Origin: Candidatus Scalindua sp.
GTDB taxonomy: Bacteria; Planctomycetota; Brocadiia; Brocadiales; Scalinduaceae
DNA length: 36,858 nucleotides
Reading direction: 5' to 3'
Assembly (NCBI GenBank): GCA_030748215.1
Contig: JASMMK010000059.1
Coordinates: 1 to 36,858, forward strand
This document shows positions 1 through 36,858 of the stretch, piece by piece. The position numbers and the translations under genes are program-made. Numbering within the stretch: position 1 is the stretch's first letter; every line of letters begins with the position of its first letter. The notes beneath the pieces are model-generated. The model saw only the letters and a list, made by a program, of their open reading frames with translations, made no database searches and was not told the DNA's origin.

Positions 1-55
1 CGGCCTCATAGTGCTCTTGGATACTTGCCACCTGCTCCAGAGACAATTGAAGCGG

Positions 56-90
56 TACAGACAGTTTCCACTACGTTACAACTGTCTGTA
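56..90. repeat. Perfect 11-bp inverted repeat (stem-loop)
   Basis: TACAGACAGTT at 56-66 is matched exactly by its reverse complement at 80-90, leaving a 13-base loop. It lies just downstream of the stop codon of the LamG-like gene on the minus strand. No U-tract follows in either direction, so it is not a typical intrinsic terminator. It could protect a 3' end, or it could lie inside coding sequence if the LamG frame really continues. Confidence 0.55.
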
Positions 91-108
91 TTATCCTGAA
101 CTCTAACT

Positions 109-459
109 TTAAAGGTGGTACAAAGAACGGGGGCATGTCAAAGTATCTAACGTAAAGTTACCGCTCCCGAAATTTAAATCCGCGCTGTCCGGAACAGCCA
201 GATAATCACCACTCCCATCAAAGGAAGCAGAAGCGGTACCAAACTTTTTTGGAGAAGTAGACATCTTCGCATTGCCATACGCTGTTACAGAATGTGTATT
301 GTCTGAGCTATCAGTAAACGATGTTGAATTGTTTGCTCCATCCATATGTAGCAGGAGCACTGTATTAGCATCCTGGGCAAAACCAATTTGATTGGTAAAG
401 AACAATCCGACTGCTAATATAATAATTGCGATGCTAATTATTGATTTTAACTTAATCAT
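109..459 (-). CDS. Truncated LamG/concanavalin-like secreted protein
   Basis: The 116-residue product starts with a clear signal peptide (hydrophobic residues about 7-23, then a cleavage-like GFAQ-D). It continues with the first strands of a LamG-like (concanavalin A-like lectin/glucanase) fold: LLLHMDGANNSTSFTDSS, then FDGSGDYLAVPDSADLNFG. LamG domains usually run about 150 more residues, but here the frame stops soon after the NFTLD strand. ATG at 459 has a good GGAG Shine-Dalgarno seven bases upstream. Dropping one base from the G5 run at 129-133 would let the frame run on to a stop at 6-8 (about 150 residues in all) through a Cys-containing stretch including TFKVRVQDNTDSCN. That suggests a frameshift or a deletion remnant. 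Presumably exported; the ligand is unknown. Confidence 0.6.
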   Translation of the reverse strand: MIKLKSIISIAIIILAVGLFFTNQIGFAQDANTVLLLHMDGANNSTSFTDSSDNTHSVTAYGNAKMSTSPKKFGTASASFDGSGDYLAVPDSADLNFGSGNFTLDTLTCPRSLYHL

Positions 460-1165
460 TTTTATACTCCGTTTTAAATTTATTATTGTCTATGTATCAG
501 TACGATCTCATACCTTAGGCAGATCCGCATTAGGCGTGATCTGAACCAGCAAGAGTAAATTTTACGCTTCTAATAAATAAAAGAGGCATAGTATCGTTCA
601 TCTAAAAAAAGTCAACATGGCAAGAATGTGTATAAATCAGGTATGTGTTGTACTTGGTAAGGAGGTTGCGAGTTGCGGGTTACAGGTTGCAAGATTATGA
701 CACAAGAAGTAAGAGGCAAGATTTAAAGAATTGAGGGATTGAATACTGACTATTGAAGAATTGAGATTTAGCTACGGATATTCACTGATAGACACTGATG
801 TTAGAAACTAAAAAAGGAGAGAAACAAATCTTGACGCAGAGTGCACAGAGAAAGACAGAAAAAGAAATATTACATCTTGGGAAAGCAAGAAACTCAGGAA
901 ATGAATAAATTATAAACAGGAGAGAAAATGAGAAATTTAGCCACAGATTTACACAGATAAATATAGAATAAAGAATTAAGGGATTTAGGAATTGAAAAGT
1001 TCAACGCAGAGACGCGGAGAACGCTCCCCGGACCGGAAAGCGCAGAGGACAAGGAGGAAAACTAAAATATAGATAAAAATGATGATGTTAAGGTTAAAGT
1101 ACTGGACCCACGTGCATTAAGTAATGGCTGAATAATAGGGATTCTTCTACGAAGCTATCAACAAA
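460..1165. repeat. Gene-free region with degenerate periodic intergenic repeats
   Basis: I see no credible gene here. From about 660 the sequence turns into short, imperfect, roughly 10-12-base repeats: GTTGC units at 664-692, AAGAGGCAAGA at 711-721, and TACGGATATTCACTGATAG around 774-792. Further units are ACGCAGAGTGCACAGAG around 834-850, CCACAGATTTACACAGAT around 943-960, and ACGCAGAGACGCGGAG near 1003-1018. Similar text recurs in inverted orientation at 35060-35170. A small hairpin (CAGATCCGC/GCG-T-GATCTG, one bulged T) sits at 520-543 upstream of the LamG-like gene. Confidence 0.6.
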
Positions 1166-1206
1166 TGAAAAATGGGCAGACATGTTAAAATCATGCCTGT
1201 CCATTT
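1166..1206 (-). terminator. Probable intrinsic terminator of the OB-fold gene
   Basis: AATGGGCAGACATG (1171-1184) pairs with CATGCCTGTCCATT over 14 positions, two of them G-U. On the minus strand the stem is followed by five Ts. It lies about 35 bases past the stop codon of the minus-strand OB-fold gene. A T-rich stretch also follows on the plus side, so it may work in both directions. Confidence 0.6.
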
Positions 1207-1240
1207 TATTTAAAACGCTTCTAACTGTTTTCAACTCGAT

Positions 1241-2011
1241 TTAGTTCGAAACCTGACCAAACTCAACAATTGCATTGTATTTGTAACCGCTTCCAAAGTC
1301 TTTGTCCGAGAACAAAACCCCCTTTATGGTAACGGTATCTCCGACTGATGGCAGGTCCATTGTAGTGACAACCATATCATTGTTTCCATCCTGTGCACTT
1401 CCAGATCCGTCCTGGATATGCAACCAGTTTTTATTCATGATCCGAGCAGTAACCTTGACAACCTTCCCCTTAAGTATTATATCTTTATTATCCAGCTCTT
1501 TTCTTTTTTCGAAAAGTTCTGCTACCGTGTAAGCATTACCTCCACCTGCCTTTTCAACCTTCACATTCTCCTGTGCTGAAGGTTTGGCGCCACTACTGCC
1601 ATATGTTTTCTTTTTAGGTTTTGGAGCAGCTTCCCCTCCCTGTGAGATCATCCCTTCAGAAAAGATAATAGAATCAAAGGTGCGATCCAGAGACTTGCTG
1701 TGAAACTCAATCATTTCCATACCGGATGCAAGGACTACTTCATCTCCGACAGCAACCGTGCTTTCAGCTATTGCCACCCAAAACATCTTTGCCTTCGTTT
1801 GCAGTAGAATATAAGTATAACCGCCACTATTCATAGTCTCTGCGACAGTACCAACGAGTGGATCCTTTGACATAGCCTGAGGAGACATCGCTTGAGAACT
1901 GTTATGTGTATCCTCATTAGACAATGAGTATTCTGCAGCATTTGTATAATTAATAAATGCGGAAACAACAAATAGTAGAATAAGAGACAAAACAACTGAT
2001 GATCTTTTCAT
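1241..2011 (-). CDS. Secreted protein with two OB-like beta-barrel domains
   Basis: The 256-residue protein has an N-terminal signal peptide (hydrophobic residues about 5-25, cleavage near TNAA). Two beta-rich modules follow, joined by a lysine-rich, low-complexity linker (about 128-150). The first (about 50-120) has the pattern GTVAETMNSGGYTYILLQT...VAVGDEVVLASGMEM. The second (about 160-254) reads VKGKVV-type strands, NKNWLHIQDGSG, then VGDTVTIKGVLFSDKDFGSG, the pattern of small OB-fold nucleic-acid-binding-like proteins often found exported in anaerobic Gram-negatives. ATG at 2011 follows AGAAAGGTG. Its true ligand cannot be read from sequence; the export signal argues against a role in DNA metabolism. 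A hairpin terminator follows the stop. Confidence 0.75.
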   Translation of the reverse strand: MKRSSVVLSLILLFVVSAFINYTNAAEYSLSNEDTHNSSQAMSPQAMSKDPLVGTVAETMNSGGYTYILLQTKAKMFWVAIAESTVAVGDEVVLASGMEMIEFHSKSLDRTFDSIIFSEGMISQGGEAAPKPKKKTYGSSGAKPSAQENVKVEKAGGGNAYTVAELFEKRKELDNKDIILKGKVVKVTARIMNKNWLHIQDGSGSAQDGNNDMVVTTMDLPSVGDTVTIKGVLFSDKDFGSGYKYNAIVEFGQVSN

Positions 2012-2191
2012 TTTTAATACACCTTTCTAATTTTATGGCTTATTACAAAATAATAGGGCTTACAACAATCTAACAAAAAAAGAGTTATCGTTTGTTCCCT
2101 TCATTAAATAAAAGTAAAATATAGCTCATTTATATAAAAAGAAACAGATTATTCAAAGCAAATTTTTTTAGCTCAGGACACTAACCACAAG

Positions 2192-3091
2192 ATGAAAACA
2201 TTCCTTATTTGTCATCGCGGTGCACTTGGCGATTTTATACTCACCTGGCCGGCTCTTTACTGCCTTAGAAAGGTGCTGCCTGATTATCAATTCCTTGGCA
2301 TCGGAAGTCCTGAGTATATGCAACTGGCCATAAGCCGTGGCTTATTAGACACTTACCTCGATAACGAGTCAGCAGGTTTACTTGATCTCTTTTGTGGAGA
2401 GCGTATTCCTGAAGAAGTTGGATCCCCGGAAGGAGCTATCCTCTGGCTAACTGATGGACAGAAAACAGTAGAGATATTAAGACAATCAGCGACATTACCG
2501 ATTGTCTGTATACCTCCATTTCCGCAAACAGAGATACACCTGACACAATATTACTGTTCAGCCATTCAATCACATTTTGCCATAACGATTCCACAAAATC
2601 TTTCAGATTGTTTTCCTGCCAGGGTAACAGAAGGACAGTATGCACTGATTCATCCAGGAAGTGGAAGTTCACAAAAAAACTACTCTCCACTCATGTATCG
2701 AAAATTAGCAAATATATTGAGACAATCCGGCTATCCAAAGGTAGGTTTTATTTTCGGGCCGGTTGAAGAGGAGAAAATGAGTAAAGAAGATTTTACCGGT
2801 GAGTGGATAGAGAACCCAAAGGACGTAATGGCGCTGGCAGATCTATTATCGCATGCATCGCTTTACATCGGAAATGATTCCGGGGTAAGCCATCTTGCCG
2901 GGTTTGCAGGCACACGAACAATAGTTCTCTATAAAACTACAGATCCAAAGATATGGGGTGTTTTGGGCAAGAAGATCATTCATATCTCAGCTGATAATGA
3001 GAAATCAGCTTTACATAATATACAGGAGTATCTGAGAAGAGGCTACCCCCCCACTTCTTTAGATATACCCGCTACAAATATGGAGATATAA
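2192..3091 (+). CDS. Glycosyltransferase family 9 (heptosyltransferase-like)
   Basis: A 299-residue GT-B enzyme of the GT9/ADP-heptose:LPS heptosyltransferase family, expected to add a sugar to the lipopolysaccharide core at the inner face of the cytoplasmic membrane. Seen directly: the N-terminal acceptor-side motif RGALGDFILTWPAL (9-22), the nucleotide-sugar site HPGSGSSQKNYSP (154-166) and GNDSGVSHLAG (227-237), in the usual order. The length is slightly short for the family (about 320-350). The gene stands alone with no other LPS gene nearby. Its 3' end overlaps the convergent small gene at 3072-3326 by 20 bp. The sugar donor is not determinable; heptose is only the family default. Confidence 0.85.
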   Translation: MKTFLICHRGALGDFILTWPALYCLRKVLPDYQFLGIGSPEYMQLAISRGLLDTYLDNESAGLLDLFCGERIPEEVGSPEGAILWLTDGQKTVEILRQSATLPIVCIPPFPQTEIHLTQYYCSAIQSHFAITIPQNLSDCFPARVTEGQYALIHPGSGSSQKNYSPLMYRKLANILRQSGYPKVGFIFGPVEEEKMSKEDFTGEWIENPKDVMALADLLSHASLYIGNDSGVSHLAGFAGTRTIVLYKTTDPKIWGVLGKKIIHISADNEKSALHNIQEYLRRGYPPTSLDIPATNMEI

Positions 3092-3326
3092 TATCCGCAC
3101 GAAGCCCTTCGCTTGGATCGACGTTACAGAAGAATTGCCATTCACCAGAAGTATTAGGTTCGTTAACTTCCTGTTCTAACCAGGCAATACTCTCATTGCC
3201 AATACGACCAAAACTAAACACCCTCTTGTCTTCTTTACTTATGTAAAAATCCCTCTCATCTTTTACGTAATTTTTATCTTCCAGGATTTTATACTTATTC
3301 AACTCTACGAAATCAAACTCTATCAC
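3072..3326 (-). CDS. Small conserved-looking hypothetical protein
   Basis: I do not recognise this 84-residue acidic soluble protein. It is supported as a gene by a GTG start at 3326 preceded by a strong GGAGGG Shine-Dalgarno with six-base spacing, and by protein-like composition without low complexity. Recognisable text includes DFYISKEDKRVFSFGRIGNE and EWQFFCNVDPSEGL. There is no signal peptide or membrane segment. It overlaps the tail of the convergent glycosyltransferase gene by 20 bp and lies upstream of the heavy-metal-binding gene on the same strand, 55 bp before that feature's upstream region. Function unknown. Confidence 0.6.
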   Translation of the reverse strand: MIEFDFVELNKYKILEDKNYVKDERDFYISKEDKRVFSFGRIGNESIAWLEQEVNEPNTSGEWQFFCNVDPSEGLRADIISPYL

Positions 3327-3381
3327 CTCAAGCCCTCCTCTAAATAGCCATTATATATGAATGCGTTCTTAATACTACCAA

Positions 3382-3717
3382 TCAGCCTTCGGTAACTTTA
3401 TATCCCAAATTTTTTACTGCTTTTATGAGATCATCAACACTGGCCTTTCCCTCTTCCAGATGCAATTCTGCCTTACCTTCTTTATGGCTTACTTTGACAT
3501 CGCTGACACCATTCAATACTGACAAAACATTTTTCACCTTGCTTTCGCAACCACCACATGTCATACCCTTAACATTTAGAGTTACATCTTTAGCCTTAGG
3601 ATGTTTGTCTACATTTTCGCAAACTGTACATGCAGCCTGAACAACTGAATAAGAGCATGCAAAGGTGAACATCACAGCAGCAAGGATAATACAACTCAAT
3701 TTTAATGGCTTAAACAT
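3382..3717 (-). CDS. Periplasmic heavy-metal-associated (HMA) protein
   Basis: A 111-residue MerP/CopZ-like metal-binding protein. It has a signal peptide (hydrophobic about 8-27, cleavage near VVQA-AC) and one HMA domain (about 44-110) with the metal-binding loop GMTCGGCE, Cys54 and Cys57. A second pair, CTVC (30-33), just after the cleavage site could also bind metal. The family binds Cu(I), Hg(II) or similar soft metals and passes them to P-type ATPases or permeases; no such partner is encoded here. I chose ATG at 3717 because it has GGAG seven bases upstream. An in-frame start at 3744 would add nine residues before the signal peptide and lacks this support. Confidence 0.85.
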   Translation of the reverse strand: MFKPLKLSCIILAAVMFTFACSYSVVQAACTVCENVDKHPKAKDVTLNVKGMTCGGCESKVKNVLSVLNGVSDVKVSHKEGKAELHLEEGKASVDDLIKAVKNLGYKVTEG

Positions 3718-3779
3718 CTTATTACTCCTTTTTAAAAAAAACAAAAAGTAAAATTTACTCTACGACGATAAAGAACTTA

Positions 3780-4730
3780 TCAATTCCTCTCGTTTAAAAT
3801 ATCTGATATCTCTTTCAAATCATTATTCGGAATCTCCCAACCAACAGCACCAATATTTTGTTCAACCTGATTCGGTGATTTTACCCCGACAATTGCCGTG
3901 GACACTCCTTGTTGATGAAGTAACCAATTAATAGCCAGTTGAGCCAACGTCTTCCCATTTCTCTGCGCAATTTTCTCAACTTGTCTGACTTTTCTAATAT
4001 GAGAAACATAAACTTTTCCGGTAAAGTTCCCGATAATTCCCTGTCCACGCCAGTCCTCAAACTTTGTGTTTTCATCGTACTTGCCTGTCAACACTCCAGA
4101 TGCAAGCGGACTGTAACAGATTACGCCAATTTCATTTTCGATACAAAAGGGAAGCCTGTCCTTCTCTACGTCTCTTTCCAGCATGCTGTACATTGGTTGA
4201 AGAGATACTAACTGACCGTATTTAAGGCTTTCCTTCATTTGATCAACTGAATAATTGCTCACTCCTATAAATCTGATCTTTCCCTCCTTCTGTATCTGCA
4301 GGAGGGTCTTCATCGTCTCTTCAATAGGTGTTCCTTCTTCATCCGGCCAGTGAACCTGGTACAAGTCAATGTAATCTGTACACAGTCTCTTCAAACTCAG
4401 GTCTACTTCTTTTAGTATGGATTCTCCGGTAGCCCTCTTTCTTATCGCCTTTAACTCTTCTTTTTCCCATACCAATCCGCATTTTGTTGCTATTATTACG
4501 TCTTTGCGTTTTGATTGCAGGGCCTTACCTAATAACTCTTCAGAATATCCAAAGCCGTACACCGGGGCAGTATCATAGAAGTTAATGCCCAGATCAATCG
4601 CCTTTTCAATGGAACGAATAGAGTTCTCCTCGCCTTCTGTACTCCAGAATGGCTCTCCCCCTATTCCCCACGCACCATAACCAATGACGGAGACATTTAA
4701 ATCACTTTTTCCGAGTTGTCTGTATTCCAT
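3780..4730 (-). CDS. Aldo/keto reductase
   Basis: A 316-residue NAD(P)H-dependent oxidoreductase with the (beta/alpha)8 fold of the aldo/keto reductase superfamily. The catalytic tetrad is complete: Asp53 and Tyr58 in YDTAPVYG, Lys83 in ATKCG, His127 in QVHWPD. The C-terminal cofactor segment IVGVKSPNQVEQNIGA is present. The length is normal. The sequence resembles the YajO/general stress protein 69-type subgroup, so the substrate is likely a carbonyl compound but is not predictable. The gene is monocistronic, between the HMA gene and the PIMT gene, all on the minus strand, with gaps of about 60 and 130 bp. No convincing Shine-Dalgarno precedes ATG 4730. Confidence 0.9.
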   Translation of the reverse strand: MEYRQLGKSDLNVSVIGYGAWGIGGEPFWSTEGEENSIRSIEKAIDLGINFYDTAPVYGFGYSEELLGKALQSKRKDVIIATKCGLVWEKEELKAIRKRATGESILKEVDLSLKRLCTDYIDLYQVHWPDEEGTPIEETMKTLLQIQKEGKIRFIGVSNYSVDQMKESLKYGQLVSLQPMYSMLERDVEKDRLPFCIENEIGVICYSPLASGVLTGKYDENTKFEDWRGQGIIGNFTGKVYVSHIRKVRQVEKIAQRNGKTLAQLAINWLLHQQGVSTAIVGVKSPNQVEQNIGAVGWEIPNNDLKEISDILNERN

Positions 4731-4863
4731 TATATATTTATTAAATATATTTCTATTATCAGCAGGGTATAAACATACCCAGCCCCTACAACATTCATCT
4801 CTTTAATTTTAGTGCAAATATATTCTAAATAAAAGCAAATTATTATCACAAACATCAAACACT

Positions 4864-5634
4864 TTATTCTGCAATCTTCTTGCCTTTAACAAGAGGAACA
4901 AATCGTACAGGAATGGTGTTTTTTATTTCTATATTTCCGCCTTTATCTTTTTCCACAATCAGCAGATCCTGACTATATGAATTATTATCAACAGGAATTA
5001 CCATCCTTCCTCCAGGTTTAAGTTGTTTTATTAAGGGATCAGGAATCTCTGGTGCAGCAGCTGTAACAATTATTGCATCGAATGGCGCTTTCTCCGGCAA
5101 ACCGACCCCACCATCCGATATCTTTACTTCAACATTATCATATCCCAGACTCTTCAGCCGTTCAGCAGCCTGCACTCCCAGCTCTTCAATTATTTCTATG
5201 GTGTATAACTTTTTAACGATAGTAGATAGAACAGCCGCCTGGTAACCCGAACCAGTTCCAATCTCAAGTACAATAGCATCACTATCAACATCCAGCATTT
5301 CAGTCATAAGCGCCACTATGTATGGCTGGGAGATCGTTTGTCCTGACCCTATTGGCAATGGTTGGTCAAAGTAACTGCCACGTCTGTATCCTACCGGGAC
5401 AAACATATGCCTCGGCACACTATTCATTGCATCAATAACTTTTTTATTTTTTATACCTCGTGCTACTATCTGCTGCTCAACCATCATCTCTCTTTGTCTA
5501 GCATAGTCTTCTGCCTTTGATTTTGCTTCCCTGCCGTTTGCAATAGAAACATCCCCCCTGTTGACAAAGGGGCGGAAACTGTAAAAGATGCATGATATAA
5601 TAATCACGATTATTATAAGGGCCAGAAATTTCAT
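4864..5634 (-). CDS. pcm: Protein-L-isoaspartate O-methyltransferase, membrane-anchored or exported
   Basis: The enzyme methylates L-isoaspartyl residues in damaged proteins using S-adenosylmethionine, starting their repair. The catalytic domain (about 45-256) carries PRHMFVP, PLPIGSGQTISQP (93-104) and the SAM-binding motif EIGTGSGYQAAVL (124-136). The N terminus is a strongly hydrophobic helix (3-20), which is not part of cytoplasmic PIMTs, so this copy is probably anchored in the membrane or exported to the periplasm (inference). The length of 256 exceeds the usual 210-220 because of this extension. It is divergent from the HARP gene across a 165-bp gap that should hold both promoters. Confidence 0.88.
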   Translation of the reverse strand: MKFLALIIIVIIISCIFYSFRPFVNRGDVSIANGREAKSKAEDYARQREMMVEQQIVARGIKNKKVIDAMNSVPRHMFVPVGYRRGSYFDQPLPIGSGQTISQPYIVALMTEMLDVDSDAIVLEIGTGSGYQAAVLSTIVKKLYTIEIIEELGVQAAERLKSLGYDNVEVKISDGGVGLPEKAPFDAIIVTAAAPEIPDPLIKQLKPGGRMVIPVDNNSYSQDLLIVEKDKGGNIEIKNTIPVRFVPLVKGKKIAE

Positions 5635-5799
5635 TTATTCACATAGTCTAAAAAATTTGCAACTGAATTATAACACCACACAGCAAACAGTGTCAAGACA
5701 GCGAATAATCATAGACACACAGGTTTCTCTTGCATCGGGACTGTTTTATAATTATACTCACAACCTGAATATTATTGTTATAAATACTCTTTATTTAAG

Positions 5800-6405
5800 A
5801 TGAAGAAAACGAAGAAAATAAAGAACTTAAAAGAAGAATGTTTTGTTATAGATACAAGCATTTTTACTAATCCAGATGTTTATATTACTTTTGGAAGAAC
5901 ACCAACCACTGCTCTAAAGAATTTCCTAAAACTGATAGCAAAAATGGAATGTCCTAACTTTTACATGCCTCCATCGATTTACGAAGAACTCATGGATTTT
6001 GTAGATATTGAAAAGATACCAAAGGATCTTCAGGTAAGAATTTTCCAAAAGCCATCCATGAAGTACGAGATGAATGTTCCCTCTTTCCTGCTCTATGAGT
6101 TAATAGAGGATGTTCGTCATCGAATAGACAAGGGCTTAAGGGTAGCAGAGCAGGCGGTGAGAGAAGTAATAACTGATAACGAACCGGAGATAATTAACAA
6201 CCTCAGGAGAAAATACCGTTCGGCATTAAGAGAGGGAATTATTGACAGCAAGGAGGATGTCGACTTAATATTATTGGCAAGGGAATTGGATGGTGTTCTA
6301 GTTACTGCCGATAAAGGCATAATGACCTGGGCCGACAAGCTGGGAATTCGTTATGTCGAATCACGCAATCTTCGTGGGATCATAAACAGTCTAGTCAAAA
6401 TGTGA
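5800..6405 (+). CDS. HARP-type RNA-free ribonuclease P ("RNA ligase partner" PIN protein)
   Basis: A 201-residue PIN-domain metallonuclease of the family named "RNA ligase partner, MJ_0548 family" (UPF0278). The family includes Aquifex Aq_880, the protein-only enzyme that removes tRNA 5' leaders (HARP, homolog of Aquifex RNase P). From memory it closely follows Aq_880. The metal-binding acidic residues are present: Asp18 in [10 protein letters not shown], Asp153 and Asp155 in [17 protein letters not shown], Asp171 in [13 protein letters not shown]. The helical arm [13 protein letters not shown] and [15 protein letters not shown] is also kept. ATG at 5800 has no strong Shine-Dalgarno. It converges on the RNA ligase gene, overlapping it by 15 bp. 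The same window encodes RnpA. Confidence 0.9.
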
Positions 6406-7530
6406 ATGGCCATCCCAGTGATTTTGAATCATTTCATATGAAGGAAAACATCTCCTGATATATTCTACATACCAGTATTGTCCATTTTTTTCCTGCCGAA
6501 CCAGATTGGCGTCTACTTTACACTTATGAAAATGTTCGAACAATTTCTTGATATTCTGCTTTTTGTTGAACCTGACTTTAAATCTTTCAGTTATCATTTC
6601 TCCATCTGCAACCTTCTTCACACTCTCAAAAAGAGGCTGTAGTAAGGGGCTTCACCTGTTTTTTTAAGAAATTCCTCGCTTAAAGGCAAGTCGTGCTCCA
6701 TAAGATAAAAAAGCGATCTTAACATTCTGTTAGTAAAGAACTCTGCTTGATATTCTGTCATTAGTGCAGAAGTCACCTTCATATCCCTCAGGCACGACCC
6801 TGCCGTAACATATTTTACTGTTTTCTCAAATGGAGCTGTTGGTTTAAATACCAGTCCCTCACAACCCTTTTCGTTCAGATACTGAATGTGTTTCTTCAAA
6901 CCTTTAATGTCAGAAGGGGTATAACTACCAAACCGTGTAACTGTTGGGATTTTATACTCATCAAACAACTTATATCTCTTTTCTACGGGAATTTCCTGTT
7001 CACCACTCATGGTTCTTATGTCAAATGCAAAAAAACTAACGTCCTCAGTCACATAAGGAGGTGATTCTGCATTGTATGGGTTCTCAGGTCTCGCTATTTC
7101 ACCACACACAACCAGGTTCGGATTTTCATTAAAAAAATTATCATAATCAAAGAAATCTACCAATCTATCGGTACTGAACGGACAAACATAACTCCCTCTG
7201 GTAAATGCAAACACATGACCCTGATGACATGCCCTGAACCTTCACAATCCTCACATTATAGCCATCTACCTTTTCTTCTGCATAAAACGGATTATTAAAA
7301 GCCTGCTTGATACCATTCTCCAGATGCATAATCCTTGCTATACGTGGGAAGTCATATATAATTCCCGAATCAGTTACTACTGTTCCTTTTCTTAACTCTC
7401 CTACCTTTTTAATTATCCTATAGTAAGTAATCCCTTCAAACTCATCTGCAATTATACTAAGGCTTTCAAGAGACTCATTCCATAAGCCTTCAGTTGTATT
7501 TGCTTTTGAAACAATTTTCAAGACACTCAT
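6391..7530 (-). pseudogene. RNA ligase, Pab1020/Rnl3-like, with two compensating frameshifts
   Basis: An ATP-dependent RNA ligase split by two single-base breaks. Read through both, it is 380 codons including the stop, the normal size for the Pab1020 (TIGR01209) family. Frame one (7530 to about 7221) has the nucleotidyl-transfer motif EEKVDGYNVR with Lys87. Frame two (about 7218 to 6650) has EIARPENPYN, GLVFKPTAP and KYVTAGSCLRDMKV (motifs IIIa-V). The original frame then gives KKVADGEMITERFKVRF to the stop at 6391. Break one is an extra base in GGG (plus strand ccc 7219-7221). Break two is a missing base in the C-run opposite 6646-6649. Pab1020 ligases join or circularise RNA. Either true decay or assembly error; neither break removes a motif. 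Confidence 0.85.
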
Positions 7531-7915
7531 ATTTAATTAAATTCTAGAATAGAGAAACGGAAAAAATACAAAACTATAACAATGGATTATCGCATAAAAC
7601 TTGTTATATTGTAAAGCCAGTAACCTTCATTTTTAATATTGACAGCATTATGAATGAAAAGTATAATCCCCACATTCGTAATCTCACATTTCTTTCCTAC
7701 TAAAAAATACATACGTAAAAGTATTTTACATATATTAGCAATTCTTTTATCCCAGTCATCAGTATAATCAAACGGCAAAACTGCCAATTGATTTTTACAT
7801 GTTCCAGTGAAGTTGAAGTAATTGTGAATGCTTGCCATTCTGCGTGCTTGAACTGTGTTGACGTGGCTTTATAACCAGTCACAATTTAAAGATTATTCGT
7901 AATCGGAGAGAATTT
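7531..7915. other. 385-bp intergenic region between divergent genes
   Basis: This gap separates the RNA ligase (minus) from the DHH gene (plus). It holds a consensus-perfect plus-strand promoter at 7639-7667, followed by about 240 bases of transcribed leader. Short stems are possible there, for example GTAAAA/TTTTAC near 7725-7740 and GGCA/TGCC near 7776-7787. Minus-strand reading frames across 7587-7882 have some protein-like stretches, such as LAVLPFDYTDDWDKR, but no Shine-Dalgarno or recognisable family. I cannot support a gene. Confidence 0.5.
7639..7667 (+). promoter_or_regulatory. Perfect sigma-70 consensus promoter
   Basis: TTGACA at 7639-7644 and TATAAT at 7662-7667 are separated by exactly 17 bases. 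The predicted start near 7674 leaves a leader of about 240 nucleotides before the ATG of the DHH gene at 7916, long enough for a regulatory element or a separate small RNA. Confidence 0.65.
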
Positions 7916-9379
7916 ATGTACATTATTTTTGGTTGTGGTGTAACCGGAAATGCTGTTGTTGATGCATTGAACAATGCCGGCAGAGAGGTGTTGATTGTAG
8001 ATAAGGATGAGAGTGCTTTATCTTCATGGAAGGAACTTGGTATTAAAGTGATGGTTTCAGACATGAATACATTTGATCTGAACTCTCAGTATCGCGACAA
8101 CTCAATTATATTTGCGATTCTAACCGGGGATTTTACTAGCAACCTGTCACTAGCAAAGAAACTAAAGGAGAAACTGCCAAACAATTTTGTCCTTGTAAAA
8201 GCATATAATAACGAAGAGGCTAAAGCGCTGGAGGCTAACGGTGCCGATATGATATTGAATACGGGAGATGTTCTGACTAATACCGTATTGTCCGCGTTTG
8301 GAAATGTCAAAATGAAGCATTCCGCTTTTACATTAGCTAACATGATCAAGGAATCAAACGGCAAAGAGATGGCAATCTTCCTGCAGGACAATCCTGACCC
8401 GGATGCTATTGCTTCGGGACTAACCCTGCAACATATCTGCAAACACTGTGACGTAGAAAGCAAACTTTATTATGGCGGAGATATCAGTCACCAGAATAAC
8501 AAGGCATTGATCGACTTATTAAATATAGATTTGATAAGCATAAAAACAGAAGAGGCTGCAATGGACGTTGTACGATCTTCTGGCAAGATTGCATTAATAG
8601 AAGCATCCATTCCTTCAAGAAACAACGTCTTACCTGAAGAAGTTACACCTAATTTGATATTTGATCACCACCCGGTAGATATCAATTTAGTAAAGGGCGA
8701 TTATGTTGATATTCAAACTGACATAGGTGCAACCGCAACAATCATGACTAAATACATTCGCCAGTTAAACCTGGAACCGGATATATCTCTTGCTACAGCT
8801 TTATTATATGGAATTCGTACAGACACAAAGGAGTTTACCAGAAATACATCTCCGGATGATATGAAGGCGGCAACATATCTCTCTCCGCTAGTGGATAGAA
8901 ACATTATGAGCCAGCTAGAGCATCCTCCCATGGGTCTGGAAACTCTGGATATTATTGGCAGAGCAATTAACAACAAAGAGATCAGGGGTACATACCTTAC
9001 ATCATTTGTAGAGTTTATCAGCGATAGAGACGCATTGCCACAGGCAGCAGAGATGATGCTTCATTTAGAGGGCGTGTACACGGTCCTTGTTTTTGGAATA
9101 AACGACGACAAGATTCAGCTATCTGCAAGAAGCAGGGATTCAAAAATAAACCTTGGTCAGATCCTGCAAAACGCTTTTGGTGAACTAAATTCAGGAGGCC
9201 ACGCAACGATGGCAGCCGGAGCAATCAAGCTTGAAAAACTTGTTGATGCAAATGACAAGACCTCTCTCTTAAAGGCGACTTCCGATGATGTCAAAAAAAG
9301 ATTTTTTTCGTCAGTAGAAGCTGAGTTAGAATTGAAAATAAAACCAATAGATGCAGAATCACAGGTCGATCTGGTTTGA
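7916..9379 (+). CDS. TrkA-N/DHH-DHHA1 fusion phosphoesterase
   Basis: A 487-residue fusion. The N-terminal Rossmann domain (1-135) begins MYIIFGCGVTGNAVVDAL and resembles TrkA-N/RCK_N nucleotide-binding domains. A DHH phosphoesterase domain follows, with LQDNPDPDAIASG (156-168, metal-binding Asp161 and Asp163) and FDHHPVD (249-255). The DHHA1 domain ends with GGHATMAAGA (427-436). Relatives include NrnA-type oligoribonucleases, which also hydrolyse pAp, and GdpP-type c-di-AMP phosphodiesterases. The TrkA-N/DHH architecture is one I associate mostly with archaea. RCK_N domains bind nucleotides, so ligand control of the hydrolase is plausible (inference). GGAG precedes ATG 7916. It converges on fxsA with a 26-bp gap. 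Confidence 0.85.
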   Translation: MYIIFGCGVTGNAVVDALNNAGREVLIVDKDESALSSWKELGIKVMVSDMNTFDLNSQYRDNSIIFAILTGDFTSNLSLAKKLKEKLPNNFVLVKAYNNEEAKALEANGADMILNTGDVLTNTVLSAFGNVKMKHSAFTLANMIKESNGKEMAIFLQDNPDPDAIASGLTLQHICKHCDVESKLYYGGDISHQNNKALIDLLNIDLISIKTEEAAMDVVRSSGKIALIEASIPSRNNVLPEEVTPNLIFDHHPVDINLVKGDYVDIQTDIGATATIMTKYIRQLNLEPDISLATALLYGIRTDTKEFTRNTSPDDMKAATYLSPLVDRNIMSQLEHPPMGLETLDIIGRAINNKEIRGTYLTSFVEFISDRDALPQAAEMMLHLEGVYTVLVFGINDDKIQLSARSRDSKINLGQILQNAFGELNSGGHATMAAGAIKLEKLVDANDKTSLLKATSDDVKKRFFSSVEAELELKIKPIDAESQVDLV

Positions 9380-9405
9380 ACAAAGACGAAACGGGCAATC
9401 TGTAA

Positions 9406-9834
9406 TCAGAAACTGTCTTCTTCTTTCCAATTTGGTGACTGACGGTTTGAATAGTATTGAAATCTACCGGATTCAAACTTCCGTCTCAAAATCTCCTTTA
9501 GCCGCTTCTTCAACCAACCCCTAAAAAACGAAACCATTAAGACAAAACCAAATATATCTGTTATCATTCCAGGTGTGATTAACAGTGCACCTGCAATCAG
9601 AATAAAACAACCATCTATTAGACTGTCTGTCGGGATAATTCCACTTTGCAAATCCACCCTTATTTGTCTTTGAATGCTTAAACCCTGACTCCTGGCAAGT
9701 AAACCTCCTATGATGCCGGTTATAAGCACGATCATTATCGTCTGAAAAGAGCCCAGATACCTTCCAACCTGTATCAAGAGATATAATTCTACTAATGGTA
9801 TAATCGTAAATAATAAAATGAGTCTGAAAAGCAT
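9406..9834 (-). CDS. fxsA: FxsA family membrane protein
   Basis: A 142-residue small inner-membrane protein of the FxsA family, whose E. coli member eases phage T7 exclusion by plasmid F when in excess. The ordinary cellular role is unknown. The first hydrophobic segments, LFRLILLFTIIPLVELYLLI (2-21) and about 28-47, match the family core, including the charged P-L-V-E-L segment. A further hydrophobic region, GCFILIAGALLITPGMITD, precedes a basic cytoplasmic tail rich in Lys and Arg. The length is typical. The gene is convergent with the DHH gene and shares a 140-bp divergent promoter region with pabB. Confidence 0.85.
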   Translation of the reverse strand: MLFRLILLFTIIPLVELYLLIQVGRYLGSFQTIMIVLITGIIGGLLARSQGLSIQRQIRVDLQSGIIPTDSLIDGCFILIAGALLITPGMITDIFGFVLMVSFFRGWLKKRLKEILRRKFESGRFQYYSNRQSPNWKEEDSF

Positions 9835-9884
9835 ATTGTTTTTATTTTATATTGATATAATTACTGAATAAATTCGAAAAAAGC

Positions 9885-9914
9885 TTGACTTAAAGTTTTC
9901 ATTTCACATAACAT
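9885..9914 (+). promoter_or_regulatory. Candidate sigma-70 promoter for pabB-pabC
   Basis: TTGACT at 9885-9890 and TAACAT at 9909-9914, with an 18-base spacer, lie about 60 bases before the pabB ATG in an AT-rich stretch. The -10 match is imperfect (4 of 6). Confidence 0.45.
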
Positions 9915-9974
9915 ATCATACTATGAACCTGCAAAGTCTTTCGTTATTCTGTAACACATTTTTTTAACGATTTT

Positions 9975-11435
9975 ATGGCAAACTTAGTAAGCAAAACCAG
10001 AAAAAAACTGATAATCAAGGAGTTAGATCCATGCACTGACTTGTTGAGGATCTTTCATCATACCCAGGCCCACTCAAAGAACTTTTTTCTTGATAGTGCT
10101 AATAACAATGAGAAGACAGGAAGGTACTCGTTCTTAGGATACGACCCCTTTCTTACCGTTATGTCAAAGGGCAATAATATATTAACGCAAAATAGTAAGA
10201 GTATTACCAGGAAAACCGGAAATCCCTTTGATGTGCTGCGACAGCTATTAAACAACTTTCAACTGGAAAATCAATTTGAGCCTATTCCATTTACATGTGG
10301 GGCTGTTGGATACTTTTCCTACGACCTGTGCCATTTCATCGAGAAAATTCCTGATACCACAATAGACGATATTGAATTCCCGGAAATGTGTTTCAGCTTT
10401 TATGATACAATTATTGCTGTTGATCATCTTGAGAACAGGAGTTTTTTACTATCGGTAAATATTAATCAGAATTCTCTAAAAAGTACAGCGAAAAGAGTTG
10501 GCCATGTGTTAGAGATGATTCGAAATAGATCGAATATACCTCATGAAGAGGAATCACAATTTAACGGCAGCAGAATAAAACGAAAAATAATAAGTAACTT
10601 TTCTAAGGAAAACTATTTAAGGGCTGTAGAGCGTGCAAAACAATATATCAATGCAGGCGATATTTACCAGGTCAATCTTTCACAGCGCTTTCAGACACAG
10701 ATAGAGACTTCACCTTATGAATTATATAAAAGATTAAGAGAAATAAATCCTGCATCATTTTCAAGCTACTTAAAATTTGACAATAAATACGTTATCAGTT
10801 CTTCTCCGGAAAGATTCCTTTCTCTACAAAATGTTCCGGATAGTAACAGCAAACGGAGTGATAACGTGGTGCGTAAAATACAAACAATGCCAATTAAAGG
10901 AACCAGGCCCAGAGGCAATGATGAAAAAATAAATAAAAAGATGCAGGAGGCGCTACTCTCAAGCAAGAAAGACGATGCAGAATTAGCAATGATTGTGGAT
11001 CTCGAACGAAACGATCTTGGACGAGTATGTAATTATAATACTGTAAAAGTGACAGAGAAGAAAAAACTAGAGGCACATCCTACAGTGTATCATCTTGTTG
11101 CAACAGTCGAAGGAGAGCTACACTCAAGGTATGATGCTATCGACCTGCTGAAAGCTACATTTCCAGGAGGTTCAATAACAGGTGCACCGAAAGTAAGGGC
11201 CATGCAGATTATTGACGAATTAGAGCCTAACAAACGAAGTGTATACACAGGCTCGATGGGATATCTGAGCTTTAATGGAAATATAGATTTCAACATTGCG
11301 ATAAGAACCTTTTTAGTAAAGGACGATCATATCTTCTTTCAGGTTGGTGGTGGAATAGTTGCTGATTCAGATCCGGAAGACGAGTATCAGGAGACGCTAC
11401 ATAAGGCCCATGCTTTGATTGAAACGCTTGAGTAG
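9975..11435 (+). CDS. pabB: Aminodeoxychorismate synthase component I
   Basis: A 486-residue chorismate-binding enzyme that converts chorismate plus ammonia to 4-amino-4-deoxychorismate for folate synthesis. The N-terminal domain has GRYSFLGYDPF (49-59). The catalytic domain (about 215-485) has AGDIYQVNLSQRF, PIKGTRPRG, DLERNDLGRV, PGGSITGAPK and FQVGGGIVADSDPE. The PIKGT Lys is typical of PabB, where TrpE usually has PIAGT. The pabC gene immediately downstream supports PabB over anthranilate synthase. The glutamine amidotransferase subunit (PabA/TrpG) is not in the window. TrpE remains the main alternative, since the two are close homologues. Confidence 0.85.
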   Translation: MANLVSKTRKKLIIKELDPCTDLLRIFHHTQAHSKNFFLDSANNNEKTGRYSFLGYDPFLTVMSKGNNILTQNSKSITRKTGNPFDVLRQLLNNFQLENQFEPIPFTCGAVGYFSYDLCHFIEKIPDTTIDDIEFPEMCFSFYDTIIAVDHLENRSFLLSVNINQNSLKSTAKRVGHVLEMIRNRSNIPHEEESQFNGSRIKRKIISNFSKENYLRAVERAKQYINAGDIYQVNLSQRFQTQIETSPYELYKRLREINPASFSSYLKFDNKYVISSSPERFLSLQNVPDSNSKRSDNVVRKIQTMPIKGTRPRGNDEKINKKMQEALLSSKKDDAELAMIVDLERNDLGRVCNYNTVKVTEKKKLEAHPTVYHLVATVEGELHSRYDAIDLLKATFPGGSITGAPKVRAMQIIDELEPNKRSVYTGSMGYLSFNGNIDFNIAIRTFLVKDDHIFFQVGGGIVADSDPEDEYQETLHKAHALIETLE

Positions 11436-11496
11436 TACGTTGGTATCCTTTCGAGAGAATAGATACGTAAAAAATGCACCCTGCAGATTAAATATT

Positions 11497-12345
11497 ATGA
11501 ATCAATTCTTTTTTTTAAACGGCAAGATCATCCCTGATAGTGATGCATACATCTCTTCAGCTGACAGAGGGTTTCTCTACGGTGACGGTATTTATGAAAC
11601 ACTCCGTTCATATAATGGAAAACCCTTTAAGCTTTCCGATCATCTGGAGCGAATGCGTCATTCTGCCAAACAACTGAGAATCTCTTTCAGTTATACAAAT
11701 GAAAATATTGGTGAGTGGATAAACGAACTGATTGAGTTGAATTGTAGTCAGGATGCCTATATCAGGATTACACTTTCAAGGGGAACAGGTGGTGGCAGAC
11801 TTCAGATGGATGACAATATCGAACCAACTACCATGATTCAGGTCAAACCATTCACACCTTATGACAGTAAGCTTTATGATGAAGGAATGTCCCTGGTAGT
11901 TTCTAATTCCAAAAGGAGTACAACATGTCCAATATCCAGCCATAAATCAACAAATCTATTGAAGAGTATTTTACTGAAAGAAGAAGCAAAGAAAAGGTCT
12001 GCTCTCGAATCAATTATAATAAATACTGATGAACATGTTGCCGAGTGTGTTGTAAGTAATATTTTTTTTGTAAATAATGGGAAAGCCGTTACTCCTTCTC
12101 TTGATACGAATATATTGCCTGGTATCACAAGGAGAACGGTACTCGATATTTGTAAAGAGAGTAGTATTCCTACCAGCGAAGAACGCTTCAAGGTAGAGGC
12201 GTTACTAAATGCTGAAGAAGTATTTATTACTAATTCTCTGATGGAAATAATGCCTGTATCAAAGATTGAAAATTATAAGATAGGAGAAACAATACCGGGA
12301 AAGATTACTCAGCGGCTTATAAACGCTTATAAGCACTTTGTTTAG
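11497..12345 (+). CDS. pabC: Aminodeoxychorismate lyase (class IV aminotransferase fold)
   Basis: A 282-residue PLP enzyme of fold type IV that releases pyruvate from aminodeoxychorismate to give p-aminobenzoate. Seen: the N-terminal ADRGFLYGDGIYETLR, the PLP lysine region SSHKSTNLLKSILLKEEAK, and ECVVSNIFFV and LPGITRRTVL near the phosphate-binding site. Sequence alone cannot cleanly separate PabC from D-amino-acid or branched-chain aminotransferases; its place 61 bp behind pabB decides the call. I chose ATG 11497 because MNQFFFLNGK aligns with the family N terminus. An in-frame upstream start at 11419 would overlap pabB and add 26 unrelated residues. Confidence 0.78.
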   Translation: MNQFFFLNGKIIPDSDAYISSADRGFLYGDGIYETLRSYNGKPFKLSDHLERMRHSAKQLRISFSYTNENIGEWINELIELNCSQDAYIRITLSRGTGGGRLQMDDNIEPTTMIQVKPFTPYDSKLYDEGMSLVVSNSKRSTTCPISSHKSTNLLKSILLKEEAKKRSALESIIINTDEHVAECVVSNIFFVNNGKAVTPSLDTNILPGITRRTVLDICKESSIPTSEERFKVEALLNAEEVFITNSLMEIMPVSKIENYKIGETIPGKITQRLINAYKHFV

Positions 12346-12348
12346 AAA

Positions 12349-13899
12349 TCACTCCCACTCAATTGTACTTGGTGGTTTAGAGCTGATGTCATAGACAACG
12401 CGGTTAACACCTCTTACCTCGTTGATTATCCGGCTCGAAATACGGGCCAGTACATCGTAAGGTATCTTTACCCAGTCTGCAGTCATGAAGTCGGTTGATT
12501 CAACAGCACGAAGAGCAATAACATTCTCGTAGCTTCTCTCATCTCCCATAACACCAACGGTACTCACCGGTAAGAAGACAGCAAATGCTTGAGCAATCCC
12601 CCTGTAAAGACCTGCCGATTTTATCTCCTGTATCATTATTTCGTCTGCACATCTTAGGATCTGCAATCTATCTTCAGTGATATCTCCTATTATCCTTATC
12701 GCAAGGCCGGGACCGGGAAAAGGATGTCTCCATAAGATATCATCAGGAAGACCAAGCTCAGAACCCATTTTTCGCACCTCATCTTTAAAAAGCTCCCTGA
12801 GGGGCTCTACAAGCTCAAAACCCAATTCCTCCGGCAGCGCTCCCACATTGTGATGACTTTTAATAGTAACTGCTGGTCCTCCATGCACAGAAACACTTTC
12901 TATAACATCCGGGTAGAGGGTACCCTGTGCCAGGTATTTGATATCTGCAATCTTATTTGCTTCATCCTTAAATACATCAATAAATTCATGACCGATAATT
13001 TTTCGTTTCTTCTCCGGATCAGTTACACCTGATAATTTTTCCAGAAACCTGTCTCTTGCATCAACAAAATGTAGATCCACTTTGAAATTCTTCTTAAATG
13101 TTTCAATTACACTCTCGGATTCATTCATTCTCAGCAATCCATTGTCTACGAAAACACATGACAGGTTACTGCCTATCGCATTGTATATAAGTGCGGCAGC
13201 AACGGCAGAATCTACACCCCCTGACAAACCGCAAATAACCTTATCCTCCCCCACCTGCTTCTGTATTTTTTCTACCGCACTCTTTATGTAGGAACTCATC
13301 TCCCAATCACCAGAACAGCCACAGATTTTAAAAAGGAAATTATTCAGAATTTGATTACCGGAAGGAGTATGTGTAACTTCCGGATGGAATTGGACACCGT
13401 AAAAATTTCTTTTTTTATGTTTTGCTGCAGCGTACGGACAATTATCCGTGTATGCAAGTGACTCGAATTCGTCCGGCAGCCCCATTGCCTGATCACCATG
13501 GCTCATCCAGACATCTATAGAATCATCAAGTGAAGAAAAAAGTGTAGAATGGTCCTTGATGGTACACCTTGTATTTCCATACTCTCTATTTTCTGCCGAT
13601 TTTACCTCAGCACCTAATATCTGACTACCTAATTGAAACCCATAACATATTCCCAGGATAGGTATATCCATATAAAGTATTTCGCCATTACATTGCGGTG
13701 CGTCTGAAGCATAAACACTGGCAGGGCCACCGCTTAAAATTATACCTTTAGGATTCTGTTGTTTTATTTCTTCGGGTGTTATTTTATGTGATACGATTTT
13801 ACTGTAGACATTCTGTTCCCTGATCCTCCTTGCAATCAGATGTGAGTACTGTGAACCAAAATCTATAACAAGTATGCTTTCGTGTGTTTTGTCAGACAT
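12349..13899 (-). CDS. guaA: GMP synthase (glutamine-hydrolysing)
   Basis: A 516-residue two-domain enzyme that aminates XMP to GMP using glutamine and ATP, the last step of guanine nucleotide synthesis. The class I glutamine amidotransferase domain (about 8-195) has the nucleophile Cys85 in GICYGFQ and partners His172 and Glu174 in VQFHPEV. The ATP pyrophosphatase domain has the PP-loop SGGVDS (226-231), and the C-terminal dimerisation domain ends in the family signature [10 protein letters not shown]. Full length with all catalytic residues present. It ends three bases from the stop of the convergent pabC. No purine riboswitch is evident in the short AT-rich leader. Confidence 0.97.
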
Positions 13900-14235
13900 T
13901 TTTTCTATACTTACATAAATTATTTTTCTAACTCAATATAGCAGAACAACATAACCACAACTTTGTAATTGTTGAGAATATATACAAAGCATAGCCTCTT
14001 ATTTACAAGTCTGTACACGTAATACAACATATGATAAAAATAATCAAGTCAGTTTTTTTATATGCTCTACAAAGTAAAATCATTGTAATTTATCGCTATT
14101 AAAAAACCCTTGACTTTATTTTTTTATTGGTTATATTCATTCAAAATTTAGTCAAAATACTCTTTTAAAGACTAAAGAAGTATGGTAGCATGACGATTGT
14201 CTGAAGCAAGTTAAACAGCAGAATGGAGGGGTAAA
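13900..14235. other. AT-rich divergent intergenic region (guaA/dksA)
   Basis: About 336 bases without a credible gene. It must contain the guaA promoter on the minus strand; on the plus strand it holds the dksA promoter at 14110-14137. I see no recognisable RNA structure. Confidence 0.5.
14110..14137 (+). promoter_or_regulatory. Candidate sigma-70 promoter for dksA-lspA
   Basis: TTGACT at 14110-14115 and TATATT at 14132-14137, with a 16-base T-rich spacer, lie about 100 bases before the dksA start. Confidence 0.55.
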
Positions 14236-14628
14236 GTGAAAGTAGCAGAACTAGCACAATATAAAAGAATTCTTTTAGATCTCAGAAAAAAACTGGTAGG
14301 TAACGTAACCTTTATGGAGGATGAAGCATTAGGAAAATCCAGACAGGATGCCTCAGGAGATCTATCAAATGTCCCTATCCACATGGCTGACGTAGGTACA
14401 GACAATTATGATCGCGACCTGACCATTGGGTTGATCCAAAATGGTGAAGAAGAGTTGAAAGCTATAGATAATGCTCTGGAAAGAATAGGAGATAAAACAT
14501 ATGGTTTTTGTGAGGAGTGTGGAAAGAAAATTGCCAAAGCACGTCTTACCGCATTGCCTTATGTACACAACTGTATAGAGTGTCAGAGGCTGGAAGAGGA
14601 AGAGGGAGAAGAGGAAACTGGCAGATAA
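14236..14628 (+). CDS. TraR/DksA family zinc-finger transcription factor
   Basis: A 130-residue DksA-like protein. Members bind the secondary channel of RNA polymerase and tune initiation, often together with ppGpp. It has an N-terminal coiled-coil helix pair (about 5-85) and a C4 zinc finger, FCEECGKKI...HNCIECQ, with Cys92, Cys95, Cys113 and Cys116. The acidic tail EEEEGEEETG is unusual but common in this clade of shorter proteins. GTG 14236 has a strong GGAGGGG Shine-Dalgarno. The gene directly precedes lspA, a pairing seen in other bacteria. It lacks enough detail to say whether it is a true DksA orthologue. Confidence 0.88.
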   Translation: MKVAELAQYKRILLDLRKKLVGNVTFMEDEALGKSRQDASGDLSNVPIHMADVGTDNYDRDLTIGLIQNGEEELKAIDNALERIGDKTYGFCEECGKKIAKARLTALPYVHNCIECQRLEEEEGEEETGR

Positions 14629-15109
14629 CAAGATTTCGAAAAATACTACACTGTTTTTGATTGTAGCTTTTTGTGGTGTTCTTCTTGATCTTATAACAAA
14701 ATGGATAGTATTCGCGAAATTTAATGATGCTGGAAGATATGTAATTATAAAAGGTTTTTTAGGTTTTGTTTGCAGTAGAAATGAGGGTGTTGTTTGGGGC
14801 CTTGCTCAAGGCAGAAACAATATGCTCATTTTTTTTTGCATAGCAGCTATAGGCGCTATCGTGTGGTTTTATAGAAGTTTTGACAAATCAGGATTACTCC
14901 CTGACATTGCATTTGGCATGATACTTTCAGGTGCAGTAGGAAATTTATGGGATCGAATCTTCCATCACCATGTCAGGGATTTTATAGATGTTCATTTAGG
15001 CATGGGATACCATTGGCCAACATTTAATATAGCGGATTCTCTCATATGTGTGGGAGTTGGACTGATTCTTTATGACGCGTTGTTTACAAAGAAGAATGCG
15101 CCGAAGTAA
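14618..15109 (+). CDS. lspA: Lipoprotein signal peptidase II, probable non-AUG start
   Basis: The integral-membrane aspartic protease that removes signal peptides from diacylated prolipoproteins. The catalytic aspartates are present in GAVGNLWDRI and FNIADS (Asp99 and Asp127 counted from the TTG at 14657), and four membrane segments are visible. No ATG or GTG opens the frame. TTG 14657 would cut into the first membrane helix. The frame is open further upstream, and CTG at 14618 follows the purine-rich AGAGG, giving an N terminus KLADNKISKNTTLFLIVAF that restores a full helix, so I prefer it with caution. It overlaps the dksA 3' end and, by 26 bp, the convergent ilvE. Confidence 0.85.
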   Translation: MADNKISKNTTLFLIVAFCGVLLDLITKWIVFAKFNDAGRYVIIKGFLGFVCSRNEGVVWGLAQGRNNMLIFFCIAAIGAIVWFYRSFDKSGLLPDIAFGMILSGAVGNLWDRIFHHHVRDFIDVHLGMGYHWPTFNIADSLICVGVGLILYDALFTKKNAPK

Positions 15110-15953
15110 GTTCCTGATATTTCTTCAATAAACCGAGAGTAATCCTACCTGGTTTTCCCGTGGCAATCTTCCTTCCGTCTATGTTTGCTACGGGGATGAT
15201 TTCTGCAGCAGTTCCCGTCAGAAAGCACTCATCAGCATCAAACAAATCATCCTGTGCCATCTGCACTTCTTTTACTGTAATGTCTGCTTCATTCGCAAGT
15301 TCGATAACAACATTTCTCGTTATTCCTATCAGAATTCCTGCAGAAACAGGAGGTGTAATAATTTCGCCATTTTTTACTATGAAAATATTGTCTCCGGTAC
15401 ACTCTGCCACATAACCGTCAGTATTTAACATGATACCTTCAGCCGCACCGGCGTTAAGACATTCGATCTTTGCAAGGATATTATTAAGATAATTCATAGA
15501 CTTTATCGTAGGATTGAGCGCTTTTGAATGATTACGAATTGTCTGAACTATAATAGCATCAAGACCATTTTCATATAGCTCCTTAGGGTACAATTGGATG
15601 GTATCTGTTATTATAATAAGCTGTGATACTTCACAATTGAAAGGGTCAAGCCCAAGTTTTCCGACTCCCCTGGTCACAACCAGCCTGATATAAGAGTCTT
15701 TTAAATTATTAGCTTCCAGGGTATTTATTACGGCATCTTTAAGCGCGTCTTTGGTCAACTGTATTTCAAGAGAAATAGCTTTTGCAGAATCATAAAGCCT
15801 GTCTATATGTTCTGCTAATTTGAAGACAGTGCCATTGTAACATCTAATCCCCTCAAAGACTCCATCACCATATAACAAACCATGATCAAAAACCGAGACC
15901 TTCGCCTCTTCCTTTGGATATAACTTCCCGTTTATGTATACTTTAGGCTCCAC
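15084..15953 (-). CDS. ilvE: Branched-chain amino acid aminotransferase
   Basis: A 289-residue PLP-dependent fold-type-IV transaminase performing the last step of Leu, Ile and Val synthesis, using glutamate as amino donor. Seen: VFDHGLLYGDGVFEGIRCYN (21-40), Lys151 in TIKSMNYLNNILAK as the likely Schiff-base residue, EGIMLNTDGYVAECTGDNIF, and FLTGTAAEIIPV. The last two are typical of IlvE. It is last in the series lysS-lolD-ilvE, starting 18 bp after lolD, and its 3' end overlaps lspA by 26 bp on the other strand. It is a paralogue of the pabC product at 11497-12345; D-amino-acid transaminase is a weaker alternative. Confidence 0.9.
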   Translation of the reverse strand: MEPKVYINGKLYPKEEAKVSVFDHGLLYGDGVFEGIRCYNGTVFKLAEHIDRLYDSAKAISLEIQLTKDALKDAVINTLEANNLKDSYIRLVVTRGVGKLGLDPFNCEVSQLIIITDTIQLYPKELYENGLDAIIVQTIRNHSKALNPTIKSMNYLNNILAKIECLNAGAAEGIMLNTDGYVAECTGDNIFIVKNGEIITPPVSAGILIGITRNVVIELANEADITVKEVQMAQDDLFDADECFLTGTAAEIIPVANIDGRKIATGKPGRITLGLLKKYQELTSAHSSL

Positions 15954-15970
15954 CTGCGATAATGCTCCTT

Positions 15971-16687
15971 TTAATTACTGGAATAATCAATAATCCTGCC
16001 ATCAGCCATCCTGATTACACGACCTGCTGTTTCTGCGAACCTCTCATCATGAGTAACAATCACTACGGTCTGCTTAGTCTTTTCATTAAGATCCCAAATT
16101 AATTTCTGAATTTCGCGTCCTGACTTTGTATCAAGATTGCCTGTAGGCTCATCACATAACAATATTTCAGGGTCATTCATTAAGGCCCTGACAATTGCCA
16201 CTCTCTGCTTCTCGCCACCTGAGAGTTCGTTTGGTCTATGATTTATTCTATTTCCAAGACCTACACGGTCTAAGAGCTCTGCCGCTTTTTCTGTGTAATC
16301 TTTTTTAGATACTGTCTTAAAAAATTTTCTGCCGATCAGGCGGGGCATCAGAACATTTTCTAATGCATTAAAATCCGGCATAAGATGATAAAATTGAAAT
16401 ACGAACCCGAATATCCTGTTCCGCTTTTCAGCTAATTTTCTCTGCCCAATAATACTTAAATTTTCACCCTTAAAACTTACATGACCTGAAGTTGGCGTAT
16501 CTAATATGCCCAGGATGTGGAGGAGTGAGCTCTTACCAGCACCTGAAGCCCCTAAGACAATTAATATCTCTCCCTTTTTTACGTCCAGATTAACCTTGTC
16601 GAGCACTCGGATAGATGATTTACCAATTGTATATTCCTTACTAATTTCCTTGGCACACAGGTAATTGTCAGTAATCTCTTCTGTCAT
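15971..16687 (-). CDS. lolD: ABC transporter ATP-binding protein, LolD-like
   Basis: A 238-residue ATPase of the LolD/MacB-type subfamily, which drives release of lipoproteins from the inner membrane toward the outer membrane. Walker A GASGAGKSS (46-54), signature LSGGEKQ (155-161), Walker B ILLCDE (175-180) and the H-loop VTHDE are intact. The sequence has LolD traits such as HLMPDFNALENVLMPRLI. In many proteobacteria lysS is followed by lolC and then lolD; here lolD follows lysS directly with a 66-bp gap and no LolC/E permease is in the window, so the membrane partner must lie elsewhere. Another MacB-like role cannot be excluded. Confidence 0.85.
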   Translation of the reverse strand: MTEEITDNYLCAKEISKEYTIGKSSIRVLDKVNLDVKKGEILIVLGASGAGKSSLLHILGILDTPTSGHVSFKGENLSIIGQRKLAEKRNRIFGFVFQFYHLMPDFNALENVLMPRLIGRKFFKTVSKKDYTEKAAELLDRVGLGNRINHRPNELSGGEKQRVAIVRALMNDPEILLCDEPTGNLDTKSGREIQKLIWDLNEKTKQTVVIVTHDERFAETAGRVIRMADGRIIDYSSN

Positions 16688-16753
16688 CTCTTAAAGCTAT
16701 TCAAATAATTTAGTGTTTAGAGAACCCAAAACAGGCGACCCTCCCCTACCTTA

Positions 16754-18184
16754 TCAAGATTGTTGCCGCAGCAATGGGAACAAAATCACATCTCTAATAG
16801 AAGTACTGTTTGTCAGTATCATTACCAGTCTGTCAATACCGATTCCCAAACCACCGGCAGGTGGCATCCCATATTTAAGAGCCTTTAGAAAGTCTTCGTC
16901 TATCTTTCCCTCTGTATCATTTCCAACTGCCTGTTCACGGAACCGCTTGCTTTGTTCAAGCGGCTCATTGAGTTCTGAATAGGAATTGGCAAGTTCCATC
17001 GTTGCAATGTACATTTCAAATCTTTGTGCAAGATCAGGATTGCCATCGCATGCCTTTGTTAACGGACAGATGCTGACCGGGTAGTCAATTACAAATGTCG
17101 GGTTCCACAGCTCTTTTTCAACGAGTTCTCCGAAAATATGTTCAGCAATAACATCCTTGTGAACGCCTTTAACATCCATGCCTAATTCTTTGCCCTTCGC
17201 TTTCAACCCCTCTTCATCGTCTAAGTCAACTGAAGCATATTTGGACAATAGCTCAGAAAATGTACTCCTCTGCCATGGAGGAGATAAGTCTATCGTTCGT
17301 TCACCATAAGGAACCTCAAATGTGCCATACAGATCGTGAGCCAGACCGGAAATCAAACTTTCAGTCAGTTCCATCATTCCATTATAGTCACTATATGCCT
17401 GATAGAGCTCCATCATCGTAAACTCCGGATTATGCCGTGTTGAAAGACCCTCATTCCGGAAATTGCGGTTAATTTCGTAAACTCTTTCCATGCCTCCAAC
17501 AAGCAATCTCTTCAGATACAATTCCGGTGCTATTCGCAAAAACAGCTCCATATCCAGGACGTTATGGTGAGTGATAAAAGGCTTTGCCACCGCCCCCCCG
17601 GGGATGGATTGCATCATTGGAGTTTCAACTTCAACGAACTTTCTCTTATCAAGAAAAGTTCTGATTGATTTTATAATATTAGATCTCTTCAGAAAAAGAT
17701 CCATCACATCATCATTTGACGAGAGGTCAATATAACGCTGCCTGTACCTGATCTCAACATCCTTCAAACCATGCCATTTTTCTGGTGGCGGAAGCAGGGC
17801 CTTGGAAAGCACTGTGATGTCGTCAGCGAATACTGTTATTTCACCGGTCCGAGTCATGAGTATCCCGCCTTCTACCCCGATTATGTCTCCCAGATCCAGC
17901 AAGCGAAAAATTTCATATTTTTCTTCACCCACGGTATTCATTTTTACATAAACCTGAAGCTTGCCTGTCCAATCCTTTATGTGAAGGAATGTTGCCTTGC
18001 CATGGGGTCTCATGGTCATTATCCTGCCGGCACACTTCACCTTCTTCCCCTCTTCCTCTTCCGAGTAATTCTCTATTAGTTCGTTCAAAGGCGTGGAATT
18101 GTCATAACCTGCACCGTAAGGGTCAACACCCTTTTCCCTGAGCTTATTTAATTTTCCAATTCTGGTTTGTTCAAGAGTTTCCAA
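16754..18184 (-). CDS. lysS: Lysyl-tRNA synthetase, class II
   Basis: A 476-residue class IIb aminoacyl-tRNA synthetase charging tRNA-Lys. The N-terminal OB anticodon-binding domain is about 50-155. The catalytic core has motif 2, [21 protein letters not shown], and motif 3, [16 protein letters not shown], close to the C terminus, which ends DVILFPLLR as usual. I place the start at TTG 18184 ([11 protein letters not shown]), since GGAG sits five bases upstream. The alternative ATG at 18208 adds eight residues and lacks a good Shine-Dalgarno. It is divergent from rnpA over about 225 bp and leads the lysS-lolD-ilvE series. Confidence 0.95.
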
Positions 18185-18410
18185 TTGCGCTCCTATAACG
18201 ACAAGCATAACAATGTCTTACATTCTTTGCTATTGTCTTTTCTAATGATGAGTTTTGGAGATATGATGAGATAATATGAGAGTAAAACTTAAGAGAATAT
18301 TTTATCAACAAAGAACATGCTGTCAAGATAAAATGCGAATTGAAGCTGATAGCAATGAAGGGTTGCGTTTCTCCTTGAATATATGATTTAAAACTATTAG
18401 TATTGCCGAA

Positions 18411-18764
18411 ATGGATCAAGGGTTTTCCAAGAAAGAGCGGTTACTAAAACGAAAAGAATTTCAGCTGGTTTTTGATAAAGGTGAGAAATTCGGGAACACT
18501 CAGCTTAAGATATATGCGCTGACAAATGGCAGCTCTGTCTCCAGGCTTGGCCTGGTCGTAGGAAGAAAATTTGGTAATTCACCCAGGCGCAATAGATTTA
18601 AACGAATCCTCCGAGAAGCATATCGATTGAACAAGAGTTTGTTGCACAGCGGTGCTGATATTGTTGTAATTCCAAGACCAGGGTTAACAGAACTCACGCT
18701 AAAGGCCATCGAAGAGGAATTCAAAGCAATCCTGGTACAAATTGACGATATGTTGAAGAAATGA
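18411..18764 (+). CDS. rnpA: Ribonuclease P protein component
   Basis: A 117-residue basic protein that binds the M1 RNA and the 5' leader of pre-tRNA in the ribonucleoprotein RNase P. The RNR signature is clear: SPRRNRFKRILREAYR (57-72), with the preceding LGLVVGRKFG strand. ATG 18411 begins a family-like N terminus (KKERLLKRKEFQLVFDKG). It overlaps yidD by four bases (ATGA). Unusually, rpmH is not upstream (lysS is divergent there); rpmH lies at 32899-33030. The organism also has the protein-only RNase P at 5800-6405. The RNA subunit gene is not in this window. Confidence 0.95.
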   Translation: MDQGFSKKERLLKRKEFQLVFDKGEKFGNTQLKIYALTNGSSVSRLGLVVGRKFGNSPRRNRFKRILREAYRLNKSLLHSGADIVVIPRPGLTELTLKAIEEEFKAILVQIDDMLKK

Positions 18765-18970
18765 AATATTTAATTGTTAAACTCATACGAGTATACCAGA
18801 TAGTCCTGTCACCGATCTCACGCCCATCATGCCGCTTCTACCCAACATGTTCACAATATGCGGTAGAGGCAATTGAAAAAAAAGGTATTGTTGTAGGAGT
18901 ATTGAAGAGTATCTGGAGAGTTATAAGATGTAATCCCTTTGGTGGGTCAGGATATGATCCTGTTAAATAA
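18761..18970 (+). CDS. yidD: Membrane protein insertion efficiency factor YidD
   Basis: A 69-residue protein of the YidD family, an amphipathic membrane-associated factor that assists insertion of proteins by YidC. Family hallmarks: YQIVLSPISRPSCRFYPTCS (12-31) with conserved cysteines, SQYAVEAI, and the C-terminal NPFGGSGYDPV. The start codon overlaps the rnpA stop (ATGA), so translation is probably coupled. The usual next gene, yidC, is absent; instead ftcD begins inside the yidD 3' end. Confidence 0.95.
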   Translation: MKYLIVKLIRVYQIVLSPISRPSCRFYPTCSQYAVEAIEKKGIVVGVLKSIWRVIRCNPFGGSGYDPVK

Positions 18971-19979
18971 CGTGATCAATACAGATAGAAAAATTATCGA
19001 GTGTGTACCAAACTTCAGTGAAGGACAGAATACTGATATTATAGACAAGATTGCATCGTCTGTACAATCAACCCGGAATGTTAAACTCTTGAATGTTGAA
19101 CCTGACAGGGACTACAATAGAACTGTAATTACCTTTGCCGGAGAACCACTCCATATAAAAGAAGCGGCATTTAAAGCAATATCTACTGCAGCGGAACTGA
19201 TAGACATGTCACAGCAAAAGGGAGAGCATCCAAGGATAGGCGCAACGGATGTATGCCCCATGATACCTGTCGCAAATGTAACAAAAGATGAATGTGTAAA
19301 ATTATCAGATGAACTCGGAAAGGATGTAGGAGAGAAACTTGGCATTCCTGTGTATTTATATGAAGATACTGCCAGGTCCGCAGAAAGGAGAAATCTTGAA
19401 AATATCAGAAAAGGCGAATATGAGGGGCTGGAACAAAAACTGAAAGATTGGATACCTGATTACGGACCTGCAGAATACAATGATAAGGTCAGAAAATCCG
19501 GTGCCACAGTAATAGGGTCGCGATTCTTCCTTATTGCCTATAACGTAAACCTCAATACCAGGGACGTGAGTATAGCAAATGAGATAGCGAAGAAAATAAG
19601 AGAATCTGGTCCTATGATAGCTGACGAGACAGGTACTAAAAAGAGAGTTCCAGGACTTTTGAAATGTGTAAAGGCGATAGGAGTAGAACTAAATGAGTAC
19701 AACATAACACAAGTCTCCCTGAACCTGACTAATTACAAAGAGACCTCCATGCACGAAGTATTTGAATCCATAAAAGCCCAGGCCAAAGCACATGGTAAAG
19801 AGGCAACCGGAAGTGAAGTGATTGGCCTTGTTCCAAAGGAGGCCCTGATAGAAGCCGGTGCATTTTACACTGGTAATAGTTCCGGGAATAATCTTATTGA
19901 GGAGGCGGTAAAACATCTTGGATTGAGCCAATTAAATACATTCAATCCTGAAAAGAAAATAATAGAGAATCTATTATAG
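18954..19979 (+). CDS. ftcD: Glutamate formimidoyltransferase
   Basis: A monofunctional enzyme of about 341 residues. It transfers a formimino group between N-formimino-L-glutamate and tetrahydrofolate (histidine breakdown, or purine-fermentation routes). Seen: IIECVPNFSEGQN near the N terminus, NVEPDRDYNRTVITFAG, GEHPRIGATDVCPMIPV, PVYLYEDTA and RSGATVIGSRFFLIAYNVNL-like catalytic-domain signatures. There is no cyclodeaminase domain, although the C-terminal part after about 300 is slightly longer than the shortest homologues. ATG 18954 overlaps yidD by 17 bp; starts at 18939 or GTG 18972 are also possible. No hut genes are nearby, so the physiological pathway is open. Confidence 0.9.
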   Translation: MILLNNVINTDRKIIECVPNFSEGQNTDIIDKIASSVQSTRNVKLLNVEPDRDYNRTVITFAGEPLHIKEAAFKAISTAAELIDMSQQKGEHPRIGATDVCPMIPVANVTKDECVKLSDELGKDVGEKLGIPVYLYEDTARSAERRNLENIRKGEYEGLEQKLKDWIPDYGPAEYNDKVRKSGATVIGSRFFLIAYNVNLNTRDVSIANEIAKKIRESGPMIADETGTKKRVPGLLKCVKAIGVELNEYNITQVSLNLTNYKETSMHEVFESIKAQAKAHGKEATGSEVIGLVPKEALIEAGAFYTGNSSGNNLIEEAVKHLGLSQLNTFNPEKKIIENLL

Positions 19980-20010
19980 TCTGAAATTTCAACTCCAGGG
20001 ACTTATCTTT

Positions 20011-20187
20011 TCAAACCAGCCTTACATATCTACTATAGCTCTTAATAAAATCGCTCAATGTACTTTCTGCTATAGAAAGAATGTCTTCAGGTTCTTTACA
20101 AATAGACTGCGCTTCCGTTTTGAACATCGACAAAAGCTCCTCTACTGTAAATTTAGCACTATTACCTGCATCATTTTGTTCATACAT
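20011..20187 (-). CDS. Small acidic hypothetical protein
   Basis: I do not recognise this 58-residue protein. The start ATG 20187 has a strong GGAGGT Shine-Dalgarno seven bases upstream, which is the best argument that it is real. The residues run MYEQNDAGNSAKF, then a probable helical stretch VEELLSMFKTEAQSIC and another, EDILSIAESTLSDFIKSY, giving a two- or three-helix soluble protein. It has no membrane segment or signal peptide. It lies alone between ftcD (convergent, 31-bp gap) and the M50-like gene (divergent). A longer start at 20226 lacks ribosome-binding support. Confidence 0.6.
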   Translation of the reverse strand: MYEQNDAGNSAKFTVEELLSMFKTEAQSICKEPEDILSIAESTLSDFIKSYSRYVRLV

Positions 20188-20317
20188 GCCATCTACCTCC
20201 ACAAGCAACAAGTTCCTTATAACCAACTACTATAATTATCGACACATCTAAGTAAAACTTAACAATAAAACCTCTTATAACCCTTATTTTTGCCCATAAA
20301 GACGTGTTATTATATAA

Positions 20318-20346
20318 TTGACATCTTTATTAAGGTTTGTTAGTCT
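20318..20346 (+). promoter_or_regulatory. Candidate sigma-70 promoter for the M50-like gene and ogt
   Basis: TTGACA at 20318-20323 and TAGTCT at 20341-20346, with a 17-base spacer, lie about 45 bases before the start codon. Confidence 0.5.
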
Positions 20347-20395
20347 GCAAATCTGTTAGCCAATATCACACTAAAAGAGTAAAAACAAGAAATTG

Positions 20396-21205
20396 ATGTT
20401 ACTTTTTTTCGTACTATATAAACTTTATCCACGTCATACTGGGAGTCCCGAAACGGTATATTTGGCCTTTGCTTTCGGTTTCATTGTGATTATTTTCGCA
20501 AGCTTCGGTATTGAGAAGCTGTGGTCGAAGTACCTGAACACAAAGATAGTAAAATCGTTTCTTTTTCCGGGTACAGTAATTCACGAACTAAGCCATGCCT
20601 TCCTCTGCCTGATTACCGGCACTACCATAAAAGATCTTAATATTTTCAGGATTGAGAATAGTGGTGGTTTACAACACGACAGGCCAAAAGTCCCATATCT
20701 CTTTGATTTTTTCATAGCAATATCGCCTATCTTTGGCTGCGCTTTTGTCCTGATTTTAGCTTCTATTATCCTCGGAAATCCCATTAAAGTGAGTGAATCC
20801 TTACCGAATGAGATGTCGTTTTCCATGAAGCTGGTATTTGATTATGCAAGAAATTTCCTCGATATGATAAGGCTGACACTTAATGCATTCTGGAAAATCG
20901 GATTCCACAGTATAAGCTCTATCTTATTTATAATTGCATCTATCATTTTTACTGTATCTATGGCTCCGCATAAGCGTGATATAAAGTATATAGTGCTGGG
21001 CTTTATTATCCTGGGAACAATTTTGTTTTTCCTTGAGTTATTTGGAGTATCACTACTCGGTTATAAATGGTGGGATCAAGCTTTAGAAGATTCATGGAGA
21101 ATAGTTACATATATCATTTCACTGTTGTTAACCATCCTCTTTATAACTTCCATAATAATTGGCATTATAAAGGGAATCAGACTGACCTTTGGTCATAAAA
21201 GCTGA
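20396..21205 (+). CDS. M50-like membrane zinc metallopeptidase
   Basis: A protein of about 269 residues with six or so hydrophobic segments and a zinc-binding HExxH motif, HELSH, at 63-67 in the pattern FPGTVIHELSHAFLCLITG. That pattern is typical of M50B-like integral-membrane proteases. A clear second zinc ligand (NPDG-type motif) is not obvious, so proteolytic activity is uncertain and the protein may belong to a divergent M50-like family. ATG 20396 is chosen over the TTG three bases earlier; no strong Shine-Dalgarno exists. The stop codon overlaps the ogt start by one base (TGATG), so the two genes are probably cotranscribed from the promoter at 20318. Confidence 0.72.
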   Translation: MLLFFVLYKLYPRHTGSPETVYLAFAFGFIVIIFASFGIEKLWSKYLNTKIVKSFLFPGTVIHELSHAFLCLITGTTIKDLNIFRIENSGGLQHDRPKVPYLFDFFIAISPIFGCAFVLILASIILGNPIKVSESLPNEMSFSMKLVFDYARNFLDMIRLTLNAFWKIGFHSISSILFIIASIIFTVSMAPHKRDIKYIVLGFIILGTILFFLELFGVSLLGYKWWDQALEDSWRIVTYIISLLLTILFITSIIIGIIKGIRLTFGHKS

Positions 21206-21723
21206 TGGAAGACATAATCCAATACTCCTGCCTCAACCCTCCATTCGGCCCTGTCTTTGTGGCAAAAACATCTAAAGGCATCTGCTTTATTAATCTTTCA
21301 AGAATCTCAGAGGTCAAATTCCAATCACTCCTAAGGAAAAAATTCAGAAAAAAGCCGCTAAGAGATGACAAAAAGCTGAGGAGTGTAATAAATGAGCTGC
21401 TTGATTACTTCAACGATAATCAAGTAAATTTCAAATCTTTATTAGACTTAAGAGTAGGAACAGAATTTCAAAGAAAGGTTTGGAATAAAATAAGTGAAAT
21501 ACCTTATGGAGAGCTCAGGTCATATAAATGGATTGCCAGCGAAATAGGCAACATAAACGCAGTCAGGGCAGTAGGAAATGCTGTCGGGAAAAACCCGGTA
21601 CCTCCAATAATTCCGTGTCATCGTGTAATACGTACGGATGGAAAACTTGGAGGATTTTCGTCAGGAATTCCCCTGAAGAAGTGGCTCTTAAAATTAGAGA
21701 GATCGTCCATACCAGACCAGTGA
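21205..21723 (+). CDS. ogt: Methylated-DNA--[protein]-cysteine S-methyltransferase
   Basis: A 172-residue DNA-repair protein that removes O6-alkyl groups from guanine by irreversible transfer to its own cysteine. The active-site motif PCHRV (137-141, Cys138) is intact. It is preceded by the helix-turn-helix segment GTEFQRKVWNKISEIPYGEL and ARAVGNAVGKNP-like recognition helix (RAVGNAVGKNP, 121-131). The N-terminal domain is short and divergent. The start overlaps the stop of the M50-like gene by one base. It converges on the tRNA-Ser pair with a gap of about 46 bp. Confidence 0.93.
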   Translation: MEDIIQYSCLNPPFGPVFVAKTSKGICFINLSRISEVKFQSLLRKKFRKKPLRDDKKLRSVINELLDYFNDNQVNFKSLLDLRVGTEFQRKVWNKISEIPYGELRSYKWIASEIGNINAVRAVGNAVGKNPVPPIIPCHRVIRTDGKLGGFSSGIPLKKWLLKLERSSIPDQ

Positions 21724-21769
21724 ATGACACCGAAATAATCAGGAGTTGATTGGGTAAGGTATGAACCAA

Positions 21770-21862
21770 TGGCGGAGAGGCCGGGATTCGAACCCGGGGT
21801 ACCACTATAAGCAGTACAATGGGTTAGCAACCCACCGCTTTCAGCCGCTCAGCCACCTCTCC
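21770..21862 (-). tRNA. tRNA-Ser (anticodon GCT)
   Basis: A class II tRNA of 93 nt with encoded CCA. The acceptor GGAGAGG pairs with CCTCTCC, the anticodon stem GTGGG/CCCAT carries loop TTGCTAA, a long variable arm is present, and the T-arm is CCGGG TTCGAAT CCCGG. It reads AGC and AGU codons. It lies 66 bp downstream of a second serine tRNA on the same strand. Confidence 0.96.
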
Positions 21863-21928
21863 GACAACGAAAAGAAACATCTTTTTTGTCCTGTATAACT
21901 TTGTGAGCCAAAGTACGTCTTTTTATTT

Positions 21929-22018
21929 TGGCGGAGGGAGTAGGATTCGAACCCACGGTCCCGTTGCCAGGACTGCAGTTTTCAAGACTGCCGCCTTCGT
22001 CCACTCGGCCATCCCTCC
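21929..22018 (-). tRNA. tRNA-Ser (anticodon TGA)
   Basis: A class II tRNA of 90 nt with encoded CCA. The acceptor GGAGGGA pairs with TCCCTCC, the anticodon stem GCAGT/ACTGC carries loop CTTGAAA, the variable arm is long, and the T-loop is TTCGAAT. It reads UCN codons, chiefly UCA. It precedes the GCT serine tRNA and follows the DUF151 gene on the same strand, so the three may be cotranscribed. Confidence 0.96.
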
Positions 22019-22100
22019 TGAAAAACCGCTTTTATCAATCTGAACCTCTCAAATCATGAAAGATCTGACAAGGTATGAGTTTAAACGTTTGTAATCTAAG

Positions 22101-22511
22101 CTACTCTAAGTTGTCCCACTTACAGACTTCTTCGAGAACCGTTTTTGCTACATATATTGGAGTGTTATCCTGCATAGCCAATGCAATCGCATCACTTGGC
22201 CTTGAATCTATCTCTAAAGGAGTACCATTTTGCTTAATGACTATCTTCGCATAAAAAGTATTATTCTTCAGATCACCGATTTCAATCCTATCAACACCCC
22301 CACTTAACTGCATTATCACACTTGACAGTAAGTCATGTGTAAGCGGTCTTGGCGTTGGTATCTCTTTTACCGCCCTGTCAATGGCCCATGCCTCATGCAA
22401 ACCTATAACTATAGGAAAACTTCTTTGTCCGCCCTTTTCTTTAAGAACAATTATCTGATGGTCGCTTGTTTCAGATATCATTATCCTTGATAATTCCATG
22501 TGAACCATCAC
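22101..22511 (-). CDS. Bifunctional nuclease family protein (DUF151)
   Basis: A 136-residue protein of the DUF151/BFN domain family. Plant members have DNase and RNase activity; the role of bacterial members is poorly known. The domain fills the whole protein: IIVLKEKGGQRSFPIVIG, EAWAIDRAVKE, RPLTHDLL, and DSRPSDAIALAM, the last being the most conserved block. There is no signal peptide or membrane segment. Translation probably starts at GTG 22511 or ATG 22508, both at workable distances from GAGGG. It is upstream of two serine tRNA genes on the same strand and divergent from uppP. Confidence 0.88.
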   Translation of the reverse strand: MMVHMELSRIMISETSDHQIIVLKEKGGQRSFPIVIGLHEAWAIDRAVKEIPTPRPLTHDLLSSVIMQLSGGVDRIEIGDLKNNTFYAKIVIKQNGTPLEIDSRPSDAIALAMQDNTPIYVAKTVLEEVCKWDNLE

Positions 22512-22697
22512 AATATTTCCCTCGAAAAAGATTGATAATACCTCAAAAATTCTAACACACTCGGTATCTTTGTCAACATTATTTTAAAATTCGAAATACA
22601 TAATCAAATCAAATCTTGTGTGAAAATTACACCCTGTTCACTCTCTTAAATTGCCTTATACGCAGTGTTGATTTTACTACTACTCACACAAAATTTA

Positions 22698-22726
22698 TTG
22701 ACACTAAATTTAGTGACTGCTATACT
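22698..22726 (+). promoter_or_regulatory. Strong sigma-70 promoter of uppP with a palindromic operator candidate
   Basis: TTGACA at 22698-22703 and TATACT at 22721-22726 with a 17-base spacer. A perfect 14-bp palindrome, CACTAAATTTAGTG, occupies 22702-22715, overlapping the -35 end and filling most of the spacer. A dimeric repressor bound there would block polymerase. Confidence 0.65.
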
Positions 22727-22777
22727 TCCCATCGTTTCACCTGCCTCATTTGATCGATATTTTAATACCCTAAGTGA

Positions 22778-23599
22778 ATGTTAATAAAAGCAATAATACT
22801 GGGACTGATACAGGGCTTAACAGAATTTTTGCCGATCAGTAGTTCCGGACATCTCGTAATATTCAAGAGTTTCTTAGACATTGAAACCCAGGGTGTTATC
22901 TGGGAAATCGCATTACATTTCAGTACGCTATTGGCCATATTTTGCGTTTTTTACAAAGACATTTTCATGACGTTAAAAAGCACTTGCCTGTCCTGCAAAA
23001 AACTCTTCTCCGGTGAAAGTATTATTAACATTTTCAAGAATGACCCTCATACACGTCTCTTTCTGCTGATAGCAATTGGCACAATACCTACAGTCATAAT
23101 AGCATTTTCCTTTAAGAATGCATTTGAAAGCCTTTTCAGTAAACCGGGAATTGCAGGATACATGTTAATCGTAACCGGCACGATGCTCTGGTTTACCAAA
23201 TATGATTTCAGGAATAAGAGCAATAAAAAGAACTTCGGGATTGTTGACTCTTTGATAATTGGTTCTGTTCAGGGACTTGCAATAACCCCCGGTATATCAC
23301 GGTCAGGTACAACAATTGCCACGGCAACTTTCAGGGGAGTTGACAGAGAAACTGCTGCAAAATTCTCCTTTCTGCTGGTAATACCTGTGATCCTGGGTGG
23401 CATGGCTACAATGGCAAAAGACACTATCTCTCTAAAAAATGATGAAATTTTTTTTCTTATTATAGGAAGTATTGTTGCCGCGATAACCGGTTACATTTCC
23501 CTACGCATCTTAATAAGAGTTGTCAATAACGGCAAACTACACCTTTTCTCTTATTACTGTTGGCCAGTTGGGTTGTTTGTAATCCTTTTCTTCATATGA
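22778..23599 (+). CDS. uppP: Undecaprenyl-diphosphatase
   Basis: A 273-residue polytopic membrane phosphatase that recycles undecaprenyl diphosphate to the monophosphate carrier used for peptidoglycan and O-antigen synthesis; its overexpression gives bacitracin resistance. The two signature motifs are intact: QGLTEFLPISSSGH (12-25) and TPGISRSGTTIATATFRG in the second half. About seven or eight hydrophobic segments are visible and the length is typical. It overlaps the CPBP gene by four bases (ATGA), implying translational coupling. A strong promoter with a perfect palindrome lies about 50 bp upstream. Confidence 0.96.
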   Translation: MLIKAIILGLIQGLTEFLPISSSGHLVIFKSFLDIETQGVIWEIALHFSTLLAIFCVFYKDIFMTLKSTCLSCKKLFSGESIINIFKNDPHTRLFLLIAIGTIPTVIIAFSFKNAFESLFSKPGIAGYMLIVTGTMLWFTKYDFRNKSNKKNFGIVDSLIIGSVQGLAITPGISRSGTTIATATFRGVDRETAAKFSFLLVIPVILGGMATMAKDTISLKNDEIFFLIIGSIVAAITGYISLRILIRVVNNGKLHLFSYYCWPVGLFVILFFI

Positions 23600-24309
23600 A
23601 TGATTATCTGACACGTTCAAGGAATCTACCGAAAAGCTTTCTTTTTATCTTGCCTCTTTTAGTTTTTTATGAAATCGGCATAGTTCTCTACGGTACTGAA
23701 ACAAAAAACACTGCTGACGTTATCGTAAAAAAGCCATTTGAGCTTTTTAGAGATAGCGCAACCCTGGTATTCAATTCATTAATCATCATCATCTCCCTTT
23801 GCTCAATTTTTTATATTGAGAGAAAAAATCGTTTAAGCTGTAAGATTTTTATTCCTATGCTTTTTGAAAGTGCGGCTTATGGCTTCGCCCTTGGATACGT
23901 AATACTGTTCTTTGTACATGGGTATCTGCCATTTGATATTACTAACCTATATGCACAAAGCTTCATAAAGGGGATTATTATCTCTTTAGGTGCAGGAGTA
24001 TATGAAGAGATACTCTTTCGTATGCTGCTTTTAAGTATAACTTACTTAATTATAGTCAAAGCGTTAAAAATCAATCCAGCTATTGGCTCACTTTGCAGCA
24101 TACTATTGTGCGCCTTCATTTTCTCTATCATGCATTACATGGGACCATCAGGCGATACATTCACAATACACAGTTTCTCATTCCGTTTAGTTGCCGGGAT
24201 TATCTTATCTGCGATCTTTATTTTTCGAGGTTTGGGAATTGCGGTATACACACATGCCATTTATGACATCCTGGTAATCCAAAAGATCTATGCGCTACAG
24301 CCATCGTAA
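23596..24309 (+). CDS. CPBP family intramembrane glutamic endopeptidase
   Basis: A polytopic membrane protein of about 237 residues with the CPBP (CAAX protease and bacteriocin-processing, Rce1-like) core. The motif VYEEILFRMLLLS gives the paired glutamates and Arg. HYMGPSGD and a later HAIYD supply the histidine positions of motifs 2 and 4. Bacterial members include bacteriocin-immunity and protein-maturation proteases; the substrate here is unknown. ATG 23596 overlaps the uppP stop (ATGA) and is preferred to an in-frame upstream start at 23560 that would add 12 residues within uppP. It probably shares the uppP promoter. Confidence 0.87.
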   Translation: MNDYLTRSRNLPKSFLFILPLLVFYEIGIVLYGTETKNTADVIVKKPFELFRDSATLVFNSLIIIISLCSIFYIERKNRLSCKIFIPMLFESAAYGFALGYVILFFVHGYLPFDITNLYAQSFIKGIIISLGAGVYEEILFRMLLLSITYLIIVKALKINPAIGSLCSILLCAFIFSIMHYMGPSGDTFTIHSFSFRLVAGIILSAIFIFRGLGIAVYTHAIYDILVIQKIYALQPS

Positions 24310-24501
24310 GGCATTGTATATAAACCACTTAAGCAATACGCACCAAATATACCTTCATCTCTCAAAGGTTATAATAATAAATAAAGAGAGTAATTGATTA
24401 GAAATTCATGTAAAAATTTGTAATAATGTCTCGATTAGGAACATAAAGGATTGTAACAGCAGTTTTTACGAGTTCAGAATTTAATTGGGTGTCATCTAAA
24501 T

Positions 24502-25125
24502 ATGGAAAATATAATAGTAGGCATTACTGGGGCAAGTGGTGTAGTTTATGGGCAACGCATCTTACAGGCCTTGAGTGATAAATCATATTCTGTTCACTTA
24601 AGTGTGTCAGAAGCAGCCTTACAGGTGATAGAAAGCGAATTAAATCTCACCTTAAACCTGGATGAGTTCAACATTAGCAAATTTATTGATAGAGAAAATC
24701 ACGGTATAACATATCACCACATATCGGATATTGCAGCATCCATCTCAAGCGGCACAATAAAGACCAGAGCAATGATTATAGCGCCATGCAGTATGAACAC
24801 ACTCTGTTCAATAGCAAATGGCATCGCATCAAATCTAATTCAACGTGCTGCAAGTGTTACGCTTAAAGAGGGAAGAAAATTGGTTGTCATGCCCCGTGAG
24901 ACTCCGTTAACACCAATACATCTTGAAAACATGTTGAAATTGTCAAGAGCGCAAACCTGTATCTTACCTGCTATGCCCGGATACTATTACCATCCGAAAA
25001 CCATAGATGACCAGATAGACTTTATGGTAGGAAAGGCCCTTGACTATATTGGGATAGAGTATCCTCCCTACACTAGAGAAAGTTATGGTGACTGGAGATA
25101 CATGAGTTCAGAATTTATGTCTTAA
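24502..25125 (+). CDS. ubiX: Flavin prenyltransferase UbiX
   Basis: A 207-residue enzyme that prenylates FMN to make prenyl-FMN, the cofactor of UbiD-type decarboxylases. It carries the flavoprotein Rossmann start IVGITGASGVVYGQRIL (4-20), APCSMNTLCSIANGIASNLI and LVVMPRETPLTPIHLENM, all hallmarks of UbiX/Pad1. No ubiD lies in the window, so the decarboxylase partner is elsewhere. It stands alone, about 190 bp after the CPBP gene and 100 bp before sppA. Confidence 0.95.
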   Translation: MENIIVGITGASGVVYGQRILQALSDKSYSVHLSVSEAALQVIESELNLTLNLDEFNISKFIDRENHGITYHHISDIAASISSGTIKTRAMIIAPCSMNTLCSIANGIASNLIQRAASVTLKEGRKLVVMPRETPLTPIHLENMLKLSRAQTCILPAMPGYYYHPKTIDDQIDFMVGKALDYIGIEYPPYTRESYGDWRYMSSEFMS

Positions 25126-25224
25126 TAAAATCCACAAACAGAAAAAAATTTTAGTATCACGTTAGCATATTATCGATAAAGTAAGCCTGTTTCGTACATT
25201 ATTTTCAGGGTCGAGAATAGCATT

Positions 25225-26286
25225 ATGGAAGACAATAAGAAAAAAAGCAGAGTAGGTTTCTGGATTTCGACTTCACTGGCGATATTCTTTTTTCTCTGCT
25301 GTATAGTGTTATCTATTTCGTTGATGGGTCTCTTTGTAGTAAAGGGTGCCCTTACAACACAAGTTAAAGACGAAAGTACCAAAAAACTTTCTGAGAAGGT
25401 AATAGGAGGAAGCGGTACTGACAAAATACTTTTAATCCCAATAAAAGGTGTTATTACCGGACAATCTTCAAAGAAGCTTTTCCAGGAAACACCAAGCATT
25501 GTTGAAAGTGTAAAGCAGCAACTTGAGCAAGCGCGGGACGACAATGATATAAAAGCGGTGGTATTGGAAATTAACAGTCCCGGAGGAGGAATAACAGCAA
25601 GTGATATTATTTATAAGAAAGTCTTGGAATTTAAAGAGAAAACAGACAAGAAAGTAATCGTCTGCATGCAAGATGTTGCGGCTTCAGGTGCATATTATAT
25701 TTCAGCTGCTGCAGACAAAATAATTTCTCACCCTACCACAATTACAGGAAGCATAGGAGTAATCATGCCACTTATCAATATATCTAATCTTGTAGAAAAA
25801 TACGGCATTGAAGATAATTCGATAAAATCAGGTGATATGAAGAGCATCGGCTCACCGCTAAAAAAGATGTCTGACGCTGAAAGAAAAGTCTTGTATGACA
25901 TTGTTGATGAAATGTATACAAGGTTTGTAAATATTATTGCAGCTGGTAGAAATATGGAAGTAGAAAATGTTAAAACGCTGGCGGATGGCAGAATATATAC
26001 AGGGAAACAGGCATTGGATAATGGATTGGTTGACCAATTGGGCTATATTGAAGACGCAATTACATTAGCCAAAAATATAACAGGCTTAAACGAAGCAAAA
26101 GTTATAAAATACAAAAAGATGTTTGATCTGGCAGAAATTTTTGAAGGTTCAATGGATAATTTATTTGGAAATCGAACGATCAAGTTTAGCCTACACACCT
26201 CAACAGATAATGATTTTCCGGGTTTTATGTATTTATGGACAGGATACCAACAAAATTATCTCTTCAAATGGCCTACATTTAATTGA
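25225..26286 (+). CDS. sppA: Signal peptide peptidase SppA, S49 family
   Basis: A 353-residue membrane-anchored serine protease that degrades signal peptides left in the membrane. One N-terminal transmembrane helix lies at about 12-38. The catalytic Ser154 is in DVAASGAYYIS, and the general-base Lys201 in SIKSGDMKSIGSP. The oxyanion motif LEINSPGGG (114-122) is also present. The length fits the short, single-domain SppA type. The C-terminal 50 residues after the S49 domain are not typical and end WPTFN. The gene precedes the hybrid kinase by about 130 bp. Confidence 0.92.
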   Translation: MEDNKKKSRVGFWISTSLAIFFFLCCIVLSISLMGLFVVKGALTTQVKDESTKKLSEKVIGGSGTDKILLIPIKGVITGQSSKKLFQETPSIVESVKQQLEQARDDNDIKAVVLEINSPGGGITASDIIYKKVLEFKEKTDKKVIVCMQDVAASGAYYISAAADKIISHPTTITGSIGVIMPLINISNLVEKYGIEDNSIKSGDMKSIGSPLKKMSDAERKVLYDIVDEMYTRFVNIIAAGRNMEVENVKTLADGRIYTGKQALDNGLVDQLGYIEDAITLAKNITGLNEAKVIKYKKMFDLAEIFEGSMDNLFGNRTIKFSLHTSTDNDFPGFMYLWTGYQQNYLFKWPTFN

Positions 26287-26418
26287 AAGCTACAACCCAT
26301 ATTTTCAAATCAAGTAGCAACGAATTGACTGAGTAATGATGAGAACTATGATCATCACCACGATCAATAATATAACATTGCCTGGTATCTATTTTCTCCG
26401 AACCGGTAGGGATTTAAA

Positions 26419-29400
26419 ATGAAAGATGAAGGTCATATTAAAAAGCAGAACAAATCTAAACAATCCTCAGGGGCAGGGCTGATAAAGCAATTGCTGACAT
26501 TAGCTTTAATCCCAGCCCTGATGGTAGGTGGATTCATGACTATTCTACTATTGCGTGAATCTGATGCTAAAAAACGGGCTGATCAGATTAAGAGTATCGC
26601 AGATTATATGGTAGTTGCTAACCAGGTTGTACACCAACTACAGAGAGAACGTGGAACATCTGCCGGATATCTTGCCAGTAGCGGAAGCAGCATGACAGAT
26701 ACAATGAAGAAGCAGAGGCTGCTTACAGACAGGTATTACAATGTCATGGAGAACTACACAAAAACATTGGATATGGCAAAACTTGGCTATAGATTTGCCA
26801 GACGTGCCAATGCTTCCTCAAGGAAACTGTGGAAGCTTCCATCCATCAGAGAGAAAATCACATCACTGTCAATTGGGAATAAAGAATCCAATATGCTCTA
26901 TACCGAGATAGTAGACGACATCCTGGGGACATTTCAAGAGGCAAGTGTTATTATTAAGGACTCTGAACTTTCATTCCCATTTACAGCCTGTGTCAATCTC
27001 ATCATGGCCAAGGAGATGGCTGGCATGGAGAGAACTATTATAACCGGTTTCGTTGCTAGAAATAAGCCGGCCACACAATCTGAAATGCATGAATGGATGC
27101 GGGTATCTAAAGGGCAGGAGGCTTTACTCGCCGTTTTTAAATACCAGATTACAGAAAAACTGAGAAATGAATTTCTCACAAAAATGAGTGAGTCAAATAT
27201 TAATGCGGTAATTGATTTGCGCAAACGAATAGCCAAAAACCTTGCGAATGGTAATTTTGGGTTGAAGCCTGAATTCGCCTTTGCCACCACAACAGGACGC
27301 ATTAACGATTTGAAAAAAATAGAGGATGCCCAACTCCAGGAAATTCTTAAAAAAGCTACGGCGTTATCTTCAGAAAAAACAATTTCTGTTATCATCTATT
27401 CCGGTTTGACAGGCGGCTGTACAATTGCAATGTTTATATTATGCTTTCTTGTTGCCAGGAGTATAACCAAACCTATAACAACACTTTCAAGAGCAGCCAG
27501 AAGTGTTGCAGGAGGAGAACTCGACCATAATATTAAGATAAAGTCCAGAGGTGAAATTGGTGAATTAGCAGACAGCTTTAATGATATGATCTCCAACCTG
27601 CGCCTGACTATGGAAAAGAATGATGCACATGACTGGCTCAAGACAGGTCAAATGGAACTGAGCGTAAAAATGAGAGGCAAACAGGATATTGAAACATTGG
27701 GTAATATTATCATTGGACATCTGGCCGAATATTTAAACGCACAGGTTGGTATCCTATACATGTCTGATACTGATAACCGCCTTAAGCCAATAGGTAGTTA
27801 TGCCTACGTACAAAGAGAGAATACTCCGAACGAATTTATGCCCGGCGAAGGTCCGGTAGGCCAGGCAGCATCAGAAAAAAAACATATTCTCTTAACAAAT
27901 TATCCTGATGATTCTATCAATATTAAAATAAATTCCGGATTAGTAGACGCTACACCAAAACAGATCCTGATCTTCCCGCTGGTACTGAATGACACAGTAA
28001 GAGGCGTTGTAGAACTGGGGTCTTTTTTGGAATTCCAGGACATCCATCTAACCTTCCTGGGACAGGTTGCGGAGAGTATTGCTGTCGCCTTGAATACTGT
28101 GATATCCAGAAACAACACTGAGATCCTTCTGGAGCAGACACAGCAACAGGCAGAGGAACTTCAGGCACGTGAAGAAGCTCTTCGTCAAAACAATGAAGAG
28201 CTTGAAGAAAATGCAATTGCACTAAAAGAATCTGAATCACGACTACAGGCCCAACAAGAAGAGCTTCGTCAGACCAATGAAGAAATTGAGGAGCAGAAAG
28301 AGTACGTAGAGGAGAAGAATAAAGACCTCCAGGCTGCCCGAAAGACTATTGAAGAGAGAGCTCAGGAGCTGGAACAAAGCAGCAAATATAAATCTGAATT
28401 CCTGGCCAATATGTCTCATGAACTGAGAACACCATTAAACAGTATCCTCCTTTTATCAAGACTTCTTGGCGACAACAAAGACGGCAGTTTATCAGAAGAT
28501 CAGGTCGAATCTGTTAACTCAATTAGCTCATCAGGTAACGACTTATTGGCACTTATCAATGATGTACTTGATCTCTCCAAGGTAGAGTCTGGTAAGATGG
28601 ACCTCCAGATAGAGGACATGTATTTAAATGATTTTTGCAATAACATAAAACGAAATTTCAAACATATTGCCAAAGGGAACGGTATCAGCTTAAATATTGA
28701 AATTGCAGAGGGATTACCAGATCATATCAGTACTGACGAACAGAGGGTTGAGCAGATTATAAAAAACTTCCTATCAAACGCATTCAAATTTACGTCAGAA
28801 GGAAGTATTTCCTTAAAAATAAGCCGGCCAAACAGGTCAACAGATAGCGCAATTGACTTTTCGATGAGTAAATTAGATCCGGCTAAGACTGTTCTGTTTT
28901 CAGTTGTTGATACGGGAATAGGCATTCCTGACGAGAAACAGAGAGTGATCTTTGAGGCATTTAAACAAGCTGATGGTTCCACAAGTAGAAAGTATGGAGG
29001 GACGGGACTTGGACTGTCTATTTCCAAAGAACTCTCCGGGCTGCTTAATGGCAGGATCCATATGACAAGTACGCATGGTAAGGGAAGCACCTTTACACTC
29101 TATCTCCCGGAAGCATTTGAATCTGAAATACAAACAGATGAAGAAAGCCCGGTATTATCAGTTGTTAAAACAGAATCAGAAACAGACATCAGTAAAGAAT
29201 CGGAAAAACATGATAACCGAAAAGAGATAGAGGAGAACATTAAAGATGATAGAAAAACTATTTCAGAAGAGGATAAATCTATACTTATAATCGAAGATGA
29301 TCCAGTATTTTTGAAAATCCTGAGAGATTTGACACGTGAACATGGCTTTAAATGCCTGGTTGCAGGTGACGGAGAAACAGGTCTTCAATTTGCAGATTAC

Positions 29401-30439
29401 TATAAACCCAGCGGTATAATTCTGGATCTAAATCTTCCAGGCATTAACGGATGGACGGTTATGTCAAGACTGAAGGATAACCCCGAATCTCGCCATATTC
29501 CTGTTCATTTTATATCCGCATCTGACCATAAATTCGATGCATTGAAAATGGGAGCGATAGATTACGTGACAAAGCCGGTAAGCCCGGAGGCAATTGAGCA
29601 GGTATTTGCAAAATTTAACAAGATAATATCAAAGCCCGTAAAAGACCTTCTTGTAGTGGAAGACAATCCTGAGCAGGCAGAAGTAATATCCAGTATCATT
29701 GGAAGTGGTGATGTCAATACCACTACTGTCTCAACTGCTATGAAAGGCTATGATCATATATTGACCGGAAAGTTTGACTGCATGGTCTTAGACATTAGCC
29801 TACCGGATATGTCAGGAATAGAACTACTCAGTAAAATCAGAGAAAATGAAGAGATTTTTCAACTGCCGGTTATTGTTTACACCGGCAGAGATCTTACCAA
29901 TGAAGAAAAAAGAATTATAGACGAATATGCAGCAACAACTATTATCAAGGGAGAAGGGTCACATCGAAAGCTCTTAGATGAGACCACGTTGTTCCTACAC
30001 CGCGTCGAAGCACACCTCCCTGAAACACAAAGAAAGTTACTTAGAATGATTCATGACAAGGAAGCAGTGCTGACCGGCAAAAAGATACTGGTAGTAGATG
30101 ATGACATGAGAAATGTTTTCTCAATCAAGAAGGTACTTGAGGATAAAGGCATAGAGATAGTGATTGGAAAAAATGGAAAAGAAGGATTAACATGCCTGAA
30201 CGATAATCCGGATGTTAACCTGGTACTTATGGACATCATGATGCCTGAAATGGACGGATACACCGCCATAGGAGAACTCAGAAAGCAGGACAGGTAAAAA
30301 CCTCCCTGTTATCGCACTGACAGCAAAGGCAATGAAGGGTGATCGTTCTAAGTGTATTGAAGCCGGAGCTAACGATTACCTGGCCAAACCATTTGACATC
30401 GACAGACTATTCTCAATGTTGAGAGTATGGCTATATTAA
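26419..30439 (+). CDS. NIT-HAMP-GAF hybrid histidine kinase with three receivers, frameshifted near the end
   Basis: A very large membrane sensor kinase. Order: TM1 (about 22-46), nitrate/nitrite-sensing NIT domain (about 55-310, with [14 protein letters not shown]), TM2 (about 328-350), HAMP (350-402), GAF (about 415-560), coiled coil (about 565-650), HisKA with His667 in [15 protein letters not shown], and HATPase with DTGIGIP and [13 protein letters not shown]. Receivers follow with Asp1003, Asp1125 and Asp1272. The frame stops with TAA at 30295, 20 residues after Asp1272. The rest of receiver three ([17 protein letters not shown], the Lys in LAKPFD) continues in the next frame from about 30296 to 30439. 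The frame change is net +1 (or -2) at TAAAAAC. No cognate regulator is next door. Confidence 0.9.
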
Positions 30440-30499
30440 TTAGCTGCCAACGCATCCTGCAATAGAATCCTACATTACCACAGTTAACAAAAACCAATT

Positions 30500-31558
30500 A
30501 TGAAGCTTTTAAATAATACAATAGAAAATATTGAGAAAATCTCTATAGATTCAGATGGAAATATAAAAACCAGGTTCAACAAGCTGGCCATTCCCGCCGG
30601 TAGTCTTGGTCGACTTGAAGAGTTTGCAACTATTTACGCCTCGATAAAAGGATCGCCAGATGCAACGCTAAAACACAAGGTTGTTTTTACAATGGCCGGA
30701 GATCATGGTGTCTCCAGTGAAGGCGTAAGTACTTTCCCACAAGAGGTAACCAGTCAGATGGTAAAGAACTTCCTTGATGGAGGTGCAACTATAAGTGTTT
30801 TAGCACAACATGTCGGTGCAAGGGTTGTTGTAGTTGATTGTGGCGTAAACGCGGATTTTGAACCTGTTGATGGTTTGAAGATAAAAAAAGTGGGATATGG
30901 AACCGAGAATATCGCACGTGGACCGGCAATGTCCAGGGAACAGGCAATAAAATCTCTGGAAGCGGGTATAGAATCTTTTAACGAAGAACTTATTAACGGC
31001 ATTGATATTATTGCTACCGGCGACATGGGCATAGCTAATACTACTCCAAGTAGCGCAATAATTGCATGTTTAACAGGAGCAGATGTAAGCAAAGTTACAG
31101 GAAGAGGAACCGGCTTAAACGATAGCGGCGTAGAAAAAAAGATTGAGGTTATAAAAACTGCGTTTGAGGTTAACAAACCTGACCCTTCTGATCCAATAGA
31201 CGTTCTTTCAAAAGTGGGTGGATTTGAGATAGGCGGCATTGCAGGCCTGTGCCTTGCCGCGGCGAGTCACAGAACGCCGGTATTGATTGATGGATTTATC
31301 TCTACTGCCGCAGCATTAATTGCATGTGCAATAGAACCAAAGGTCAACGATTACCTCATATCATCTCATACATCAATAGAAAACGGCCACAAAATCGCAT
31401 TGGACAAATTGCAGAAAAGAGCAATTTTAGACCTGGATCTAAGGCTGGGAGAAGGTACCGGAGCGGTACTGGCAATGAACCTGATCGAAGCCGGTGTTAA
31501 AACTCTCACGCAAATGGCGACTTTTTTAGAAGCCAAAGTTTCTACACCAAACGCTTAG
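30500..31558 (+). CDS. cobT: Nicotinate-nucleotide--dimethylbenzimidazole phosphoribosyltransferase
   Basis: A 352-residue enzyme making alpha-ribazole phosphate from a lower-ligand base such as 5,6-dimethylbenzimidazole and nicotinate mononucleotide, for the nucleotide loop of cobalamin. Seen: FTMAGDHGVSSEGVS (63-77), TGDMGIANTTPSSA (173-186), TGRGTGL and the catalytic Glu318 in LRLGEGTGAVLA. Full length. No other cobalamin gene is in the window, and the 60-bp gap upstream is too short for a cobalamin riboswitch. It may be transcribed with the kinase before it or cinA after it (54-bp gap). Confidence 0.96.
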   Translation: MKLLNNTIENIEKISIDSDGNIKTRFNKLAIPAGSLGRLEEFATIYASIKGSPDATLKHKVVFTMAGDHGVSSEGVSTFPQEVTSQMVKNFLDGGATISVLAQHVGARVVVVDCGVNADFEPVDGLKIKKVGYGTENIARGPAMSREQAIKSLEAGIESFNEELINGIDIIATGDMGIANTTPSSAIIACLTGADVSKVTGRGTGLNDSGVEKKIEVIKTAFEVNKPDPSDPIDVLSKVGGFEIGGIAGLCLAAASHRTPVLIDGFISTAAALIACAIEPKVNDYLISSHTSIENGHKIALDKLQKRAILDLDLRLGEGTGAVLAMNLIEAGVKTLTQMATFLEAKVSTPNA

Positions 31559-31612
31559 ACTTGAACCGGAACAAATATTAGCAAACAGAATATTCATAAA
31601 TTAACATTAAGA

Positions 31613-32884
31613 ATGAAAATAGAATTAATATCAGTTGGTTCAGAGCTTGTATGTGGACAGATCAGAGATTTAAATGCACCACTAATAGCAGCAAAACTTA
31701 CCGAACTTGGCTTCACTGTTGTAAATCATACTATTGCAGGTGACAATTCTGAAGAATTGCAATTCTCGCTTCAAACTGCTTCAAAAAGAGCAGACTTGAT
31801 TATAATAACAGGTGGATTGGGGCCAAATGATGACATCACAAGAGAAGCTGTTGCTGATTTCTGTAATGTCACATTAGTATCAGACGAAGAATCAGTAAAA
31901 CAGATCGAAGGTTTAATAGGAAATATAAATAGCCGGAAATATGTTAATTGCCTGAAACAGGCAGAAATCCCGGAAGGCAGTGTTGCTATCCACAACAAAA
32001 CAGGAACAGCACAGGGTTTTCTTATAAACTTCTCCAAGACTGACATTATCTGCCTGCCAGGTGTACATACAGAAATGGTACAGATGTTTGAGGATTGGGT
32101 CATCCCACAGATTCTCAGGGAATCGGGAAAACGCAAGGAGCGATACACAAGAGTAATCAATACATTTGGCATGTCTGAATCTGTACTTGACGAGAAAATC
32201 CAACGAATAATCAAACCGGATCAAAATCTATCTTACAGTACACTTGTAAAAAATGGCGTAGTGTCCGTACGTACGACATTATGCAACATAGATGAGATCG
32301 AAGCGAACTCAATACTTGACAATATTGAAGAAGAGATTTGCAGAGAATTGGGAGCATATGTTTACTGCAAACGTGATGAAACACTTGAAAGCACTATTTC
32401 TGAAATTCTTACAGAGAAGGCTATAACATTAGCTGTTGCAGAGTCTTGTACAGGAGGATTAGTGTCAGACTTATTGACAAACGTCTGGGGTAGTTCAGCC
32501 TTCTTCTTAGGGGGAATAGTCTCCTATAGCATTAATGTAAAGGAAAACCTGCTCAACGTCCCGAAAAAGCTTATTAAGGAATCTGGTGTGATAAGTGCGG
32601 AGGTTGCAAAAGCGATGGCTTTTGGAGTAAGAGAACGCATACAGGCAGATATAGGCTTAGCAACTACCGGAATAGCCGGTCCTGCCGGCGTCGATGAGGG
32701 TGTAGATCGGGAAAGACCTGTGGGACTGGTCTATGTTGCGACTGCAATAAATGACGATTTGGAGTGTAAAGAGTATCGCTTTTTCGGATCCAGAATGGAT
32801 ATAAAAAGACGTGCTGCAAATACGGCGCTGAATACTTTAAGATTAGCTTTATCAGGAAATGTAATAAAACAGCGAAAATATTAA
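31613..32884 (+). CDS. cinA: CinA family nicotinamide-nucleotide amidohydrolase
   Basis: A 423-residue full-length CinA protein. The N-terminal MoCF/COG1058 domain (about 1-170) carries SVGSELVCGQIRDLNA and TGGLGPNDDITREAV; family members have ADP-ribose pyrophosphatase activity. The C-terminal CinA domain (about 255-415) has AESCTGGLVSDLLT, SYSINVKENLL and ATTGIAGPAG, the pattern of NMN deamidases (PncC) that recycle nicotinamide mononucleotide. It follows cobT, which uses nicotinate mononucleotide. The functional link is attractive but unproven. It ends 14 bp from the convergent rpmH. Confidence 0.93.
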   Translation: MKIELISVGSELVCGQIRDLNAPLIAAKLTELGFTVVNHTIAGDNSEELQFSLQTASKRADLIIITGGLGPNDDITREAVADFCNVTLVSDEESVKQIEGLIGNINSRKYVNCLKQAEIPEGSVAIHNKTGTAQGFLINFSKTDIICLPGVHTEMVQMFEDWVIPQILRESGKRKERYTRVINTFGMSESVLDEKIQRIIKPDQNLSYSTLVKNGVVSVRTTLCNIDEIEANSILDNIEEEICRELGAYVYCKRDETLESTISEILTEKAITLAVAESCTGGLVSDLLTNVWGSSAFFLGGIVSYSINVKENLLNVPKKLIKESGVISAEVAKAMAFGVRERIQADIGLATTGIAGPAGVDEGVDRERPVGLVYVATAINDDLECKEYRFFGSRMDIKRRAANTALNTLRLALSGNVIKQRKY

Positions 32885-32898
32885 CTTACAGATACATC

Positions 32899-33030
32899 CT
32901 ACGTATTAAATTTTCTTCCCCTTGCTCTCCTTCTCTTAAGGATCGCCCTTCCACCTTTAGTACTCATTCTCTTTCTAAATCCACACATTCTTACTCGCTT
33001 AAGAGAACTCTTTCTGATTCTTATTTTCAT
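32899..33030 (-). CDS. rpmH: Large ribosomal subunit protein bL34
   Basis: A 43-residue, extremely basic protein found by reading the minus strand. The sequence [20 protein letters not shown] is followed by [20 protein letters not shown] and FNT. The block [24 protein letters not shown] matches the conserved core of bL34 ([24 protein letters not shown] in E. coli, from memory). The N terminus is less typical and contains a Cys. In most bacteria rpmH directly precedes rnpA, but here it is 14 kb away on the opposite strand, alone and convergent with cinA. The Shine-Dalgarno is weak (GGGCG). Confidence 0.93.
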
Positions 33031-33345
33031 AGTTTCGCCCTTTGTTGTATATCCACTTCTCTACTGTTTGCTTTGGCAAATTTCCATCTTATAATATGAA
33101 ATAGTACCATCCATCTTTACAAGCCAGCTGCTAATTAGTAAATTTCTGTAATAAACCCCAGAAATTTATAAGATTCCTATTTTATAGAATGATAAATATT
33201 TGTCAAACAAAAGATGTTTAAAAAAAAAATATACTTTAATAAAAGTCATAAAATCCTGTTGACATAAGTATTTAGAATTGATAGCATGTTCCAAAAGCTT
33301 CAAAGAAATATGCAAATGGCTTTCGTAAGGGAAAGGGGTAAATAA
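33031..33345. other. Divergent intergenic region (rpmH/HU)
   Basis: About 315 AT-rich bases carrying the promoters of rpmH (minus, not clearly recognisable) and HU (plus, at 33259-33287). I see no gene or RNA structure. Confidence 0.5.
33259..33287 (+). promoter_or_regulatory. Sigma-70 promoter of the HU/IHF gene
   Basis: TTGACA at 33259-33264 and TAGCAT at 33282-33287, with a 17-base spacer, lie about 58 bases before the ATG at 33346. A GGGAAAGGGG purine tract precedes the start codon. Confidence 0.6.
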
Positions 33346-33669
33346 ATGCAAACGACGACAAAAAGAGATTTATGTGAGAAAATAGTACGAAAAACTGACA
33401 ATTCACAACTATTAGTCAAAGAGATGATTCAAATGTTTCTCGACAGGATAGTTCATGAGTTATCACAAGGTAATCGCATAGAATTGAGAGATTTCGGCGT
33501 TTTTGAGGTTAAACAGAGAGCAGGAAGAAAAGCAAGAAATCCTCGTACAGGAGAAGAAGCCTTCGTACCTGCCAAAAATGTTGTTGTTTTTAAGGTAGGA
33601 AAGCTCATGAAGGAAAAAGTAAACAACAATGCAACAAAAACCCCAGACCAGGCTGAGATTCAGGCGTAG
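33346..33669 (+). CDS. HU/IHF family DNA-binding protein
   Basis: A 107-residue bacterial histone-like protein that bends and compacts DNA as a dimer. The signature is clear: RIELRDFGVFEVKQRAGRKARNPRTGEE (about 45-72), including the DNA-arm RNPRTGE, with PAKNVVVFKVGKLMKE after it. The last 15 residues (NNNATKTPDQAEIQA) form a short tail beyond the usual 90-95 residues. An IHF-alpha-like subtype is possible from GNRIELRDFGVF, but the sequence does not settle HU versus IHF. It is monocistronic with its own promoter. Confidence 0.92.
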   Translation: MQTTTKRDLCEKIVRKTDNSQLLVKEMIQMFLDRIVHELSQGNRIELRDFGVFEVKQRAGRKARNPRTGEEAFVPAKNVVVFKVGKLMKEKVNNNATKTPDQAEIQA

Positions 33670-33851
33670 CACAACCTCATTAAAGTACTCTTCTCAATAT
33701 TTTATAGATAGCATTGTAATATTTGCGTCAAAAAGCAATTACGATCACTCCCCATAAGTAAATACTGCTGACATTGACCCCAAAATAGAGCACATTCAGC
33801 TCAAACTAAAACCGACAAACTCTTGTAGTTCGTAGTTTTACCTGCAAAAAA

Positions 33852-35021
33852 GTGAAAGATCATATCATTAATTACATACAAGGACAGGAAGATGAGATAA
33901 TACGCCTGTCAACCGAGCTGATCAGCGCCAACACAACAAATCCACCCGGCAATGAATACCTGGGCGCAGATGTTATTAAGAGATATTTCAGTACACATGG
34001 CATCAGGTACGATACATTCGAAAAGGCCCCCGGAAGAACAAACATAATTGGATATATCGGCAAAGGAAGCCCTGCACTGCTTGTTGCATGCCATCTGGAC
34101 GTTGTCCCTGCCGGAGACGGATGGGAAACCGATCCTTTCAAGGCAGTAGTTAAGGATGGCAGGATTTTCGGGCGTGGAGCAAACGATAATAAAGGGCAAA
34201 TGGCTCCCATGCTGGCTCTGGCCAAATTTTTAAAGGAGAATGAATCAAAACTTAATGGCACTCTACTATTAGTAGGCGCTGCCGATGAAGAGAAAGGTTC
34301 CAGCCTGGGTCTGGAATACCTGCTTAACGAATGTGGGATATCCGCTGATTATGCGATTATACCGGATGTTGCGAACAATATGAGAATAATAGATGTTGGG
34401 GAAAAAGGAGCTCTCTTCCTGAACATAACATCATATGGTAAGCAATCCCACGGTTCAACACCGGAAAAAGGCGTAAATGCTATATGGAATATGATTGAGT
34501 TGCTGAATCAAGTGAAGGAATTAAAGCGCAAATGTACAACACATGAGCTGTTTACACCTCCAACCCTTAACCTGGGCACGATCAGTGGCGGAGCAGCACA
34601 TAATATTGTCCCTGCCAAATGCGAAGCAAAGCTTGATATCCGTTATTTACCCGGTGAGACAGAAAAGGAAATTTTAGATAATATCTATAAAATTATTGCT
34701 TCAATAGAGAATCATAACCCAACTGCAAAATTTGACATTACTATTGATACGCAGCTGCCCCCCACCCAGATACCTGCAGATAACCCATTGGTCAGCCTGA
34801 TCTCAAAACATACTGAAACTATACTCGGAACAAAGCCAATACCCCTTGGATTTTCAGGTGTAACAGTATGCAAGCAGCTGATTGAAAAAGGTATTATGGC
34901 CGTCGGATTTGGCCCCGGTGATGAAGACCAGGCGCACATTGCAAACGAATCCATAGAGATTAAGGAATTGCTGGATTTTGGCAAAATAATGGGTCTTGTA
35001 ATATTCGATATACTAAAGTAA
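33852..35021 (+). CDS. M20 family zinc metallopeptidase (ArgE/DapE/dipeptidase-like)
   Basis: A 389-residue di-zinc amidohydrolase. Metal ligands and catalytic residues are visible in order: His81 and Asp83 in ACHLDVVPAGDGW, bridging Asp112 in GRGANDNKGQ, Glu146-Glu147 in AADEEKGS, Asp172 in IIPDVA, and a C-terminal His in EDQAHIANES. A dimerisation (lid) domain lies between, with YGKQSHGSTPEKGVNA. It could be succinyl-diaminopimelate desuccinylase, acetylornithine deacetylase or a dipeptidase; the substrate cannot be set from sequence and no lys or arg genes are adjacent. It starts at GTG 33852 with a poor Shine-Dalgarno. Confidence 0.88.
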   Translation: MKDHIINYIQGQEDEIIRLSTELISANTTNPPGNEYLGADVIKRYFSTHGIRYDTFEKAPGRTNIIGYIGKGSPALLVACHLDVVPAGDGWETDPFKAVVKDGRIFGRGANDNKGQMAPMLALAKFLKENESKLNGTLLLVGAADEEKGSSLGLEYLLNECGISADYAIIPDVANNMRIIDVGEKGALFLNITSYGKQSHGSTPEKGVNAIWNMIELLNQVKELKRKCTTHELFTPPTLNLGTISGGAAHNIVPAKCEAKLDIRYLPGETEKEILDNIYKIIASIENHNPTAKFDITIDTQLPPTQIPADNPLVSLISKHTETILGTKPIPLGFSGVTVCKQLIEKGIMAVGFGPGDEDQAHIANESIEIKELLDFGKIMGLVIFDILK

Positions 35022-35182
35022 TTTCAAGATTGCCACAAAGTCCTTAAGGTACCAATCTTTTTTCCTTCTTGCCTCTTATTTCTTGCCTCTTTCTTATCAG
35101 TCTTTTATCTGCGAAAATCTGTGTCCCATTATCTTTTCTTCGTGGCTTTGTGTCTTCGCGGCAAAAGAAATGTAAATTCAAC
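35022..35182. repeat. Intergenic periodic repeats, inverted relative to those at 660-1060
   Basis: TTCTTGCCTCTT occurs at 35066-35077 and again at 35080-35091 (14-base period). It is followed by ATCTGCGAAAATCTGTGTCC (about 35108-35127) and TTCGTGGCTTTGTGTCTTCG (from 35139). Reverse-complemented, these give AAGAGGCAAGA (shared exactly with 711-721), CACAGAT and GAAGACACAAAG units like those left of the window. No gene. Confidence 0.6.
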
Positions 35183-35210
35183 TTGACTATAATCCATTGA
35201 AATATATAAT
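35183..35210 (+). promoter_or_regulatory. Strong sigma-70 promoter of the small basic protein gene
   Basis: TTGACT at 35183-35188 and a perfect TATAAT at 35205-35210 with a 16-base spacer. The predicted start near 35217 gives a leader of about 100 nucleotides. That leader can form AAGCGTC/GACGTTT (35272-35291) followed by five Ts, and CTTTTT/AAAAAG just before the Shine-Dalgarno. Confidence 0.6.
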
Positions 35211-35320
35211 TTTATGTTAGTAACTGGAAACGGAATACAGAAGCAAGTATTTCGCATCATAAAGACCTTTTAAGCGTCGTAATTGACGTTTGCTTTTTGA
35301 AGTTTAAAAAGGAGTGAAAG

Positions 35321-35506
35321 GTGGCTTCCAAACTTAAAGTAAGTTTAAAAAAAAGCAAAAAGATAGCAGAGAGATTGGCGTTCTTAAAGAAGAGATATAA
35401 AAAACTTATATTAGAACCTAGAAAAGAGATAGAATCTGAGATAGAAAAAGACTTAAACGAAGAAGACAGCATTAAAATTCCACCTGTTGACCGTCTTTGT
35501 CAGTAA
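35321..35506 (+). CDS. Small basic hypothetical protein
   Basis: I do not recognise this 61-residue, highly charged protein. The GTG start at 35321 follows AAGGAG at good spacing, and a strong promoter stands about 110 bp upstream, so expression is likely. The N-terminal half is very lysine-rich and helical (KLKVSLKKSKKIAERLAFLK). The second half is acidic (EIESEIEKDLNEEDS) and it ends PPVDRLCQ with a single Cys. A nucleic-acid- or ribosome-associated role is possible but only a guess. It lies 163 bp before tRNA-Pro. Confidence 0.6.
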   Translation: MASKLKVSLKKSKKIAERLAFLKKRYKKLILEPRKEIESEIEKDLNEEDSIKIPPVDRLCQ

Positions 35507-35669
35507 ACTGATTTGACATCTTCATTTTACTCAACTACTCTAAAGCATTCCTGATCGAATATAATTTTTTTATAACATTCACCAATAGTGATGGAGCGTT
35601 TACTAACCGCGCCACTCCACTACTCTTTTTTTAAGTACATTTTTCTGTTAGTCATAAATATAAAAGTGT

Positions 35670-35747
35670 CGGGGCGTGGCTCAGCTTGGCTAGAGTGCCT
35701 GCCTTGGGAGCAGGAGGTCGCTGGTTCGAATCCAGTCGCCCCGACCA
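35670..35747 (+). tRNA. tRNA-Pro (anticodon TGG)
   Basis: A 78-nt tRNA with encoded CCA. The acceptor CGGGGCG pairs with CGCCCCG, the anticodon stem CCTGC/GCAGG carries loop CTTGGGA, and the T-arm is GCTGG TTCGAAT CCAGT. It reads CCN proline codons. The integrase gene ends two bases beyond its 3' end, the usual arrangement for an element inserted in a tRNA gene. Confidence 0.97.
35720..35747 (+). other. Probable attachment site (attL) in the tRNA-Pro 3' end
   Basis: The T-arm and acceptor end of tRNA-Pro are the expected core of integrase-mediated recombination, because the integrase stop codon lies two bases away and the gene points toward the tRNA. The tRNA remains intact. The matching direct repeat should mark the far end of the element outside the window; it cannot be confirmed here. 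Confidence 0.45.
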
Positions 35748-35748
35748 T

Positions 35749-36817
35749 TTATATCAACAACTTACGACATTCCTGATGATTCTCATTTTCATCAATTGTC
35801 GCCAAATTGTCGCCAGAATTTAATATCTGGATTGTAGATCGTAGCTTTTCTGGACTTAGATGAGCATACCGCTGAGTAGTTTTGATATCCTTGTGCCCAG
35901 CCAACCCCGCAACCGAATAAAGATCAGCACCATTTTGAACTAACTTTGAGCAGAAATCATGCCTTAGATCGTGGAACCTGAAATCCTTGATTCCTGCATC
36001 CTTACGTGCATCCCTGAAAGACTTACCAACCCAAGAGCGGTTAAACGGTTTCCCGTTCTTACCATAGCCAAATACATAACTATTTTCTTTGTCCATATAC
36101 ATCGTTTTAAGGATATTATGGACGTTCCCAGTCATTGGCACACTATGAGGTTGCCCATTCTTTGATGTTTCCAGAATAATCATCTTAGAAAAAATGTTTA
36201 CCTGATTCCATTCAAGATTGATAATATTGGACAATCTCAACCCTGTCTCTCTTGCAATCGTAACAATAGGCTTTAACCACCCAGGAAGAACATTCATTAG
36301 ACTAGCTTCTTCGTCTTGAGAAAGATACCTTACCCGCTTGACATCGCCGCTTGGAATCTTAATCTTAGCAAACGGAGACTCGTCGACTAATTCCCAATCG
36401 TGAATACCCAGATTATAAGCGTGCCGTAATAGACGAAGCTCGTGGTTGATAGTAACATCCCCCACCCCGTCATTACGTCTATCCGTAACAAATTTAGCTA
36501 CATGACTGGGTTTTACATCACTCAGTAACTTCTTACCAAAACACTGAAGTATCCTTTTAGAGAAATAGATGTCGTTTTTGTAGGTTATTGCCCCCTTGTT
36601 TGGTTTAGAATGCTCAGCAAGGTATTATATCAATCAGGCTTTCGACTGTTATCTTGTTCCCTTTGGGTTTCTTAAAATAGGAACCTTCGATAATCTCCGT
36701 CCTGATTTTCGCCTCTATCGCTTGAGCAGATTTTCGATTGCGTGTTCCAAGGCTTTTTTCTATCTTTTTACCGTCATGCCGTATTTTAGTCCACCAAATT
36801 TGGCCTCTTAAAAACAT
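35749..36817 (-). pseudogene. Tyrosine recombinase/phage-type integrase with one frameshift
   Basis: Read across one frame break, this is an integrase of about 355 residues. ATG 36817 follows a good GGGAGGT. The first part (to about 36634) is an AP2-like arm DNA-binding segment, RGQIWWTKIRHDGKKIEKSL. From 36624 another frame continues with LAEHSKPNKGAITYKNDIYF, the core-binding domain. The catalytic domain has Arg in TGLRLSNIINLEW, HDLRHDF, LAGHKDIKTTQRYAHL with the nucleophile Tyr. All catalytic residues are intact. The break is one surplus base around 36622-36633 (ATAATAC against an expected ATATAC). The gene ends beside tRNA-Pro, so its element runs rightward out of the window. Confidence 0.88.
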
Positions 36818-36858
36818 GATATACCTCCCTTCCGAAGCCTGAACAGTGTCTGCATGAC

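Follow-up and report, generated by a model that had tools for sequence, protein, structure and literature searches.

The window, by which we mean the whole stretch of 36,858 nucleotides of Candidatus Scalindua sp. DNA that was analysed, carries at positions 5800..6405 of the plus strand a gene for a HARP, a protein-only RNase P (PIN_5 / TIGR03875) of 201 amino acids with catalytic residues Asp18, Asp149, Asp153 and Asp171. Convergent with this gene, and overlapping its 3' end, is a gene of the Rnl3 RNA ligase type (TIGR01209, Lig_C; 6391..7530, minus strand), which is present as three open reading frames. The pair is bounded by a gene for protein-L-isoaspartate O-methyltransferase (PCMT; 4864..5634, minus strand), which delimits the HARP-ligase site on one side in most of the Scalindua-family loci examined, and by a gene for a TrkA-N/DHH/DHHA1 protein (7916..9379, plus strand), which marks the other side in many of them. 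The latter product fuses a TrkA-N nucleotide-binding domain with DHH/DHHA1 phosphoesterase domains. Further along the window an intact rnpA (18411..18764, plus strand; TIGR00188, PF00825) encodes the protein subunit, 117 amino acids long, of the RNA-based RNase P. A role of the site in anti-phage defence was considered and set aside: with a limit of E 0.01, HARP, the TrkA/DHH protein and the middle piece of the ligase, which was the piece taken into this search, matched none of the PADLOC models. The match of PCMT to part of the PADLOC model mad2 (5.5e-26) is probably due to its methyltransferase domain.

The first-pass annotation had assigned the protein at 5800-6405 to the HARP family over its whole length, and this assignment stands. 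The match to TIGR03875, a model described as 'RNA ligase partner protein', is full-length and scores 206.3 bits against a cut-off of 95.3, the match to PF08745 (PIN_5) scores 210 bits against a cut-off of 27, and seven distinct HARP sequences of solved structure match with E values from 1e-108 to 2e-48. HARP is present in a single copy: with E values as high as 1 allowed, the genome has no second PF08745 match. The annotation also listed Asp18, Asp153, Asp155 and Asp171 as conserved. All four are present, but the list missed Asp149 and included Asp155, which is not among the four indispensable residues. In Aquifex Aq_880 the latter are D7, D138, D142 and D161 (PMC8266387, excerpt), and these correspond, when mapped by order only and not by alignment, to D18, D149, D153 and D171 here. 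Among the best 80 of 185 relatives, each of these four positions is Asp in all 80, and D155 is Asp in 79. For PbHARP the catalytic residues are named as D151, D155 and D173 (PMC9051087, excerpt), and we related these to the present protein through an alignment free of gaps, in which the numbering is inferred to be shifted by 2. With the same offset R106, R114, R136, R140, R144 and R121 are taken to be R108, R116, R138, R142, R146 and R123 of PbHARP (PMC9051087, excerpt); the arginines for pre-tRNA binding and cleavage are thus in place, and in the best 80 of the 185 relatives the first five are kept in 80 of 80 and R121 in 78. The closest named relatives by HARP, among the 185, are Candidatus Scalindua (the best at 93 and 91% identity, with a range of 75 to 93% over all records of that name), and HZS_alpha is present in this genome, so the host is very likely an anammox planctomycete.

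The RNA-based enzyme is encoded in the same genome, as the first-pass annotation had proposed from rnpA. The product of this gene scores 87.3 bits with TIGR00188 (cut-off 38.35) and 103.7 bits with PF00825, and it contains a motif that we take to be of the RNR type. On another contig, outside the window, lies a full-length class A rnpB (G000:C15:11394-11778), which matches RF00010 with 292.5 bits over model positions 1-367 of 367. Since rnpB is present, rnpA is not a relic, the reading that the annotation had tied to an absence of rnpB. As far as can be judged from sequence, the RNA-based RNase P appears complete and coexists with HARP. A separate observation concerns possible substrates. ARAGORN reported 35 distinct tRNAs from 30 tRNA loci (L103-L132) of 41 matches, in this genome only, of which 19 end in an encoded 3' CCA and 16 do not; the latter might offer a basis for the possession of two RNase P enzymes.

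The RNA ligase that had been noted beside HARP is indeed there, but it is split. The open reading frames at 7165-7530, 6618-7214 and 6391-6621, all on the minus strand, match different parts of TIGR01209 (16-101, 102-291 and 301-373 of 375) and occupy two frames, and only the middle piece passes the cut-off of the model. No single open frame here holds the nucleotidyltransferase and C-terminal domains of an Rnl3 ligase, and in ten relatives of the Scalindua family the ligase is a single stop-free open frame. As assembled, the gene is probably non-functional.

An error of assembly or sequencing might have produced this split. The three pieces retain 73 to 82% identity to the intact copy L003, and their dN/dS values against it (0.263, 0.164 and 0.237) are close to those of the intact pair L003-L004 (0.310, 0.116 and 0.168). 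These ratios suggest little or no relaxation in the pieces, so that the break would be either recent or an assembly error. The window ligase, however, differs from all four of the relatives compared by two separate frame-changing insertions, and one of these exceeds 10 bases and is therefore no simple homopolymer slip. In the same comparison PCMT, HARP and FxsA had zero gaps against two relatives, and in three further neighbours the gaps mostly kept or restored the frame: AKR had one 3-base gap and, with one relative, a second gap of 2 bases at the edge of the alignment, TrkA/DHH had small gaps that cancel against one relative, and in the gene at 9975 the gaps sum to a multiple of three. Moreover, the ligase is broken in other genomes of the family, which makes a real break plausible here as well. 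We therefore regard an error as rather unlikely.

The family to which the window belongs (f1) was represented by 17 genomes, mostly draft assemblies, including that of the window (G000). Both genes are intact in 10 of the 17 (G046, G049, G050, G051, G052, G053, G054, G056, G058 and G059). In three others, G000, G045 and G047, HARP is intact and the ligase is broken, each time in a different manner: it is split into three open reading frames in G000, reduced to a C-terminal remnant in two frames in G045, and internally deleted in G047, where about 30 N-terminal and 100 C-terminal residues remain in one frame. The G047 remnant corresponds to a small open reading frame at L083 5490-5858 (G047:C51). 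In two more genomes no more than fragments of HARP are left, in the same syntenic position: residues 13-54 in G057, which has no ligase match, and residues 169-201 in G060, which has a C-terminal scrap of the ligase. PCMT and TrkA/DHH flanks mark this site in G047, G057 and G060; in G045 HARP is flanked by PCMT and TrkA/DHH is on another contig, as it is in the relative G046, where both genes are intact. The remaining two genomes have neither gene. In G048 (79% complete) about 7.9 kb from the TrkA/DHH side to the contig end held no match to HARP or PCMT and a ligase match of only 22 residues (E 0.2), and in G055 (82% complete) a TrkA/DHH match was absent as well.

A tree built from five neighbour proteins groups G047 with G057 as sisters and places G000, G045 and G060 apart. 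Its root is not firm, because the outgroup G017 possessed a single one of the five genes and its placement was weakly supported. If G047 and G057 are scored as a single case and only losses are allowed, the pattern points to at least four separate loss events; should the split in G000 be an assembly error, the number falls to three.

HARP itself is under strong purifying selection wherever it is intact, also where the ligase is not. Among the Scalindua pairs listed, those with finite dS gave HARP dN/dS values of 0.035 to 0.097, a range to which pairs with saturated dS, having yielded no ratio, do not contribute; all of these values are pairwise and not branch tests. The pairs that include G047 (as L010), with its internally deleted ligase, gave 0.040 to 0.046. 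Similarly, HARP pN/pS was 0.136 over 189 codons between G045, which has a ligase remnant, and G046, and 0.155 between G046 and G059, in which both ligases are intact.

Across the 62 genomes of the order HARP exceeded the cut-off in 45, distributed by family as 13 of 17 in f1, 31 of 33 in f4 and 1 of 1 in f5, with none in the 2 genomes of f2 or the 9 of f3. The ligase exceeded the TIGR01209 cut-off in 43 genomes, or 42 with a full or nearly full gene when the window genome, in which the middle piece alone passes, is excluded. With the same exclusion, 41 genomes possess HARP together with a full or nearly full ligase, and 35 of these carry them as convergent neighbours on the same contig, separated by 352 bases or fewer. 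The remaining six retain both genes at separate places, on different contigs in five genomes and 1.19 Mb apart in one. A ligase without HARP was seen once, in G043, where the match is at a contig end. Conversely, G061 (77% complete) possesses HARP while lacking a ligase match, but there the HARP gene stops about 200 bases short of the edge of a 5.4 kb contig. Four control genomes gave a HARP-family match; in two of them, Haloferax volcanii and Thermus composti, the ligase search gave no match, and the control Methanosarcina acetivorans carries HARP as well as the ligase. Finally, we considered whether HARP tracks anammox metabolism, and this was ruled out. HZS_alpha (hydrazine synthase) was found in 40 of the 62 genomes. 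Both f2 genomes and 6 of the 9 in f3 are among these, so that 8 of the 11 genomes of these two families (G001-G011) carry it, and none of the 11 has a HARP or ligase match. HARP is therefore patchy among likely anammox bacteria.

The 45 genomes with HARP were also searched for the RNA-based enzyme. An rnpB match at E <= 0.001 was found in 40 (including G041, where the match is partial and below the cut-off), rnpA in 39 and both in 35; in these main searches only G038 (58% complete) had neither. A laxer rnpB search, which covered G041 and the five HARP genomes that had lacked an rnpB match, gave no match in G046, G047 or G059 (92 to 95% complete), two matches in G012 (E 0.36 and 0.86) and a partial match in G038 (E 6e-4). 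A repeat rnpA search in the six HARP genomes without rnpA plus G043 gave one match only, with an E value of 0.3. G046, G047 and G059 are thus candidates for HARP-dependent planctomycetes, or else have assembly gaps. Because all three carry rnpA, and because G057, the sister of G047, has rnpB, assembly gaps are the simpler reading, and a takeover by HARP in these three is not favoured.

Considered together, these results make it probable, in our judgement, that the gene at 5800-6405 encodes a genuine HARP that serves as an accessory or backup RNase P, that housekeeping is left to the RNA-based enzyme, and that HARP has a use without the ligase. The assignment to the family, the conserved residues, the finding of both rnpA and rnpB, the condition of the assembled ligase and its pattern across relatives are direct results, and the activity, the division of labour and the order of loss are inferred. 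HARP would remove the 5' leaders of pre-tRNA or of tRNA-like RNA at a metal-dependent PIN site formed by Asp18, Asp149, Asp153 and Asp171, and housekeeping would fall to the complete RNA-based enzyme, with rnpA in the window and rnpB on another contig. In many relatives the tail-to-tail Rnl3 ligase probably takes a later step, with ends or RNAs that HARP helps to produce as its substrates. In G000 and the two relatives G045 and G047, where the ligase is broken and HARP is intact, HARP would have a use that does not need the ligase. A functional tie between HARP and the ligase is likely in relatives and is not needed for HARP to persist. PbHARP, the nearest HARP of solved structure, showed weak cleavage of pre-tRNA in vitro, about 6% within 20 min (PMC9051087, excerpt). 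In archaea with both enzymes most of the activity is attributed to the RNP enzyme (PMC12153264; PMC10941002, the latter in excerpt). Against the accessory role, four recombinant bacterial HARPs failed at pre-tRNA processing (PMC12153264). Two further observations count against it: HARP is reduced to scraps in G057 and G060 and is therefore dispensable at least there, and an rnpB match at E <= 0.001 is missing from 5 of the 45 genomes with HARP.

The losses in the Scalindua family suggest, tentatively and with a probability a little short of even, that the module is dismantled in a fixed order, with the ligase lost first, repeatedly and independently, while HARP persists under selection; HARP may go later and the ribozyme stays. 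If this were true, the ligase would depend on HARP and not HARP on the ligase, and genomes such as G000 would be natural ligase knockouts. Searches of an open-licence library gave no report of a ligase-first decay series beside HARP, and the state of the module, with HARP kept and the ligase broken, may be the new part of the present results.

The most serious competing explanation is that the two genes form one pathway, in which the main substrate of HARP is a small RNA other than tRNA, cut at its 5' end and then circularised or sealed by Rnl3, so that RNase P would be a side activity. The close convergent arrangement in 35 of the 41 genomes with both genes speaks for it, as do the retention of both in the six genomes where they are not adjacent and the published finding of the ligase in 665 of 751 HARP-positive genomes (PMC12153264). 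We nevertheless consider it unlikely, given that HARP is intact and constrained in G000, with its split ligase, and in G045 and G047, with a remnant or an internal deletion. A hand-over of ends from HARP to the ligase has already been published as a hypothesis (PMC12153264), and the first-pass annotation had imagined one here; in this genome it finds no support, since two frame changes interrupt the ligase gene. The substrate of C/D-box maturation proposed in PMC12153264 is likewise unlikely here, because a fibrillarin search of this genome gave no match, in contrast with four archaeal control genomes, all of which matched. Partial fibrillarin matches occurred in 25 of the other 61 genomes of the order; none scored above 28.5 bits, and six narrowly exceeded the cut-off of 27.

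Alternatively, HARP may be a fading relic in this lineage, destined to follow a ligase that was lost first. This would explain the HARP scraps at the same syntenic site in G057 and G060, the sister relationship of G057 to G047, which has lost most of its ligase but kept HARP, and the stretch in G048 described above. The strong purifying selection on intact HARP, also without the ligase, argues otherwise, and we think this explanation quite improbable. Least credible, and rejected for these lineages, is a toxin-antitoxin system in which HARP would act as a tRNA-cleaving toxin of the VapC kind and the ligase as its antidote: PIN_5 membership, a weak VapC6 match (E 0.21) and the adjacency of the two genes are in its favour, but an antidote should be kept with an intact toxin, and in G000, G045 and G047 HARP is intact without a working ligase, the neighbouring pairs are convergent and do not form an operon, Haloferax volcanii and Thermus composti have a HARP-family match without a ligase match, and the idea has been discussed and thought unlikely at least for Thermococcus kodakarensis (PMC12153264).

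These results touch on the question of why some bacteria keep two unrelated RNase P enzymes. Anammox bacteria are not known as extremophiles, and 44 of the 50 genomes of the two families searched carry HARP, and these bacteria therefore provide another setting for this question. In published work HARP is tied mainly to extreme environments (PMC12153264). Relatives that differ in the state of ligase and HARP offer natural comparisons for the ideas of a backup enzyme, of small-RNA circularisation and of a toxin-antitoxin system. The coexistence of the two enzymes as such is known biology in a new host, because HARP together with rnpA and rnpB is already in print with Planctomycetes among the phyla (PMC10941002, excerpt), as is the link of HARP to the Rnl3 RNA ligase (PMC12153264); bacterial genera with both kinds of RNase P have also been reported (PMC6380272, excerpt).

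Three known systems are close to the one described here. In the HARP-Rnl3 pair of Seshadri and Gopalan 2025 (PMC12153264) HARP likewise has a neighbouring Rnl3 ligase (TIGR01209, Lig_C) in opposite orientation, and co-localisation of the two was reported for 127 of 164 bacterial cases. The present locus differs from those pairs in that its ligase is split and its host is an anammox-type planctomycete, from an order absent from the bacterial orders named in the main text of that paper. The PbHARP of Planctomycetes bacterium GWF2_40_8 (PDB 7e8k / 7e8o; PMC9051087, excerpt) is identical to the HARP at 5800-6405 in 167 of 201 residues, ungapped over the whole length, and shares its catalytic Asp and Arg positions; PbHARP has been crystallised and assayed, whereas the present protein is predicted from sequence. 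The founding HARP, Aquifex aeolicus Aq_880, belongs to the same family and has the same four indispensable Asp residues (PMC8266387, excerpt). A. aeolicus is without the RNA-based enzyme (PMC12153264), whereas this genome has both rnpA and a full-length rnpB.
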